A stretch of 64,000 nt of DNA. Source: Rhodocytophaga rosea (GTDB lineage Bacteria > Bacteroidota > Bacteroidia > Cytophagales > 172606-1). The stretch covers positions 992,001 through 1,056,000 of the forward strand of contig NZ_CP048222.1 of NCBI RefSeq assembly GCF_010119975.1, read 5' to 3'. Below the pieces are notes generated by a model. That model was not told the DNA's origin. It was given only the letters and a program-made list of their open reading frames with translations, and did not search any database. Of the stretch, positions 1-64,000 are shown one piece after another (position 1 is the first letter of the stretch; each line of letters opens with the position of its first letter). The position numbers were made by a program, and so were the translations under genes.

Positions 1-61
1 AGAAAGCATCGATGCTAACTCTGCCAAATCAGGCTAGGTAGTGAACTTTGGGTTAATTGTA

Positions 62-69
62 TAAATTTG
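62..69 (+). promoter_or_regulatory. possible Bacteroidetes -7 box
   Basis: TAAATTTG matches the Bacteroidetes -7 consensus TAnnTTTG and lies 40 bases before the ATG at 110. No convincing -33 TTTG is seen at the right spacing. In such AT-rich DNA a chance match is quite possible. Confidence 0.25.
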
Positions 70-109
70 AAAATTAGTATATATTTAAATATTGTACGCA
101 TTTTTTAGA

Positions 110-961
110 ATGAACAATAACGAACTTAAAGCATTAGTATCGCTCTTGGATGATGAAGACAAAGAAATCCAGCTACACGTTGAGCAAAAAATTATTTCTC
201 TGGGAGATGCCGTAATTCCCTTTCTGGAAGAAGAATGGGAGAACAATATGAACTTAACGGTTCAGAAAAAAATTGAAGACCTGATTCATGTACTGCAATT
301 CGACAGTCTTAAAAACAGACTCAAAGCATGGAAAGAGACTGGTTCTCAGGATTTACTGGAAGGCATGTGGCTGGTAGCTACGTATCAATACCCTGATTTA
401 GCACTGGAACGCTTAAAGAAAGACCTTGAGCAAATATATTATGAAGCCTGGCTTGAATTTAAAAATAATATTCATCCCTTCGACCAGGTAAAAATCCTCA
501 ACAGCATCATGTTTGGCAAGCTGAAATTTGCAGCTAACACCAAAAATTTTCATGCCCCAGCCAACTGTATGCTTAACATTGTGCTGGATACCAAACGGGG
601 TAATCCTATTTCGCTATGCGTGGTGTATATGCTGGTGGCGAATAAGCTTAAAATGCCGGTCTATGGCGTAAACCTTCCTAATCTGTTTGTGCTGACTTAT
701 AAAACCAATGAATCGCAGTTTTATATCAATGTATTCAGCAAAGGTATTATTTTCTCTAAAGCCGATATTGATAAGTACATTGCCCAGCTGAACCTGCCGG
801 CTTCCGATATTTTTTATCAGCCCTGTTCCAATATGGATATTATTAAAAGGGTGCTGCGTAATCTGATTATTTCCTTCGAAAAAACCAGTGATACCGACAA
901 AATTCAGGAGATCAAACAATTGCTCCAGGTAATCTCCGATGAACCGGGCGATGCGATATGA
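110..961 (+). CDS. SirB1/transglutaminase-like family protein
   Basis: This 283-residue protein belongs to the SirB1 (Transglut_core2) group. The first 80 residues are helical and HEAT-like. The core follows with NCMLNIVLDTKRGNPISL and LKMPVYGVNLPNLFVL, matching the family pattern G-x-P-I-(S/T)-L followed by (L/M)PVxGVxLPxxF. The position where true transglutaminases carry the catalytic Cys is not obviously conserved, so enzymatic activity is doubtful. The molecular role of the family is poorly known. I start at the ATG at 110; an in-frame TTG at 92 would add six residues but has no support. The protein has no signal peptide and is probably cytoplasmic. It stands alone, convergent with the next gene. 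Confidence 0.8.
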   Translation: MNNNELKALVSLLDDEDKEIQLHVEQKIISLGDAVIPFLEEEWENNMNLTVQKKIEDLIHVLQFDSLKNRLKAWKETGSQDLLEGMWLVATYQYPDLALERLKKDLEQIYYEAWLEFKNNIHPFDQVKILNSIMFGKLKFAANTKNFHAPANCMLNIVLDTKRGNPISLCVVYMLVANKLKMPVYGVNLPNLFVLTYKTNESQFYINVFSKGIIFSKADIDKYIAQLNLPASDIFYQPCSNMDIIKRVLRNLIISFEKTSDTDKIQEIKQLLQVISDEPGDAI

Positions 962-1031
962 GGGGATTATAGATTAAAAAACAGGAAGATAGTAAGGTTG
1001 GACTTGCTTGCTGGAAGCAGTTAGATGTTTC

Positions 1032-1838
1032 TCATTTCAATAGGTTTTCCAGGATATGTTGGGTTGCTGCATGATTTAATATGGTTCCATGTGTGGCTCC
1101 TTTTATCTCAAAAAACTTGTCTTTTTCCTTCAATAATGGCCTTATCTGGTAGGATACACTCCTTGCATTCTCATCTGTACCAATCACTATTACTGGAGAT
1201 TTACTTCTTTGCACATCCTTTTCAGTCTGGAACGTAAACCCAATTACTGCAGGCAACGGTGCGTATAAAGTAGCCAGAAAGCGGTCACTAAAATCACCGG
1301 TAGCAGAAGCAGCATCAATCAGAATAGTCATTTTGGGAAAATTATCAGCCGCCAGATGAGCGGCAATTCTGCCACCGAGTGAAAAGCCAACAATCATAAT
1401 CTGATTCTCTGAATACTTATCCTTTAATGCATTATATACAAGTTGAGCATCCGAATAAAAGTTCTCTATCGTAATTTTCCCTTTGCTCTTGCCCTGCTCC
1501 CGGTAATCAGTAATGAGTATATCGTAGTGCAATTTCAGAAACTGAGGCGCCATTTGCGCCCATTCCTTAATGGTACCTCCGTTGCCCTTCCAGAAACAAA
1601 TCACTCCCTTAGCACTATCTGCTTTGAAAAGCACACCATTCAGCACTCCCCCATCTTCAGCCTGGAAAGAAAGTTCTTCAACATTTCCCTCAAACTCATA
1701 AGAATAGGTAGCTGGAAGTACATACTCCTTAAACCGGTTTCCCTGCTCATCTTTAATTGAATACAAAAAAGCATAGGTTCCGAGGTAGACAGTGATTCCT
1801 ACAGCAACAAGAATGGGAATAAGTCGCTTTGTTTTCAT
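1032..1838 (-). CDS. membrane-anchored alpha/beta hydrolase
   Basis: A 268-residue alpha/beta-hydrolase-fold protein. Residues 5-27 form an uncleaved N-terminal hydrophobic anchor, so the catalytic domain probably faces the periplasm. The nucleophile elbow GFSLGG (Ser153) is intact, the oxyanion region is around FWKGNGG (83-89), and the catalytic His is probably in GATHGTIL near the C terminus. The central DYREQGKSKG segment resembles the family motif DYRGxGxSxG. The closest general group is the BAAT/serine aminopeptidase S33-like hydrolases. The substrate cannot be read from the sequence. It is a single gene facing the SirB1-like gene tail to tail. Confidence 0.8.
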   Translation of the reverse strand: MKTKRLIPILVAVGITVYLGTYAFLYSIKDEQGNRFKEYVLPATYSYEFEGNVEELSFQAEDGGVLNGVLFKADSAKGVICFWKGNGGTIKEWAQMAPQFLKLHYDILITDYREQGKSKGKITIENFYSDAQLVYNALKDKYSENQIMIVGFSLGGRIAAHLAADNFPKMTILIDAASATGDFSDRFLATLYAPLPAVIGFTFQTEKDVQRSKSPVIVIGTDENARSVSYQIRPLLKEKDKFFEIKGATHGTILNHAATQHILENLLK

Positions 1839-2163
1839 AGGTATGTTTACACTTAGAGGCAGGTAAATACCTCTGCTTCAATTCTTCAATCAAAAAATAT
1901 AATAGGGGCGTATTATTGCACAACGCAGGTAGTACAATGCCTTAGTTGAATCAACATTGATACGTATACCTTTTGCTTACGCTTATTTCCGGGTATGTAC
2001 ACCTCCCGTTTACCTGTATTTATAGCATTTATTTTCATTCCAGCATTCCTTTGTACCATCAATCCGGCAATAATATTTCCCGGGTAATTTCTTCAACAAA
2101 TTCTATAAACGCTTAATAACACATATTTCATTCATCAGTTAATTTCTCATTTCTTCAAACATT
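1839..2163. other. intergenic, divergent promoter region
   Basis: This 325-base AT-rich spacer separates two divergently transcribed genes and must hold both promoters. I see no ORF, strong hairpin or RNA-like structure in it. Confidence 0.5.
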
Positions 2164-2472
2164 ATGCTTACTCTATTGCTCAAATTTGTATTTTATGTGG
2201 TAGCTGGTTTTAGTGGCTTAGTAGCTGCTTTTTACTTTGTTATGACCGTCCTTGGCATATTTTTCCCTAAAAGTCCACACCAGGGAGGTGCAGATGCTGT
2301 CTGGTTTGCAGTAGGATACGGCGTAGCACTCGGTTTGCTGGGCTGGGCCTATCATCTGGCTATTATACAAGGAAGAATAGGTGCTGGGTTCCTCATGATA
2401 CTGATTGCCTATGTTTCCTGTATCGTGTTTTTTATAGTATTATTGATGTTTAGCAAAGGCCGTTGGAATTGA
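2164..2472 (+). CDS. small membrane protein, unknown
   Basis: This 102-residue protein is almost entirely hydrophobic, with three predicted membrane spans at roughly residues 5-30, 44-65 and 74-96 joined by short loops. It has no recognised motif and no signal cleavage site. It ends 36 bases from the convergent cydB stop, so it is not part of the oxidase operon and is in the wrong orientation to be a CydX-type subunit. The function is unknown. The coding call rests on the clean hydropathy pattern and the Met start after an AT-rich leader. Confidence 0.65.
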   Translation: MLTLLLKFVFYVVAGFSGLVAAFYFVMTVLGIFFPKSPHQGGADAVWFAVGYGVALGLLGWAYHLAIIQGRIGAGFLMILIAYVSCIVFFIVLLMFSKGRWN

Positions 2473-2508
2473 ACCTTGTTAGATTGACCCAGCTTTTTTT
2501 CGGTACAT

Positions 2509-3522
2509 TCAATGAACCTGCTCCTGATTCCACTTGAAAGACTTGAGCAGATAAAACAAGGCTGGTAAAATGAGCATGGAGCCAACAATTAATGCCCAGC
2601 CTAACATTTGTAAAGTAGCGTCAGGCGCACTGGTATTGTGTAAGGTGAGGTCTTCGCCATGGGTCAGGTTGATTACCACTGGGTATTGCATCCAAAGCCA
2701 GGCAACCAGAATCATACTTACCTGAAAACCAGCCAGTAATCGTGGTACAATCACGTTTCGTTTGATGAGTGTAAACCATAATACCGGCAGCGAAAGCGTT
2801 GCCAGTACCAGGCAGGCTGCACTCAGCGGATGGCTCCACAAGAGTTCAATTAAATCCAGGCCATCCATCTGGGCAGCGATGAAAACAAATCCTCCGGCAA
2901 TTACTGTTACTACATTCGACTTGATCGCCTGATCCAGGAAAATCCGGCGGATGTCCTCCTCTCTGGCCTCACCAATTAAGTATACAGCCGCCAGAAAAGT
3001 AAAAATGCAACAGGCAAAAATTCCTACGGCGAAGGAAAACAGGTTAAACCAGGGACTGATAAAACCTTGTATAAAATTGGTTGTTTCCAGATTGATCCGG
3101 CCCAGGGTAACGGCACCGGCAATAATTCCCAGAAAAAGGGAAGTTGCTATACTCGAAAACACAAAAACTCCGGTATAGTACCGCTGTGACCTTCCTTTGA
3201 TCGGATCATAATGGCGGAAGGTGAAAAAGCACCCACGTAATACAATGCCGATGAGCATGGCAGTAATCGGAATATGCAGGGCAACAGAGATAGTGGTGTA
3301 CACTTTCGGAAAACCCATAAACAAAATCACTACTACCAGAATTAGCCAGATATGATTGGCTTCCCACACCGGACCAATGGCATCATAAGTAAGTTTCTGC
3401 CCTTTTTCTCTGAATTTGCGGCTGGAAAATCCTTCCAGAATACCGGCCCCAAAATCTGCTCCGGCAAATAAACAGTAGAACAAAAGAGAAACGCCCAGAA
3501 ACAATACAATTACTTCAAACAT
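2509..3522 (-). CDS. cydB: cytochrome bd ubiquinol oxidase subunit II
   Basis: A 337-residue inner-membrane protein with the CydB pattern: the N-terminal LFAGADFGAGILE segment, then GPVWEANHIWLILVVVILF, and eight to nine membrane spans. CydB pairs with CydA to form the high-affinity quinol oxidase that reduces O2 to water and generates proton-motive force without proton pumping. It follows cydA on the same strand after a 60-base gap and is almost certainly cotranscribed with it. Length is typical for the short Bacteroidetes form. No cydX or cydDC is visible nearby. Confidence 0.95.
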   Translation of the reverse strand: MFEVIVLFLGVSLLFYCLFAGADFGAGILEGFSSRKFREKGQKLTYDAIGPVWEANHIWLILVVVILFMGFPKVYTTISVALHIPITAMLIGIVLRGCFFTFRHYDPIKGRSQRYYTGVFVFSSIATSLFLGIIAGAVTLGRINLETTNFIQGFISPWFNLFSFAVGIFACCIFTFLAAVYLIGEAREEDIRRIFLDQAIKSNVVTVIAGGFVFIAAQMDGLDLIELLWSHPLSAACLVLATLSLPVLWFTLIKRNVIVPRLLAGFQVSMILVAWLWMQYPVVINLTHGEDLTLHNTSAPDATLQMLGWALIVGSMLILPALFYLLKSFKWNQEQVH

Positions 3523-3582
3523 AAGCTAGTATTAAGTATCAAGTAGTGAGTAGCAAGCTTGCAAAACATTCGCTTTGGTCTT
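3523..3582. repeat. degenerate AGTATTAAGTAGTGAGTA-type spacer repeat
   Basis: The cydA-cydB spacer contains AGTATTAAGTA followed by AAGTAGTGAGTAG, then the 10-base palindrome GCAAGCTTGC at 3553-3562. The same word family forms the inverted repeat at 13999-14107. Here only one arm is present. It sits inside an operon, so it may be a relic or a processing signal rather than a terminator. Confidence 0.4.
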
Positions 3583-4905
3583 TCAGGCTTCCTGCAAGCT
3601 GGGTTTGTAGTTTTCATGCAACACCCGGATCTGTCGGATCATCAGCCAGGTAACAAGCACAGCTAATATCAGATAGAGAATAGTGAATGTAATCATCGGA
3701 TATACCAGGCCATTCATCGGCGTAACCGAATCGGCAGTACGCATAATGCCATACATGATCCAGGGTTGCCGGCCTACTTCGGTAACCACCCATCCGGCTT
3801 CTACGGCGATAAAACCTAACGGTGTAGCCAGCGCCACCAGCCGCAGAAAATTTTTATGCGTAAGCAGGGGGTTGCGTTTCCATTGTAGGAATAAGAATAT
3901 AAGTCCGGTCAGCATGAGCAGCATTCCTGCGCCCACCATCACCTGGAACGCAATATGTACAATTACAACCGGCGGCCATTCATCTCTGGGAATCGTATCC
4001 AGGCCTTTTACTTCCGCACTAAAATCACCATGTGCCAGAAAGCTCAGAAATCCGGGCAAATGACTGGCATAATTCACTTCCTGTTTATCTACATCCGGCA
4101 AACCTCCAATAATCAGATCAGCAGGCTGGCTGGTTTGAAATAAAGCTTCCATGGCCGCTAATTTTGCAGGCTGCCGCTGGGCTACGTCTTTGGCCGAAAT
4201 ATCGCCACTGAGCGGCTGCAGCAGGGCTGTGATGGCACCAAACGTGAGTGCTATTTTCATCGCCCGCAAATGCAAAGGATGCTTCGGATGTTTGAGTAAT
4301 AATAACGCATGAATGCCGGCTACAGCAAAACTAGTACTGACAAAAGCCGCCAGTGTCATGTGTAAGGCCTGCGAAAACCACGCATCATTAAACATCGCTG
4401 CTACCGGGTCAATGTTGATGGCATGGCCGTTTACCCATTCAAATCCGGATGGACTGTTCATCCAGGCATTGGCGGCTACCACAAATATGCCTGAAGCTAC
4501 TCCGGAAATGCCTACAAATACCCCCGTTACCCAATGTACCCACTTATTCAGCCGCTTCCATCCGTAGAGAAATAATCCGATGGCGATGGCTTCGAGAAAA
4601 AATGCCGTTCCTTCCCAGGAGAAAGGCATGCCGAAAATAGGACCGGCATGTTCCATAAATTTAGGCCATAGTAATCCCAGTTCAAAGGAGAGAACCGTTC
4701 CGGAAACCGCACCAGTTGCAAAAAAGATAGCTACCCCTTTCGACCAGGCTTTGGTCAGATCCAGGTACACCGGTTGACTGGTCCGCAGCCATTTCCAGTG
4801 AGAGAATGCCATGAGAAATGGCATTACCATTCCGATACAAGCAAATATGATATGAAAACCTAAAGAAATAGCCATTTGAAGCCGGGCGGCAACTAAATCT
4901 TCCAT
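3583..4905 (-). CDS. cydA: cytochrome bd ubiquinol oxidase subunit I
   Basis: A 440-residue CydA homologue with about nine membrane spans. Visible hallmarks are the N-terminal haem-ligand His18 in ISLGFHIIFACIGM, the WMNSPSGFEW motif, and the VTEVGRQPWIMYG motif near the quinone-binding side. The periplasmic Q-loop is short, as in the non-E. coli subclass. Together with CydB it forms a high-affinity terminal oxidase used at low oxygen. It is the first gene of the cydAB operon, and the 248 bases upstream should hold its promoter. Confidence 0.95.
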   Translation of the reverse strand: MEDLVAARLQMAISLGFHIIFACIGMVMPFLMAFSHWKWLRTSQPVYLDLTKAWSKGVAIFFATGAVSGTVLSFELGLLWPKFMEHAGPIFGMPFSWEGTAFFLEAIAIGLFLYGWKRLNKWVHWVTGVFVGISGVASGIFVVAANAWMNSPSGFEWVNGHAINIDPVAAMFNDAWFSQALHMTLAAFVSTSFAVAGIHALLLLKHPKHPLHLRAMKIALTFGAITALLQPLSGDISAKDVAQRQPAKLAAMEALFQTSQPADLIIGGLPDVDKQEVNYASHLPGFLSFLAHGDFSAEVKGLDTIPRDEWPPVVIVHIAFQVMVGAGMLLMLTGLIFLFLQWKRNPLLTHKNFLRLVALATPLGFIAVEAGWVVTEVGRQPWIMYGIMRTADSVTPMNGLVYPMITFTILYLILAVLVTWLMIRQIRVLHENYKPSLQEA

Positions 4906-5153
4906 AGTGAGCGGTGAATGCTTATTTGAAAGCCTTACCGCTGTAAAAGTAGCCCTGGAAAAGTTAATATCCCTGGAATTACAGAGAAATAATTGCTGGA
5001 AAGCTAATTGTTGTTTTTTGACAATACTGTAAAAATACCAGGTTAAGCATGGTTTGAAAGTAGGCTTAACTAAAAACAGTATTGATCTTTACTATTTTTT
5101 TGCAATTCTGCCCTGATATTTATTATCTACAAAAATTAGGTAATAAGACATAT

Positions 5154-5381
5154 TTAAAATATCTCTGTTGCCTTGATCTCGCTGATAAAATAGGACGAAA
5201 GACTATCCTTAGTCTCAGGATGATCCCAATCTATTTTTATATAATCAGGCTGTTGCTTCTTCACTAAGCTGATATGTGTACCTGGTTGAATGCTATCACT
5301 CCACCCAATCATGTCATTATGATAGTCTTTGCAGGAGATTATTATGAATAAAAGCAGAATGATAAAATACAGATTTCTCAT
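5154..5381 (-). CDS. small lipoprotein, unknown
   Basis: A 75-residue protein with a hydrophobic signal (residues 4-16) ending in a lipobox-like IIISC with Cys17, followed by a short acidic, Asp/Ser-rich mature part. It is probably an outer-membrane or periplasmic lipoprotein. I do not recognise a family. It is AT-rich and isolated, with a hairpin cluster just upstream. The short length makes the call moderate, but the lipobox placed right after a clean hydrophobic segment supports it. Confidence 0.5.
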   Translation of the reverse strand: MRNLYFIILLLFIIISCKDYHNDMIGWSDSIQPGTHISLVKKQQPDYIKIDWDHPETKDSLSSYFISEIKATEIF

Positions 5382-5417
5382 TTATGTTCTCATAAGCTTA
5401 TCAATAACAATAGGCTG

Positions 5418-5523
5418 AGCATAGTTTGAAACTATGCTTTTTTATGTGCAAAACTTAGTTTTGCCTTTAATTCAATCGGACAAAGTCCGGTACGTAAAAG
5501 AGCATAGTCTGCAGACTATGCTC
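5418..5523. repeat. cluster of four short perfect hairpins (REP-like)
   Basis: Four consecutive stem-loops with tiny loops: 5418-5438 (arms AGCATAGTTT/AAACTATGCT), 5448-5464 (GCAAAAC/GTTTTGC), 5478-5490 (CGGAC/GTCCG) and 5500-5523 (a perfect palindrome with 12-base arms). The first and last share the GCATAGT...ACTATGC core. The first is followed by T6 and could stop plus-strand transcripts. A degenerate relative of the first lies at 5046-5068. The layout recalls REP-type palindrome clusters. Confidence 0.6.
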
Positions 5524-5575
5524 AACAAAGGAAGAGCTGTTGACGATAGAAACTATATTTATAATCTTTTTATTT

Positions 5576-6247
5576 TTATTCAATTTTCCATCCTAATTGA
5601 TTTCGAGCAAACTCAAGTTTCACCTTGTCTTGTTTAATAATTTCTTCAAGACTATTGCTGCCATCTGGTATGCTTTTTAATAAGTTTTCTGCTTGTAAGA
5701 ACAACTCTTTATTATAAACTGATAAATAATCATTTTCTTTAAAGAAATAATGGAAATAAAAATAATTTTCTATTATATCATTTTCCTCAATGATTCGCCT
5801 TAATACCAATGTATGTATACTATCTAATTCTTTCTTGTTTTTTGGCCCAATCCAATAGAATAGCTTTGAAATTCCGATTTTCGTTTTTTTGTCACTAAAC
5901 TGAAAAAACTGACATAATTTATCAATTATCTTTTTTGTTCCTTCAGCTTTTATACTTGGTCTTATAAAAATTCGGTTAAAGCTAGGATCTCCATAGTTAA
6001 TTCCAACTAGCAATAATTCATTGATTAATAGATCAGGAATATTCTTATAATAGTACATTAAATCTCCAACAAATTCCTTTTTGGTCTCTTGCTTAAGTAA
6101 ATCAATTAGCTGCTGTTCAAATTTTTGATTAATGACTGGAAAAGTCTTCTTCACCTTTTTTAAAACTTCATGATCTCTATCATAATCGGGCGCAAAATAT
6201 CCTCCTTTTTGAATATATTCTTGGCAAAATTTTTCTAATTCACTCAT
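5576..6247 (-). CDS. hypothetical helical protein
   Basis: This 223-residue protein is rich in Lys, Glu, Phe and Ile, without signal peptide or membrane span, and is predicted to be mainly alpha-helical. No domain is recognised; HEAT-like adaptor or immunity-type proteins are conceivable but unsupported. It starts only 17 bases after the stop of the ABC permease gene, so it may be the third gene of that operon. Its base composition is clearly more AT-rich than the ABC genes, which suggests separate origin or recent acquisition. It is followed by the hairpin cluster. Confidence 0.65.
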   Translation of the reverse strand: MSELEKFCQEYIQKGGYFAPDYDRDHEVLKKVKKTFPVINQKFEQQLIDLLKQETKKEFVGDLMYYYKNIPDLLINELLLVGINYGDPSFNRIFIRPSIKAEGTKKIIDKLCQFFQFSDKKTKIGISKLFYWIGPKNKKELDSIHTLVLRRIIEENDIIENYFYFHYFFKENDYLSVYNKELFLQAENLLKSIPDGSNSLEEIIKQDKVKLEFARNQLGWKIE

Positions 6248-6264
6248 TCCGTTAACCTAAAATC

Positions 6265-7308
6265 TCAATACCATTTAAACACACGCAATCCAACTATAAA
6301 ACACACCACTCCATAACTGAGCAGGATAAGTATTTTACCTCCAACCTCTGCCAGAGTGGCTGCTTCGTTAAACACACTGCGAAAGGCATCCGCAAGCAGG
6401 GTGAGCGGCATATACTGAATAATGGAGGCTGCCCAGTCCGGAAAATTGGTATAGCTGAAAAAAATGCCGGATACAATGGTAAGCGTAAGGGTAATAAAAT
6501 TGATAATCCCACTGCCTACCTGTGTTTTCTCCGGTCTTGCCGCTACCAGAATAGCAATGCCACCAAACCCAATATTTCCGGCTAAAAATAGCATAAACAC
6601 GGTAAATAAACTTCCCTGTACCTGCACATCAAACAGGAAACAGGCAAACAAGAGCAGCAATATATTTTCGAATAAAGTCAAAATAAGCCTGGTCGCAAAC
6701 TGGGCTATCAAAAACTCTGAGCGGTTCATAGGCGTTGCTACCATCCGCCTGAGCAGCTTTTTAATGCGCAGTTCAATCAGACTCCAGCCAATACCCCAGA
6801 TACAAGAGTTCATCAGCCCAAGGGCAATCATTCCCGGAATCAGAAAATCAATGTAGCGGCTTCCTCTGGTAATTACTGGTTTTATCTGGGAAGTATTTCC
6901 ATTTTGCAGCTTTTGTTCCAACTGTAAATATTGCAGATAGGCATTTTCATTACCTGGGTCAAAATGATAGGTGAATGTATTTTGGGGTTGAGGTTCGATA
7001 ATCAGTTGGATTTCCCCTCTTTTCAACTGCAAAAATGCCTCGGTTGAATCCAGTGGCAAAAATGTAAAATGGGTATTGGATAAGGAATCTGATGTATTGT
7101 TTTGGAGATTAGTAAGTGCGGAATGAGTAGCCGCCACTTGATTTTGAATATACCCGACTTTATTTTCTTTGGTACCCTGCTGGGAAAAAGCAAACCCCAG
7201 AACTGCTGATAAAGATACCGGAAACAAAACTGCCCAGAACAATACTTCCGGCTCCCTGATAAGCTCCCGAAGTTGAATGGCAACCAGATTGATAAATGAA
7301 TTATTCAT
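6265..7308 (-). CDS. ABC-2 type transporter permease
   Basis: A 347-residue ABC-2 membrane protein. One N-terminal span (about residues 22-44) is followed by a large extracytoplasmic loop (45-150) and then five spans from about 155 to 343, the YhfG/DrrB-like layout. It starts 8 bases inside the upstream ATP-binding gene, so the two are translationally coupled and form one exporter. Such pairs export drugs, lipids or polysaccharides; the substrate here is unknown. LRRMVATPMNRSEFL is the conserved cytoplasmic coupling segment of ABC-2 permeases. Confidence 0.88.
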   Translation of the reverse strand: MNNSFINLVAIQLRELIREPEVLFWAVLFPVSLSAVLGFAFSQQGTKENKVGYIQNQVAATHSALTNLQNNTSDSLSNTHFTFLPLDSTEAFLQLKRGEIQLIIEPQPQNTFTYHFDPGNENAYLQYLQLEQKLQNGNTSQIKPVITRGSRYIDFLIPGMIALGLMNSCIWGIGWSLIELRIKKLLRRMVATPMNRSEFLIAQFATRLILTLFENILLLLFACFLFDVQVQGSLFTVFMLFLAGNIGFGGIAILVAARPEKTQVGSGIINFITLTLTIVSGIFFSYTNFPDWAASIIQYMPLTLLADAFRSVFNEAATLAEVGGKILILLSYGVVCFIVGLRVFKWY

Positions 7309-8236
7309 TCAGGCTCCTTCCGGTCATGGCTGTAAATAAATCGTCCAGGGTTTTCTTGCGGCATTCCAGCGACAAAACTGTGATGTTATTCTGCTCAAAA
7401 TAACTGATTAGTTGCGGTAAAGTTTGGGTGATGCTAATTACTGTACATATTGCTCTTGTCCCTTCTTCCAGCCACTGAATATGCTTAATCCCTTCAATGC
7501 CTTGCAGGATCTCCTGAGAAAGATGTTGTGCTACTTCAAAGTATATAATTTCTCCTGGCGCATAACTATTCAGAAGTTCAGTGAGCGTACCATCAGCCAG
7601 AATCTTTCCTTTATCAATAATTACAATCCGGTCGCATAAATAAGCGGCTTCTTCCATATAATGGGTCGTTAAAATCATGGCTGTGCCCTTCTCCTGCTTT
7701 AAATTCATCAGGATATCCCATAATTCCCGCCGGGCATTCGGATCAAGACCAGTGGTGGGTTCATCTAGCAGCAAGATTTGCGGCTCGTGCAAAATAGCTA
7801 CGCCCAAAGCTAGTTTTTGTCGCTGTCCGCCAGAAAGATTTACCACATAGGTTTTTTCTTTTTCTTCTAAGCGAATTGTTTTCAGAATCTGGTCTGTGCG
7901 GTCTTTACCCAGTTTATAAAAACTTCCAAACAGATCAAGTGTTTCCCGCACCGTCATTTTATCGGTAAACTTGGTTTCCTGTAAAGAAATACCAATAATC
8001 CGCCGTAAAAATGAAGCGTGTTGCTTCCAGTTTTTTTGCTTGATGCTAATAGAGCCTGAATCAGGTTTTTGTAGGCCTTCGATCATTTCGACCAAGGTTG
8101 TTTTTCCGGCTCCATTGGGTCCTAACAAGGCCAGATATTCATTGTATCCAATGTCTAGGTTTATATTGTCTACGGCTTTAAATCCATTGAATGATTTACT
8201 GATAGACCTGATTTCGATGAGGGCAGATATATTCAC
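7301..8236 (-). CDS. ABC transporter ATP-binding protein
   Basis: A 311-residue nucleotide-binding subunit. Walker A is GPNGAGKTTLVEMIEG (about 39-54), the signature motif is LSGGQRQKLALG, Walker B/D-loop is LLLDEPTTGLDPN, and the switch His lies in LTTHYMEEA. After the NBD, about 90 residues form the regulatory C-terminal domain common in CcmA/DrrA-like proteins. It is the first gene of the exporter operon and overlaps the permease gene by 8 bases. It energises export by the ABC-2 permease; the substrate is not deducible. Confidence 0.93.
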   Translation of the reverse strand: MNISALIEIRSISKSFNGFKAVDNINLDIGYNEYLALLGPNGAGKTTLVEMIEGLQKPDSGSISIKQKNWKQHASFLRRIIGISLQETKFTDKMTVRETLDLFGSFYKLGKDRTDQILKTIRLEEKEKTYVVNLSGGQRQKLALGVAILHEPQILLLDEPTTGLDPNARRELWDILMNLKQEKGTAMILTTHYMEEAAYLCDRIVIIDKGKILADGTLTELLNSYAPGEIIYFEVAQHLSQEILQGIEGIKHIQWLEEGTRAICTVISITQTLPQLISYFEQNNITVLSLECRKKTLDDLFTAMTGRSLNE

Positions 8237-8389
8237 TACTGAGCTGTGCTTGTATTAGAATGCGGAGGTATAATAAAACTATGAAGTAAGTATATGTACG
8301 ATCCGCTTCACATTCATAGTTACATGAAATTTTCTGCAACAGCAAATACATCTTTTGAGGAAAATATAAGTTGACCAGGGCAAAAAAAG

Positions 8390-8419
8390 AGGGTTATGCT
8401 ACAAAGTATGCATAACCCT
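8390..8419 (-). terminator. intrinsic terminator
   Basis: A perfect 10-base stem AGGGTTATGC/GCATAACCCT with a 10-base loop lies downstream of the repeat lipoprotein gene. On the minus strand the stem is followed by a T-rich run (the plus strand reads CAAAAAAAG just before it), so it should terminate that gene. Confidence 0.8.
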
Positions 8420-8497
8420 TCTGATTGTCAACCCGAACCTATGAAAACTAGTGATTTGAAATATTAACCTAAATCCTTTCTGATAAATCCACTGAAA

Positions 8498-9373
8498 TTA
8501 ATTACCTGTTCCGGTACCAGTCCCTGTTCCACTGCCTGTACCTGAACCAGTACCCGTTCCGCTACCTGTGCCTGAACCAGAAGTACCGCTTCCGCTATTC
8601 GTGCCAGTGCCTGTTCCAGAACCAGTTCCTGATTTTTTCTGAGTACCAGTTCCAGTGCCTGTTCCACTCCCTGAAGTGCCTGTACCAGATGTTCCAGTAC
8701 CAGAAGTGCCGTTGCCTGTTCCAGTTCCGGAATTACCTGTCCCACTACCTGATGTACCTGTGTCAGTATCGGTATTGGCATCAGATCCACTTGTACCAGA
8801 TCCTGAAGTACCTGTACCGCCTTGGGTTCCACTGGAATTACTGCTCCCCTGTGTACCACTTCCTGATGTTCCACCTTGAGTTCCAGTTCCGGAAGTACCT
8901 GTACCTGAACTTCCATATGTACCAGTTCCCGCTCCGGTTCCGCTACCAGAATTACCTGTTGTTCCAGTACCACTTCCTGAGGCTCCTGTACCAGTTCCGG
9001 AATTACCTGTTCCACTCCCTGATGTTCCGGTTCCTGTATCTGAACCAGAGGTTCCAGTACCAGATCCACTAGTTCCTGTGCCAGAAGTCCCTGTTCCGGA
9101 AGTTCCAGTGCCCGAGCTTCCGTACGTTCCCGTACCTGCGCCGGTTCCGCTTCCTGAGTTACCAGTAGTTCCAGTACCACTGCCCGAAGCTCCTGTACCA
9201 GATCCACTGGTTCCAGTACCTGTATCAGTGTTGGCATCTGTTCCTGTACCGCTGCTGCCTGTCCCACTCATGCCCTGGTTACATCCGTAAGGTAAAATTG
9301 AGATTGAAATAATAGCAGTTGCAAAAATTCCTTTTGTAATAGCTGATTTTATTTTATTAGCAATAATGACCAT
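8498..9373 (-). CDS. Ser-Gly-Thr repeat secreted protein
   Basis: A 291-residue protein. A signal segment (residues 12-30) ends at Cys31 in ILPYGC, an imperfect lipobox, so lipoprotein anchoring is likely but not certain. Everything after residue 35 is low-complexity sequence built from [10 protein letters not shown] and SGSG units with a few Asp, Asn, Gln and Tyr. A 36-residue block (about 61-96) recurs at 130-165. It should be unstructured and surface exposed. No enzyme domain is present. A shorter paralogue lies at 10200-10502, with a TnpB-like fragment between them. The repeats keep the antisense and shifted frames open, but the signal peptide identifies this frame. The function is unknown. 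Confidence 0.75.
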
Positions 9374-9519
9374 GATTGATATGATTTTAAAGTGATTTGT
9401 TTGGTTAAAGAATGATTTATGTGATTAAAATTTTAATATATTTTCAAAACTGCCTTTTATAGCAGCTTGCAAGAATGTATTCAAACGATACTAACGAAAT
9501 AATTGATAGTAAGTATGGA

Positions 9520-10068
9520 TTAAACCTGTATATCCAGATAATAGCTTTTATATTTTTTAAATAAAGTGGCAGAAGCAGGATGTTTGCCAGATAATACCTT
9601 TTTCTGGCAGTTTCCAATGTCTAAATGAAATTTTTCTCTGCCCTGAAGTAAGGTAAGTCCAACGGTCCATTCATCATTTTTCAGAGTGAATGTGCGCGAA
9701 TCAAACACAACATGGTTGGGCGGAAATGGATAAAAGATCACTTTGTCTTCTTTCAGTGCCGGAGCAACTCTGGCCACAGCCCGTATGGCCAGGTTTGCAG
9801 GCAAGCTATATAACTCACGAATCTGCTGGTAACAAGCCTGATGTAATTGCCATTGCTGGCTTATCTTGTGTTGTTTACCATACGACCATACAAAAAGGCA
9901 GGCGTCGGCAAATGCTTGTAAAGCAGTATCCAGCTGCTGCCGCTGTTGCGGACCGGTTATAAGTTTACAAGGAACAACAAAACCTGTTTGCCTATGTACT
10001 AAAGCCTTTTGTACGGATGAAATAATCATAATTGCCGATTCATATTTATTAATTAAATGAGCATACAT
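9520..10068 (-). CDS. TnpB-like N-terminal half, no RuvC domain
   Basis: This 182-residue ORF resembles the N-terminal half of IS200/IS605-type TnpB proteins. Family features in order are CKLITGPQQRQQL, LQAFADACLFVW, LHQACYQQIRELYSLPANLA followed by IRAVARVAPALKEDK, then SRTFTLKNDEWTVGLTLLQG and the beta segment ending KKYKSYYLDIQV. In full-length relatives the RuvC nuclease domain starts right here; in this gene a TAA follows and no frame downstream resumes it. It therefore has a REC/WED-like part without catalytic residues. Translation may start at the in-frame ATG at 10029 rather than 10068. It could be a decaying fragment or a retained stand-alone protein; no IS ends or partner TnpA were found. 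Confidence 0.65.
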   Translation of the reverse strand: MYAHLINKYESAIMIISSVQKALVHRQTGFVVPCKLITGPQQRQQLDTALQAFADACLFVWSYGKQHKISQQWQLHQACYQQIRELYSLPANLAIRAVARVAPALKEDKVIFYPFPPNHVVFDSRTFTLKNDEWTVGLTLLQGREKFHLDIGNCQKKVLSGKHPASATLFKKYKSYYLDIQV

Positions 10069-10137
10069 AATATTGACTGCAAGGCTGATTTATATGCCTG
10101 ATAAATCAAATACCAATACCCAGAAGATATATAAAAA

Positions 10138-10187
10138 GATAGCCGGATTACCTTGAAAAGAATGTATAGAGGTAAAATCCGGCTATC
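10138..10187 (-). terminator. intrinsic terminator
   Basis: A near-perfect stem GATAGCCGGATT-ACCT/AGGT-AAAATCCGGCTATC with about 15 loop bases lies between the 100-residue lipoprotein gene and the TnpB-like fragment. On the minus strand it is followed by CTTTTTAT, so it should end the lipoprotein transcript and make the TnpB fragment a separate unit. Confidence 0.8.
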
Positions 10188-10199
10188 TATGTATGTTAA

Positions 10200-10502
10200 T
10201 TATTGAGTTCCCCCAGTACCTGTTCCGCTATCGGAGCCGGAAGTACCTGTACCTGATGCTCCGGTTCCGGAAGCCCCAGTACTTGTGCTGGTGGTATCAG
10301 TTCCCATATCAGTAGAAGTAGTATCCATTTCAGAAGTTCCAGTATTCGATCCTGCATCCGTTTCGGTATCTGGTCCTCCCCCATCTGTGTTCGTTCCACT
10401 GTTACTGTTATCACATGACGACAGTAGCGGCAAGGCAAATACTGAAAGCAGGAAAGTTCCTTTTACAAAACAGGCTTTTAGATTTCTCCAATACATTTTC
10501 AT
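10200..10502 (-). CDS. Ser-Gly-Thr repeat lipoprotein, short
   Basis: A 100-residue lipoprotein. The signal FLLSVFALPLLSSC has a canonical lipobox (LSSC, Cys30). The mature part is Asp/Thr/Ser/Gly-rich, beginning with Asn/Asp/Thr-rich stretches and ending with SGTG-type repeats closely like those of the 291-residue protein at 8498-9373. The DxxxD-rich first part could bind divalent cations, which is only inference. No domain is recognised. A strong terminator follows. Confidence 0.75.
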   Translation of the reverse strand: MKMYWRNLKACFVKGTFLLSVFALPLLSSCDNSNSGTNTDGGGPDTETDAGSNTGTSEMDTTSTDMGTDTTSTSTGASGTGASGTGTSGSDSGTGTGGTQ

Positions 10503-11237
10503 AATACAAGGGTTAAGGTTATAGATGTATAGCCAGATAGCTCATTTATCCTATGCTTCAAGCCTTTATCAGCTGTTACCGGAAAAAATATCCTATAACA
10601 AAGGGCAATATTGGCTAAAACAAAGCACTGGTATATGAAATATGCAATCTGAACTATTTCTCAGAAGTTGTGTACGGGAAAAATGATAAATGGTGACAAA
10701 AAATTAATACTGAATTTAACAAATTGAGGTAAATACGTAATAAATGCGTATAAAACACATATTTTTATTAATAACACTAATTCTATATATGTTACTAGAA
10801 TTAAAAATAAACGAGTTGTAGTAAAGGGTTGATAAGCATTGATTTATAGTACCATTCTATGTTGCTGACAACCGCCAGTTTGTAATAAAACCTAACAGGA
10901 ACCGCTACTGCCGGAAACATCTTAAAAATTTCTGGCTTTTCTTACTTAATTCCCGGCACCCCATAAAATAGTTGTCTATATACCCCAGCTAAAAATTCCT
11001 CTCAATACCTGCTATTATATTCTATATAGCTTTCTATCAGTAATTTTAATGAAGGTGAGGAGTACATTTTAGCCTATTTTATAACCTGCCTTTTAAAGTG
11101 AGCCATCTTCAAAAAACTGTTTAGTGATTTACCCCTTATTTGCTCATTATCCTTGTTGCAGAGAGACTTACTTATTCAAGGTGAACTGTTTCAGAGATTC
11201 TCCCTTTACTTTGTCTTTCATTCATAAATCTTCGCGT
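10503..11237. other. 735-base AT-rich intergenic region
   Basis: A long spacer between divergent genes. It should contain promoters for the short repeat lipoprotein (minus) and the OmpA-family protein (plus). It is strongly AT-rich around 10690-10830 with no recognisable gene, tRNA or long hairpin. Confidence 0.5.
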
Positions 11238-13991
11238 ATGCTATATTATTATCGTATTAAACACACAAGTCTATTTCTAAGGTCTGCCTGTGTTTTTTTG
11301 CTTCTACAGGTATGGAGCCAGTTGCTGTTCGGACAATCTGCTACACTATACCAGACCGGGTTTGATCAGCCGGACCCAGATTGGGCATGGAGCCAGGTTG
11401 ATGATGCCGATATGTTCCGTCAGATCAGAAACGGCGTAATGGATATCGAACAACGGGGGCAAAACATATTCTGGACTACGCGAAAAGTAAATATGTCTGC
11501 CTTGAATTTCGAGTTAGAAACTACTTTTACCACAAAGGAAATATCTGGTGAATCTACCGGAGGGCTTGGATTTGTGCTAGCAGGCCGGGAGGAGAAATAT
11601 TATTATTTTGCCATTTACCCCAAAAATGGAACCTATTATATAGGCAGTTCGCAAAAAGGACAGTGGGTAACTATTCATGGTAAATCAGATCTGTATCCTG
11701 CTCATCCGGCTGTTAAAGGATTGAACCAGTCACAAACCCTGCGTTTGCAGGCAGATGCCGCTTCTGTAGTTTTCACTGTGAACGGACAGGAAATATTCCG
11801 GTGTATACGCCGCAACCGGTATGATGACTTTCAATGGATGGAACATGTAGGTATTGCTACTATGGGTCCCCAGAAATCGCAGGTAGATTCTTTTGTTATG
11901 CGCCAGCAAAGCCCGGAAGCAAAGCCATCCGCTTCCCAAACGCCTCTTGCCACCGCCTATACTACTTCATTTGATCAAACCGACCCTACCTGGTTGTGGA
12001 GTGACTGGGATGATGCAAACATGTATCGCAAGATCAAAGAAGGCTCTTTATACATTCAACAGAAAAATAATAACTCCAGCTATTGGACCATCCGCACCCT
12101 TCCGGCAGCACCTGGTAATTTTGAATTTAATACTACGCTCACGCTCACAAAAGCCGAAGCGAGCAAAGGGGCTGGTTTGATTGTTTCATGTAATGATGCT
12201 TTGTATTACTATTTCATGGTATATCCGAAAGAAAATAATGTATGGGTAGGAAGTGAGCAAAAGGGTACCTGGAAGAGCTTTCATTCGTCGAACGGGCGTT
12301 TTCAGAATGGGGTGGTAAAAGGCTTACATGAAAAATATGTTATCCGGGTAGAGAAACAAGGGGCTCAGGTGAATTTCTTTGTTAACAATGAAAAAGTGTT
12401 TACCAGTGATATTTATACGCACTATACTGAACTGCCTTATTTTAACCAGGCAGGCATCATTACAGATGGGATTATAGAAGCCAAAGTAGATGACTTTACA
12501 CTTCTGCAGAATCAAATTCCTATTCGCCTGTCGGCCGACGCAAATCAGGTGCTCACCAAAGAGAAATTGCCGGCTACCATTAACTCCACTTTTTCCGACC
12601 GCTTGCCTATTATCAGCCACGATGGAAAAACACTGTATTTTGTACGTTCCAGTGATCCGGCCAATGTTGGTCTGGATGATATATGGGTGAGTAATCTGGA
12701 AAATGGACAGAACTGGGGACAGGCAAAAAATCCTGGTGTGCCTCTCAATAACCAGTCTCACAATGCGGTGCTTTCGGTAACGCCAGATAACAATGCCATG
12801 CTGCTGATGCACCGTTACAAAACAGATGGTGCTTATAATGGTCCTGGTTTTTCGCTGTCACAGCGTTTAGCTAGCGGCTGGAGTATGCCAAAAGATGTGC
12901 TAGTAAAAAATTATTATAATCTGGCCGGCTACAATGAATATGCCCTCAGCCCAGACCGGAAAGTACTGGTACTGGCCGTAAAATGTAATGATACCCAGGG
13001 AAACCGGGATTTATATGTCAGTTTCCGGGAAACCGATAGTACATTCACAGAACCTAAGCGTATGGGAGATGTACTCAATTCATGGCGGGAAGAAATAACC
13101 CCTTTTATTGCCGGTGATGGCGTAACTATGTATTTTGCCAGCAATGGCCATCCCGGATATGGGAGTTCAGATATATTTATGTCGAAGCGGCTGGACGATT
13201 CCTGGCTGAACTGGAGTACACCAGTTAACGTAGGGCCTTATATTAACCACTCCGGCTGGGATGCCTATTTTACTTTGCCTGTACAGGGAAGTTATGCAAT
13301 GGTAGTTTCTTATGATACGGATGGCGGTGATAATATTTACAAAGTTCCTCTGCCCGCTTCTATCCGGCCTGAACCAGTGGTGCTTGTAAAAGGAATTGTA
13401 AAGAATGCCAAAAGCATGCAACCTTTACAAGCAGGCGTACATTACCAGGATCTGATCACCAACCAGGAAATTGGCATTGCTCAGACTAATCCGGTAGATG
13501 GCTCATATCAGCTCATGCTGAAAGCCGGAAGGAAATATGGTTTTTCAGCAGGTAAAGAAGGCTTTTACCCGGTAAGTGAATACCTGGATTTATCGGCATT
13601 AACAGAATATAAAGAAGTGCAGCGGGATCTGCTATTATCCCCGGTTGAGAAAGGAGAAATTATCCGGCTGAATAATGTTTTCTTTGATCTGGCTAAAGCC
13701 AACCTGCGTAATGAATCTCAGTCTGAACTGGATCAGCTGGTGGCATTTCTCAAACAGCAGTCTGCCCTTAAAATCGAACTATCCGGGCATACTGATAATG
13801 TAGGAAGCGATACAGATAATCTTACGCTTTCGCAGGAACGTATCAAAAGTGTGCGTACCTATCTGATCAAAAAAGGCATTCCGGAAAGCCGGTTACAAGC
13901 CAAAGGATGTGGGGAAAGTCAGCCGCAGGCAAGTAATGATACGGAAGATGGCCGGCAGAAAAACCGCAGGGTGGAATTTAAAATTTTGTAA
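11238..13991 (+). CDS. PD40/OmpA family outer-membrane protein
   Basis: A 917-residue envelope protein. A signal peptide covers residues 1 to about 33 (ends LLFGQS). Two homologous beta-sandwich domains of laminin-G/DUF1080 type follow (about 35-175 and 200-345, each beginning with Y-x-T-x-F-D-Q-x-D-P-x-W). Next are PD40/WD40-like repeats (about 370-640), a carboxypeptidase-regulatory-like domain (about 670-770), and a C-terminal OmpA domain with NVFFDLAKANL and ELSGHTDNVGS, ending QKNRRVEFKIL. The OmpA part should bind peptidoglycan, tethering the propeller to the outer membrane. I use the ATG at 11238, since it gives a proper signal peptide; an ORF extension to 11124 does not. The tandem N-terminal domains are not in the usual PD40-OmpA proteins. 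Confidence 0.88.
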   Translation: MLYYYRIKHTSLFLRSACVFLLLQVWSQLLFGQSATLYQTGFDQPDPDWAWSQVDDADMFRQIRNGVMDIEQRGQNIFWTTRKVNMSALNFELETTFTTKEISGESTGGLGFVLAGREEKYYYFAIYPKNGTYYIGSSQKGQWVTIHGKSDLYPAHPAVKGLNQSQTLRLQADAASVVFTVNGQEIFRCIRRNRYDDFQWMEHVGIATMGPQKSQVDSFVMRQQSPEAKPSASQTPLATAYTTSFDQTDPTWLWSDWDDANMYRKIKEGSLYIQQKNNNSSYWTIRTLPAAPGNFEFNTTLTLTKAEASKGAGLIVSCNDALYYYFMVYPKENNVWVGSEQKGTWKSFHSSNGRFQNGVVKGLHEKYVIRVEKQGAQVNFFVNNEKVFTSDIYTHYTELPYFNQAGIITDGIIEAKVDDFTLLQNQIPIRLSADANQVLTKEKLPATINSTFSDRLPIISHDGKTLYFVRSSDPANVGLDDIWVSNLENGQNWGQAKNPGVPLNNQSHNAVLSVTPDNNAMLLMHRYKTDGAYNGPGFSLSQRLASGWSMPKDVLVKNYYNLAGYNEYALSPDRKVLVLAVKCNDTQGNRDLYVSFRETDSTFTEPKRMGDVLNSWREEITPFIAGDGVTMYFASNGHPGYGSSDIFMSKRLDDSWLNWSTPVNVGPYINHSGWDAYFTLPVQGSYAMVVSYDTDGGDNIYKVPLPASIRPEPVVLVKGIVKNAKSMQPLQAGVHYQDLITNQEIGIAQTNPVDGSYQLMLKAGRKYGFSAGKEGFYPVSEYLDLSALTEYKEVQRDLLLSPVEKGEIIRLNNVFFDLAKANLRNESQSELDQLVAFLKQQSALKIELSGHTDNVGSDTDNLTLSQERIKSVRTYLIKKGIPESRLQAKGCGESQPQASNDTEDGRQKNRRVEFKIL

Positions 13992-13998
13992 CTATAGA

Positions 13999-14107
13999 AG
14001 TATTAGTAGTGAGTATAAAGTATATAGACTATTTTATAAGCTGGCAAAACAAAGACTGCTTTTGTATATTATAGTTTCTCAATACTTTGTACTCACTACT
14101 TAATACT
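13999..14107. terminator. inverted repeat between convergent genes
   Basis: The left arm 13999-14023 and right arm 14082-14107 are imperfect inverted copies of 25-26 bases (core AGTAGTGAGTA against TACTCACTACT, one indel and one mismatch). They lie exactly between two convergent genes and could act as a bidirectional terminator, though the 58-base loop is long. Confidence 0.5.
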
Positions 14108-14111
14108 GTTA

Positions 14112-14918
14112 TTACTGAGCTAAAATTTCTACCTTATCCCCTAGTTGAATCTGGTTTCCTTGCCTTCCCCATAGCAGATTCTGCCCAAACAGCACTTTAT
14201 TATTTATGGTGCGGTATCCGGAAAGAGTTTTTAAAGGTTCTTTACCGGCATTACCAGTTTGCTGGTCAATCGTAGTGAGTACACAGCGGGCACAGGGTTT
14301 TGCCAGGTGGAAAATAGTATCTCCAACGCGAATACTTTTCCATCGATCTTCCGCAAAAGGTATATCTGTTGTTACGACCAGGTTTGGCCGGAAACGGTTC
14401 ATGGGTACTGCCTCTGGCAAACGTTGATTCAGATCATCCAGAGAAGCCTGCCCGATGAGCAGAAAAGGATATGCGTCCGCAAAGCTTACTATTTCATTGT
14501 TCTTCGCATACCGATGGTCAACTTCACGGATGGAGTTATCGGGCATATACACCAGTTTGCAAGGCATTTGTAAAGCATCACTGAACCATTCGTTGGCTTC
14601 CTGACTTACTATTACCCCCTGGCAAGTATCATCCCAAATAGTAACCGTAGCCGTTTCGTCGGTTTGGGGCAAAAACGGAATATGTAATGCAGACTTACCC
14701 ATCATATCAACCTGTAAATGGCTATCATGTAAGCTCGCTTTAATTAGGGCCATTTTATGAATTTTACGCTGGGTCATAAACTGTTTTTGTGCATCCACCA
14801 GCATCCAGCGGCGGTCGAATTGTAGTCCCCTCTCCTCTATCCTTGCCGATGACAAAGAAATGCCTCCCAGGGATTTAATAGGATAAATATTTATTTCACT
14901 CAGAACAATGGCTGACAT
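14112..14918 (-). CDS. MOSC domain protein (YcbX-like)
   Basis: A 268-residue protein with an N-terminal MOSC beta-barrel (about 1-120: INIYPIKSLGGISL and RGLQFDRRWMLVD) and a C-terminal MOSC domain containing NRFRPNLVV and PCARCVLTTIDQQTG. The Cys in the last motif corresponds to the conserved MOSC cysteine thought to bind molybdenum or sulfur. YcbX/mARC-type proteins reduce N-hydroxylated compounds with a molybdenum cofactor. No ferredoxin domain is fused at the C terminus, so this is the short form. It is a single gene with a long upstream spacer. Confidence 0.9.
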   Translation of the reverse strand: MSAIVLSEINIYPIKSLGGISLSSARIEERGLQFDRRWMLVDAQKQFMTQRKIHKMALIKASLHDSHLQVDMMGKSALHIPFLPQTDETATVTIWDDTCQGVIVSQEANEWFSDALQMPCKLVYMPDNSIREVDHRYAKNNEIVSFADAYPFLLIGQASLDDLNQRLPEAVPMNRFRPNLVVTTDIPFAEDRWKSIRVGDTIFHLAKPCARCVLTTIDQQTGNAGKEPLKTLSGYRTINNKVLFGQNLLWGRQGNQIQLGDKVEILAQ

Positions 14919-15070
14919 AGGTAGGTATAATATGGGCCAAGTTTAGTAATTTTGATAAAATATCACAAGAGCCGCGAAATTGATTTACGTTTTGACATAC
15001 ATTCAAAGGCGCTGCTCATAAAATTATCGTTTCCCATTAAAACCACCCAGTTGTATCTGTAATTGCGTAC

Positions 15071-16267
15071 ATGAATTTAGTAGCCAGAATTAAAGAATTA
15101 TCAGCGGCATCTGCCAGCGAATTTGTAAGCAACCGGCGTTACCTGCATGCCAATCCAGAACTCTCCTTTCAGGAAGTAAATACCGCCAGATTCGTTGCCG
15201 AACGGCTGCGTTCCTTTGGTATCGAGCCACAGGAAGGCGTAGCAGACACCGGCCTAGTTGCCATTATTAAAGGCCAGAATCCGGAAAGTAAAACCATTGC
15301 CCTCCGTGCCGATATGGATGCGCTGCCTATCCTTGAAGCCAACAATGTTCCTTATAAATCAACCAATACAGGAGTAATGCATGCCTGCGGGCATGATGCA
15401 CATACCGCTTCCTTGCTGGGAACAGCACATATTCTTAACCAGTTAAAAGATTCATTTGAGGGCACGGTAAAGCTAATATTTCAGCCTGGAGAGGAGAAAA
15501 TTCCCGGAGGTGCTTCCTTAATGATCCGGGATGGCGTATTGCAGAATCCGGCTCCGAAATATATTCTGGGGCAGCATGTGGCACCCAATATTCCAGTAGG
15601 CAAAATAGGTTTCCGGGAGGGATTGTATATGGCCAGTGCCGATGAGTTGTATGTAACCGTGAAAGGCAAAGGCGGGCATGGCGCCATGCCTGATATCAAT
15701 ATTGATTCTGTACTCATTGCTTCTCATATTATTGTGGCCTTGCAGCAGATTGTGAGCCGGCATGCCAATCCTAAAATTCCTTCTGTGCTTTCGTTTGGAA
15801 AAGTTATTGCCAATGGGGCTACCAATGTGATTCCTGATGAAGTGTACATTGAAGGCACTTTCCGGACACTGGATGAAGAATGGCGTGCTTCTGCTCATAA
15901 GAAAATGAAAAAGATGGCAGAAGGCATTGCTGAAGCGATGGGTGCTACCTGTGAATTTACAATTATGAGAGGCTATCCTTTCCTGAAGAATGCACCAGAA
16001 CTCACGAAACGTGTTAAAAGCAGGGCAACTGAGTATATGGGCACAGAAAATATAATTGACCTGGATATCTGGATGGCAGCCGAAGATTTTGCGTATTACA
16101 CCCAGCATATTGATGCTTGCTTTTACCGCCTGGGCACCCGCAACGAAGAACGGGGTATTATTTCCTCAGTACATACACCTACCTTCGATATTGATGAGCA
16201 TGCCCTCGAAATTGGGGCAGGGCTGATGAGCTGGCTGGCTATCAGTGAGCTTCAGCAGAAGTTGTGA
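15071..16267 (+). CDS. M20 family amidohydrolase
   Basis: A 398-residue member of the M20D/amidohydrolase group (N-acyl-amino-acid or hippurate hydrolase type). Metal-binding and catalytic motifs are RADMDALPI (79-87), HACGHDAHTA (Cys106, His108, Asp109), QPGEE with its catalytic Glu, and GQHV. The dimerisation domain spans roughly 190-300 and contains the conserved GGHGAMP. It lacks a signal peptide, so it is cytoplasmic. It probably hydrolyses N-acylated amino acids; the exact substrate is unknown. It is monocistronic, with a clean ATG start. Confidence 0.92.
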   Translation: MNLVARIKELSAASASEFVSNRRYLHANPELSFQEVNTARFVAERLRSFGIEPQEGVADTGLVAIIKGQNPESKTIALRADMDALPILEANNVPYKSTNTGVMHACGHDAHTASLLGTAHILNQLKDSFEGTVKLIFQPGEEKIPGGASLMIRDGVLQNPAPKYILGQHVAPNIPVGKIGFREGLYMASADELYVTVKGKGGHGAMPDINIDSVLIASHIIVALQQIVSRHANPKIPSVLSFGKVIANGATNVIPDEVYIEGTFRTLDEEWRASAHKKMKKMAEGIAEAMGATCEFTIMRGYPFLKNAPELTKRVKSRATEYMGTENIIDLDIWMAAEDFAYYTQHIDACFYRLGTRNEERGIISSVHTPTFDIDEHALEIGAGLMSWLAISELQQKL

Positions 16268-16429
16268 CGGTTAAATATATAGTATCTAATAGCTATCCAG
16301 CTTATTCAAACAAAAGGATTTTGCAGATAGTTTATTAGATAAAAGTTAAGAATAGGTTACGCATATATTAACATATCATGATGGCTTGTTAAAAGTTAAC
16401 AATTGAATTTTTCATACATTAATTTTAAT

Positions 16430-16437
16430 TAAATTTG
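16430..16437 (+). promoter_or_regulatory. possible -7 box for the Na/Pi gene
   Basis: TAAATTTG fits TAnnTTTG and lies 22 bases before the proposed TTG start at 16460. No clear -33 box is seen, and AT-richness makes this weak. Confidence 0.25.
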
Positions 16438-16459
16438 TTACAATTAAAATGATCTATCA

Positions 16460-17641
16460 TTGAAGCAGAATGGTATTGAAGCAGGCAAAACTCCTAAAAT
16501 AAATACAACCTACATCATTATTCAGGTTTTTGCGCTGTTACTGATTACCTTTATTTTTATGCTTTCCCTGGATTTAATGAGCGTTGCGTTCAAATCTCTG
16601 GGGGCTGATATTATTGAGCATATCATTCAGGCAACATCCAATCCTTTCATTAGCTTATTTATTGGCTTGCTTACCACAGCTATCGTACAGAGCAGTTCTA
16701 CAGTCACTTCTATGATTGTTGCTGTCGTAGCTTCAGGAGCCCTATCGCTGGAAAGTGCTGTTCCTATGATAATGGGTGCAAACATTGGCACCACTGTAAC
16801 AAGTACCATTGTTGCCTTAGGCCATATTATTGATAAAAGAGAGTTCAGACGGGCTTTTGCTGTAGCTACCGTACACGACTTCTTTAATATTCTGGTCACC
16901 ATTATTTTGTTTCCGCTGGAATATTATTTTGGCATGCTTTCCCAGCTTTCGGTACTCGTAACTGGTGCGATCATTAATTTAGGTAATAAGCCAGGTGAAC
17001 TGGTAAAATTAACCATTAGTCCGGTAAGTGAGTATATCAAAAATCTAAGTAATGAGAATGGCATCTTGCTACTGATTATTTCAGTAATTTTATTATTTAT
17101 TGCTATCAAGTATTTAACCGTTTTATTGAAACAGCTGGTAATTGGAGAATCACAAAAGAAGATGGATAAATATGTATTTGGTGCCCCTGGCAAATCACTT
17201 TTGTGGGGCATGGTATTAACCGGCGCCATACATTCCAGTTCTGTTACCACCTCCCTGATCGTACCTCTGGTAGCTGCAGACAAGCTTTCTGTAAAAAAAG
17301 CCTTTCCTTTTATTATGGGTGCCAATATTGGTACTACCATTACAGCCATGATTGCAGCCATCTCTAAGTCGGAGGCAGCCCTGAGTATAGCGCTGGCGCA
17401 TGTATTGTTTAATGTAATTGGTGTACTTATCTTCTATCCCATTCCGGCTATCCGGAATATTCCTGTGCAACTGGCTCGTTCACTGGGCAGCCTCACCGTT
17501 AAAAATAGGCTGATTGGATTAGTGTATATTATCCTTACTTTTTTCCTGATTCCTTTTCTGCTGATTTCGCTGGTAGAACCAAAAAATAACAAGAATAAAC
17601 CATCCTCTGTACAGGAAGTGCCTTCGAAAGAGGTGAGATAG
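16460..17641 (+). CDS. Na+/Pi cotransporter family protein
   Basis: A 393-residue membrane protein with two Na_Pi_cotrans repeats. Each repeat has its QSSS-type motif: TAIVQSSSTVTSM (Gln77-Ser80) and GAIHSSSVTTSL (about 254-265), each followed by an IMGANIGTT segment. It lacks the C-terminal PhoU-like domain found in many bacterial YjbB-type members. It should move phosphate coupled to sodium. The start appears to be TTG at 16460; no in-frame ATG occurs before residue 34, which is inside the first membrane span. A small hairpin with CCGGCTA/TAGCCGG arms at 17719-17740 follows. Confidence 0.88.
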   Translation: MKQNGIEAGKTPKINTTYIIIQVFALLLITFIFMLSLDLMSVAFKSLGADIIEHIIQATSNPFISLFIGLLTTAIVQSSSTVTSMIVAVVASGALSLESAVPMIMGANIGTTVTSTIVALGHIIDKREFRRAFAVATVHDFFNILVTIILFPLEYYFGMLSQLSVLVTGAIINLGNKPGELVKLTISPVSEYIKNLSNENGILLLIISVILLFIAIKYLTVLLKQLVIGESQKKMDKYVFGAPGKSLLWGMVLTGAIHSSSVTTSLIVPLVAADKLSVKKAFPFIMGANIGTTITAMIAAISKSEAALSIALAHVLFNVIGVLIFYPIPAIRNIPVQLARSLGSLTVKNRLIGLVYIILTFFLIPFLLISLVEPKNNKNKPSSVQEVPSKEVR

Positions 17642-18489
17642 TCTTAATCTGGTTCTTTGCTGGAAATTCAGCCTGTAAAATTTTTAAAAACAGTAGAATA
17701 ACTTTAGAAATTAATAATCCGGCTACATATATTTAGCCGGAAATTAACCCCATCATATGCCATATTCGTTACTTGAACCTTTCTGGAAAGGTTTATTGGC
17801 ATCTTTACAAATAGAATATTGGTTTCCTTTCTTGCATCCACTCTTATATCAGGAAGGATATAGAAGAGTTCTCCAACCAAGATTACAACCCCCTCGCAAA
17901 CAAACCTTATTCCAGAGATATAATACGCCGCTTAGCGTGGAAAAATCTGTTGCTGATTTTTTATTCGGTTTGTATGATGCTACTCTTTATAAGTTCAAGC
18001 AAGCATTGTTTCACTATTCAGTCTGGCGGTCAAACTAGGGTACTCGGTTCACACTAAATTTAATAATTTATACAGGTTCTGGGTGGATCGGGATAGCAAG
18101 CCCGGAAATTAATTGCCAATCTATAATTTGAGAATAAAAACAGGTATTGAATACAGGAACATCTAATCCTTAATTTTTCTGCACTTTCATTTGGCCCATA
18201 CAGCCTTAAATGATTCACGCCCATTTATTCCATAGCCGTTCACTGTTTAATCTATAAGCGGACAGTTAGGCATTGTTATTTCAGTATTTTTAAAAGGTGG
18301 AGTAAAGGTTTAATTTTTTTGGGGCTGCCCTACCAGCCATCCATTGATTCCTTACACCATTCATCTAGTAATATTCTTTTAGAAGTTACCTTTAGCGCCT
18401 TTTGCCTATCAAATGGTACAAAAATCACATATACGTTCACAGAAAAACTTGTAAATCAAGTGTTAAACAACAAAAAACAACTTACTCAC
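17642..18489. other. 848-base intergenic region
   Basis: This long spacer precedes a small secreted protein gene. It contains the hairpin 17719-17740 and an open frame 17757-18038 that I do not accept as a gene. The last 200 bases are an AT-rich leader for the gene at 18490. No RNA gene was recognised. Confidence 0.45.
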
Positions 18490-18924
18490 ATGAAAACTCT
18501 TTCTACTACTTACACTGCTTCTAATCGGATGCGTACTATTATTGCAGGTCTTTCTTTAGCTATTGCTGTGTTTGGGGCTGGCAGCGCTTCCGCTCAGAAC
18601 GTAAAACTGACTGATAATTCCATGCTTCATATCCACACAAACGATGCTTTCAAAGTAGCTGTTTTCCCGGTTGAAAATTCATCGCTGATGAAAGTATTAT
18701 TTGAAAATCCTACTCAGTCAAAAGTAACAATGTTGATCAAAAACAGCAAGAATGAAGTAGTTTATACAAAAGCAATAGGCAATGGATCGAAGTTTAACGG
18801 TAAATTTGATGTATCTCAAATGGGGGATGGCATTTATACGATGGTAATTCAAAGTTCTTCAGAAAGCTATACCAATACTTTCGCCGTAGAAACCCGTGAA
18901 GAGCGCATTGCCAAAGCTTTATAA
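18490..18924 (+). CDS. small secreted protein, C-terminal-sorting-like fold
   Basis: A 144-residue protein with a signal peptide ending in GAGSASAQ (cleavage near residue 36). The mature part is beta-rich: a segment LKVLFENPTQ-like followed by NSKNEVVYTKAIGNGSKFNGKFD and GDGIYTMVIQS. This resembles the single immunoglobulin-like fold of Bacteroidetes periplasmic DUF3244-type and T9SS sorting domains, but it stands alone. The start at the ATG at 18490 gives a normal signal peptide; the longer open frame upstream does not. It is a single gene with a strong terminator directly after. The function is unknown. Confidence 0.75.
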   Translation: MKTLSTTYTASNRMRTIIAGLSLAIAVFGAGSASAQNVKLTDNSMLHIHTNDAFKVAVFPVENSSLMKVLFENPTQSKVTMLIKNSKNEVVYTKAIGNGSKFNGKFDVSQMGDGIYTMVIQSSSESYTNTFAVETREERIAKAL

Positions 18925-18951
18925 TAACCGTAATAAAAGTATACTTTTGTA

Positions 18952-18987
18952 AAACAGGTGAGTTTCTAAAAACTCACCTGTTTTTTT
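18952..18987 (+). terminator. intrinsic terminator
   Basis: A perfect 14-base stem AAACAGGTGAGTTT/AAACTCACCTGTTT (18952-18965 and 18970-18983) with a 4-base loop, running into T7. It terminates the small secreted protein gene. Confidence 0.9.
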
Positions 18988-19113
18988 ATACGCCTGCTGT
19001 CAAAAACGAATTCAATACCTGCATGCACTCTTTATAGAATTTAGTCTGATAACTACTATGCTCTTTAGTTCTGTCAATTGATGGAGCAATAGAATTAAAT
19101 CCGTTTGGCGGAA

Positions 19114-20910
19114 TCAAGAAGCAACCTTTACAGAACCTGGTTTTATACTTGAGAGAGTCCGTTCCCCGATCTGCTGGCGCCACATGGCATAATACAGGCC
19201 TTTCTGCTCCAGTAACTCCTGATGTTTGCCTGCTTCTACAATCTGCCCCTTCTCCAGAACGAAAATACGGTCGGCATGAAGTACTGTAGAAAGCCTGTGG
19301 GCAATGAGAATAGTCATATGATTAAGACTTTCGGAAATTTCCCGAACTGTTTTGCTGATTTCTTCTTCGGTAAGAGAATCCAGTGCTGAGGTAGCTTCAT
19401 CAAAAACCAGCAATGTTGGTTTGCGGAGAAGAGCCCGGGCAATAGAAAGACGTTGTTTCTCACCACCAGACACTTTTACTCCTCCTTCACCCAGTACCGT
19501 ATCCAGTCCTTTATCCGCCCTGGCCAGTAGATTATGCGCAGCAGCCTTGGCAAGCATATCCAGACACTGTTCATCTGTGGCATGAGGAGCTGCAAATCTG
19601 AGGTTTTCGCGGATAGTACCGGCAAATAACTGGGTATCTTGTGTAACAAATCCAATTTGTTCTCTCAATCCATTCAGGTCAATATCGCTACCGGGAACTC
19701 CGTTATACAGAATCTGTCCGGAATTTGGTGTATATAACCCAACCAGCAATTTAACCAGTGTGGTTTTTCCTGAACCCGATGGACCTACAAAGGCTATGGT
19801 CTGCCCAATCTGCATATTGAATGAGATATTAGTAAGTGCATTCTGGCTGGCCGTCTGATGTTTAAAACTGACCTGCTGGAATCCTAGTTCACGAAGCCTG
19901 CCAACAGCGACAGGTTTTTCGGGAATACGCTCTTTAGGCATCTTGAGAATCCGCTGGAAGTTTTCAAGAGATACTTCCGTTTCACGGTATATATTAATGA
20001 TATTCCCTAGTTCCTGGAGCGGACCAAACACAAAAAAAGAATACAGAAAGAAAGTAAAAAACTGCCCTACCGTTAACTGGCCAATTACTACCAGATAAAG
20101 CATTAGCAGCAGAAGTCCATTCCGAAGCAGATTTACAAAGGTACCTTGTACAAAACTCAGACTCCGGATATACCGTACTTTTTTGAGTTCCAGCTTCAGA
20201 ATTTTGGTAGTCGTATCGTTGAGCCGCTTGGTTTCCTGCCCGGAAAGCCCCAGACTTTTGATCAGTTCAATATTGCGCAGTGATTCTGTCGTAGAACCGG
20301 CAAGGCTGGTAGTTTGCGCCACGATGGTTTTCTGAATAACTTTTATCCGTTTACTCAGCAATGAACTTACCAGGCCCAGCAACGGCACAGATGAGAGGTA
20401 AACGACACCAAGCAGCCAGTTAACAGTAATGGCATATGTCATTACAAAAACAATTCCTACCAGTGATGTGAACAGAATATTTACAAAAGCCGCAATCAGT
20501 TTTTCTACATCTATCCGCACTTTCTGGAGGATGCCTAACGTTTCGCCACTGCGCTGATCTTCAAATACCTGAAAAGGCATATCCAGGGAATGACGTAAGC
20601 CATCTGAATAAATCTGTGCGCCAAGCCGCTGGGTGATCACATTGATAAAATAATCCTGGAAAGCTTTGGCAATCCTGGATACCATGGCAACTCCCATAGC
20701 CGCCAGTATAAGCATACCTGCTCCTTTCAGGAATATATTTACACTGTCGTAATTGCGCAGCGAACCATCCTTATTGATTACATAGCCGTCAATGATTTTC
20801 TGGAAGATATAGGGGTCTAAAAAGGAAAATATCTGGTTTATAGCTGCAAGTAATAGTGCCAATAAGACCAATCCTTTGTACTGGTTCAGATACGAATACA
20901 ATAATTTCAT
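19114..20910 (-). CDS. ABC exporter, fused permease/ATPase (MsbA-like)
   Basis: A 598-residue half-transporter. Six membrane spans lie in residues 1-310, followed by the NBD with Walker A GPSGSGKTTLVKLL, Q-loop around GFVTQDTQLFAG, signature VSGGEKQRLSIARAL, Walker B LLVFDEATSALD and H-loop IAHRLSTV. It should work as a homodimer exporting lipids, lipopeptides or drugs. MsbA-type lipid A flipping is one option, but the sequence does not prove it. It is monocistronic, and no fused peptidase domain is present at the N terminus. Confidence 0.92.
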   Translation of the reverse strand: MKLLYSYLNQYKGLVLLALLLAAINQIFSFLDPYIFQKIIDGYVINKDGSLRNYDSVNIFLKGAGMLILAAMGVAMVSRIAKAFQDYFINVITQRLGAQIYSDGLRHSLDMPFQVFEDQRSGETLGILQKVRIDVEKLIAAFVNILFTSLVGIVFVMTYAITVNWLLGVVYLSSVPLLGLVSSLLSKRIKVIQKTIVAQTTSLAGSTTESLRNIELIKSLGLSGQETKRLNDTTTKILKLELKKVRYIRSLSFVQGTFVNLLRNGLLLLMLYLVVIGQLTVGQFFTFFLYSFFVFGPLQELGNIINIYRETEVSLENFQRILKMPKERIPEKPVAVGRLRELGFQQVSFKHQTASQNALTNISFNMQIGQTIAFVGPSGSGKTTLVKLLVGLYTPNSGQILYNGVPGSDIDLNGLREQIGFVTQDTQLFAGTIRENLRFAAPHATDEQCLDMLAKAAAHNLLARADKGLDTVLGEGGVKVSGGEKQRLSIARALLRKPTLLVFDEATSALDSLTEEEISKTVREISESLNHMTILIAHRLSTVLHADRIFVLEKGQIVEAGKHQELLEQKGLYYAMWRQQIGERTLSSIKPGSVKVAS

Positions 20911-21012
20911 GGAATGGAAAGATAAGACTGCTAATTAAGTTTAGCAAGATAAAAACAAGCCCGGAACAGATTGTAGTTCAGCGAAGCTAATTATTTATCA
21001 GATGATTTGTGT

Positions 21013-21040
21013 GTAATTGGTAATATGATTTACCAATTAC
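21013..21040. repeat. 11-base inverted repeat
   Basis: GTAATTGGTAA and TTACCAATTAC with a 6-base spacer lie between two minus-strand genes, 160 bases after the PiT stop. It could be a weak terminator or a regulator site; no T-run follows. Confidence 0.4.
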
Positions 21041-21202
21041 CTCATATTCAGTTGCTATCAGACTAAAGAGTTGCTTACTGAAATTTAATAAAGAGGTGTA
21101 GACTATCTTATTTTTATAAAACTATCAGCCTGGTGAAATACGAAAGCTTGCTAATACTATAGTTTAGATAGCAATAAATATAAATGAAGCGGAAAGGATA
21201 CT

Positions 21203-22612
21203 TTACAAAACCCACCGGAAGAAGATATACAACAAGCCGGATAAAGTGATAGAAACCGGTAAGGTAAGTAGCCATGCCATCAGGATATTTTTAATGGTTT
21301 TAGGCTGCAAATTTTTAATTCCTTTGCTGGCCACCATACTGCCGGCAATTCCCGACGAAAGCACATGTGTGGTACTTACCGGTAAAGCCAGAAAAGTAGA
21401 TACGCCAATTGTACTGGCAGCTACCAGTTCTGCTGATGCACCCTGTGCATAGGTTAAATGTTGCTTTCCGATTTTTTCTCCTACTGTACGAACAATCCGC
21501 TTCCACCCTACCATAGTTCCAAGACCCAGTGAAATGGAGATCATAAAAATAACCCAGGTAGGGGCATAGTCTGTAAAGGTACGCAGGCTATCCACACTGC
21601 TTTTAATCAGCTGGGCATCATTCTTACTCATGGCCACCGACTCATTGTTTACCAGAAAATTCATCTCCTTGCTAATAAGCAGCACATCCCGGCGGACTTC
21701 CAGCTTTTTCTCTGAAGGAATTTTCTTACCGTCTGCAGCGACAATTGCTTGCAGGGAATCTATCCGGGAATTGGTATTGCGCAAACGCTGCCGTTCTACT
21801 ACAGACAAGGAACTGGTATCAACCCTGCTTACCACCTGCTCAATATCAGCCAGATTACGTGGAATAGAATCAGGATTTATATTGTTATCCAGGGCAAAAT
21901 AAGCAGGCACGATCCCAATAAGTATCAGCATCACCAGCCCTACTCCTTTTTGTCCGTCGTTGGAGCCATGAAAAAAGCTTACCAGCGTACAGGTTAACAG
22001 CAGGATACTCCTGATCCAGAGTGGAGGAGGTTTTTGTTTGTGCGGTTCTTTAAAAATCACTTCTCCATCGGTATCTTTTACCAGTCTTCTTAGGGCAAAC
22101 ATTAAGAAAATAGCCAGGCTGAATCCGAAAATAGGAGATAACAATAGCGAAAAGCCTATTTCAGTGGCTTTGCTCCAGTTTACAGCAGCTCCTCCGCCAT
22201 CATTTTCAGGCATAAAGCTAAAAGCCAGACCAACACCTAAGATAGAACCAATCAGGGTATGAGAACTTGAACTGGGCAAGCCATAATACCAGGTACCAAA
22301 GTTCCAGGCGATGGCACTAAACAGCAGGGCCAGTACCATGGCAATGCTGTGATATACATTCTGGTCAATCAGTAGTTCTACTGGCAACAAATTTACAATA
22401 CCCATCGCTACGCCAATTCCTCCGGCAAATACGCCCACAAAATTGCAGAATCCAGACCAGATAACAGCAGTCCAGGGTTTAAGGGAGTTGGTATAAATAA
22501 CAGTAGCTACGGCATTTGCAGTATCATGAAATCCATTCACAAATTCAAAGGCACAGGCGGCCAGCAAACAGAAAAATAAAAGGATGAGTAATTCTAACTC
22601 TAGTCCGAACAT
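21203..22612 (-). CDS. inorganic phosphate transporter, PiT family
   Basis: A 469-residue membrane protein of the PHO4/PiT family. The N-terminal signature is NGFHDTANAVATVIYT (residues 26-41), a second GSNDGQKGVG lies at about 215-225, and the C-terminal repeat contains STFLALPVSTTHVLSSG. A soluble segment of about 100 residues (roughly 240-340) is inserted between membrane spans; this insertion is common in Bacteroidetes PiT proteins. It should take up phosphate driven by protons or as metal-phosphate. It is monocistronic; no PhoU-like DUF47 gene adjoins it, although PiT genes often have one. Confidence 0.92.
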   Translation of the reverse strand: MFGLELELLILLFFCLLAACAFEFVNGFHDTANAVATVIYTNSLKPWTAVIWSGFCNFVGVFAGGIGVAMGIVNLLPVELLIDQNVYHSIAMVLALLFSAIAWNFGTWYYGLPSSSSHTLIGSILGVGLAFSFMPENDGGGAAVNWSKATEIGFSLLLSPIFGFSLAIFLMFALRRLVKDTDGEVIFKEPHKQKPPPLWIRSILLLTCTLVSFFHGSNDGQKGVGLVMLILIGIVPAYFALDNNINPDSIPRNLADIEQVVSRVDTSSLSVVERQRLRNTNSRIDSLQAIVAADGKKIPSEKKLEVRRDVLLISKEMNFLVNNESVAMSKNDAQLIKSSVDSLRTFTDYAPTWVIFMISISLGLGTMVGWKRIVRTVGEKIGKQHLTYAQGASAELVAASTIGVSTFLALPVSTTHVLSSGIAGSMVASKGIKNLQPKTIKNILMAWLLTLPVSITLSGLLYIFFRWVL

Positions 22613-23342
22613 AAGATGTATTTAGTGCGAAGTTACTCTATAGATGCTACTGTAATGTTAAGTTAATGTTAAATCAGTGTAAATAACAGATAATATATAC
22701 AGAATAGTCATTTAGAGAGAGTACGGATAGTTTATATTACAAAAAAATCAAATATATTAATACTAAACTGTAATTAACTAAAAATCAATCGACAAAGTAT
22801 ATATTTAACAAATTTTAAATGTATGATAGATAAATTTAATTATATTTAAATAAAACTTTAATATGTTTAATTTGACTAATTCCTAGGTATACATTCTCAC
22901 GTTTTAATCAATGTAATACCAGCTTAAAGATTACGTCAGGCAATGTATGGCGAAATTAATAATTTGTCTTTATTCTGGATCAACAGCAAAAAATTATCTG
23001 CCACTAATCGCCCTTTCTAATGGGTATAGTTATGTCAGCACCTGTCATTTGGTTCCCATCCATTGCCCTGGCTAATTAATTTTCCTTCATACTATTTCCT
23101 ACATATGAACTCAGTAATAATACCTCATTCTGAATAGTATATAGTTACTCGCTCAATTTGCCTGGCTGCCATGTGATAATAAACCAAGAGTTAACACCTT
23201 ACCCAAATTAGTTGCATCACGAACACTGTATCAGGCATATCGTGTACAAACAAATTGGCCCGAAAGGTAAATAATTTAGTACAATCGCACCCATTTTTAT
23301 TTCAATATCGTAAAGCGGATTAAATCAACCAGCTTACGCATC
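22613..23342. other. 730-base AT-rich intergenic region
   Basis: A spacer between divergent genes. The part 22680-22900 is extremely AT-rich. No ORF of substance, RNA gene, or long inverted repeat was found. Confidence 0.5.
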
Positions 23343-23837
23343 ATGAAAAACAAAATCATATGGCATTTATCAATACTAGCCATTACTTTATTTTCTGCTC
23401 ATTTTTCTTACAGTCAGGAAGTAGACTCTCTGGAAAATAAGACGGAGCAACTTGCAGATACCCTCGATGCTACCGATAGTAATGTGGATGACCTGAAAAT
23501 GGAAGCCGACAGCAGCCAGTCTATGCGTGAGGAGCTCAAGGAATCGGCAAAAGATACCCGCACGGATGTAAAGGCAGAAAAAGAACTTCGGAAAGCGGAA
23601 AAAGATCGTACCAAAGAAGCCAAGCGTTTGACCAAAGCCAATAAAGCAGAAGCCCGTGAAGCGAGGCGGCTGGAAAAAGCGGAGCGGCGCACGGCAAAAG
23701 AAACCCGCCGAACAGCCAAAGCCGAAGTAAAAGCAGATAAAGCAGCCCGGAAAGCGGAAAAAGCCCGGAAAAAAGTAGAGAAACAAAATCAGAAATTACA
23801 AAAAGCCAACGACAAGCTCAACGATACAAGAAATTAA
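23343..23837 (+). CDS. secreted charged coiled-coil protein
   Basis: A 164-residue protein with a signal peptide (residues 1-25, ending HFSYSQ). The mature part starts with an acidic section and then becomes a nearly uninterrupted Lys/Glu/Ala/Arg helix (about residues 70-160) with repeats like RKAEK, EARRLEK and KADKAARKAEK. It should form a long single helix or coiled coil in the periplasm. No family is assigned. The composition makes homology searches prone to false hits. The start is well supported by the signal peptide. Confidence 0.7.
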   Translation: MKNKIIWHLSILAITLFSAHFSYSQEVDSLENKTEQLADTLDATDSNVDDLKMEADSSQSMREELKESAKDTRTDVKAEKELRKAEKDRTKEAKRLTKANKAEAREARRLEKAERRTAKETRRTAKAEVKADKAARKAEKARKKVEKQNQKLQKANDKLNDTRN

Positions 23838-24030
23838 CCGGATGCACTGCCTTGCTACCCATGTGATGAAGCGCCTTGGGTAGCAACCTAACTAATTCTA
23901 GTTCAGAGCTTAACAGTTTTATTATTCGGGCTTATTATAAGCCAGTGAAAAGGGCGCGTCCTAAATTTTTCTGCCTATCCATTGCATCCTTTGGAATTAA
24001 AATGTAGACTTAGCATTAAATTGCCATAGT

Positions 24031-25884
24031 ATGCCAGTAATTTTCTCCAGCTTCAGCCGGTTATATCATTCTTTATTTCTATTTGTTTTTGTTGCCAGCA
24101 GTCAGATTGTCAATGCGCAAAAAATCCAGTATGAGATCTCATTTGACAATGCAGCCCACCATGAAGCGCAGATCAATGTGAGTTTTACTAACCTGACAAA
24201 CAAACCTTTAGAAGTTGTGATGAGCCGTTCTTCTCCAGGCAGGTATGCCTTACATGAATTTGCCAAGCACGTATATGCCCTGGAAGCCCGCAACAGCAAA
24301 GATCAGAAATTACAGGTATCCCGGCCCTCTCCTTATCAGTGGAATATTTCCGGTCATGATGGCACCGTACGACTTACCTATACTTTGTTTGGCAACCGGG
24401 CAGATGGAACCTATACCGGAATTAATGCTTTGTTTGCCGTATTAAATATGCCGGCTACCTTTATGTGGGCACATGGGCTGGAAAAACGTCCAATAGAAGT
24501 TCGGTTCCGCTTGCCGGAGGGCCAGCAATGGAAAGTCGCCACCCAGCTTAAATCCGAGAAAACACCTAATACTTTTTCAGCGCCTCATTTGCAATATTTC
24601 CTCGATAGCCCAACTATAGTAGGCAATTATACTTTGCGGGAATGGCTCATAACTGAAGGTGGCAAAGAAAAAACCATACAACTGGCTCTCCTTCACAACG
24701 GCACTGAGGCTGAAGCAGACCAGTATGCCAGCCTGGTAAAAAAAGTAGTAAGCGAGCAAAAGGCTGTTTATGGCGAACTGCCGGAGTATGATTTTGGAAA
24801 ATATACTTTTCTGGCAGCTTATTCACCCTATGTTTCCGGAGATGGCATGGAACACCGGAATTCTACAGTTTGCACCAGCACCCATCCATTGGCTACAAAC
24901 GCATTAGATAATTTAGGAACCATCTCTCATGAGTTTTTTCACGCCTGGAATGTAGAACGCATACGCCCAAAATCCCTGGAACCGTTTGACTTTGAAAGGG
25001 CAAATATGTCTGGGGAACTGTGGTTTGCCGAAGGATTTACCACCTATTATGGCAACCTGATTCTTTCCCGTACCGGTGAAGTAACCTTAGAACAATATAC
25101 ACGGGAGTTAGCGGCTAATCTGGATTATATGCTCAGAGCACCAGGGCGAAAATTATTTAGTGCCGTTGAAATGAGTCAGCAAGCTCCTTTTGTAGATGCG
25201 GCTGTTTCTATTGAACCGAATAACCGTTCGAATACCTACCTTTCATACTATAATTTTGGTGATATGATTGCACTTGCCTTAGACCTGAGCTTAAGAAAAG
25301 AATTCAAAAACCTAACCCTGGATGATTATATGCGGCTGGTCTGGAAAAAATTTGGTAAATCAGAAACACCCTATACCATGGCCGACCTCCGCACTACCTT
25401 AGGCGAACTCACCGGTAACCAGACATTTGCCAATACCTTTTATAGTAGTTTTATTGAAGGAAAAGAAACTGCCCCCTATAAAAGCTTGCTGGCACAGGCA
25501 GGTATGTTACTCGAAAATGCTAATCCAGGTCAGGCTTCGCTGGGGTATGTAGCCCTCCGCTTTTCTAATGAAGGAGCGCAGATTCAGTCGCCGGTACTAA
25601 GAGGAAGTCCATTATACTTAGCCGGGATGGAAAGTGGTGATATAATTTTAAGTATTGATGGCGCTAAGCCTACTCAGGAAAATTACAAGGCTTTATTACA
25701 ACAGAAAAAACCAGGTGATACCCTATCAATTGTTTTCAGCCAGATGGGAAAAGAAAAGCAGACCAGCGTAAAATTAGGTACCGACGAAGCCATGAATATC
25801 GTTTTATATGAAGAAGCAGGAATGCAAGTTACTGAGCAGATAAAATCATTCCGCAAAAGCTGGCTGGGAAGTAAGAGCGAGTAG
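24031..25884 (+). CDS. M61 family metallopeptidase with PDZ domain
   Basis: A 617-residue secreted peptidase of the glycyl-aminopeptidase (M61) family. The signal peptide covers about residues 1-29 (ends IVNAQ). An N-terminal beta domain precedes the thermolysin-like catalytic domain with zinc motif HEFFH (His300, Glu301, His304) in the family context ISHEFFHAWNVERIRP, and the third ligand Glu in LWFAEGFTTYYG. A PDZ domain occupies about 505-595. M61 enzymes remove N-terminal Gly or Ala. The protein is probably periplasmic. It is a single gene, convergent with the DedA gene. Confidence 0.93.
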   Translation: MPVIFSSFSRLYHSLFLFVFVASSQIVNAQKIQYEISFDNAAHHEAQINVSFTNLTNKPLEVVMSRSSPGRYALHEFAKHVYALEARNSKDQKLQVSRPSPYQWNISGHDGTVRLTYTLFGNRADGTYTGINALFAVLNMPATFMWAHGLEKRPIEVRFRLPEGQQWKVATQLKSEKTPNTFSAPHLQYFLDSPTIVGNYTLREWLITEGGKEKTIQLALLHNGTEAEADQYASLVKKVVSEQKAVYGELPEYDFGKYTFLAAYSPYVSGDGMEHRNSTVCTSTHPLATNALDNLGTISHEFFHAWNVERIRPKSLEPFDFERANMSGELWFAEGFTTYYGNLILSRTGEVTLEQYTRELAANLDYMLRAPGRKLFSAVEMSQQAPFVDAAVSIEPNNRSNTYLSYYNFGDMIALALDLSLRKEFKNLTLDDYMRLVWKKFGKSETPYTMADLRTTLGELTGNQTFANTFYSSFIEGKETAPYKSLLAQAGMLLENANPGQASLGYVALRFSNEGAQIQSPVLRGSPLYLAGMESGDIILSIDGAKPTQENYKALLQQKKPGDTLSIVFSQMGKEKQTSVKLGTDEAMNIVLYEEAGMQVTEQIKSFRKSWLGSKSE

Positions 25885-25960
25885 ATACTAATCTTTAGTG
25901 ATGAGTAGATCTTGTGTTCTGTTCTATATATTTAATCTGGGAAATGATATGGATTAATGG

Positions 25961-26623
25961 CTATTGACTTGTTTCATTTCCCGGCGGTTTGTTCCTTTTT
26001 TTTTTCATACCGATCAAGGTGCGGATGAGGGCAATACTAGTGATGCCAATAAAGAAGAGAATTATATATTCTACATAATCTATAATCTGTGGAAACCGCT
26101 GCCCCAGATAATAGCCGGCAACTGGCAAGGAAACTCCCCAGGCTAATGCTCCCAGCACATTGTACAAGGAAAAGGTACGGATGTTCATGTGAATGGTGCC
26201 AGCCACAATAGGAGAAAATGTACGCACGATCGGCATAAAACGGGCTAAAATCAGTGCTTTGCCTCCATATCTGGCAAAAAACACCCTCGACCGTTCCAGA
26301 TATTCCTTCTTAAAAAACAGAGAATCTTTCCGGTGTTCCAGATTTTTTCCCAGCAAACGTCCAAAAAAATAGCCGGTATAACTGCCCAGAATGGCAGCTG
26401 CCACAATAGAAGAAGAAATGAGCGTAATGGAAAAATGCAATTGACCGGTACTGGCAAACAGGCCGGCCAGAAAGAGCAGGTAATCGCCAGGCAGGAAAAA
26501 CGCAAAAAACATCCCGTTTTCCATATATACGATCAGCACAATCAGCGCAAGGCCGCCATAATTAATTATATCTTCAGAGTCCAGTAAAAACTTAAAAAAC
26601 TCAGCTATTCCGGAAAAGTCCAT
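25961..26623 (-). CDS. DedA/VTT family membrane protein
   Basis: A 220-residue DedA-family (SNARE-associated/VTT) protein. Hallmarks are the re-entrant acidic segment around YMENGMFFAFFLPGD, the GYFFGRLLG segment, and the motif LILARFMPIVRTFSPIVAG with its essential Arg residues. Recent work on DedA-family proteins points to phospholipid or undecaprenyl-phosphate flipping; assigning that here is by family only. The C terminus is basic. Monocistronic. Confidence 0.9.
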   Translation of the reverse strand: MDFSGIAEFFKFLLDSEDIINYGGLALIVLIVYMENGMFFAFFLPGDYLLFLAGLFASTGQLHFSITLISSSIVAAAILGSYTGYFFGRLLGKNLEHRKDSLFFKKEYLERSRVFFARYGGKALILARFMPIVRTFSPIVAGTIHMNIRTFSLYNVLGALAWGVSLPVAGYYLGQRFPQIIDYVEYIILFFIGITSIALIRTLIGMKKKRNKPPGNETSQ

Positions 26624-26852
26624 ACAAAATCACGTGGTTTTAGGAAGTCATCATTCCTGGAAACAAGTACGTTCGGGCAAATGATTTGTTCAAAAAGAAT
26701 TGATTTCAAATACGTTGTATTGCCATTTGCGCTCTACAATATTACCAGACATTTCTTCCATTCCCAAAATCGGCTTATGATTAATTTATTAAATATTTGA
26801 TAATAAGATTTTTTGCTCTACTATTGTAGTATTTTCTTCTAAACCTTATACT

Positions 26853-27935
26853 ATGAATAATGTTGCTTCTAAATTCAGACCTGGCGTACTCACCGGTGAC
26901 GACGTGCATGAATTACTGAACTATGCCAACGAAAATAATTTTGCCCTGCCTGCTGTAAATGTGATTGGAACCAACTCTGTAAATGCGGTTCTGGAAACGG
27001 CAAAAGCGGTAAACTCTCCGGTAATTATACAATTTTCCAATGGCGGCGCCCAATTTTTTGCCGGCAAAGGTTTGCCCAACGATAAACAACAGGCTTCTAT
27101 TGCCGGTGCCATTTCGGGTGCCCAGCATGTACATGCCGTAGCCGAACTGTATGGGGTTCCTGTCATTCTGCATACTGACCATGCGGCTAAAAAATTACTT
27201 CCCTGGATAGACGGTCTGCTCGATGCCGGAGAAAAATTCTATGAACAGCATGGAAAACCGCTGTATAGCTCCCATATGCTCGACCTGTCGGAAGAACCGC
27301 TTGAAGAAAATGTTGAGATCAGCAAAAAATACCTGCAACGCATGAGCCGCCTGGGTATGACCATTGAAGTAGAACTAGGGGTAACCGGAGGCGAAGAAGA
27401 TGGTGTTGACAATTCCGGGGTAGATAGCGCCCATCTGTATACACAGCCTGAAGAAGTTGCACATGCCTACGAAGAACTTGGCAAAGTAAGCAACCGTTTT
27501 ACTATTGCTGCCGCTTTTGGAAACGTGCATGGCGTATACAAACCAGGCAATGTGCAGTTAAGACCTGAAATTCTGAAAAACTCTCAGGAATATATCCGTA
27601 AAAAATTCGGCATCAGCAGCCCTACGCCTGTCAACTTTGTATTCCACGGCGGCTCTGGTTCTCCACAGCATCAGATTCGGGAAGCTATTGAATATGGAGC
27701 AGTAAAAATGAATATAGATACTGATATGCAATGGGCATTCTGGGAAGGTATCAGAAATTATTATGAAGCTAAAAAAGGCTACCTGCAAGGCCAAATAGGC
27801 AATCCTGAAGGAGAAGACAGTCCGAATAAAAAATACTATGATCCCAGAGCATGGTTGCGTGAAGGAGAGAAAACCTTTATTGCCCGCTTAAAACAGGCAT
27901 TTGAAGATCTGAATGCTATTAACCGGAATGTGTAA
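26853..27935 (+). CDS. fbaA: class II fructose-bisphosphate aldolase
   Basis: A 360-residue class IIA aldolase, cleaving fructose-1,6-bisphosphate to glyceraldehyde-3-phosphate and dihydroxyacetone phosphate in glycolysis and gluconeogenesis. Visible elements: catalytic Asp109 and zinc-ligand His110 in PVILHTDHAAKK, the EVELGVTGGEEDGVDN segment, FHGGSGS near the phosphate site, and VKMNIDTDMQW. The length fits the E. coli-type IIA class. It is monocistronic with a terminator directly downstream. Confidence 0.96.
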   Translation: MNNVASKFRPGVLTGDDVHELLNYANENNFALPAVNVIGTNSVNAVLETAKAVNSPVIIQFSNGGAQFFAGKGLPNDKQQASIAGAISGAQHVHAVAELYGVPVILHTDHAAKKLLPWIDGLLDAGEKFYEQHGKPLYSSHMLDLSEEPLEENVEISKKYLQRMSRLGMTIEVELGVTGGEEDGVDNSGVDSAHLYTQPEEVAHAYEELGKVSNRFTIAAAFGNVHGVYKPGNVQLRPEILKNSQEYIRKKFGISSPTPVNFVFHGGSGSPQHQIREAIEYGAVKMNIDTDMQWAFWEGIRNYYEAKKGYLQGQIGNPEGEDSPNKKYYDPRAWLREGEKTFIARLKQAFEDLNAINRNV

Positions 27936-27955
27936 TACATTCTGAAGTTATTATA

Positions 27956-27991
27956 TAAAAGCGCGATCCATAGGGTTGCGCTTTTATTTTT
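27956..27991 (+). terminator. intrinsic terminator of the aldolase gene
   Basis: Stem TAAAAGCGC/GCGCTTTTA (27956-27964 and 27978-27986) followed by T5, 20 bases after the aldolase stop. Confidence 0.85.
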
Positions 27992-28145
27992 GTAAAGATT
28001 ATTTGTGTATACATATATTTTAATATATTTGTTAACAGGGCTGACCAAACAGACAGGCTGTTAAAGATCAGGCTCATACCAGAAAATCAATACTAATACG
28101 TACCGGATGCATGATATAGGCTGATAATTCCTTAAAAAATTAAAT

Positions 28146-28153
28146 TAATTTTG
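28146..28153 (+). promoter_or_regulatory. possible -7 box upstream of STAS gene
   Basis: TAATTTTG fits the Bacteroidetes -7 consensus TAnnTTTG and lies 39 bases before the STAS gene ATG. A matching -33 element is not evident. Confidence 0.28.
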
Positions 28154-28192
28154 CGTAACATTATTATCGCAAATCCGTAACCCAATTTGAAT

Positions 28193-28540
28193 ATGGAAAT
28201 TAGCACCTTACGCGAAGACAGTTTTTGCATTATTGCTATCAATGGCGAACTGGATGCCAGCTCGTCTATTTTGTTAGACAAGGCTATAGAAAGCGTTGTG
28301 GTTCAAAATGAAGCCAATATTTTAGTTGATTGTAAGAATTTAAATTATATATCTTCTGCCGGACTAGGTGTATTCATGTCCTATCTTCAGGATTTCCAGG
28401 ACAAGAATATATCATTAGTCCTTTTTGGATTAAATGAAAAAGTAAGGAATGTATTTGAAATACTAGGTTTAGATCAATTACTTACCATCGTTTTCTCTAA
28501 AGAAGAAGCAAAATCATTAGTAAATGATCCATTATTATAA
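28193..28540 (+). CDS. STAS domain anti-sigma factor antagonist
   Basis: A 115-residue single-domain STAS protein of the SpoIIAA/RsbV type. The phosphorylatable serine lies in NYISSAGLGVFM (Ser54/Ser55). Dephosphorylated antagonists sequester an anti-sigma kinase and free its target. The gene overlaps the next one, which encodes such a kinase, by 17 bases, so the pair forms a partner-switch module. I start at the ATG at 28193 rather than an in-frame TTG two codons upstream. No sigma factor or PP2C phosphatase gene is adjacent, so the target is unknown. Confidence 0.9.
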   Translation: MEISTLREDSFCIIAINGELDASSSILLDKAIESVVVQNEANILVDCKNLNYISSAGLGVFMSYLQDFQDKNISLVLFGLNEKVRNVFEILGLDQLLTIVFSKEEAKSLVNDPLL

Positions 28541-28952
28541 ATTTTTCTGTTCGAGAGAAAACCTGAAAGGAATTCGTGAATTTGTAAAAAGCGTACTACG
28601 CAATTATTCCCTTTCTGAGTTGGAAATAAACCAGATGGTGCTGGCAGTAGATGAGGTATGCGCCAACCTGATCATTCATTCACATAAATGTAATCCTGGT
28701 GATGCTATTGAATTAAGTATTAAGAACAGCAAAGAAGGTATCGAATTTGAAATTATAGATAGAGATGCAGTATACTTTGATCTGGAATCGCACAAACCCC
28801 CGGATGTCCGGCAAATGGTGAGGGAAGGGAAAAATGGAGGTGTTGGGTTATGGCTGGTGAAACAGTTTATGGACAAAGTAGAAGTAGAATACAAAGATAC
28901 CCAGAGCACCTGGCGATTATATAAAGATCTTTCGTTACAAACCCGTGTATAA
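28524..28952 (+). CDS. anti-sigma regulatory factor (RsbW-like kinase)
   Basis: A 142-residue GHKL ATPase of the RsbW/SpoIIAB group. The N-box is VDEVCANLIIHSH (Glu44, Asn48), the G1 region is IDRDAV and the G2 region is GGVGLWLVKQFMD. It is expected to bind and phosphorylate the STAS protein encoded just upstream and to hold a sigma factor or other target. The 17-base overlap indicates translational coupling. The terminator hairpin begins inside its last codons. Confidence 0.9.
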   Translation: MIHYYKFFCSRENLKGIREFVKSVLRNYSLSELEINQMVLAVDEVCANLIIHSHKCNPGDAIELSIKNSKEGIEFEIIDRDAVYFDLESHKPPDVRQMVREGKNGGVGLWLVKQFMDKVEVEYKDTQSTWRLYKDLSLQTRV

Positions 28953-28970
28953 CCCACGGGTTTTTGTTTT
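28939..28970 (+). terminator. intrinsic terminator overlapping the stop codon
   Basis: Stem AAACCCGTG/CACGGGTTT (28939-28947 and 28955-28963) followed by a T-rich run. The left arm covers the last sense codons of the anti-sigma gene and the loop contains its stop. Confidence 0.85.
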
Positions 28971-29170
28971 TAGTAGGATACTTTTCTTTTAGTACTGTGA
29001 ATTTAATAAATACTCCCTCTCCATTATCCTGGCTAGCTTTTTATCTTAATTTTATTTATTTCTTACATCACAAAGTGCAAGGTATCAGACAAATATTTTA
29101 AAGAAGCGCTAATAATTGCCATCGAAAATCGTTAAAATTGCAATTATTTTTATATTCTTTACCATTTCAT

Positions 29171-31450
29171 ATGAGAAGGCCTGCGTACCTGGCAGTACTG
29201 ATTACCCTGATAGCTGGGGGTTGTGCAGTGAACAAACAAGCGTCTGTTAAAGATCCTGTCATTGCTACCCTAGGGCAAACGCCCATTTATGCCTCAGAAT
29301 TTAAATACGTTTTTGATAAAAACAGTGTAAACGACAGCCTCAGCAAAGAGGAAAGTTTAAAACAATATCTGGATCTGTATGTCAATTTCCGGCTGAAAGT
29401 ACTCGAAGCCGAAAGCCTGGGACTAGATACGCTGGCTTCTTTCAAGCAAGAACTCGAAGGTTATAAACAACAACTGGCAGAACCTTACCTGCTTGATAGC
29501 AGTGTAACAGAATCTCTGGTAACACAAGCCTACGAACGGATGAAGGAAGAAATACGGGCCAGTCATATTCTCATCAATCTTCCCCAGGATGCCGATCCAA
29601 AAGATACGTTAACCGCTTTCCAGAAGATCAGTGAAGTCCGGCAAAAAGCTGCCCAGGGAGAAGATTTTGCTACACTGGCCAAAGCTAATTCCCAGGACCC
29701 CTCTGCCGCTACTTCAGGCGGAGATTTAGGATATTTTACAGCCTTACAGATGGTATACCCCTTTGAAGATGCTGCCTATAAAACCAAGGTAGGCGAAATA
29801 TCTATGCCTTTCCGTACTCGTTTTGGCTATCATATTGTAAAAGTATATGACCGCAGACCTTCACAGGGAAAAGTAAAAACGGCCCATATTATGGTGCGTA
29901 CCAATCCTGAAGCGCCCGAAGAAGAAGCCAAAGCCGCCAATCAGAAAATTGATGAAATACATAAGCGCCTGATGGGTGGAGAAGACTGGAACCAGTTAAC
30001 CCAGCAGTTTTCGGAAGATGGTGCCTCTAAGATCAAAGGGGGAGAATTACCGGCCTTTACTACCGGAAGTATGATTCCTTCTTTTGAGGAAGCTGCCTTT
30101 GCCCTACAAAAGCCAGGCGATTTTACCTCACCGGTGCTCACTCCGTATGGATGGCATATTATTAAATTATTAGAGAAGACCGGCCTGGAACCTTTCGAAG
30201 AATTACAAACCTCTCTTCGGCAAAAAGTCTCCAGAGATTCCCGCTCCGACCTGAATAAAACTTTGCTTTTAAAACGCCTTAAAAAAGAAAATGCCTTTGT
30301 CGAATTTGCAGACGTAAAAGCAACTGCTTTCAAAAATACTTCAGATTCGCTTATAGCTGGTAAATGGAATTACAAGCCCGATAAATTCCTGCAGAAAACG
30401 CTGTTCAGTATTGGTGCACAGAAATATTCGGTGGAGGATTTTTACACCTATGTAAAACGCTATCAGCAGGCCAAGCCCACCCTTACTCCGGCTTATTACA
30501 TGCAGCTTTTGTACGATGAATATGTAAACCAGACGATGGTGAATTATGAGAAAGCGCATTTGCAGGAAAAATATTCCGATTATAAATATTTAGTAAGAGA
30601 ATACCGGGATGGCATGTTGCTTTTCCAGCAAATGGAGAACAAAGTATGGTCACGCTCTATGACAGACAGTACAGGCTATAAGACCTATTTTGAGAATAAC
30701 CGCGATAAATACAAACTGGATAAGCATGTAACGGCAGCGATTTATAATGTAGCCAGCCAGGAAGTCCTCAGTGAGGTAAAAAATATTATTTCTAAAAAAT
30801 TATATCCGGTTGCTGAGCCTGTATTTAAAGATATTTTATTTGAAAATGGGAAAAACCAGTTAACCCAGACTCACAAAACTCAATTAGATAATCTGGCCAG
30901 TGCCCTTATTAAAGATGAAACACTACAGGTTGAAGTCGCAGGAAATGCAGGATTTCAGGAAGATGAAAGCCTGGCTGGGGCACGTGCCAAAATGGTTACA
31001 GATTACCTGGTAGGGAAAGGCGTAGATATTACCAAAATTGTAGTAAAAGACAATGGGCGTTTCCGTCCGGTATCCAGCACCGACAGGCAAAAGAACCGCA
31101 GGGTGAGCATACAGATAAACTCTACTTCCAAAGAAGCCATTGAAAAATGGATAAACGCCAGAAAGCCGCTGAGTCTGGAGATTACCGAAGGCACTTTTCA
31201 GAAAGGGGATAATGCCTTAATAGACCAGGTGGAATGGAAGCCAGGCAACTATACCCTGGAACGTGATAATAGAATTGTGTATATCGAAATCACGGAAGTA
31301 AAAGAACCTCGTCAAAAAACACTGGAAGAAGCCAGAGGAACTGTTATTTCCGATTACCAGGCTTATCTGGAGAAACAATGGATAGATGAGCTCAAAACTA
31401 AGTATCCGGTAGTGATTCATGAGGAAGAAGTTAAAAAACTACTTGAATAA
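29171..31450 (+). CDS. PpiC-type prolyl isomerase fused to OmpA-like domain
   Basis: A 759-residue lipoprotein; the ATG at 29171 gives a signal ending LIAGGC with Cys18. A SurA-like helical part (about 30-125) precedes two parvulin/PpiC domains: about 127-227 (IRASHILINL through FGYHIVKVYDRR) and 236-335 (VKTAHIMVRT through YGWHIIKLLEK). A helical segment follows, then an OmpA-like domain (about 551-651: VFKDILFENGKNQL, VEVAGNAGF, and the closing TDRQKNRRVSIQI), then a C-terminal helical tail that resembles the end of SurA-like chaperones. It should fold outer-membrane proteins; the OmpA-like part might bind peptidoglycan. The peptidoglycan-binding residues are not all conserved (GNAGFQEDE replaces GHTDxxGxxxxN). 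Confidence 0.88.
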   Translation: MRRPAYLAVLITLIAGGCAVNKQASVKDPVIATLGQTPIYASEFKYVFDKNSVNDSLSKEESLKQYLDLYVNFRLKVLEAESLGLDTLASFKQELEGYKQQLAEPYLLDSSVTESLVTQAYERMKEEIRASHILINLPQDADPKDTLTAFQKISEVRQKAAQGEDFATLAKANSQDPSAATSGGDLGYFTALQMVYPFEDAAYKTKVGEISMPFRTRFGYHIVKVYDRRPSQGKVKTAHIMVRTNPEAPEEEAKAANQKIDEIHKRLMGGEDWNQLTQQFSEDGASKIKGGELPAFTTGSMIPSFEEAAFALQKPGDFTSPVLTPYGWHIIKLLEKTGLEPFEELQTSLRQKVSRDSRSDLNKTLLLKRLKKENAFVEFADVKATAFKNTSDSLIAGKWNYKPDKFLQKTLFSIGAQKYSVEDFYTYVKRYQQAKPTLTPAYYMQLLYDEYVNQTMVNYEKAHLQEKYSDYKYLVREYRDGMLLFQQMENKVWSRSMTDSTGYKTYFENNRDKYKLDKHVTAAIYNVASQEVLSEVKNIISKKLYPVAEPVFKDILFENGKNQLTQTHKTQLDNLASALIKDETLQVEVAGNAGFQEDESLAGARAKMVTDYLVGKGVDITKIVVKDNGRFRPVSSTDRQKNRRVSIQINSTSKEAIEKWINARKPLSLEITEGTFQKGDNALIDQVEWKPGNYTLERDNRIVYIEITEVKEPRQKTLEEARGTVISDYQAYLEKQWIDELKTKYPVVIHEEEVKKLLE

Positions 31451-32327
31451 AGAGTATTACCGGAAAACCAGGCATCTGTTCATAGGCGTATGGATCATGC
31501 TCCTCAGCAACATACTGGCTTGCCAAGAAAAAGCTCCAGCTGTAACAGACAAATTGTTAGCCAGTGTGGGAGAAAAGAAATTACATCAATCGGACCTGGA
31601 GGGATTGGTAAGTAAAGGCGTTACAGCCACAGATAGTACAACCGTTGTCAGCAATTATATAAATGCCTGGGTCCGCAAACAGGTCATGCTGGCCAAAGCG
31701 CAGAAAGAAGCAGAACTTGATGAAAGTGAGATAGAAAGAAAAATTGCTGATTACCGCTACGACCTTACTATTTATGCCTTTGAAAAACAATACATTCAGC
31801 AACATCTGGATACGGTAGTTTCGGCAGTTGAAATTGAAGCATATTATACGGAGAATGTTGCCAATTTTGAACTAAAGCAAAATATTGTACAGGGCGTATT
31901 GATTGGTTTCCCGCAAAAATATGCCAGAACAGAACGGATTAAAAAACTACTCGGAGCAAAAGATAAGCGAAGCCGGCAGGAGTTGCAGAATATATGTTTT
32001 CAGCAGGCCAACTTTTATGTATTTACCGATTCTACCTGGACAGACTTTGACGAACTGGTAAAAAATACCCCTTTCCGGGAAATGCCTAATAAAACACAGT
32101 TTCTCAAAGGAAATAAATTTGCTGAGGCCAACGACGAAAGAGGCGTATACTTGTTAGGCATTGATGATTATAAAATTGCCAGTCAAACTTCTCCCCTTGC
32201 TTTTGCCAGCGATCAGATAAAAAGTATTATATTGAACAACCGGAAAGTGCAGCTGATTCGCAACCTGGAGCAAGAAATATACAAGCAGGCGCAGGATGAG
32301 AAAAAGATAAAAATTTACGCAGATTAA
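31419..32327 (+). CDS. SurA N-terminal-like lipoprotein
   Basis: A 302-residue lipoprotein with signal LLSNILAC (Cys35). The helical part VGEKKLHQSDLEGL, then VRKQVMLAKAQKEAELDESEIERKI resembles the chaperone core of SurA/PpiC proteins, but no parvulin domain follows: the C-terminal half lacks the SHIL and FGYHII motifs. It is probably a chaperone rather than an isomerase. It starts 32 bases inside the PpiC-OmpA gene, so the two are translationally coupled, and SurA follows after 208 bases. The order fits a conserved Bacteroidetes outer-membrane-protein folding cluster. Confidence 0.8.
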   Translation: MRKKLKNYLNKEYYRKTRHLFIGVWIMLLSNILACQEKAPAVTDKLLASVGEKKLHQSDLEGLVSKGVTATDSTTVVSNYINAWVRKQVMLAKAQKEAELDESEIERKIADYRYDLTIYAFEKQYIQQHLDTVVSAVEIEAYYTENVANFELKQNIVQGVLIGFPQKYARTERIKKLLGAKDKRSRQELQNICFQQANFYVFTDSTWTDFDELVKNTPFREMPNKTQFLKGNKFAEANDERGVYLLGIDDYKIASQTSPLAFASDQIKSIILNNRKVQLIRNLEQEIYKQAQDEKKIKIYAD

Positions 32328-32535
32328 GTATGTTTACATTTTGTATGCAATTTGTCTTTTTATATAACCGTTTGTCTATAAATACTGGCTTATTACACAT
32401 AAAATTCGTACCTTAAAAAATTAATATTTGCAATTTATTTGCTGCTTGTGTGGTTACTTAAATTAGCAGCATTTTTGTTAAAATTACAATAGCAGCTATA
32501 ATGGAAGGAGAGGCTGCCTCAAAAAATTATAAACC

Positions 32536-33891
32536 ATGCATCCTAAAACCACATTCATTCGACTCTTTCTTTTTATTGCTTTCATCCTACCGGCTTTTGT
32601 AGCCGTTGGCCAGGGACAAGGCATTACTATAGATAAAATCATTGTAAAAGTAGATAACTACATCATCCTTCAATCTGATCTGGAGGCAAGTTATCTGCAA
32701 TATTTATCCGATGGGCGGCCTGCCAGTGCAGATGCCAAATGCCAGATGTTGCAAGGCCTCGTGGTAAATAAAGTATTGGCCGCCAAAGCTGAAATAGATT
32801 CAGTGATTGTAGAAGACAAACGGGTAGATAGCGAACTTGACAGGAGAATGCAATATATGGCTTCGCAGTTTGGTTCTGAAAAGAAAATTGAAGAAGCCTA
32901 TGGAAAAAGCATCGATGCGCTGAAAACTGAACTGCGCAAATCCCTGAAGGAACAGCTCACAGTACAGCAGATGCAGGATGAAATTACCAAAGGAATAAAA
33001 ATTACACCCAACGAAGTAAAACGTTTTTATAACAGCATTCCCAAAGACAGTATTCCATATTTCCCAACAGAGGTAGAAGTAGGGCAAATTGTAAAAATCG
33101 GGAGTGTCAGCAAAGCCCAAAAAACCCAGACCAGGGAAAAACTGGATGAGATCAGGACCAGGATTGTAAATGGAGAGGATTTCGAGACATTAGCCAAAAC
33201 CTATTCTGATGACCTGGGAAGCGCCAGGCAAGGCGGAAACCTGGGGTATGCCAAAAGAGGACAAATGGTAGCCGACTTTGAAGCGGCAGCCTTAAAGCTA
33301 AAAAAGAATGATATTTCGCCGGTAATTGAATCAGAATTTGGTTTCCACATCATACAGCTCTTAGACCGCCGGGGAGATGAATACAATGCCCGTCATATCC
33401 TGATTCGCCCCAGCTATGCAGATGTAGATTTAACTGAGGCAACTGCTTACCTGGATAGCCTGCGTTCACGTATCCTGTCTGATACCATCAGCTTTGAAAA
33501 AGCAGCTAAAGAATATTCCGATGATAAGGCTTCTGCACCCAGTGGCGGTATTTTAACTGATGCAAATAGCGGCAGCACCAAAATATTTGCCGAAAACCTC
33601 GATCCGGTTATTTATTTAACTGTAGATACCATGCAGGTTGGCCACATCAGTAAACCGGTAGCATACCGTACCGATGATGGAAAAAGTGCTATGCGTATCT
33701 TATATTATAAGTCTAAAATTGCGCCGCATTATGCTAATCTTACCGACGACTGGCAGAAAATATACAACGCTGCCCTGGGAGAAAAGAAGAATAAAGTCTT
33801 AAATGAATGGTTTGAAAAATCCAAAGGGGAAGTGTATATCAGCATTGATGATGACTACAAGGATTGTAAGCTGATGCAGGGCATTCAATAG
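32536..33891 (+). CDS. surA: SurA-like periplasmic prolyl isomerase
   Basis: A 451-residue periplasmic chaperone with signal peptide (ends VAVGQ, about residue 26). The SurA N-terminal domain (about 28-170: DKIIVKVDNYIILQSDLEASY) is followed by two PpiC domains, about 178-277 (EVEVGQIVKI through FGFHIIQLLDRR) and 282-390 (NARHILIRPS onward). It folds and escorts beta-barrel proteins to the outer membrane. It is the third of three consecutive folding-factor genes; a MoxR ATPase gene follows. Confidence 0.92.
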   Translation: MHPKTTFIRLFLFIAFILPAFVAVGQGQGITIDKIIVKVDNYIILQSDLEASYLQYLSDGRPASADAKCQMLQGLVVNKVLAAKAEIDSVIVEDKRVDSELDRRMQYMASQFGSEKKIEEAYGKSIDALKTELRKSLKEQLTVQQMQDEITKGIKITPNEVKRFYNSIPKDSIPYFPTEVEVGQIVKIGSVSKAQKTQTREKLDEIRTRIVNGEDFETLAKTYSDDLGSARQGGNLGYAKRGQMVADFEAAALKLKKNDISPVIESEFGFHIIQLLDRRGDEYNARHILIRPSYADVDLTEATAYLDSLRSRILSDTISFEKAAKEYSDDKASAPSGGILTDANSGSTKIFAENLDPVIYLTVDTMQVGHISKPVAYRTDDGKSAMRILYYKSKIAPHYANLTDDWQKIYNAALGEKKNKVLNEWFEKSKGEVYISIDDDYKDCKLMQGIQ

Positions 33892-34032
33892 CAAACATAA
33901 TTTATGTGCCCATTATTCCTAAATGGAGCAGAAATCAATATACAGAGTAAGCTGATTTGAGCAAAAGAGAAATTCTCCTTACACAGCTTCTGAGTTTAGT
34001 AAATCAATTCCCACCCTAATACCCCAAATCAA

Positions 34033-34995
34033 GTGAAATATACCTCTGATGTAGAAGCAGCTAACGCCTTACAGGCATCTTATAAAAAACTAAGTGCAGA
34101 AATCTCAAAAGTCGTAATCGGCCAGGATGAAGTAATCAGATTATTATTAACCGCTATTTTTTCTCAAGGTCATTGCCTGCTGGTAGGCGTACCAGGATTA
34201 GCTAAAACCCTGTTGATCCAAACGATAGCCGCTTCTCTCGACCTACATTTCAATCGTATCCAGTTTACGCCAGATCTGATGCCATCTGATATTTTAGGAT
34301 CTGAAACACTCGACCAGGAACGGAATTTCAAATTCATTAGGGGAGCTATTTTTGCTAACATCATTCTGGCAGATGAAATCAACCGGACGCCTCCGAAAAC
34401 ACAATCTGCCTTGCTGGAAGCCATGCAGGAATATTCGGTTACCATTTCCGGACAAAAATATGGCCTTGACCGTCCTTTTTTCGTACTGGCCACCCAGAAT
34501 CCTATTGAGCAGGAAGGTACTTACCCACTACCTGAAGCCCAGCTGGACCGTTTTATGTTCAATGTGAAACTGGATTATCCTTCATATAAATCAGAGGTAG
34601 AGATTGTAAAAAATACTACTTCTTCCTACCATTATGATGTGCAGAAAGTGCTTACCGGAAATGAAATCCGGGAGTTCCAGGCCCTGGTACGTAAGGTGCC
34701 CGTGCCAGATAATGTAGTAGAATACGCTGTAAAAATGGTGCATAAAACCCGTCCAAATACAGCAACCGCTGCACCGGAAGCCAATCAATATCTGGAATGG
34801 GGTGCTGGTCCAAGAGCTTCGCAATACCTGGTCTTAGGGGCAAAATGTAATGCCTTATTCAGCGGAAAATATTCTCCCGATATAGAAGATGTGCAAGCAG
34901 TAGCTTCTCCGATTTTGCGCCACCGCATTGTACGTAACTTTAAAGCGGAAGCAGAGAATATAACAGTAGATGATATTATCAAAAAGCTGTTATAA
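34033..34995 (+). CDS. MoxR family AAA ATPase
   Basis: A 320-residue MoxR-type AAA+ ATPase. Walker A is GVPGLAKT (52-59), Walker B is NIILADEINR (Asp114, Glu115), sensor I is in FVLATQNPIEQEGTYPLPEAQLDRF, and the Arg finger and lid region follow. MoxR proteins act as chaperones assembling metal-dependent or von Willebrand-factor-domain protein complexes, often with a DUF58 gene next door; none is present here. The start is GTG at 34033. In Bacteroidetes it is commonly found after surA. The 3' end leads into the 50-base palindrome. Confidence 0.92.
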   Translation: MKYTSDVEAANALQASYKKLSAEISKVVIGQDEVIRLLLTAIFSQGHCLLVGVPGLAKTLLIQTIAASLDLHFNRIQFTPDLMPSDILGSETLDQERNFKFIRGAIFANIILADEINRTPPKTQSALLEAMQEYSVTISGQKYGLDRPFFVLATQNPIEQEGTYPLPEAQLDRFMFNVKLDYPSYKSEVEIVKNTTSSYHYDVQKVLTGNEIREFQALVRKVPVPDNVVEYAVKMVHKTRPNTATAAPEANQYLEWGAGPRASQYLVLGAKCNALFSGKYSPDIEDVQAVASPILRHRIVRNFKAEAENITVDDIIKKLL

Positions 34996-35011
34996 ACACA
35001 TACATTCTCAT

Positions 35012-35061
35012 ATTTTAAATTACAAAAGCCTGCTTATAAGCAGGCTTTTGTAATTTAAAAT
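35012..35061. terminator. 50-base perfect palindrome, probable terminator
   Basis: Two 25-base arms (35012-35036 and 35037-35061) are exact reverse complements with no spacer; the central core is AAGCCTGCTTATAAGCAGGCTT. It lies 17 bases after the moxR stop. The inner part with its GCTTTTG flank works as an intrinsic terminator on either strand, but the perfect outer AT-rich arms are longer than needed for that. Confidence 0.8.
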
Positions 35062-35228
35062 ACGTTTTGAAGCACAACAACTAGCTAAAAAAATACGCTA
35101 AAACCCTATCAAGACCGGTAGGGCTAAAGATGTGTGAACAGTTTTAATACCAACCAGAGTCTTATATAGCAGACACATGAGCATTAAAATGTAATGAGCG
35201 GTAACTTCCTTCCATATATCGGAAATAG

Positions 35229-36407
35229 CTAACGTGGAGGAATGTGTCTTAGTGAACTTACGTTTAATGGAAGGGATACATTTAATTGTTCCAATTCACT
35301 TACTAACTGACTCCATTGCAAAGGCAACCATTTTACTGCTCTACCTACTCTTATAGGCTGAAATAGCCCTTGATCGATACAGGCTATATAAGCGGCATCT
35401 GCTAGTACAACCTTGTAGTTTACAATAACAAGCAATATATCTTCCGGATTCAGGCTATAAAACGATAGTGGTAAGTCTGTATGGGTTCGTTTGGCAATAA
35501 CCCAGTTTCCTGAAGTTTGCCGATGATTCAGCTTAAAAACTTGTTTAGGATTTCTTGTAAGTGCATAAAAAAGTTCTTCGTCGCTTAGCATGCCCAAGCC
35601 TCTCGCTACACGTACTTGCTGCCACATATTTGATGAAGCAGAAAGATTAGAGTCTGTACCAAATACTATAGTAGTAAGATGCTTTACTTTATCTATAACT
35701 GGCCCTTTACCATATAAATAAATATTGGAGTCAGGGCACCATATTATTGCCTTGAAGTGCTTAGCATGCTTAGGTAAAATTTGAATTGCGTGAATTCCTA
35801 TTAAATTTCTTTTGAAAAGATTCCATTTAATCAAATTGTCAATCTCTGCGGTCATTTCGGGAGAAGTTCCTTCTCCAATATGAACCATTACATCTTTTTG
35901 AAACCATGGATAATTTAATTTTAATTTCCAGTTTTTTTCATAGCTGATAGAATGGATGTATTGATAGTGTAAAAATACTGGGTAGTTAAATTGGTTAATC
36001 AAGCGGTGATATCCTCCATGGTGTACAATAGTAGTAATTCCATTTAAAATGTTTTTCAGGATACCCCAACCCACTCTTAACGGTAGTGGCAGATTTAATA
36101 TTTGCTTAATTTCCTTTTTATAATACTGATGAATATCGCTTGCCCACTCTTTATAATCACCGTAAGTATGCCTGGCTAATAAAGGAAAAAGGTTAAATTC
36201 AAGATGATCATGAGAGTTAATCAGACCTGGAAAGGCAAAGATTTCCGTATCCGTATGTTGATTTGAAAATACATCGGTACTATTCAATAACTGACCATGC
36301 TTAATTGAAAAAGATTTACAATTCTCATCATACAAAATATCCACATTAGCTAGTAGTCTATAAACATTAAATAGTCGGGTATAGTTTTTTGAGTTTAACC
36401 CTGGCAT
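35229..36407 (-). pseudogene. amidohydrolase, 5' end cut off by IS630 element
   Basis: A TRZ/ATZ-type amidohydrolase (392 residues as the present ORF). Motifs are intact: PGLINSHDHLEFN (metal-binding His pair), HIGEGTSPE, GIHAIQIL, CPDSNIYL and FGTDSNLSAS (catalytic Asp). The first 18 residues of the present ORF are encoded by the IS end. Joining the sequence before and after the IS at one TA gives the in-frame start MNTFVDNCTLANVDILYD, with ATG at 37558-37560, 57 bases after the fusion gene. The intact gene was thus probably third in the sugar-nucleotide operon. A fusion starting at the IS-borne ATG at 36407 might still be made, but its expression is unknown. Such enzymes deaminate or hydrolyse heterocycles; the substrate is unknown. 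Confidence 0.85.
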
Positions 36408-37023
36408 CTTGATTGGTGAACTGCCAATTAGCTTTTACTGCTTTGTTATTTCTGCTCTCCTGCCAGGCGCTTAGCTGTTTTATTAACTCATCCTCTGTGG
36501 CAATGTGCCTGTCAAGGCAATCTCTTTGTAACACTGATAGCTCTATTTCTGCCATATTGAGCCAACTGCCATGAGCCGGGGTAAAGATAAACTCTATCCT
36601 GTCTAAATACGCTTTAGCTTTCTCAGGTTGATAAAGTTCATAAAAAGCACTTGGTTTGTGAGCCGACAAGTTATCCTCTACTAAAGTGATTTTCTCGCAT
36701 GCTTTGTAAGTAGTATCCAACAACCGGCTTAGAATCTTTACCCAGGTGAAACGGTTGTGGTTTTGCTCCACAAAACAATATCGTTTACCGGCTAATGGCT
36801 CAAAGACCATATAGATATCACGCACTCCATGTCTTGTATAGATACTGTCCTGATACTGTTTTCCATCTTTGCCTATGAAGTGTTTGCTTTCAATAAGTTG
36901 TTTGGGTGATTCATCCAAAGTGACCAGCAGCTGCTTTTCATCATATGGCCTTTCATAGACTGAAATCACTTTTTCCATTTGATAAACAAACCCTGCATTT
37001 TGTTTAGGGGGGATCACCCACAT
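36367..37023 (-). CDS. IS630 transposase, ORFB (DDE domain)
   Basis: This 218-residue catalytic half of the IS630 transposase has the DDE residues Asp37 (VTLDESPKQ), Asp117 (LVEDNLSAHK) and Glu159 (HGSWLNMAEIE). The frame extends upstream of its first Met: after -1 slippage at the T8 (plus-strand) run 37049-37056, ORFA continues as KKNELKPWLRPMWVIPPKQ into this frame. The functional product is therefore probably a fused protein of about 370 residues, made by programmed frameshifting. All catalytic residues are present, so the element may be active. Confidence 0.92.
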   Translation of the reverse strand: MWVIPPKQNAGFVYQMEKVISVYERPYDEKQLLVTLDESPKQLIESKHFIGKDGKQYQDSIYTRHGVRDIYMVFEPLAGKRYCFVEQNHNRFTWVKILSRLLDTTYKACEKITLVEDNLSAHKPSAFYELYQPEKAKAYLDRIEFIFTPAHGSWLNMAEIELSVLQRDCLDRHIATEDELIKQLSAWQESRNNKAVKANWQFTNQDARVKLKKLYPTI

Positions 37024-37028
37024 GGGCC

Positions 37029-37511
37029 TCAGCCAAGGCTTAAGCTCATTTTTTTTAACAGGCTTGCCACACTCGTATGGGAAATGGAGTCAATCACCTT
37101 GAGTTCTACTAATCTGTCTGCCAGCAGTTGCAGTTTCCATTTTGCCTGTCCTTGAGGCGGCTCACTACAGACTAATGCCAGCAGATGCGCTTCTACCTTC
37201 CCATCTATCTTTTTGTCGCTTCTTAATTTTCTTGTTTTCTTATCAAACATGCCCATGCCCTGCTCACAAAAACACTTACGGATACGCTCCACACTTCTGG
37301 TAGATAATTTATAAGTTTCTGCCAACTCAGTCTCACTTTGCCTGCCTGTTGTTTCATCGCTGGCTAACAGCACATAGGCTTTTTGAATATCTTTGGCCTT
37401 TCGGCTGCCTTTATTTATCCAACTACTTAAGATCCTTCTTTCTTCAGCACTGAGGGTAATTCGATAAATGACCATGGCTTTTTTGATCAAATTACCTAAT
37501 TTACCTGACAT
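37029..37511 (-). CDS. IS630 transposase, ORFA (DNA-binding part)
   Basis: This 160-residue N-terminal half contains the helix-turn-helix region, with SETELAETYKLSTRSVERIRK and a second winged-helix part ending HTSVASLLKKMSLSLG. It stops shortly after a run of eight A on the coding strand, where the -1 frame leads into the DDE half. The two-ORF layout with slippage is common in this IS family. The start is ATG at 37511, 19 bases inside the right end of the element. Confidence 0.88.
   Translation of the reverse strand: MSGKLGNLIKKAMVIYRITLSAEERRILSSWINKGSRKAKDIQKAYVLLASDETTGRQSETELAETYKLSTRSVERIRKCFCEQGMGMFDKKTRKLRSDKKIDGKVEAHLLALVCSEPPQGQAKWKLQLLADRLVELKVIDSISHTSVASLLKKMSLSLG
37049..37056 (-). 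other. probable programmed -1 frameshift site
   Basis: T8 on the plus strand gives TTAAAAAAAATGAG on the coding strand. In the ORFA frame this reads K-K-M-S, and after a one-base backward slip it reads K-K-N-E-L-K-P-W-L and continues into ORFB. Confidence 0.8.
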
Positions 37512-37532
37512 CTTATATTTTATGAACTACTA

Positions 37533-37560
37533 GTGTGCAGTTATCAACAAAAGTATTCAT
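37533..37560 (-). pseudogene. 5' fragment of the interrupted amidohydrolase gene
   Basis: It encodes MNTFVDNCT plus the first base of the next codon, which is completed by the TA target. It joins in frame with the ORF on the far side of the IS. Confidence 0.8.
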
Positions 37561-37616
37561 AGTATCTACTTAAGCAAGTTTAAAAACAAGCAAACTATGC
37601 TTATCTGCTAAAAAGC

Positions 37617-40600
37617 CTAAGTTTCATCAAATGTACACAAGGAAGCCACATACGCCTTACTGCCATCGGTAACCCAGGAATCCAGCTGTGCGGGATCTTT
37701 CATCTGCTGGCCACGTAATCTGGGTACAGCCAGATAGCCACATTGAATATCCGGTAAAGCCGACATATCACTCCAGAGCTTTTCTACCTGGGCCACCGGA
37801 TAAATATCTTCCTGTCCATGACCCCAGCGGAATTTTACATCTTTAATCGTTACATACGTAGGCATCCGGTGGGCTACACTCCGTACTGCTTTTGCCAGCA
37901 GGGCATCTTCCCCTTTTAAATCTTCCCTGGAAAGTCCGAATAGATTCAGCAAAGGATCGATCTGAATCCAGGTGGTCATGGAATTATAATAACTGAGTTT
38001 GAGTTCGTCTGCTTCATTGGGCTGGGCTAACCCTTCCAGCAAACGTACATGGCCGTTCACTCTGGCCAGGCCACCTCCCCTATCGTCAATTCGTCTGGGC
38101 ACTACTTCAAAAGTGAGTACATTACCTGATTTCAGATGGTGACCAAGCGCCATAGGATGAACATCCGCCCCAAGCGTATCAATATTATGCAGCATGATCG
38201 TTTCCAGCGAAGGATTTTCGTCCAGCAAAGTTGCTAAGGTACCATTCCGGATCAGGTTAGATACTTCATACCAGTGGCCTAAAGGCGAAAAACGCTGACC
38301 TGCAATATTATCAGAATAATCGGTCCCTTCTCCTTTTGATTTTGCCCAGCCAATTAATGTTCGCCTAACCGCTTCCCGTACTTTTTGTTTGTTCTCATCC
38401 AGGGTTTCCTGTGGCATTTCCTCCCACATAAAGCGTAAATCCCTTTCCATGGGCACAAAACGCTGTCCGATAGAACGGCCTGGGGAAAGATATACTTTTC
38501 CGGAATAGCCATAATTGCGGCTTTTTTCCAGCTTCTTGCGGATGGGCTCATGGGTTAAATAGCTGGTGGCTACAATATGCGGAATCAGCACATTGTATTG
38601 TTCGGCTATTTTGCGGGTTTTGGCCAGGTGCATTTCCAGGAAACTGCGGTGAACACCTTTAATTTCCACAAACGGATTGAGTGCCTTAATTACACCAGCT
38701 CCTTTTGTCCATCGGCTGCCTACACCAGCTGCCAGGCTCATTACGGCTACCTTTCCTGCCTTAATAGCTTCTTCGCCTGTTTTATATAAAGACTTCAAAG
38801 TCTCCAATTTGGCAATATCAGAGTCATGCACATCTTCAATCAGGGTTTCAGCAGGCAATCGGTTCCTCGACAAGCCAATTCTTCCTTTTTGTATGGCTTC
38901 ACGTATCTCTTCATGCTGGATATAATCAAATCCATTTTCTTTTTTAATGCGATCCGCCATTTCATCCTGAGCCAGCCGGTTGTGCTGGGAGGCTGGGTCT
39001 GATACTTTAAACAGGTTACTAACAATCGTTCTTAACAGTGGAAACGCCTCATTATTCGCATCACATAAAGTTGTAAAATGGTCTATTTCAGCCCGCCGGA
39101 TATACGAAATACTGGCTGGCTCTTTCCTTACCAGTTCAGATACGTGAATGGCATAATACTGCGCAGGCATCATCGCTTCGCTGCCCTCATGTAAACGGGC
39201 ATACGTACCATTAGGATTAATCTGCCAGTTATATACTACTGGTTCCATAGCAAATGGCAAGGAATCAGACAATTCCGCTTTGGTAGATTTGAGTATATTC
39301 AGTACTTGCTGCTTGTATTCCTCATATTTTTCCGGATTTACAAACATGCCCATTCCTCCGCCAGACATACCTCCCAGCATCAGAAAACCATAATAATCTT
39401 CTCCGAATTGTTTCCGGGCTTTCGCAATAATCTGCTCAGTAAAATAGGTAGAAGCCCACGGAATAATGGTTTTAATGGGTTCAGCAAAGTTTCGTCCGGT
39501 GTTTGCGGCCAGTTTCTTAATGTCACCTTCTTTGAGTGCCTGTAAAATATTGTCGAATATCTGATTAGTTTGCTTGCGGGCTTCCCATTCTTTTTCGGCC
39601 CTGAGCAGGTATTTCTCAGAAACCATTTCCAGAATAGGACCTACATTGGAAGCCATCCCACCATGCATTAATACCAGGGAACTGGTCATTTTTTCAGCAA
39701 TATCCGGATGTACAGCGTCTCCCTGCAATATCCGGTGCCTTGGAAGTAAACAACCCCGGCTGATGCCATATTCCGGATCACCTTCCTGGGCAAAAGTACC
39801 TTCAATGGCTTTAATGCCAGGCCATACACCACCTGAATCCTGCCATCCGCCACCAGAACCACCTAGCCATTCGCCCAGTATAGCCCTGGAAGCCACCAGC
39901 CGTCTTTCACTTTCCTGTAATCCTCCTTCAAACAATTGCGTTTGGCCGGTAGCCCGCATCAACAGGCTGATGATAGAACCGAGTAAGTTGGTAGAAACGG
40001 CCAGCCGGGAGCCTTTTGGTATATCATTTACTTTAGTCACCAGCTCTATTCCCATGCCTGGAGCTACAATTCTGGATAATATCTGGTCCAGGGGCTGGCT
40101 GGTGCCTTCAAAAGAAGGAGGAATCAAACCGGAAGCAATAATACCAGCTTTAATCAGGCTCAGGTAATCGTTTCCGAAATTAAATAAGTCGGCTAAATCG
40201 GTAATGTCTTTGGTCACATTCAGGTCTATACTGGTTAGTCGCAGCACAGGTTCAGGAATAATGCGGATATAGCTTTGTATGGGTGGTTTAATGTCTTTGT
40301 CCCGGCCAAACACACCTAAATTAATCGACACATTAATGACCCTCGCTCCTTCCGGATAATCCATTCCGAGGAAAAATATATCAGACCAGCCACTATGTGT
40401 CAAATCCATCCGTACCGGGGTTTGTTCTTCCAGCACCGGATAAAAAATGGAGTTTTCTGTCCGCTTGAGTAACCTGGAATGAATTTTTATGGGATGGTCT
40501 TCCAGGTGGCCTACCCGGAACATCCACTGGTTTCCTTTGCTGGAACGTACACTCTTGCGCACTTGATCGGCCAGAATCTGGAATGACAAATGGTGATAAC

Positions 40601-40955
40601 TTTCGGCCAGCCCGCTGAATAAGGTTGCGTTCGGACCCTCTTTTTCAATGGCATCCAGGAAACAAACTATTGCCTGTTCAAAACGCCTGCCCAGCAGATC
40701 TTCAAACCCTTCATAGGGTATTTTGCCGGTTTCAGGTGTATCAGCTGCTTCCATCAGAAAAAAGCGGTAGCCGGCATGTAAAAACAAAATGGCACGTACC
40801 CGGTCATACAAATTCTGGCTGGCTTTGCGGAAAGTATCCAGTTCTTTCAACTGGGCAAATAATTGCCTGGAAGTAAAGCGCCGGCATAGCTCGTAGAAAG
40901 AACGGTTCCGTTTTTCAGGTTCGGTTGTGGTAATGGTTTCTATAAAAACATTCAT
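37617..40955 (-). CDS. GHMP sugar kinase / UDPGP nucleotidyltransferase fusion
   Basis: A 1112-residue cytoplasmic protein. After a helical region (1-170), residues 175 to about 620 resemble fucokinase-type GHMP kinases: TPVRMDLTHSGWSD (179-192), a degenerate phosphate loop KGSRLAVST (314-322), GGSGGGWQDSGG (365-376) and LGGMSGGGMGMFV near 535. Residues 734-1112 resemble UDPGP-type uridylyltransferases: VMSLAAGVGSRW, TSYLTHEPI, FSPLGHWYEVSNLIR and MLHNIDTLGADVHP. The order is opposite to Bacteroides Fkp (pyrophosphorylase first). It would phosphorylate a sugar at C1 and activate it to an NDP-sugar; the sugar is unknown. It lies between a GalU-like gene (66 bases upstream) and the amidohydrolase. 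Confidence 0.8.
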   Translation of the reverse strand: MNVFIETITTTEPEKRNRSFYELCRRFTSRQLFAQLKELDTFRKASQNLYDRVRAILFLHAGYRFFLMEAADTPETGKIPYEGFEDLLGRRFEQAIVCFLDAIEKEGPNATLFSGLAESYHHLSFQILADQVRKSVRSSKGNQWMFRVGHLEDHPIKIHSRLLKRTENSIFYPVLEEQTPVRMDLTHSGWSDIFFLGMDYPEGARVINVSINLGVFGRDKDIKPPIQSYIRIIPEPVLRLTSIDLNVTKDITDLADLFNFGNDYLSLIKAGIIASGLIPPSFEGTSQPLDQILSRIVAPGMGIELVTKVNDIPKGSRLAVSTNLLGSIISLLMRATGQTQLFEGGLQESERRLVASRAILGEWLGGSGGGWQDSGGVWPGIKAIEGTFAQEGDPEYGISRGCLLPRHRILQGDAVHPDIAEKMTSSLVLMHGGMASNVGPILEMVSEKYLLRAEKEWEARKQTNQIFDNILQALKEGDIKKLAANTGRNFAEPIKTIIPWASTYFTEQIIAKARKQFGEDYYGFLMLGGMSGGGMGMFVNPEKYEEYKQQVLNILKSTKAELSDSLPFAMEPVVYNWQINPNGTYARLHEGSEAMMPAQYYAIHVSELVRKEPASISYIRRAEIDHFTTLCDANNEAFPLLRTIVSNLFKVSDPASQHNRLAQDEMADRIKKENGFDYIQHEEIREAIQKGRIGLSRNRLPAETLIEDVHDSDIAKLETLKSLYKTGEEAIKAGKVAVMSLAAGVGSRWTKGAGVIKALNPFVEIKGVHRSFLEMHLAKTRKIAEQYNVLIPHIVATSYLTHEPIRKKLEKSRNYGYSGKVYLSPGRSIGQRFVPMERDLRFMWEEMPQETLDENKQKVREAVRRTLIGWAKSKGEGTDYSDNIAGQRFSPLGHWYEVSNLIRNGTLATLLDENPSLETIMLHNIDTLGADVHPMALGHHLKSGNVLTFEVVPRRIDDRGGGLARVNGHVRLLEGLAQPNEADELKLSYYNSMTTWIQIDPLLNLFGLSREDLKGEDALLAKAVRSVAHRMPTYVTIKDVKFRWGHGQEDIYPVAQVEKLWSDMSALPDIQCGYLAVPRLRGQQMKDPAQLDSWVTDGSKAYVASLCTFDET

Positions 40956-41021
40956 GTATTGAATGGCTGAATGGTCAAATCATTTTATTTAGCAGGAAGA
41001 TTAAAATCTATTGCTACTGAA

Positions 41022-41972
41022 TTATTTAATTGCTCTGGTATTGGCTTCAGCCAGGGTTTCTACAATCGTAGTGAGTGTCTGATTGTGAGCCTGACCGGCT
41101 AAACCTAGGGCAATCTGGGCTTGCAAGAGGCCAAACTTTTTACTGATGTCGTAGCGGCTGCCTTTTACCTCCTGTGCCAGGTATTTATCTTGTCTGGATA
41201 ATTCCTGCAGGGACGCAGTCAGGGTTAAGTTTCCATTGGAATGCGGCATATTCTTTTCAAGAATCTGGAATATCAGCGGCGTAAGCACATGCATTCCAAA
41301 AAAGCATAAGTAATAGCCAATGCGTAAGCCAGGTGTCTGAAGTTCGAGTTCAGCAATGCTCAGAGAAGGTTTTTCAATGAGTTTTTCCACCAGATACACC
41401 CCTGGCACATTGGAAATATGTTTACCAGTAAGGGTTCCGTATTTCCCAATCAAGTGTTCAACCGTTGGATTTACAGCTGATACGGAGCAATTTTCCTGCA
41501 CGGCCAGATCTATCAATTGCTGTGCACAGCGTTTTCCTGGCATATTAGACACATATAAATAATCGCCCAGCAATAAGAGAAAAGGTTCGTTATTTACAAA
41601 TCCTTTGGCACAATGTACGGCATGCCCATACCCTAATGGCTCTTTCTGTTCAGCAAAATGCAGGCGGCTCAACAGATGATCAATTTTTTCAGCTTCTTCC
41701 TTGGCCCAGTCAATACCTTTATAGGATTGCAGCAAATTGGTATGCAGGGATTGAAATGCTTCTGTATACCGCTGTTCGTCGCCTGGCGCACAAACCACAC
41801 ATATTTCTTCAATGCCGCTTAGAAATGCTTCTTCTGCAATAATCTGAAGGACAGGCTTATATAATCCATCTGTATCAATTACGGGCAACATGGCTTTCTG
41901 AACGGTATCAGCTACCGGGTAGAGGCGTTCCCCTCTGGCAGCGGCTGTAATAACGGCTTTTTTTATTTTCAT
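41022..41972 (-). CDS. GalU-like sugar-1-phosphate nucleotidyltransferase
   Basis: A 316-residue nucleotidyltransferase. The N-terminal nucleotide-binding loop AARGERLYPVADTVQKAMLPV follows the family pattern GxGxRxxPxTxxxxKxMLP with Gly changed to Ala at the second position. The hexose-binding EKPLGYGHAVHCAKGF and LLLGDYLYV segments follow, and EKPS occurs near 200. It best matches the UTP-glucose-1-phosphate uridylyltransferase group. It is the first gene of a minus-strand operon with the kinase-UDPGP fusion, so one operon encodes two unrelated nucleotidyltransferase folds. Confidence 0.85.
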   Translation of the reverse strand: MKIKKAVITAAARGERLYPVADTVQKAMLPVIDTDGLYKPVLQIIAEEAFLSGIEEICVVCAPGDEQRYTEAFQSLHTNLLQSYKGIDWAKEEAEKIDHLLSRLHFAEQKEPLGYGHAVHCAKGFVNNEPFLLLLGDYLYVSNMPGKRCAQQLIDLAVQENCSVSAVNPTVEHLIGKYGTLTGKHISNVPGVYLVEKLIEKPSLSIAELELQTPGLRIGYYLCFFGMHVLTPLIFQILEKNMPHSNGNLTLTASLQELSRQDKYLAQEVKGSRYDISKKFGLLQAQIALGLAGQAHNQTLTTIVETLAEANTRAIK

Positions 41973-42208
41973 CAGGTATAAGAAAAAATGGCTTCGTAAA
42001 ATACTAATTTTTTCTAATAGTCAAGGCTCATTGTCTGGAACCGGGATTACACAGGGTAAGAAGATTGCAGGATTATAAAAACCAGTAAGCTTGATTTCAA
42101 TCCGGCAAATCCCCAAAATCATGGTTGCCAAGAAATGAAACCAGTCTGATATGTATTCGTGTTATAAGGAAGAAAAGAAATACAAGTCATTTTTAACAAT
42201 ATACTATT

Positions 42209-42502
42209 ATGGGATTTAATGAACTGATACAATCTGAAACACCGGTGCTGGTTGATTTTTTTGCTACCTGGTGCGGTCCTTGTAAAATGATGGCACCTAT
42301 GCTGGAAGAACTAAAAGGAAAAATCGGCGACAAAGCCAGAATTGTAAAAATAGATATAGATAAAAATCCGCAGGCGGCCGATAAATACAATGTACAAAGT
42401 GTGCCCACCCTGATGGTCTTTAAAGGCGGCCAACTGCTCTGGCGGCAATCTGGCGTAGTACCAGTACATCAGCTGGAAAGAATTATCGGGCAGTATGCCT
42501 AG
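42209..42502 (+). CDS. trxA: thioredoxin
   Basis: A 97-residue single-domain thioredoxin with active site FFATWCGPCKMM (Cys22, Cys25), the cis-Pro loop SVPTLMVFKGG and no signal peptide, so it is a cytoplasmic disulfide reductase. The ATG at 42209 is supported by the normal short N terminus of the family. Monocistronic, with a terminator downstream. Confidence 0.95.
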   Translation: MGFNELIQSETPVLVDFFATWCGPCKMMAPMLEELKGKIGDKARIVKIDIDKNPQAADKYNVQSVPTLMVFKGGQLLWRQSGVVPVHQLERIIGQYA

Positions 42503-42546
42503 GAAGTCTCTGGTCTTTGGTATACTATAAAAGTGTCAGCCATCAA

Positions 42547-42572
42547 AAACCCGTAAGTGCTCTTACGGGTTT
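42547..42572 (+). terminator. intrinsic terminator
   Basis: Perfect stem AAACCCGTAAG/CTTACGGGTTT (42547-42557 and 42562-42572) with a 4-base loop, 45 bases after the thioredoxin stop. Confidence 0.85.
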
Positions 42573-42687
42573 GTTATCTAAAGACCATTTCATCAACAAA
42601 ATTAACGAACAACCAACAACGATTGCGTATTATTTTGCAATATTCGGGAATGGGATTAACTTACCACAGTTAACAAAGCGGGTAGAT

Positions 42688-42945
42688 ATGTTTAATTTCT
42701 TTAAGAAAAAAAATCACCAGGAACAGCCAAAAACGCCCTTACCTCAACTGGCCGACATCAATCAGTTTCCGCTCCAAGTGGGCGATGTAGTAGAAGCACT
42801 GCGCTACGATTTAGGAAAATGCAAACTTATACAGGTTGACAAAGGGTATGCCTATGAATCTCTATCCACTGGTGAGCAGGTAAGCTGGCTTCGTATGGTA
42901 GATGCCATTACCCAGCTTCAGAAGGTAAAAAAGGTGATGGAGTAA
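42688..42945 (+). CDS. small hypothetical protein
   Basis: An 85-residue protein beginning FNFFKKKNHQEQPK. The rest looks like a small beta-barrel: VGDVVEALRYDLGKCKLIQVDKG and SLSTGEQVSWLRMVDAIT suggest an SH3-like or Tudor-like fold. I start at the ATG at 42688; the open frame extends back to 42517, but that would read through the thioredoxin terminator. No family is recognised. Soluble and probably cytoplasmic. Confidence 0.65.
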   Translation: MFNFFKKKNHQEQPKTPLPQLADINQFPLQVGDVVEALRYDLGKCKLIQVDKGYAYESLSTGEQVSWLRMVDAITQLQKVKKVME

Positions 42946-43037
42946 GTTGAATGTTTAGGGTAGCTATTCAAAAATCCTGTTTTAGATTTGCACACACCAG
43001 TAATCCGGAATTGTGCCGGTGAATAAATTCTTTATTT

Positions 43038-44486
43038 ATGCCCCCATACAAACAACCTATCCCTGTTCATGTAACTTCTGAAATCGGAACTCTAAAACGG
43101 GTCATTATTCACAGTCCGGATAGTGGGCTGGGTAAAGTAGTACCATCTAAAGCCCAGGACTGGCTTTTTGAAGATATTGTGCACCTGGATACCATGCGGA
43201 AAGGGGAATATGATTATTATATTAAAATTTTACTATATTTTCTGGACCCCGAAAAAGTAAAGGGTAAGATCAAAGAAATAGATGCGGCTGCGAATCAACG
43301 CAATTTTTATAAGCCCGAACATCCGGACTATTTCAACTCCGATAAAGTAATAGATCCACAATATTTGCTGGCAGATATTTTAGAAGTAACAGATGTAAAA
43401 ATGCGGCTGATTGCCTCTATCTGCGCAGTTGAACGTTGCTCGTATACTACACAAGGGCAACTCATGGAAATGGAACCGAAAGAATTATCCAAAACGCTGA
43501 TTTCGGGAACGCTTCCGGACAAAAGTATGATTTTTGCCCCGATTCCCAACTTCATCTTCACCCGTGATATTGGCATTGTCATCAACGATCATGTGCTGCT
43601 GAATAAGCCGGCTAAAATCGCCCGTACCCGGGAAGCTTTGTTAACTCAGTACATTTTCTATAATCATCCTTTGTTTGCAGATTTGCGTGAAAAAATCATT
43701 GAACTGCCTGAGAGTGAACACCATTTTTTGTTACCCGATGGAGAAAAAGACAACAAACTGGTTACCCTGGAAGGCGGCGATGTAATGATGGTAAGTGCCA
43801 ATCATTTGCTGATCGGTTGCAGCGAACGCACTTCTCCCTATGCAGCCAACCAGGTGATTAAAGTGCTTTTTGAGAAAAATGTGGTTGAGAAAGTTACGGT
43901 GATCTGGATTCCCAAAAAACGGGATTATATGCATATTGACACCATTTTTACGCAGGTAAAAAAAGATGTATGGGTACTACTGGGAACTCTTTCTAAAAAG
44001 GGGGAAGAACTTGAAAAACGGGATGTAATGGAAAGCCTGATGGATGGGAAAGTGACGGATAAGCTAAAAATTGTTCAGTTCATAAAAGATAAAGATAAAC
44101 CTGTTCACTTCGAGTATTTGGAAGATCTGCTGGATGATATCAGCAAGCATGACTTACAATCGGGTAAAAAAACCAGGTTCATTTATTCGGGAAATAATGA
44201 GTTCCCTTTTGGCGTACGTGAACAATGGACGGATTCCTGTAATCTGCTGGCGGTAAAAGAGGGTGTAGTAATTGGCTACGACCGCAACGACAAAACGGTA
44301 GAAGCTTTCCGGAATACTGGATTTGATGTAATATGTGCTGCCGACTTACTGCATGCATTTGAAAGTGGCCATCTTTCTCCGCAAACCATGGAAAACACAC
44401 TTATTTTGCTGCCTTCGGCGGAATTATCAAGAGCCCGGGGCGGCTCTCATTGTATGAGTATGCCGCTATTCAGGGAAAAAATATAA
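43038..44486 (+). CDS. arginine deiminase-like enzyme
   Basis: A 482-residue member of the guanidine-modifying (amidinotransferase/deiminase) superfamily, nearest arginine deiminase. The N terminus SEIGTLKRVIIHSP is typical. Catalytic elements are FTRD (174-177), LEGGD (244-248), HIDT (His299, Asp301) and the nucleophile Cys472 in RGGSHCMSMP. It is about 70 residues longer than classical ArcA (about 410). It probably hydrolyses arginine to citrulline and ammonia, but a related substrate is possible. It precedes a CtlX-like gene on the same strand (106 bases apart). No arcB, arcC or transporter is nearby, so it is not a full ATP-generating ADI pathway. Confidence 0.85.
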   Translation: MPPYKQPIPVHVTSEIGTLKRVIIHSPDSGLGKVVPSKAQDWLFEDIVHLDTMRKGEYDYYIKILLYFLDPEKVKGKIKEIDAAANQRNFYKPEHPDYFNSDKVIDPQYLLADILEVTDVKMRLIASICAVERCSYTTQGQLMEMEPKELSKTLISGTLPDKSMIFAPIPNFIFTRDIGIVINDHVLLNKPAKIARTREALLTQYIFYNHPLFADLREKIIELPESEHHFLLPDGEKDNKLVTLEGGDVMMVSANHLLIGCSERTSPYAANQVIKVLFEKNVVEKVTVIWIPKKRDYMHIDTIFTQVKKDVWVLLGTLSKKGEELEKRDVMESLMDGKVTDKLKIVQFIKDKDKPVHFEYLEDLLDDISKHDLQSGKKTRFIYSGNNEFPFGVREQWTDSCNLLAVKEGVVIGYDRNDKTVEAFRNTGFDVICAADLLHAFESGHLSPQTMENTLILLPSAELSRARGGSHCMSMPLFREKI

Positions 44487-44592
44487 AGGAATTACGAATT
44501 CTACTTTCAGTTCATTCATACATCCTATTAATCCCAAATTCCGATAAGTACAGGTTTCAGACAATATAATCGCTTATTCACCATTTACAGCT

Positions 44593-45513
44593 ATGCAAGC
44601 CACCTCACATATATTAATGATACGCCCGGTGCGGTTCGCTTTTAATGAACAAACTGCTGAGAGCAATGCTTTCCAGGACCCGGAAGCCGCTCAGAATGCC
44701 GTTGAAGTACAGGAAAAAGCCTTACATGAATTTGATGCTATGGTAGATGGTTTGCGGAATCTGGGTGTGGATATAACCGTTATTGAAGATACTCCGGAGC
44801 CACATACCCCAGATGCCATCTTCCCTAATAACTGGGTGTCTTTTCATGCCAATGGCACCGTGTGTTTATATCCCATGTACGCCCCCAACCGCCGCCTGGA
44901 AAGAAGGGAAGAGATTATCAGCCATTTGCAAAAAAAATTCAAAGTAAATAATACCCTGGATTTTACTACTTATGAAGCTGCCCAGCAATTCCTGGAAGGT
45001 ACCGGAAGCCTGGTTTTAGACCGTATCAATAGAATTGCCTATGCCTGTCTTTCACCTCGTACCAGTCCGGAGATTTTAGAGGAGTTTGCCCGGAAAATGG
45101 ATTTCCGGGTAGTAAGCTTTACCTCCACCGACGAAAAAGGAAGGCAGATTTATCATACCAATGTGGTAATGTGTATAGGCGACCGCTTTGCTGTTATTTG
45201 TACAGAAAGTATCATTAATGATGAAGAACGGGCGTATGTACTTCAAACCTTGCAACAAACCGGCAAAGAGGTAATTGAAATCAGTATGGAACAATTGAAG
45301 CGGTTTGCCGGAAACATGCTGCAGGTTCAGAACAAGTTTGGCGAAAATATCTTAGTGATGTCTACGCAGGCATACCGTTCGCTGCTGCCTGATCAGCTCA
45401 AAAAGCTTGAAAAACACAACCAGATGTTCTATACCGACCTGTATACTATCGAAAGCAATGGCGGCGGCAGTGCCCGTTGTATGATGGCGGAGGTATATCT
45501 GCCTGTAAAATAA
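44593..45513 (+). CDS. ctlX: citrulline utilisation CtlX-like hydrolase
   Basis: A 306-residue guanidine-modifying superfamily enzyme of the CtlX type. Motifs include PDAIFPNNWVSFH, LEGTGSLVLDR, YHTNVVMCIGDRFAVIC and the catalytic Cys296 in GGGSARCMMAEVYLP. CtlX is described as breaking down citrulline to ornithine. Following the arginine deiminase-like gene, the two could convert arginine to citrulline and then to ornithine. The function of this pair is inferred from family names. It is cytoplasmic; the start is clear. Confidence 0.88.
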   Translation: MQATSHILMIRPVRFAFNEQTAESNAFQDPEAAQNAVEVQEKALHEFDAMVDGLRNLGVDITVIEDTPEPHTPDAIFPNNWVSFHANGTVCLYPMYAPNRRLERREEIISHLQKKFKVNNTLDFTTYEAAQQFLEGTGSLVLDRINRIAYACLSPRTSPEILEEFARKMDFRVVSFTSTDEKGRQIYHTNVVMCIGDRFAVICTESIINDEERAYVLQTLQQTGKEVIEISMEQLKRFAGNMLQVQNKFGENILVMSTQAYRSLLPDQLKKLEKHNQMFYTDLYTIESNGGGSARCMMAEVYLPVK

Positions 45514-45604
45514 AATACTTGCAAAAGGTTCTGGCAGTTCAATATATGATTTGTATACTACGGAAACATAACCTATGACTACTAACTAAACTTCTAATAC
45601 CTTT

Positions 45605-46459
45605 ATGAAACCTTTATCTATGCTTTCTAAACTACTTTTCACTTATCTGGTATTGATCTCAGTGAATAACTTACTCTTTGCACAGGAAATCGGACTGCAG
45701 TTATACAGCCTTCGGGAGCAATTTAAAACAGATGTACCCGGAACCTTTGCTAAAATAAAAAGCTGGAATATCCGCGAAATAGAAGGTGGCGGCACTTATG
45801 GCTTGTCGCAGGATGAGTTTAAAAAACTACTGGCACAGAATAACCTCAAAATCATTAGTACAGGCGCTGATTTTAATCAACTGGCTACTAATCCCCAGGC
45901 AGCGGTAGAAGCAGCAAAACTTACTGGTGCCAAGTATGTAGTCTGCTACTGGATTCCTCACAAAGACGATGAATTCACGATCGAAGAGATGAAAAAAGCA
46001 GTTGAGGTATTCAATTCAGCCGGAAAAGTACTTCATGAAAATGGGCTTACGCTGTGTTATCATCCGCATGGCTTTGAATTCAGACCCTACGAACAAGGCA
46101 CTTTATTTGATTATCTGGTTAAAAATACTGATCCCAAATACCTGAACTTCGAAATGGATGTATTCTGGGTAAAACACCCAGGACAAGATCCGGTAGCCTT
46201 ACTGAAAAAATACCCCAAACGTTTTGCACTCATGCACCTCAAAGACCGGAAGCCTGGTACCGAAGGCAACCAGAATGGCCGGGCCGATGTGGAAACAAAT
46301 GTGGTATTAGGCAGCGGTGATGTAGGAATAGCCGCCATCATGAAAGAAGCCAAAAAAGCTGGCGTAGAGCATTATTTCATCGAAGACGAATCTTCCCGTT
46401 CCGTAGAGCAAATTCCCCAAAGCCTTGAATTTCTGAAAGGTTTAAAAAAGAGCCAGTAA
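45605..46459 (+). CDS. secreted sugar phosphate isomerase/epimerase-like
   Basis: A 284-residue protein of the xylose isomerase-like TIM-barrel family (AP endonuclease 2 superfamily) with a signal peptide ending NLLFAQ (about residue 27). Conserved parts are EIGLQLYSLREQ, NLKIISTGADF, LTLCYHPHGFEF (metal ligand region), FEMDVFWVKHPGQDP and HYFIEDESS. Periplasmic members are frequent in Bacteroidetes, where they probably epimerise or isomerise sugars; the substrate is unknown. A 17-base inverted repeat in the spacer downstream separates it from rlmD. Confidence 0.87.
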   Translation: MKPLSMLSKLLFTYLVLISVNNLLFAQEIGLQLYSLREQFKTDVPGTFAKIKSWNIREIEGGGTYGLSQDEFKKLLAQNNLKIISTGADFNQLATNPQAAVEAAKLTGAKYVVCYWIPHKDDEFTIEEMKKAVEVFNSAGKVLHENGLTLCYHPHGFEFRPYEQGTLFDYLVKNTDPKYLNFEMDVFWVKHPGQDPVALLKKYPKRFALMHLKDRKPGTEGNQNGRADVETNVVLGSGDVGIAAIMKEAKKAGVEHYFIEDESSRSVEQIPQSLEFLKGLKKSQ

Positions 46460-46475
46460 CGGATTGTTATTGGTT

Positions 46476-46545
46476 ATTGGTCAGTAGTCATTTTTATAAT
46501 TGTGTGATTGTAGACACTTATATCAACTAATGACTACTGACCAAT
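46476..46545. terminator. inverted repeat between convergent genes
   Basis: ATTGGTCAGTAGTCATT (46476-46492) and its exact reverse complement (46529-46545), 17 bases each, flanked by further degenerate TGGTTATTGG and GACTAA copies. It is placed between convergent genes like the 13999-14107 pair and may be a bidirectional terminator, although the 36-base loop is long. Confidence 0.5.
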
Positions 46546-46552
46546 GACTAAT

Positions 46553-47962
46553 TTACTTCTTTGCAAGCAAAGCCACATTCTCCACATGGTAGGTATGCGG
46601 AAACATATCTACTGGCTGTAATGCTTCCACTTTGTATTTAGCATCCAGTAAAGCAATATCCCTGGCCTGCGTAGCCGGATTACAACTCACATATACAATT
46701 TTTTGTGGCTCGGCTTCCAACAGCATCTGAATTACTTGAGGGTCCATGCCAGCCCTAGGCGGGTCGGTAATCACTACATCTGGTTTACCATGCTGTGCCA
46801 GAAAATGGCCTGTGAGTAAATCTTTAATGTCACCGGCGAAAAATGAAGTATTCGTTATCTGATTGATCTGTGAATTGACTTTGGCATCCTCAACCGCCAT
46901 GGGCACATATTCCAGTCCAACTACTTTTTTTGCCTGCCTGGCTACAAAATTGGCAATGGTGCCAGTGCCGGTATATAAATCATATACCACCTCATGGTCC
47001 TGCAAACCGGCGTATTCCCTGGTTATTTTATACAGTTCATACGCCTGCTGGGCATTGGTCTGGTAAAAAGATTTAGGACCCACCCGGAATTGCAGGTCTT
47101 CCATCTGCTCGGTGATATAAGGCTTACCGGCAAAACAGATGACTTCCAGGTCATGGAAGGTTTCGTTGCCTTTGGGATTTACTACATATTGCAGGGAAGT
47201 GATCTGCGGAAATTGTTCTAACAAATATGCCAGTAGTTTTTCCACTTCCGGTTTATCAGGCCGGTATACTTGCAGAATTACCATTACTTCGCCAATATTA
47301 GCCGTACGGATGATCAAATTCCGGAGAAAACCTTCATTTTTTACATTGTCAAAGAAGGAGAGATTATGCAAACGGGCATATTCTTTCACTGCCAGCCGGA
47401 TGGGATTAGAAGGTTCCGGTTGCAGATAACAATGCTCAATATCAAGTATTTTGTCAAAGCGTTTGGGAATATGAAAACCCAGCGTCCGTTTTTCCAGTAA
47501 TTTCTCTGAACGCAAATCCTCATCGGTAAGCCAGCGGTTGGGAGAAAAAGTAAACTCCAGCTTATTGCGGTAATAGGTGGTTTCGGCAGAAGGCAAAATC
47601 GGCTGAAGGGCAGGCAACTCTACTTTGGCAATCCTTTCCAGGTGATCTTTTACCTGTTGCTGCTTATAATCAAGTTGCGTTTGATAAGGAATGTGCTGCC
47701 ATTTACAGCCGCCACACAAGCCAAAATGCTGGCAAAACGGCTCTGTGCGTTCCTTCGACAAACTATGAAAGCGCAACGGCACAGCTTCCATAAAATTTTT
47801 CTTTTTCCGGGTGATCCGCAGATCTACTACATCGCCGGGAGCAACCACTCCTTCCACAAATATGACCATATCTTCATGGCGGGCGATACATTTTCCTTCC
47901 GCAGCAATACTTTCGATCCGGATGTTCTCTAATACAGGCAGGCGTTCTTTCTTCTTTTTCAT
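46553..47962 (-). CDS. rlmD: 23S rRNA (uracil(1939)-C5)-methyltransferase
   Basis: A 469-residue rRNA uracil methyltransferase. The TRAM domain (about 8-65) is followed by iron-sulfur cysteines (Cys77, Cys83, Cys86 in FCQHFGLCGGCKW), an SAM-binding domain with YDLYTGTGTI and VVGLEYVP, VVITDPPRAG, and the catalytic loop VYVSCNPATQARDIALL. It methylates 23S rRNA; RumA/RlmD is likely, although RlmCD or TrmA-type relatives share this fold. The ATG at 47962 (MKKKKERLPV) is the natural start; an extension to 48019 has no support. Confidence 0.93.
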   Translation of the reverse strand: MKKKKERLPVLENIRIESIAAEGKCIARHEDMVIFVEGVVAPGDVVDLRITRKKKNFMEAVPLRFHSLSKERTEPFCQHFGLCGGCKWQHIPYQTQLDYKQQQVKDHLERIAKVELPALQPILPSAETTYYRNKLEFTFSPNRWLTDEDLRSEKLLEKRTLGFHIPKRFDKILDIEHCYLQPEPSNPIRLAVKEYARLHNLSFFDNVKNEGFLRNLIIRTANIGEVMVILQVYRPDKPEVEKLLAYLLEQFPQITSLQYVVNPKGNETFHDLEVICFAGKPYITEQMEDLQFRVGPKSFYQTNAQQAYELYKITREYAGLQDHEVVYDLYTGTGTIANFVARQAKKVVGLEYVPMAVEDAKVNSQINQITNTSFFAGDIKDLLTGHFLAQHGKPDVVITDPPRAGMDPQVIQMLLEAEPQKIVYVSCNPATQARDIALLDAKYKVEALQPVDMFPHTYHVENVALLAKK

Positions 47963-48130
47963 AACAAGCCGCAAATATAGGCAAGTGCTTTCAATATAGG
48001 GAAACATCCTGCCGGGCACAGGCGGATTCCGGCAAATCCCTTCTTACATTTTTTCAGTTTGTGGTGACATAGGGTTGTCACCGGGCATGTTTTACTTTGT
48101 AGCAGATCAAAACTTATAACATTTTTATTT

Positions 48131-48634
48131 ATGGAAACTAACAGCATGCAGGCAGAAGAAGCCACCCAGACACATATACTTTCTCCGGAACAATTACTTG
48201 CCCACTGGCAAGGGCACCGCAAACTGACACGCCGGGTGATTGAAGCTTTTCCAGATGATGCCTTGTTTTCTTATTCTGTTGGAGGGATGCGTCCTTTTTC
48301 GGAACTAGCGCTGGAAATGATCGGAATGGGAGGCGAAGGTATTGGAGGAATCGCTACTGGCAACTGGGAAGCTTTTCCTACACCAAATACTCCTACAACA
48401 AAAGCTGAGTTATTAAAGCTTTGGGATGAAGTAACGGAAACCATCAATAAAACCTGGCCACAGATTTCCTTGCAACGCTTTCAGGAAACAGATGTAGCCT
48501 TTGGCCAGTACGAAAGCAAAATCTACTGGACACTCTTTTACTTTATTGACAATGAAATTCATCACCGGGGACAAGGGTATGTTTACCTGCGTTCACTTGG
48601 AATCCAACCTCCTCCTTTCTGGGAACGTGAATAA
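48131..48634 (+). CDS. DinB family protein
   Basis: A 167-residue DinB/YfiT-type four-helix protein. Family features are the metal-binding His residues: HRKLTRRVIEAFPDDALF with its His, the conserved FSELALEMIGM, and DNEIHHRGQGYVYLRSLG near the C terminus (two His). Such proteins often use mycothiol, bacillithiol or related thiols, or have unknown roles in detoxification. Monocistronic, with a perfect 20-base hairpin terminator downstream. Confidence 0.88.
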   Translation: METNSMQAEEATQTHILSPEQLLAHWQGHRKLTRRVIEAFPDDALFSYSVGGMRPFSELALEMIGMGGEGIGGIATGNWEAFPTPNTPTTKAELLKLWDEVTETINKTWPQISLQRFQETDVAFGQYESKIYWTLFYFIDNEIHHRGQGYVYLRSLGIQPPPFWERE

Positions 48635-48671
48635 GCAGCGTTTTACATTTGCCGGAATGATGGACAGATTG

Positions 48672-48714
48672 AAAACAAAAGAAAAGCTTCTGTTAGAAGC
48701 TTTTCTTTTGTTTT
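48672..48714. terminator. bidirectional terminator, 20-base perfect stem
   Basis: Perfect 20-base arms (48672-48691 and 48695-48714; core GAAAAGCTTCT/AGAAGCTTTTC) around a 3-base loop. The outer arms are A-rich then T-rich, suited to termination on both strands between the convergent DinB and SusD genes. Confidence 0.9.
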
Positions 48715-48827
48715 GCCTTTTACAAGCCAATTTTTGCATAAACAATCAGTGATTTGAGAGTTATCTTACAAAATATAATATAATGTATTTTTCAGGGTTT
48801 TGATAAGTATAATTAAAGCTTCACCAT

Positions 48828-50300
48828 CTAATCTCTATCCCACCAAACCGGCAGAGTAAGGCCATTTCTGCCAGTAGGAACATTGGTTTGAGAAACATTC
48901 TCTGCATTGTTTAAGAGCTCCTGCTGCGGATAAGGGAAACGGACCGGGATAGTTGGCGTGAGGGCATCGGCTGCCAGTTGCAGATCGTTGGGAAAGCCGG
49001 TTCTGCGAAAGTCGTTAAAAGCTTCAAATTGAAGGAATAGAGCAATGTATTTCTGTTCTATAATCTCTTCCAGCGCATTAGTAGCCGTTAACACTGGCCG
49101 TGCTTCTACATAATTGTTAGCTGCTTCCTGATCAACTCCAAGGTCTTCCATAGAAGCCACAATAGCCTGCTGGTATGCCTCCTGAGCAGCCTCCGCTCCA
49201 CTCACCCGGAACCTGGCTTCAGCCTCAATAAACTTTGCTTCCGCATACGTTAGCCATTGTAAAGGCGCTTCTGCATCGCTATAAAAGTTGCCGATATTTG
49301 AAATATCATTATTATCCAGGTTACCTACCCCATTGGGCGCACCATTATATTGAGGTGTTCCATTAGTAGTGGGTTGTACCTGTATAGGCAAGCGGGGATC
49401 ATTCAATCCTTGCAGCCTGGCTACATAAGATGCACTCAAACGGGTATCATCATTCCATTTTCCATCAATGGCCCACTGGAACCAGGGATTTTCGGCACCT
49501 TCAGCATCATAATATTGAAAAAGCGCATTATCCGCATTGCTGGCAAATCCATTTTGTAGTGCTATGAGGGCAAGATTAGATTGTTCTACCGGATCGTAGC
49601 CTGGAGCATTGGTCAGGTGCATATGAAACCTGGCTTTCAAAGTATAAGCCATTTTTATCCATTTTGGCAGGCTGTTATTCCGCCAGGCATTCTGATTAGC
49701 AGCCGGATACAGCAGATCATCGGCGGCAGGACTGCGCACACTGGTTTTGTTAAAATCTTCAATAGCTCCATCCAGCAATTCCTGGACGGCTGTATAAATG
49801 GATTCCTGTGGATCGTACTTGGGCTTTAATGTTTTTTCTGGTTGCCAGGCTTCAGAATACGGCACTTCTCCCCAGAGATCTGTTACTACAGACATATTCC
49901 AGGCCCATATTAATTTGGCAATGGCGGCATAATGATAATTTTCCTGCCTGGTTGCACTTTCATTGAGCAACTTGGCATTTTGCATGACGGCTGTATAGGA
50001 ACTATATGTCCATAAATTATCTACATCTGATTCATCTACATCATAATTATCTTCAGAAGGAGGAGCGCCGGTAAAGGCCGTATATTGAATCCAGAACGAA
50101 GGAATCCTGGCAGGATCGCTTCCCAGTACAGAGTAAGAAAAGTTACCCAGCAAGCCAGACAATTGCAGGTCATTGGATACGTCCAGGGGATTATTGGGAT
50201 CATCCCGGAAGGGAGCCATAAATTCTTTATCGCAGGAAGTCGCCACCAGCAAACACATGCTAAGCAGGAAGATTTTTGTACCTATATATAATCTTTTCAT
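48828..50300 (-). CDS. SusD/RagB family lipoprotein (SusD-like_2)
   Basis: A 490-residue nutrient-binding lipoprotein with signal LLSMCLLVATSC (Cys23). The mature part starts DKEFMAPFRDDPNNPLD and has the SusD-like_2 pattern of helical TPR repeats, including YAAIAKLIWAWNMSVVTDLWGEVPYSEAW and QWLTYAEAKFIEAEARFRVSG. It binds the ligand above the SusC channel. It is paired with the SusC gene 118 bases upstream. The ligand cannot be deduced. Confidence 0.93.
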   Translation of the reverse strand: MKRLYIGTKIFLLSMCLLVATSCDKEFMAPFRDDPNNPLDVSNDLQLSGLLGNFSYSVLGSDPARIPSFWIQYTAFTGAPPSEDNYDVDESDVDNLWTYSSYTAVMQNAKLLNESATRQENYHYAAIAKLIWAWNMSVVTDLWGEVPYSEAWQPEKTLKPKYDPQESIYTAVQELLDGAIEDFNKTSVRSPAADDLLYPAANQNAWRNNSLPKWIKMAYTLKARFHMHLTNAPGYDPVEQSNLALIALQNGFASNADNALFQYYDAEGAENPWFQWAIDGKWNDDTRLSASYVARLQGLNDPRLPIQVQPTTNGTPQYNGAPNGVGNLDNNDISNIGNFYSDAEAPLQWLTYAEAKFIEAEARFRVSGAEAAQEAYQQAIVASMEDLGVDQEAANNYVEARPVLTATNALEEIIEQKYIALFLQFEAFNDFRRTGFPNDLQLAADALTPTIPVRFPYPQQELLNNAENVSQTNVPTGRNGLTLPVWWDRD

Positions 50301-50312
50301 AAGAGTTATTCA

Positions 50313-50413
50313 GAGTTTGGGTGAATAGGTGATTGAGAGAATGAGTGAATGAGCGATTGAGAATAAGTGATTTAGAATATTCTACTCACTCATTCACCCA
50401 ATCACTCATTCGC
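50313..50413. repeat. GAATGAGTGA-type degenerate repeat block
   Basis: The SusC-SusD spacer is filled with words such as GGGTGAAT, GTGATTGAG, GAATGAGTGAATGAG on the left and their reverse complements ACTCACTCATTCACCC, AATCACTCATTC on the right. Together they form an imperfect inverted repeat that might slow RNA polymerase or stabilise the SusC message end. Confidence 0.5.
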
Positions 50414-50417
50414 CATT

Positions 50418-53400
50418 TTAAAAGGTGGCACTCAGGCCGACTGTGTAACTTTTGCTTCCGGGGGTAACTGAATGGTAAAATCCCTGGGCATTGGAGCTAC
50501 CATACAAACTGCCTTCCGGATCAGCATAGGAGAAATCGGATTTGATAAACAGATTCCGGCCAATGGCTGACACTCGTAAGCTGCGGAAAGGCGTTTTGGA
50601 AAGCAGGGTTTGTGGCAACGCATACGACAGATTAATATCACGTACCTTTATAAAGCTGCCATCTTCTACAAAATTTTCATCATAGAGGCTATAGAAATTC
50701 TGCCAGTAGTTTTGATCCCGTAATACTGGAATGGTGTTAGGTTCACCGGTCGATTCACTTACTCCATCATACACAATAGTGGTGTTTCTGGCTTCTGTTA
50801 TTTTAGCAGTACCATAAAAAGTGGAGTAATACTGATCGAAGTTGAGAATATCACCTCCTTTGCGGATGTCTACTAACGCAGATAAGGACAAGCCTTTCCA
50901 GGAAAAAGTATTCCGGATGCCACTGGTCCAGTCTGGCTGGATATTCCCGATCGCTCCCAATGCATCGGACAGAACCGGCAATCCATCTTCATCAATCAGC
51001 AGTTTTCCTTGCTCATTGCGTTTAAAACCTTGCCCCCAGATCACGCCGTACTTTTCGCCTTCTTTGATAAAAATGGATGGGCTGGTAAATCCACCCAGAC
51101 GGATGGTTTCTACGCCGGGAGCCAATGCCACTACTTTAGATACGTTTTTTGTAAATACGATCTGTGCATCCCAGCTGAAGTCTCCGGCTTTTACAGGCGT
51201 ACCTCCCACTACCAGTTCCAGACCTTCGTTAGAAATCTCACCCGAATTAGTTAAGCGCTGAATGAATCCGGTGGCAGGGGAAACCGGTACTGGAAATATC
51301 TGGTCTACCGAACGGCGTTTGTAATAAGCGGCATCGATTCTGAACCGGTTACGCAAAAACTGCAGGTCAAGGCCAATTTCAAATTCAGTGGTCCGTTCTG
51401 GTTTCAGGTTTGGATTACCTTGTATGTTGGTCAGTTCAAAGCCATTTATGCCCTGAAACGGATATTGAATATTACCTCTCTGTCCATCTCCAGGATTAGA
51501 TTGCGAATAGGTACTGGTAAGGGAATAGGTAGGCGCATCGTTTCCAATGGCGGCATACGACATTCTCAATTTTCCGAAAGGAAAGATAGCGCTGTTGGTT
51601 AAGCCAAGCGGTTCTGTAAAAACAAATCCCAGGCTGGCAGAAGGATAGAAATACGAATTTTCGCCTTTGGGCAAGGTAGATGACCAGTCATTGCGTCCGG
51701 TAAGGGTCAAAAAGATCATGGAGCGATAATCAAACGTAGCCTGGGCATATATGCCAATTAACCGGCGCTGATCTGTATTTTCAGACGCAGTGATCAATGC
51801 TGCATTCTGAATGTTATAAAAGCCAGGAATATTTAAGCCGGTACCTCTTTGTAGTTCACGCTGCAGAAACCTGGAATTGATATTATTTCCCAGCATGAAT
51901 GTAGCATTAAAATCGCTGCTAAAGGTTTTATTGGCGGTCACAATCAGATCAGAGTTTACCTCCCGCCATTGCAGGTTTTCGTCGTACATACTGCCTTGCA
52001 GGCGGCCAACTGTCCCTATATTTACTTTTTCTTTCCGGCTATCCAGGTAAGTATCCAGGCCCACTCGTTCGGTAATACTCAGCCAGGGAAGTACTTGATA
52101 AGTTAAGGTCGTATTGGCAATAAATCGGTCTACATCGCTGGAAAGGTTATTATTTTCGGCCAGCCACAAAGGATTGTTAAAATTCGCACTAAAGTTCCGC
52201 TGGCTGCCATCTTCATACCGGTAGGGGCGGATATTATACGAAGGCGGCGTAAAATACAAGCCATATAAGTATGAACGAGCCCCATTTCCTTCCGTAAGCC
52301 ACTGGTTGTAGGATTTTACATAGTTGATCGAGGCGGTTGCTTTTAACTTTTCTGATAAGGTTACTCCAGCTTTTGCCAGGAAACTATGCCGTTTGAATTC
52401 CGAATTAGGAACAATACCAGTTTGCCGGAAATCTGAATAAGAGGTAAAATAGTTGAACATTTCATTGCCTCCGGAAATATTAATAGAGTTATCATAAGAT
52501 CTGCCGGTCTGAAAAAAATCTTTGCGGGGATCATAGAGCTGCGGACGGCCAATCGAATCGATTACGGCCTGGCTTACTGAGTCAATGTGTGGTCCCCATG
52601 CTCTTGTAGAACGGGGATCTAAATTAGCCCCCTCTTCTGAATAGCCTCCCCGGCCTACTTGTTCGCCATTCCGGTATTTTCCGTTCAAACCCTGCAGGTA
52701 TTTATCCTGAAAACCGGCAATTCTGGCTTCATCCCAGCCCATGGTGGTATTGAAAGATATGGTATGTCCCTTTTTACCAGCCACAGCTTTACCGGTTTTA
52801 GTAGTGATCAGAATTACCCCATTTGCCGCCCTGGAACCATATAGAGCGGATGCGGCTGCGCCTTTCAGTACACTGATGCTTTCGATGATATTAGGATCTA
52901 AGTCTACACCCCGGTTAGAAGAACTGCCGTTAAACAGCGGACTATCACCATTACCCCGGCCATTTCCATCCAGCTGACCCCCACCAAAATTCTGGGAATT
53001 ATCTACCGGAATACCATCTACGACGAACAAAGGCTGATTATTGCCCAGTACTGAACTATTTCCCCGGATGGTGATTCTGGAAGAAGAGCCAGGCTGGCCG
53101 CCGGAACTATTAATTTGCACACCTGCTATTTTGCCAGCCAGTGCATTTACAATGTTCGGCTCTCTGGCATCGGTTACCATGTTGCCTTTTACCTCCTGCA
53201 CGGCATAGCCCAGAGAGGCTTTTTCCCGCTGAATGCCAACAGCCGTTACGACCACTTCCGTCAGTTTGGTTACATCTTCCTCCATTTGCAGGTCAATGAC
53301 TGCCCGGTTACCGACCAGGACTTCCTGGGCAGAAAATCCAATAAAACTGAATACAAGTGTCGCATTTTCGGGTACCGGAAGGCTGTATTGTCCATCGAGG

Positions 53401-53567
53401 TTGGTAGTAGTTCCGCTGGTCGTGCCTTTAATAACTACGTTCACTCCGGGCAAAGGCGATTTGTCGGTAGCCCCCCTGACGGTTCCGGTTACTGTACGGG
53501 TTTGCGCCCAGGCTTGCTGCAGCACACATAGCGTGAACAGCAAACCAATTAGTAGGTTTCTTTTCAT
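50418..53567 (-). CDS. SusC/RagA TonB-linked outer-membrane transporter
   Basis: A 1049-residue TonB-dependent transporter. Signal peptide (ends QQAWAQ), then the carboxypeptidase-regulatory-like domain (about 22-110, VTGTVRGATDKSPLPGVNV), plug domain with LFVVDGIPVDN and GSRAANGVILITTK, and a beta-barrel to the C terminus TVGLSATF. It drives uptake of a ligand captured by the adjacent SusD, using energy from TonB. The regulatory-like domain is nearly the same as in the second SusC at 57556-60777. No enzymes are encoded beside it, so the substrate could be peptide, glycan or other. Confidence 0.95.
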   Translation of the reverse strand: MKRNLLIGLLFTLCVLQQAWAQTRTVTGTVRGATDKSPLPGVNVVIKGTTSGTTTNLDGQYSLPVPENATLVFSFIGFSAQEVLVGNRAVIDLQMEEDVTKLTEVVVTAVGIQREKASLGYAVQEVKGNMVTDAREPNIVNALAGKIAGVQINSSGGQPGSSSRITIRGNSSVLGNNQPLFVVDGIPVDNSQNFGGGQLDGNGRGNGDSPLFNGSSSNRGVDLDPNIIESISVLKGAAASALYGSRAANGVILITTKTGKAVAGKKGHTISFNTTMGWDEARIAGFQDKYLQGLNGKYRNGEQVGRGGYSEEGANLDPRSTRAWGPHIDSVSQAVIDSIGRPQLYDPRKDFFQTGRSYDNSINISGGNEMFNYFTSYSDFRQTGIVPNSEFKRHSFLAKAGVTLSEKLKATASINYVKSYNQWLTEGNGARSYLYGLYFTPPSYNIRPYRYEDGSQRNFSANFNNPLWLAENNNLSSDVDRFIANTTLTYQVLPWLSITERVGLDTYLDSRKEKVNIGTVGRLQGSMYDENLQWREVNSDLIVTANKTFSSDFNATFMLGNNINSRFLQRELQRGTGLNIPGFYNIQNAALITASENTDQRRLIGIYAQATFDYRSMIFLTLTGRNDWSSTLPKGENSYFYPSASLGFVFTEPLGLTNSAIFPFGKLRMSYAAIGNDAPTYSLTSTYSQSNPGDGQRGNIQYPFQGINGFELTNIQGNPNLKPERTTEFEIGLDLQFLRNRFRIDAAYYKRRSVDQIFPVPVSPATGFIQRLTNSGEISNEGLELVVGGTPVKAGDFSWDAQIVFTKNVSKVVALAPGVETIRLGGFTSPSIFIKEGEKYGVIWGQGFKRNEQGKLLIDEDGLPVLSDALGAIGNIQPDWTSGIRNTFSWKGLSLSALVDIRKGGDILNFDQYYSTFYGTAKITEARNTTIVYDGVSESTGEPNTIPVLRDQNYWQNFYSLYDENFVEDGSFIKVRDINLSYALPQTLLSKTPFRSLRVSAIGRNLFIKSDFSYADPEGSLYGSSNAQGFYHSVTPGSKSYTVGLSATF

Positions 53568-53883
53568 GAAAAATAAGGGTTTAGATGTGTGGGATTCTTT
53601 GGAAGGAGAAAGTTTTACTTCTGGTCAGGAACCATTCAAACAAAATGGCTTCTCCTTTAAAGGAATCTAAACCTCAAATTTCCTGATTAAAAAAAGACCC
53701 TAAATCACCCGATATGGAGGATTTATATACTATTATTATACTGATTACTAATAACTTATATCATCAATTTGCCAATACTACCCAGTGTGTTTATTATATT
53801 TTAAGGCAAAGAACAGGTAAGAGCAAAAAAAAACCATGCAATTATAGGCATGGCTGAAAAAAATGTATTTTTTATAAAAATGC
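53568..53883. other. 316-base intergenic region upstream of susC
   Basis: An AT-rich stretch between the 237-residue protein gene and the SusC gene; it should carry the promoter of the downstream SusC/SusD pair. No clear ORF, hairpin or RNA seen. Confidence 0.5.
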
Positions 53884-54597
53884 TCAGATTGTGTTAGAAT
53901 AGAGCACCAGTTTCATGGCATCTTCCCGTTTATTGGGTTTGAGTTTGTTCTCCTTCGCATATGATTTTACAGCAGCGGCTTTATCTCCAAAAGGTGTTAG
54001 ATCATCTTTGCCTTTGATTTCATAGAGTTGTTTATCTCTGGCAATAAATAGCCGTTCTTTTTTCAGAATTTTGTCTGCCCGGCTTCCCACATCGAGGGCT
54101 ACATTATAATCGGCTTTTTTTACCTCTAACATTGTTTTGGATAGCAACTGAAAATTACCTACTACCAGCACCTGGAAAAAGCCAACCAGTCTGGTGCCGT
54201 CTACCTTGTAATACTCTCCATTGATAAAGGTAGCTGTAGAAGTTCCAGTATTCCACTCGAAAGCAACTGCTTTGTCGCCATGCAGGACTTTTACGTTTTG
54301 AGGCGTGTTAATTTCGATCAGGTTTTTATCAATATCATATTTGAGCGGATAATTCCGGAGCGTATCACCAGACTTTAAGTAAATATTGCCTGTATGCCAT
54401 TCGGTATCTATATAATACGTGCCTTGGGTGGCTTCTGGCTTTGCTTTCACTTCTGCAATTATGTTAGCCTGCCGGTCCAGAACAGGGTCACGGTAATTAG
54501 GTTCTTTGGTTTGTACAGCCTGTGCGTTCAATATCGCATGCTGGCTATACAAAGCCATGATCATCAATAAAAAATTTCTTATAAATTTTATTCGCAT
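53884..54597 (-). CDS. secreted protein, unknown
   Basis: A 237-residue protein with a signal peptide (ATG at 54597; MRIKFIRNFLLMIMAL, cleaved near AQAVQ at about residue 27). The mature part is beta-rich with GNIYLKSGDTLRNYPLKYDIDKNLIEI and later EVKKADYNVALDVGSRADKILKKERLFIARD. The C-terminal third is Lys-rich and helical. I do not recognise the family with certainty; it resembles unassigned Bacteroidetes periplasmic proteins. It is a separate unit, with a terminator hairpin upstream of it and the SusC gene after it. Confidence 0.7.
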   Translation of the reverse strand: MRIKFIRNFLLMIMALYSQHAILNAQAVQTKEPNYRDPVLDRQANIIAEVKAKPEATQGTYYIDTEWHTGNIYLKSGDTLRNYPLKYDIDKNLIEINTPQNVKVLHGDKAVAFEWNTGTSTATFINGEYYKVDGTRLVGFFQVLVVGNFQLLSKTMLEVKKADYNVALDVGSRADKILKKERLFIARDKQLYEIKGKDDLTPFGDKAAAVKSYAKENKLKPNKREDAMKLVLYSNTI

Positions 54598-54616
54598 AAA
54601 AAGGAGAATCAAAAGC

Positions 54617-54660
54617 AGTCATAATAAGGCAGTCTTTGGTAAGACTGCCTTATTATGACT
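54617..54660 (-). terminator. terminator of the upstream SusC/D operon, 20-base perfect stem
   Basis: Perfect 20-base arms (54617-54636 and 54641-54660; core AAGGCAGTCTT/AAGACTGCCTT) with a 4-base loop. It follows the lipid-binding-like lipoprotein gene by 15 bases on the minus strand and marks the end of the four-gene SusC/D operon. Confidence 0.9.
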
Positions 54661-54675
54661 TACACAAAAATGTTA

Positions 54676-55179
54676 TTAATGCTCATCTTCTAGGAAACCT
54701 GTTCTCCGGTGGCCGGAAACAATGTAAGTGGTACCAAAAGGTTCAGAATCATCATCAAAAGCTACTTCCATATATAAACTATCTGTGACCACACCACTGG
54801 TTGAACGGCCTTCGTTTAAAAAGACCTTGCCATTCGCAATCCGCACTTTACTATCGTAGGATACATTCTGGCCTTCCTGTACTGCAAAAGATTTATTTGG
54901 CAGATCCAGTCCTGCTTTTACCTGATAATCCCAATATGTACCTTCATCAGTAATCCATATAGAATCAGGCTTATTGGAAGCAGTATTCGATGTAATCAAT
55001 GGATAATATCCACCTCCAACATCTTCTAGTTGGCCTGCTTCGTTTCTTATTTGATAAGTTACCCACCATTCCCCACTTACGGGATAGGTAGCTGTATTTA
55101 TGATTTCAGGATCATCTTTTTCACAAGCTGATAAGCCCAATACAGCAAGAACTATTATCAATATTGAATATTTTTTCAT
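54676..55179 (-). CDS. lipid-binding-like lipoprotein (PF12888-type)
   Basis: A 167-residue lipoprotein. Signal VLAVLGLSAC with Cys near residue 19 (ATG at 55179). The mature part has a calycin-like beta pattern: GEWWVTYQI, SNKPDSIWITDEGTYWDYQVKAGLDL, GKVFLNEGR and ending EPFGTTYIVSGHRRTGF, as in the lipid-binding putative hydrolase group found in SusC/D operons. Fourth and last gene of the operon, with a terminator 15 bases after. Role inferred: ligand handling at the cell surface. Confidence 0.82.
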   Translation of the reverse strand: MKKYSILIIVLAVLGLSACEKDDPEIINTATYPVSGEWWVTYQIRNEAGQLEDVGGGYYPLITSNTASNKPDSIWITDEGTYWDYQVKAGLDLPNKSFAVQEGQNVSYDSKVRIANGKVFLNEGRSTSGVVTDSLYMEVAFDDDSEPFGTTYIVSGHRRTGFLEDEH

Positions 55180-55205
55180 ATCTCTGTTCATTTATACTTT
55201 GTTAA

Positions 55206-55883
55206 CTATTCGTATCTGATGGTGGGTTGTTTTACCTTAGAAAATGCCCGAATACTGCTTGCATTGAAGTAAGTCAGTTGATCTTCTACCACTCTCCAGG
55301 AGAAACTATTCCCATCGGGACTTAAGGTTTCTGACAGGCATTGAAGGCCGCCAACAGAGGTAGGTTGATGAGGCACATCTATGGTAGTAGGACCAGTATG
55401 TAAAAAGTACACCCCTACGATCGGACTTGGTGCAGCTAAACCTCCTACATTAGTCATATAGTATAAACCATCAGCCAGTTTTTCAACAGTTGCAAAATTA
55501 CCTGTACGCACATACTGACCACTCAGATCCATGTTTTTTACTTCATCGGGTAAGGGTGGCAGAACGGCCACTAATCTGCTGGCTTCATTAGGAAATCCGT
55601 CTGAATTAGTAGCAGAGTAAGTGATAGTGTAGATACCAGCTGTATTTACATCTACTTCTCCTTCAGTGGTAACTGTTACTGATTTTCCATTTTCGACCGC
55701 AGTAGCACCTGGGTCAGTATAAGGTTGGCCTAATGTTACAATTGCTAACTCATCGCCAGTTACCTGTATATCAGCAAAGGTAGTAATCCTGGATAAGCCT
55801 TCTGTATCCAGCTCTTTTTCGCAACTCCAGAACAAAGTCACTAGCATGAAGAGAACAGGATATATAAATCTATTGTTGTTCAT
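55206..55883 (-). CDS. DUF5011-type surface lipoprotein
   Basis: A 225-residue lipoprotein with signal LFMLVTLFWSC (Cys21). An Ig-like DUF5011/DUF5012-type domain (about 40-110) carries GQPYTDPGATAVENGKSV and GIYTITYSATNSDGFPNEASRLV. The rest (about 115-225) is a second beta domain including SGQYVRTGNFATVEKL. It lies 18 bases after the SusD gene, third in the operon. Such proteins are frequent partners of SusC/D pairs and probably sit on the cell surface; the ligand is unknown. Confidence 0.85.
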   Translation of the reverse strand: MNNNRFIYPVLFMLVTLFWSCEKELDTEGLSRITTFADIQVTGDELAIVTLGQPYTDPGATAVENGKSVTVTTEGEVDVNTAGIYTITYSATNSDGFPNEASRLVAVLPPLPDEVKNMDLSGQYVRTGNFATVEKLADGLYYMTNVGGLAAPSPIVGVYFLHTGPTTIDVPHQPTSVGGLQCLSETLSPDGNSFSWRVVEDQLTYFNASSIRAFSKVKQPTIRYE

Positions 55884-55901
55884 ATTTTTCTATGTTTGTA
55901 A

Positions 55902-57488
55902 TTAGTCAATTTTTTCTGCTACATCCCACCATATTGCTTTTGTAATAGGCTCTTGTGGCGGCGTATTGGGATTTCTGGATCGCTCTGTATCAGTAAACAA
56001 AGCTCTCTTTGGGAAAAGCCCACTTGTCACGCCCTCAACAGCATAAGTGAATTCACCGGCATGTGCAGGATAATATTCAGGATTCACTGTATTATTGGGC
56101 AAAAAAGCAGCTACATCTGTTGATTCAGGAAAACCTGTCCGGTTCTGCTCAAAAAATGACTCAAGGCCCTGGTTAGTGCCCGCCATAGCCGCCCATTTCT
56201 GTACGGTAATGGCCTTTAGTTTTTCTTTAAAAGATCCGGTAGAAGGATAGGCATAAGGTTTTTCAGGCGATATTAAAGAATCTACTGTACTGTATGATAA
56301 AGAATCATTGCCTTGCGAATCTAAAATAATAGTGGTACTCATATTATTCTGCGCAAATGAAGCAGCTATTCCTTGTGTATATAAAGCTTCATCATTTCCT
56401 GTACCTAAATTTCTGGCTACAGCTTCTGCCTGTAAGAAATAACTTTCTGAGGCGGAAATAAAATATACTGGGTCTGTGGCGGTAAGTAAGGCTCTTGATA
56501 ACGCAGTAGGTACAATAGAAGTACTTGGAATATTAAAACTGCCTTGTGCCAAACCTCTATGGCCTGCAGATCCTGGTATAAAATACGCATCTATCCGGGG
56601 GTCTTTACTTGCTTGTAAGAACGATAGTAAAGTGACACTCGCACGTAAATTCTGGTTTGTATTCAACTGCCGCTGATCGGCTTCATATAGAGGATTGCTC
56701 TTGCTGGCCACATCAATGAACTGTGTCATAGCGGCATCTTCTGTTAAGAACTGGGCACTGGAAGCATACAAGGCTTGTATCCCTGCTTTAGCTACCTCTG
56801 GTCTGGCATAAATTTGCCTTAAATACATTTTAAGTTTTAATGTATTCGCAAATTGCCTCCATTTGACCATATTTCCACCAAACAGAAAATCTGCCTCACC
56901 TGGCGCTTTAGAGGTAAGAGAACCATTTTCTGAATAGTTAAAGTCTTTAGCTAATGCTTCATCTAGGCGTACAATTAAAGAATCGTATACCGCCTGACCA
57001 TTTTCATATACTGGAGTAAGATTGTTTTGATTACCCTGAAGTGCCTGCGAGAATGGTATCTGGTCATATAAGTCAGCCAGTACCTGATACGTATATGCCT
57101 GCATAACCGTAGCCATCAGGTAAAAAGTCCAGTTCTTTTCGGCAGAAGCTCTTTTACGTACAAATTCATAATCGTTTAAGGCATTGGCATATAATTCCTG
57201 GAATTGAAAATCCAGGTCAGTCGGCTGTAAGTCATAGGAATCAAAATCTCTGTATTGATTTGATCCGTTATTCTGCGCCCAATGCTGCGACCATATTCCG
57301 CCCAGTACCGCATACCATCCGCCTATTACTCCCGCACTGGAAGCTACAGCTGCCGGAAATACCAAATTAACTGTGGCATCACTCGGGTTGTTAGGATCTA
57401 CATTTACATCCAGAAAATCGTTGCCGCATGAAGTCGAATATAATATCAGCGCAAAAACGAGTCCTATATTTATTAATTTTTTTATCAT
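55902..57488 (-). CDS. SusD/RagB family lipoprotein (SusD-like_2)
   Basis: A 528-residue lipoprotein with signal ending LILYSTSC (Cys22). It begins GNDFLDVNVDPNNPSDATVNLVFPAAV, typical of SusD-like_2, with TPR-like helices such as YLMATVMQAYTYQVLADLYDQIPFSQALQ and a C-terminal ligand-binding half. It pairs with the SusC gene starting 67 bases upstream. It is the second gene of the four-gene operon that ends at the terminator at 54617-54660. Confidence 0.93.
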   Translation of the reverse strand: MIKKLINIGLVFALILYSTSCGNDFLDVNVDPNNPSDATVNLVFPAAVASSAGVIGGWYAVLGGIWSQHWAQNNGSNQYRDFDSYDLQPTDLDFQFQELYANALNDYEFVRKRASAEKNWTFYLMATVMQAYTYQVLADLYDQIPFSQALQGNQNNLTPVYENGQAVYDSLIVRLDEALAKDFNYSENGSLTSKAPGEADFLFGGNMVKWRQFANTLKLKMYLRQIYARPEVAKAGIQALYASSAQFLTEDAAMTQFIDVASKSNPLYEADQRQLNTNQNLRASVTLLSFLQASKDPRIDAYFIPGSAGHRGLAQGSFNIPSTSIVPTALSRALLTATDPVYFISASESYFLQAEAVARNLGTGNDEALYTQGIAASFAQNNMSTTIILDSQGNDSLSYSTVDSLISPEKPYAYPSTGSFKEKLKAITVQKWAAMAGTNQGLESFFEQNRTGFPESTDVAAFLPNNTVNPEYYPAHAGEFTYAVEGVTSGLFPKRALFTDTERSRNPNTPPQEPITKAIWWDVAEKID

Positions 57489-57555
57489 TTTATTAGTATT
57501 TTAAGTAGTTAGAAAGCAACTTGTTAAGTTGCAAACTTTATGAGGTAACAGATCT

Positions 57556-60500
57556 TTAGAAACCAACTTTCAAACTTGCGCCGAAGCTTCTTACCGTAGG
57601 GCCCTGTCCAAATTCACCAAAGTCACCTGTCAGATCGTTTCCGAAAGTAGTTACCTCAGGATCTATGATATTATTACCATCAGGTGTCCATAAGAGCAGG
57701 TTTCTGCCAACTAAATTGATGCTGACATTTGCCACCGGAATATTTTTAAACAAGCTTTTTGGCAATGAATATCCGATGGTTACTTCTCTTAGTTTTACAA
57801 AAGACTTATCTACCAGGTGTTCTCTTTCAATGGGAGGATTACTGGTATCATTCCAATAGGAGGAAACATTGGTTACATCTACGATCTTTGTATTTTCTAC
57901 ATATACCGGATTGCCTGCATCATCCACTTGTGGAAGTTCTGTATTAGGATCAACAGGTTGATACACAGAATTTGGAACAATAAACGGCTGGCGGTTATTA
58001 TATAAAGAATTAGTGCTGTTTCCTACAAATTGAGATAAGCGCTGTGTATAAGAATAAATTAGTCCGCCTTGTCTCATATCAAAGCCAAAGGACAGAGATA
58101 AATCCTTATACGTGAATGTATTATACAATCCCATCAGGTATTTAGGCTGGGCATTGCCATATATTTCTTTTTGAGGGGCTGAAATAGGAAATCCGGTAGC
58201 CTCGTTTACCACTGTACGTCCCTGCGCATCTTTTAAAGGTACATATCCACGGTATACACCCATAGGCTGACCTTTGATGGCAACAAATTCAACACCATAA
58301 GCCTGGGTTAAAGTAGCTTTTTCAAGTCCGGATGTTAATTCAATTACTTTGTTACGGTTATTAGAGAAGGTGTATCTGATATCCCAGTTGAAATTAGAGG
58401 TTTTAACAGGATTTAACGTCACTAATAGTTCTATCCCTTTATTCTGAATTTTACCAAAATTAAGTACTTTAAAACCATAGCCAGAGGAAGCAGCAACCGG
58501 TACCGCAAATATCTGGTTCACCGTATTACGGTTGTAATAGGCTACATCTATACCAATCCGATTATTGAGGAACTGTAAGTCGGCACCAAATTCATATTCA
58601 GTAGTGATTTCAGGTTTCAGGTTTTTGTTTCCCAGCGTATTAGATACTTCAAATCCATTTACGCCATTTAAAGGGAAAGTAATATCTCCGAAAGGAAGTT
58701 GCGCATAACCAGGCGTCAGCACTGAGTTAACTTGATAAGGATCAGCATCTTTACCGGTTTGCCCCCAGGCAGCGCGTACTTTACCATACGAGAGTACACC
58801 TTTTATGGTAGGCAGTACATCTGTAAACACAAAGCTTCCGTTAACGCCAGGATAAAAGAATGAATTTTTATTTACCGGTAACGTAGAAGACCAGTCATTC
58901 CGGGCCAACGCATTGATGAACAAGAAATCTTTGTAGGATAAACCTGCTTGTGCATATATGCCATGTAATCTTCTTAAAGAAGTAGAAGTTTGTGCAACAG
59001 GAGGATTTGAACTGTTTGAAAGATTGTAATACCCGGGAATATCCAGGTCATTCACATAAGCCAGGTTATCTTTAAAATACCGCTCATTTACGTTATAACC
59101 CACTAAACCAGTGATATTTAAATCTTCTGTAATATTGTTGTTAGAGGATAGTATAAAATCACTATTCAGTTCTCTGGCAAATCTGGTTCTTTCATTCACC
59201 CTTCCCACATACTGTTTTTGAGAAGCATTCGGACTAGAAGGATCTGTTTCAGCAATAGCTACCCATCCTTTTACCAATGCATTGGAAATATCTCCGCCTA
59301 CCCGCCAGGAAGCAGTTAACCAGGGCGTAATCTGATAACCCAGATTCACATTTCCGAAAATCCGGTTTTCATCAAATGTATTGCCATTGTTATAAATAGG
59401 CCAGTAAGGATTCTGGGCGTATAGGTTGTAGAAGTTGTTCAGGTTATTAAACTTGTTGTTGAGATCCTTAAAATCTACAATACTCATATCTCTGGGAGTC
59501 TGAATGATCTCCTGGAACACAGTCGTTCCCTGGCCACCTTGTCCGGAAGTCAATGCTTTAGCGTCTTTGCGTACATAATTCAAAGAAGCCGATGCTGATA
59601 AATTCTTTCCTTTGGTAGAACCGCGTAAAGCCAGTGTATTTCTTTTATAGGAGTCAGCATCTGTAGGTACAATCCCATTTTCAGATACATTCCCGTAAGA
59701 CAAATAAAAAGTAGATTTCTCAGTACCACCGCTTAAAGCTATTGTATTGATATACGAGGTCCCTGTTTCGTAAAAATCTTTCAGGTTTTTTTGAGGACTG
59801 AATGGCTTAATTTGTTGAGAATTGTCTACCACGTTACCCCATAAACGGTCTCTGCCATCCATTCTTGGGCCCCAGCTTCCATTTTCTTCAAATGCAAAGT
59901 GGCCGCTCCAGCCCTGTCCGAAAGTATTCTGTAATTGAGGCAGACGCAACGGAGTAGTAAAGGTAGCTGAACTGGTAAAATCAACATTTATTCTCTCAGC
60001 TGACCTTCCTTTTTTCGTAGTAATCAGGATTACCCCACTGGCAGCCCTGGAACCATATAATGCCGTAGCCGAAGCGCCTTTCAGTACAGTAATAGATTCT
60101 ATATCATCCGGATTGATATCATTGGCCCGGTTTCCAAAATCCAGGTAATCATTCAGGTCGGTTCTTGCGCTGTAGTTGATGTCATCTGAAGAGAAGTTAT
60201 TTGCACTGTTATTGATTGGCACACCATCTACTACATAGAGTGGGTTATTATTTCCACCAATAGAAGAATATCCCCGTAAGATTACTTTGGTGGAAGCACC
60301 TGGTGCACCGGAAGCAGTAGAGATATTTACACCGGCAATTTTACCCTGCAATGAGTTCATTACACTGGCACTTCTTCCCCTAGTTAATTCCACATTATTT
60401 ACGGTAGAGGCAGCATAGCCCAGAGATTTTGCTTCTCTTTCAATACCTAATGCTGTCACTACAACTTCTGTAAGACTGGTTACATCTTCAGCTAATTTTA

Positions 60501-60777
60501 CGTCTAAGGCGGTTTGGTTTCCTACAGCAATTTCCTGGGTTTTAAACCCAATGAAGCTGAATACGAGCGTTGCATTCTCCGGAACGGGCAAACTGTATGC
60601 ACCATCGCCGCCGGTAGTAGTACCGCTGTTGGTGCCTTTTACAATTACGTTTACCCCCGGTAAGGGTGAGTTATCCGTAGCACCTCGCACGGTTCCGGTA
60701 ACCGTACGGGTTTGTGCCCAGATCTGCTGGATGCATAATATGGTTAGTAGCATCCCCATCAGTAATTTCTTTGGCAT
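57556..60777 (-). CDS. SusC/RagA TonB-linked outer-membrane transporter
   Basis: A 1073-residue TonB-dependent transporter with the usual layout: signal peptide (ends IQQIWAQ), regulatory-like domain (about 23-110), plug (LYVVDGVPINN; GSRAASGVILITTKKGR), and barrel ending SFGASLKVGF. It is the first gene of a four-gene operon (SusC, SusD, DUF5011-type lipoprotein, lipid-binding lipoprotein). The signal region and first domain are very close to the second SusC in this window, while barrels differ, so ligands probably differ. A regulatory region of 1.2 kb lies upstream. Confidence 0.95.
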   Translation of the reverse strand: MPKKLLMGMLLTILCIQQIWAQTRTVTGTVRGATDNSPLPGVNVIVKGTNSGTTTGGDGAYSLPVPENATLVFSFIGFKTQEIAVGNQTALDVKLAEDVTSLTEVVVTALGIEREAKSLGYAASTVNNVELTRGRSASVMNSLQGKIAGVNISTASGAPGASTKVILRGYSSIGGNNNPLYVVDGVPINNSANNFSSDDINYSARTDLNDYLDFGNRANDINPDDIESITVLKGASATALYGSRAASGVILITTKKGRSAERINVDFTSSATFTTPLRLPQLQNTFGQGWSGHFAFEENGSWGPRMDGRDRLWGNVVDNSQQIKPFSPQKNLKDFYETGTSYINTIALSGGTEKSTFYLSYGNVSENGIVPTDADSYKRNTLALRGSTKGKNLSASASLNYVRKDAKALTSGQGGQGTTVFQEIIQTPRDMSIVDFKDLNNKFNNLNNFYNLYAQNPYWPIYNNGNTFDENRIFGNVNLGYQITPWLTASWRVGGDISNALVKGWVAIAETDPSSPNASQKQYVGRVNERTRFARELNSDFILSSNNNITEDLNITGLVGYNVNERYFKDNLAYVNDLDIPGYYNLSNSSNPPVAQTSTSLRRLHGIYAQAGLSYKDFLFINALARNDWSSTLPVNKNSFFYPGVNGSFVFTDVLPTIKGVLSYGKVRAAWGQTGKDADPYQVNSVLTPGYAQLPFGDITFPLNGVNGFEVSNTLGNKNLKPEITTEYEFGADLQFLNNRIGIDVAYYNRNTVNQIFAVPVAASSGYGFKVLNFGKIQNKGIELLVTLNPVKTSNFNWDIRYTFSNNRNKVIELTSGLEKATLTQAYGVEFVAIKGQPMGVYRGYVPLKDAQGRTVVNEATGFPISAPQKEIYGNAQPKYLMGLYNTFTYKDLSLSFGFDMRQGGLIYSYTQRLSQFVGNSTNSLYNNRQPFIVPNSVYQPVDPNTELPQVDDAGNPVYVENTKIVDVTNVSSYWNDTSNPPIEREHLVDKSFVKLREVTIGYSLPKSLFKNIPVANVSINLVGRNLLLWTPDGNNIIDPEVTTFGNDLTGDFGEFGQGPTVRSFGASLKVGF

Positions 60778-62006
60778 AATTTAAATGAAGTTATAGGTTG
60801 TTGATATATTCTTTGGAAAGCCTATAGATATGCCACCAATTATTTGGAAAATGACCCAAATTAATTATTAAACATAGCTATCGAATTACCAGTATTTTCA
60901 AAAATGCCAATTTATCAAATGAAAAAAAATCACTCATAATGGGTGATTTAAAGTGTCATTTTTAGGCGTATATACAGGTAAAAAAGCGCAAACTGGGGTA
61001 TCAGCGTCAGTATACAATCTGCGGAAGAGGGGGAAATACACAGATGCCTTTACTAAAGATAAAATGAGAATTTTAGCAAAACAGAGGCAGATTTATTCAA
61101 AAAACAGGTATCAGCAGTTTTAAATTTCTATGATCTGCCAAACACATTTTCGAAAAAACACATAAATAGTCAGATATGACTTTAGGTGCGTAAGTATTCT
61201 ACAAAATGGCCGGAGCTATACTATAAAAGACTGGCGGAGGGTGCATTCAAAAAATTATATTTTGAATTGATTTATTACATTATTATTCCTTAGCAATCAA
61301 AAGCCGGGTATGGTTTATTTGCTCACGCATTCTGGGTGATTTTATATAAAATTCTGCAGGGGTTCAGAAAAAAAATATTTAAAATATATCAAATTTTATT
61401 TCAATATACAGGTGTTTCTATGGAAAGAAACGAGAATACTGGCAAAAATAGTATACAAAGCAGGTGAGCTTTCCTCTACAACTTTATATCCACCATGGCT
61501 AACACCTTTTTGCTCAGGTCTTTTATTTTTGATTATTAGGTCTATAAATCTTACACATAAAAATAGAGTGAATGAGCGGCCAGATGTTGAGCTACTTAGC
61601 ACCACGCTTCTCCCGGCTATAGCGCTGACTAAACATACGACTAAACCAATCAGACCTGCACAAATCAGCTGGCGCAAAAGTAGGTACGTCCTGAGACCGA
61701 AGCGTTTCCTGTATGCAAAATGTATGTTAAGTTTTGTTCACATCAGTCGGTTGTCAGCTTTGACAGGTCGCCAAGCGTGGGATAATTACCGGTAATAATA
61801 TAAAGACTATTCTTATTGTATTAACCGGTGTAGCATCATGGCTGTGTGTTTTCTTATAGCTGTTCCACCTTTGGTTAATTGTAATTAAATCCCTGTTTTT
61901 TATGTTTGAATGCATAAAAATCACCCAATCTGCGCATCAAATACCATCATTTGTGTATTCCTTTCCTGCAAAGGCTTGTGTATCTTTATGCTATACTTTT
62001 TCAATA
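60778..62006. other. 1.2-kb gene-poor region
   Basis: Between the divergent SusC operon and the AraC-type regulator. The first 650 bases are AT-rich. The segment about 61480-61800 is noticeably richer in G+C and has open frames on both strands (61412-61795 plus; 61396-61677 minus), but neither has a recognisable domain. It could be a gene remnant. The remainder should contain the promoters for both neighbours. Confidence 0.45.
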
Positions 62007-63062
62007 ATGATACACCAGGCCAACATCTTCCTGCTTTTATTTGGTGCCCTGCAAGGCGCTTTATTAAGTCTGTGGTTTTTCAGGAATCACCGGAAGGAGC
62101 TTTCCAATGTGTATATGGGCGTTTTTCTGGTAATCGTTGGTTTGCAGCTGACTTTTAAAGTGATCACCAAAGTATGGCTGATGGAAAATGTATTGTATCT
62201 GTATGGTTTATCTTATCAATTCCCATTATTAATCGGACCTATCCTTTATCTATATACTCAATCAAAAAACACCAACACTTTCCACCGCAAAGATCTGTTG
62301 CATTTTGTTCCGTTTTTGATAGCAACTCTGCATGAGTGTGCTTCCTTGCTGCATCTTCCTGGTTTGCATATCCATCCGCATTCCTATATTCAGGGTGCCA
62401 TTCAGTCAGCCATCCTGAGCGCCTATGCTTTTGCTGCCTACAAAATAAGTATTCCGCAGGTGAGAGGATTTATCCGGGTGGTTACAATAGTTGAATTGCT
62501 GATTATTCTTACTCTGGCCATAATGGTGAGGTATTACGGACAATTACCAGATCTGCGCCTGCTGTTTCTTTCGCTTACTATCCTTATTTACTGGATCAGT
62601 TACCGGGTGATTGCAGCTTCGGCTCCTTTTGCTGCGCCGGAAAAGCCAGTGGTCGCTTTAAAAGTACAAAACCAGCCTAAATATGCCCATTCCAGCCTTA
62701 AACCAGAGGAAGGTGACCGTATTGAAGCTCAACTGCACCACCTAATAGGGCATGAAAAACTGTACCTGGAACCCGAACTGACCATAGATATACTGGCAGC
62801 TAAACTCTCAACTTCCCGCCATCATTTGTCGCAGGTACTCAACGAACGTCTGAAAAAAACATACGCCGATTATGTAAATGAGTTCCGCCTGGAAGAAGCA
62901 AGGCAGCGGCTGAGCAACCAGGCACACTTCCGGTTCACGATTGCAGCCATTGCCCTGGATTCTGGTTTTAATTCAGTATCCAGTTTTAATGAATTATTCC
63001 GCAAACGGTATGGCACTACTCCCTCCAAATACCGTGAACCTTTTCTGAAAAAAATGAGTGCT
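62007..63062 (+). CDS. membrane-anchored AraC-type transcriptional regulator
   Basis: A 351-residue regulator. Six to seven hydrophobic spans (about 1-220) precede a cytoplasmic AraC helix-turn-helix domain (about 255-348) with ELTIDILAAKLSTSRHHLSQVLNERL and the second helix pair IAAIALDSGFNSVSSFNELFRKRYGTTPSKYR. Such seven-span AraC proteins are typical of Bacteroidetes; they probably sense a signal at the membrane. The ATG at 62007 begins the first span; an upstream extension to 61902 adds a region without features. It may control the divergent SusC/D operon or the next gene; both are inference. Confidence 0.85.
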
Positions 63063-63155
63063 TAGATTTATTCTCCATTCTTATCGGAATGGAAGCCCTG
63101 TTGCCTGTTTTTACCGAAACTGTAATTCAGTTGAACTTATACGGTGAATCCGGTT

Positions 63156-64000
63156 ATGAAACAGGCACTGGTTATTATTTTGGTTACACATCTTCTGTGT
63201 ATGAAAGGATATGCCCAGTATCCGCAATGGGGAAAACTTCAACCTGGCCAGTATGAAGTTGGCTTCAAAACCATTATGACGGTTGATTATAGCCGGAATT
63301 ATTTTCCACAAATCGAAGAAGCAAAGCCTGTCAGAGGGCGGCCTTTACAACTATATGTCTGGTATCCGGCACAAAAAGGGAACGGGAAATATATGCGGTA
63401 TAAAATGTATTTTGATTATGCCGCAAAAGATGTAAACCAACCAGACAGTCTGGCGCTAAAAGCCGAGTTGATTCGTGAGTTTAGAAGCGGTCCGCTTAGC
63501 CCCTATTTCCCAAATGGCGTAATTGATAAAGACTGGCAAACAATCGCCAATACATCTACGGCCTGTTTATATAATGCCCTCCCGGTAGCCGGAAAGTTTC
63601 CGGTAGTGATACACATTGGTCCGGTAACGGCACAGAGTATTTTGCTTGAATATCTGGCAAGTTATGGGTATGTAGTCATCACTATTCCATTAATGGGCAG
63701 CAGTCCTGCCTTTTATGGCCGGGGTGAAAACAATCTTAGTCTCTTGTATTACCAGGCCGACGACATCGAGTTTGTCATTAATCAGCTAAGCAGACTTCCG
63801 GAAGCAGACGTGAATAAGCTAGCCATGGTCGGTATGTTCGCTCAAACCGGAATTCATTTGCAAAGCAAATCGGGAATATTCGATGCTGTGGCGCTTCTGG
63901 AATCCTTTTTACATATGGATCTTCATCAATTGCCCTATTTTAAACTGTCCTCTATCAGAATACCTGTACTGGAGATCATCAATTCAGATAGAGATAAAGA
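63156..64000 (+). CDS. secreted alpha/beta hydrolase-like protein, partial
   Basis: This gene runs off the window end (281 complete codons seen, no stop). Signal peptide MKQALVIILVTHLLCMKGYAQ. The segment LQLYVWYPAQKGNGKY and GKFPVVIHIGPVTAQSILLEYLASYGYVVITIPLMGSS resembles dienelactone-hydrolase/PAF-acetylhydrolase-like folds. The expected GxSxG elbow is replaced by VGMFAQTG, which has no Ser, so classical hydrolase activity is doubtful unless the nucleophile lies elsewhere. It starts 91 bases after the AraC regulator on the same strand and may be its target or operon partner. Confidence 0.75.
   Translation, partial: MKQALVIILVTHLLCMKGYAQYPQWGKLQPGQYEVGFKTIMTVDYSRNYFPQIEEAKPVRGRPLQLYVWYPAQKGNGKYMRYKMYFDYAAKDVNQPDSLALKAELIREFRSGPLSPYFPNGVIDKDWQTIANTSTACLYNALPVAGKFPVVIHIGPVTAQSILLEYLASYGYVVITIPLMGSSPAFYGRGENNLSLLYYQADDIEFVINQLSRLPEADVNKLAMVGMFAQTGIHLQSKSGIFDAVALLESFLHMDLHQLPYFKLSSIRIPVLEIINSDRDK

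What the first reader, a model, noticed from the sequence alone, without database searches (positions are those of the whole stretch)
9520..10068. Stand-alone TnpB N-terminal half without RuvC
The ORF carries the REC/WED-like half of an IS200/IS605-type TnpB and stops with TAA exactly where the nuclease domain would begin. No downstream frame resumes it, and no TnpA or IS end was found. It also lies between two related Ser-Gly-Thr repeat lipoproteins. It may be a decaying fragment, or a retained nucleic-acid-binding remnant, a type that could regulate or compete with active TnpB.
Basis: partly seen in the sequence, partly recalled or inferred. Interest (0 to 1): 0.55.

Follow-up and report, generated by a model that had tools for sequence, protein, structure and literature searches.

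The report
TnpB recognition lobe without its nuclease
This bacterial gene encodes only the nucleic-acid-recognition half of TnpB (the ancestor of CRISPR-Cas12), cut at the border of the missing DNA-cutting half, and relatives show that such half-proteins can be kept by selection, which suggests that a retired gene-cutting enzyme was recycled as a small DNA- or RNA-binding protein.

Summary
The ORF is real (minus strand, 182 aa) and TnpB-derived. Its AlphaFold2 model (pLDDT 88.5) is a complete recognition lobe: a seven-stranded WED barrel with REC helices between strands 1 and 2, and the TAA follows the last strand. Residues 28-182 superpose on ISDra2 TnpB 3-173 (Z 13.9). No RuvC sequence follows, and the complete 8.98-Mb genome matched neither of two TnpB nuclease-half models.

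It is not fresh debris. Two other genomes of the same bacterial family carry the stand-alone form (52-54% identical). Those two are syntenic; their shared core has dN/dS 0.14 (bootstrap 0.075-0.24), like adjacent genes. All three form a fully supported clade on a long stem within full-length TnpBs. A second stand-alone pair, on Paenibacillaceae plasmids, looks independent (AU p 0.0003). A Rhodothermus plasmid copy is a recent truncation.

Best reading: an exapted, nuclease-free recognition-lobe protein that binds a short DNA motif or structured RNA, probably as a regulator. Retention is shown for the sister genus and inferred for the window copy; the molecular function is inference. Competition with a resident TnpB is not supported, since none was found. 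My literature searches found no description; two key papers were not readable.

The parts
9520..10068 (-). Stand-alone TnpB recognition-lobe gene, 182 aa
   Evidence: ORF list; TIGR01765; homologues and tree; structure
9982..10068 (-). N-terminal extension, residues 1-29, low model confidence; the true start may be internal (a second in-frame ATG is residue 14)
   Evidence: pLDDT about 50-60; not aligned to relatives
9958..9978 (-). WED strand 1 (residues 31-37)
   Evidence: DSSP of the model
9748..9951 (-). REC helices (residues 40-66, 72-87, 91-107) inserted between WED strands 1 and 2
   Evidence: domain layout of ISDra2 TnpB from PMC10097598 passages
9838..9888 (-). Residues 61-77, which hold 6 of the 11 positions fixed in this clade but unusual in full-length TnpBs (W61, Y63, H67, Q71, W73, Q77)
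   Evidence: scan p 0.010, chosen after seeing the data
9526..9714 (-). WED strands 2-7 and flanking helix (residues 119-181); carries D123, R125 and R144, invariant in the 37-row alignment
9520..9522 (-). TAA stop, directly after the last WED strand, where full-length relatives enter the WED-RuvC linker
10131..10194 (-). Terminator-like hairpin with U run upstream of the gene, belonging to the upstream lipoprotein gene; context, not part of the protein
   Evidence: inverted repeat; RNA fold of 10069-10199 z -3.95
8498..9373 (-). Flanking Ser-Gly-Thr repeat ORF with lipobox-like start (context)
   Evidence: no Pfam match
10200..10502 (-). Flanking Ser-Gly-Thr repeat ORF with lipobox-like start (context)
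   Evidence: no Pfam match

Best explanation
The gene is an exapted fragment of a Cas12f-like TnpB that has kept the whole recognition lobe (WED plus REC) and lost the whole nuclease lobe (RuvC plus TNB). Shown: the fold, the domain-precise cut, the absence of RuvC sequence behind it, and purifying selection on the same stand-alone form in a sister genus. Inferred: it works as a small basic nucleic-acid-binding protein. In TnpB the cleft between WED and REC reads the TAM duplex, and the WED barrel binds part of the omegaRNA scaffold; both surfaces lie within this fragment, while the guide-target channel and the other half of the RNA-binding surface need RuvC. So the likeliest activity is guide-independent binding of a short TAM-like DNA motif, or of a structured RNA, used for regulation of gene expression. 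It may act as a dimer, since Cas12f dimerises through its REC domains.
For: Structure: pLDDT 88.5, pTM 0.80, seven strands plus one helix around three REC helices, matching the WED/REC layout of ISDra2 TnpB given in PMC10097598 (passages). Foldseek best hit AsCas12f 8dzj_A E 3.1e-6. VIA-align: ISDra2 8exa_A Z 13.9, rmsd 2.5, 145 aligned, model 28-182 to chain 3-173, and each of the 50 rows shown is a Cas12, TnpB, Fanzor or TranC entry. Retention: homologues in two more genomes, synteny between those two, dN/dS 0.14 on 121 core codons against 0.17, 0.14 and 0.21 for three neighbours. One clade 100/100 with stem 1.21. Residues near-invariant in TnpBs are kept: Y80, D123, R125 and R144. Base composition matches the window, GC 0.40 against 0.41. 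Binding surfaces and REC dimerisation are from passages of PMC10097598 and PMC13186708.
Against: Only three members of this clade are known, one cut by a contig end, two from metagenome assemblies. Presence is patchy: 3 of 8 family genomes, absent in the one congener held. dS between the window copy and the others is saturated, so selection on the window copy itself is inferred. No conserved partner gene or conserved flanking DNA links the window locus to the others. The second structure alignment consisted mostly of N-halves of full-length TnpBs, which helps the TnpB fold to appear; with only the three stand-alone sequences pLDDT was 61.2 and no Foldseek match reached E 1e-3. A sequence profile of alignment A6 reached no solved TnpB at E up to 1. 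The residue-by-residue state of the TAM-reading positions was not mapped. The net basic charge is ordinary for a TnpB N-half.
Confidence: 0.5

Rival explanations
1. Decaying IS200/IS605 or TnpB fragment that happens still to be open and has no function.
For: Broken TnpBs do occur in these taxa: a G002 copy whose nuclease-half match holds 3 TAA stops and a Rhodothermus plasmid copy that matches a full-length sibling at 90% DNA identity over its first 466 nt and then stops matching. Presence is patchy and the window gene sits at a site where the congener G001 has other genes.
Against: Stand-alone homologues in two genera, synteny and dN/dS 0.14 in one of them; no RuvC remnant in any of the three loci; no close full-length sibling found. 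In a neutral simulation of a 159-codon core, 0.5% of 2000 runs stayed open after 0.5 substitution events per site and 0.15% after 1.0.
Confidence: 0.15
2. Inhibitor or competitor of active TnpB or Cas12 (of resident or incoming elements), by binding omegaRNA or TAM sites, or by joining a REC-REC mixed dimer.
For: It keeps the surfaces named above, and Cas12f dimerises through REC (PMC13186708 passages). G002 and G006 do hold full-length TnpBs.
Against: No PF07282 or PF01385 match in the window genome. The full-length TnpBs of G002 and G006 sit in a distant part of the tree. No link to mobile or defence genes was seen in the G002 and G006 loci; no PADLOC match for the window or G002 protein.
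Confidence: 0.1
3. Split TnpB: the RuvC half is encoded elsewhere in the genome and joins in trans.
For: Other nuclease families are found split; this is a general possibility, recalled and not from a call.
Against: No match to PF07282 (Cas12f1-like_TNB) or PF01385 (OrfB_IS605) in the complete genome at E 0.01, while both models rang in about half of 14 control genomes (8 and 7).
Confidence: 0.03
4. RNA-guided repressor like TldR, with a guide RNA held by the lobe alone.
For: TldRs show that nuclease-free TnpB derivatives can be regulators (PMC13418256 passages).
Against: The omegaRNA scaffold of ISDra2 is bound by WED and RuvC together, and the guide-target duplex lies between REC and RuvC (PMC10097598 passages). 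Downstream of the gene there is no unusually structured RNA in the window (146 nt, z -0.82) or G002 (z -0.42), and in G006 only 55 nt separate it from the next gene. No flanking similarity between loci.
Confidence: 0.1

Closest known systems
TnpB of IS200/IS605-type elements (Cas12f-like branch; e.g. Rhodothermus pRMAR01 and Gloeobacter pGMOR1 copies, solved ISDra2 TnpB)
   Same: WED and REC fold, 36-40% identity to those two full-length proteins over the N-half
   Different: No RuvC, no TNB, no transposase neighbour, no recognisable guide RNA
TldR, TnpB-like nuclease-dead repressors
   Same: Nuclease-free, retained TnpB derivative outside an active transposon
   Different: TldRs keep an inactivated RuvC domain and a guide RNA (PMC13418256 passages); here RuvC is gone altogether
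CRISPR-Cas12f, in particular its second protomer
   Same: Best structural matches; in several Cas12f entries the matched second chain is modelled for only about 190-200 residues (8dzj_B 197, 7wju_B 200, 9nzp_B 194), so a recognition lobe ordered by itself is seen in nature
   Different: Same full-length polypeptide in Cas12f; here the lobe is its own gene
Inactivated type V effectors (V-C, V-M and others)
   Same: Function through binding instead of cleavage (PMC12669027 passages)
   Different: They keep a RuvC-like domain and a CRISPR array
Paenibacillus rhizovicinus and Thermobacillus composti plasmid hypothetical proteins (L025:2088-2630, L024:3007-3537)
   Same: Also a TnpB N-half alone, 176-180 aa, 52% identical to each other
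   Different: Separate clade, other phylum, on plasmids; tree and AU test speak for an independent origin

Membership tests
TnpB (RNA-guided endonuclease) | WED and REC recognition lobe | tested here: met
   Model and structural matches; sequence relatives
TnpB (RNA-guided endonuclease) | RuvC nuclease domain with catalytic triad | tested here: not met
   ORF ends before it; no RuvC match in window 6000-11500; no PF01385 match in the genome
TnpB (RNA-guided endonuclease) | TNB zinc-ribbon domain | tested here: not met
   No PF07282 match in the genome
TnpB (RNA-guided endonuclease) | omegaRNA at the 3' end | tested here: inconclusive
   No structured or conserved RNA found downstream, but omegaRNAs are diverse and no RNA data exist
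TnpB (RNA-guided endonuclease) | Family model of full-length TnpB (NF040570) matched | tested here: not met
   Window protein matches only TIGR01765, below cut-off; the full-length relatives L020 and L021 match NF040570
IS200/IS605 element | TnpA or IS ends next to tnpB | tested here: not met
   No Y1_Tnp row near 1.00 Mb; no IS-end-like repeat found
TldR | Inactivated but present RuvC | tested here: not met
   RuvC absent
TldR | Guide RNA next to the gene | tested here: inconclusive
   None seen; no RNA data
Pseudogene or IS remnant | Frame broken, or nuclease remnant left in the DNA | tested here: not met
   Frame open; no RuvC remnant in the window, G002 or G006 locus
Pseudogene or IS remnant | Neutral dN/dS | tested here: not met
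   0.14 (0.075-0.24) between G002 and G006; not measurable for the window copy, dS saturated
Cas12f | CRISPR array beside the gene | not tested
   No CRISPR search was run; the direct-repeat search covered 9300-10600 only

The most novel reading that the evidence does not exclude
Recognition-lobe-only TnpB derivatives are a recurrent, so far unrecognised class of domesticated proteins: at least twice (a Cytophagales family; Paenibacillaceae plasmids) a TnpB was cut at the WED-RuvC linker and the lobe then kept for long times as a guide-free reader of short DNA motifs or structured RNA, with its REC surface remodelled for new partners.
Probability: 0.4. Interest if true: 0.8.

Novelty: new variant of a known kind. 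Interest (0 to 1): 0.58.

Why it matters
Known domesticated TnpB products (Cas12 effectors, TldRs) keep the RuvC domain, active or dead. A retained lobe with no RuvC would show that the recognition half is useful alone. That makes a direct question testable: can the WED-REC module bind TAM-like DNA or scaffold RNA without guide and nuclease? At 150-odd residues it would also be a very small starting module. It also gives annotation a new category: short 'transposase N-terminal' ORFs now named hypothetical should be checked for selection before being called fragments.

Tried and rejected
Alignment-free leads. The close-relative scan of genome contigs with the single protein found no relative; with the three-row alignment it found only the G002 and G006 loci, and that scan needs near-exact short peptide patterns, so more distant members would be missed. 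Viral contigs: no relative with the stand-alone alignments; 47 loci with a full-length alignment, the TnpB rows for alignment and tree. Phages: two hits, of which RM378 was opened. Class-wide search of 395 genomes with A6: own genome only. These genome searches score only a capped number of candidates per genome, so absences are soft.

Rows dropped. Tree: 48 rows (7 stand-alone, 41 full-length N-halves); 23 of the 47 viral loci were used, L004 was dropped because no full-length frame was found, L034 (815-aa frame, partial match) was not examined. A6: window, L013, L014 and 34 of 47 viral loci. For the AU tests SA_G599 was left out because of its branch of 2.57. The AU test assumes the group was named before the tree was seen; here it was not. 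A further AU test, window clade plus Gloeobacter full-length, gave p 0.054, so the nearest full-length relative is unsettled.

Plasmid hits: of 26 records with E up to 0.01 I opened five, chosen partly because some were annotated 'hypothetical protein': two full-length, three stand-alone. This is not an unbiased rate; H62 (Allomeiothermus 'hypothetical protein') was not opened.

Considered and rejected: NiCo riboswitch match in the gene (20.8 bits against a gathering score of 37); omegaRNA downstream; shared operon between the two plasmid loci, since only the stand-alone ORF matched between the 20- and 22-kb stretches; PADLOC Csx1 match of the Thermobacillus protein at E 0.001, because the same model matches full-length TnpB L021 at 2.1e-45 and so appears to contain TnpBs. 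Mapping of the ISDra2 TAM residues onto the window protein was attempted through PDB sequence searches, but these alignments cover only the nuclease half; not achieved. Literature: searches listed no paper on a TnpB recognition lobe without RuvC; Altae-Tran 2023 (PMC10691335) and Wiegand 2024 (PMC11702177) are not held, so both remain unread.

Full report
OBSERVATION. The ORF at 9520-10068 is on the minus strand, 182 aa, ATG to TAA (the plus strand has 10 stops). It matches NCBIfam TIGR01765, the N-terminal domain of putative transposases, at E 3.9e-5 but below the curated cut-off, and no Pfam family. tblastn links it to full-length transposase/TnpB genes on plasmids: Gloeobacter morelensis 40% identity, E 3e-29, and Rhodothermus marinus 36%, E 5e-27; both were opened and are full-length, 377 and 388 aa. 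Full-length TnpB queries find no nuclease-half match at window 6000-11500. The gene is single-copy in a complete 8,983,451-base genome, in which neither PF07282 nor PF01385 matches at E 0.01. So the half-protein lives in a genome where no TnpB nuclease was found.

STRUCTURE. With only the three stand-alone sequences the model was poor (pLDDT 61.2) and no PDB match reached E 1e-3, although the top hit was a Fanzor. With 37 rows, mostly N-halves of full-length TnpBs from viral contigs, pLDDT was 88.5 and pTM 0.80, about 97 over most of residues 30-182. The strands are 31-37, 119-123, 127-130, 135-140, 143-150, 166-172 and 175-181, with a helix at 153-159; the REC helices 40-66, 72-87 and 91-107 lie between strands 1 and 2. 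PMC10097598 (passages seen) describes ISDra2 TnpB's WED as residues 1-12 and 117-176, a seven-stranded barrel flanked by a helix, REC (13-116, four helices) inserted between strands 1 and 2, and RuvC from 185. The window protein is the same lobe, with three REC helices in the model, ended directly after strand 7. Foldseek: AsCas12f 8dzj_A E 3.1e-6. VIA-align: Cas12f 9i8y_A Z 16.0; ISDra2 TnpB 8exa_A Z 13.9, rmsd 2.5, 145 aligned, 28-182 to 3-173; the 50 rows shown are all Cas12, TnpB, Fanzor or TranC. Caveat: the alignment fed to the predictor carries TnpB information, and a sequence profile of it does not reach solved TnpBs at E up to 1.

RELATIVES. Among 8 genomes of the family held, 3 have the stand-alone form: the window's, G002 and G006. 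G002 and G006 are the metagenome assemblies JAUJMU01 (Cytophagales bacterium YX1bin7) and CADCTQ01 (uncultured Cytophagales AVDCRST_MAG56). Identity to the window protein is 52% over residues 32-180 and 54% over 63-181. G006 starts at a contig end. Homology ends at the same place in all three; the window protein stops there, G002 and G006 have unlike tails of about 20 aa. No RuvC match lies behind any of the three. G002 and G006 loci are syntenic: the gene is followed by a LuxR-type response regulator, a 343-aa protein and a further ORF, 70%, 75% and 56% identical, with a CheB/CheR-like pair extra in G002 (CheB/CheR named by eye). The window locus shares none of this, and the congener G001 has the ABC-transporter genes next door (72% and 64% identical) but other genes where the lipoproteins and this gene lie. 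Searches of 390 genomes of the order, 395 of the phylum and 395 of the class added no further member of this clade.

SELECTION. Between G002 and G006, dN/dS is 0.14 on 121 core codons (dN 0.146, dS 1.031; bootstrap 95% 0.075-0.24). Three syntenic neighbours give 0.17, 0.14 and 0.21. Over the whole overlap including tails it is 0.20/1.08. Between window and G002 synonymous differences are saturated (pS 0.91, pN 0.35), so for the window copy selection is inferred from an open frame and conserved residues. A simulation gives 3.9%, 0.5% and 0.15% open frames after 0.25, 0.5 and 1.0 neutral substitution events per site.

TREE AND CONTROLS. In a 48-row tree the three form a 100/100 clade on a stem of 1.21 within full-length TnpBs. 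Paenibacillus rhizovicinus plasmid (L025:2088-2630) and Thermobacillus composti pTHECO01 (L024:3007-3537) stand-alone proteins, 52% identical, form another 100/100 clade, stem 0.96. Joining the two groups is rejected at AU p 0.0003 (group named after the tree was seen). Both plasmid genes sit in same-strand gene runs; the Thermobacillus one overlaps the next gene by 4 nt. Natural controls differ: the R. marinus pRHOM17201 copy (L023:2977-3513, also on G397 contig 2) lies 0.059 from full-length siblings and matches one (L037) at 90% DNA identity for 466 nt only, a recent truncation; a G002 TnpB has 3 stops in its nuclease half; phage RM378 has its TnpB in two overlapping frames; the stand-alone frame of G599 has a branch of 2.57 and may be decaying or fast-evolving. 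In the phylum search, 17 matches comprised 13 full-length frames (392-439 aa), 3 short ones (189, 191, 213 aa) and one of 815 aa not examined.

WHAT CHANGED. Y80, D123, R125 and R144, invariant in the 41 full-length rows, are kept. Eleven positions are fixed in the clade but unusual in full-length rows; six fall at 61-77, the end of REC helix 1 and the start of helix 2 (W61, Y63, H67, Q71, W73, Q77; position 61 is seen in two of three), scan p 0.010, post hoc. In Cas12f the first REC helix and nearby loops form the dimer interface (PMC13186708 passages), and in ISDra2 TnpB residues of REC read the TAM (PMC10097598). I could not map the residues one to one, so either role is open. Charge is as basic as in other TnpB N-halves (pI 9.4 against a mean of 9.8).

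MECHANISM. PMC10097598 (passages) puts the TAM duplex in the WED-REC cleft, part of the RNA scaffold on WED, the rest on RuvC, and the guide-target duplex between REC and RuvC. The fragment therefore keeps motif reading best and guided targeting least. I found no downstream RNA: z -0.82 (window), z -0.42 (G002), 55 nt of space in G006, no similarity between flanks of the different loci beyond chance-level 12-15-mers, no Rfam match over threshold. I therefore favour guide-free DNA-motif or structured-RNA binding for regulation, 0.5 overall; retained gene as against debris about 0.85.

NOVELTY. TldRs and inactivated Cas12s keep RuvC (passages of PMC13418256 and PMC12669027). Nine literature searches listed no recognition-lobe-only TnpB, but Wiegand 2024 and Altae-Tran 2023 were not held. 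I file it as a new variant of a known kind: works perhaps like a TnpB-derived regulator, but is not a TnpB, since RuvC, TNB and element context were tested and not met.

Noticed in passing
L045:7429-8070 (G599 contig 101, minus strand): Another TnpB N-half alone (213-aa frame, start uncertain) lies between a gspE-like ATPase ORF and a secretin-like ORF in a same-strand secretion/pilus-type gene run (names by eye). Very long branch; a TnpB fragment inside such a run is odd.
   Followed up: partly
L024:3007-3537 and L025:2088-2630 (Thermobacillus and Paenibacillus plasmids): A second, apparently independent pair of recognition-lobe-only proteins, annotated hypothetical, in gene runs near TadA/T4SS-type ATPases; next to Replic_Relax and S1-domain genes in Paenibacillus.
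   Followed up: partly
L023:2977-3513 and L040:1498-2034 (Rhodothermus plasmids): A recent truncation of a TnpB at nearly the same domain border, with a full-length sibling at 90% DNA identity. Repeated cuts at this border may not be chance.
   Followed up: partly
L022:2833-4060 (Rhodothermus phage RM378): TnpB gene in two overlapping frames, annotated as a hypothetical protein and a transposase.
   Followed up: no
window 8498-9373 and 10200-10502, minus: Two Ser-Gly-Thr repeat ORFs with lipobox-like starts and no Pfam match flank the gene; the G001 stretch next to the same ABC-transporter genes has different genes there.
   Followed up: partly
PADLOC model PDLC01039 (Csx1): This model matches full-length TnpB L021 at E 2.1e-45 from residue 1 to 347, so it seems to be mislabelled or to contain TnpB sequences.
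   Followed up: no
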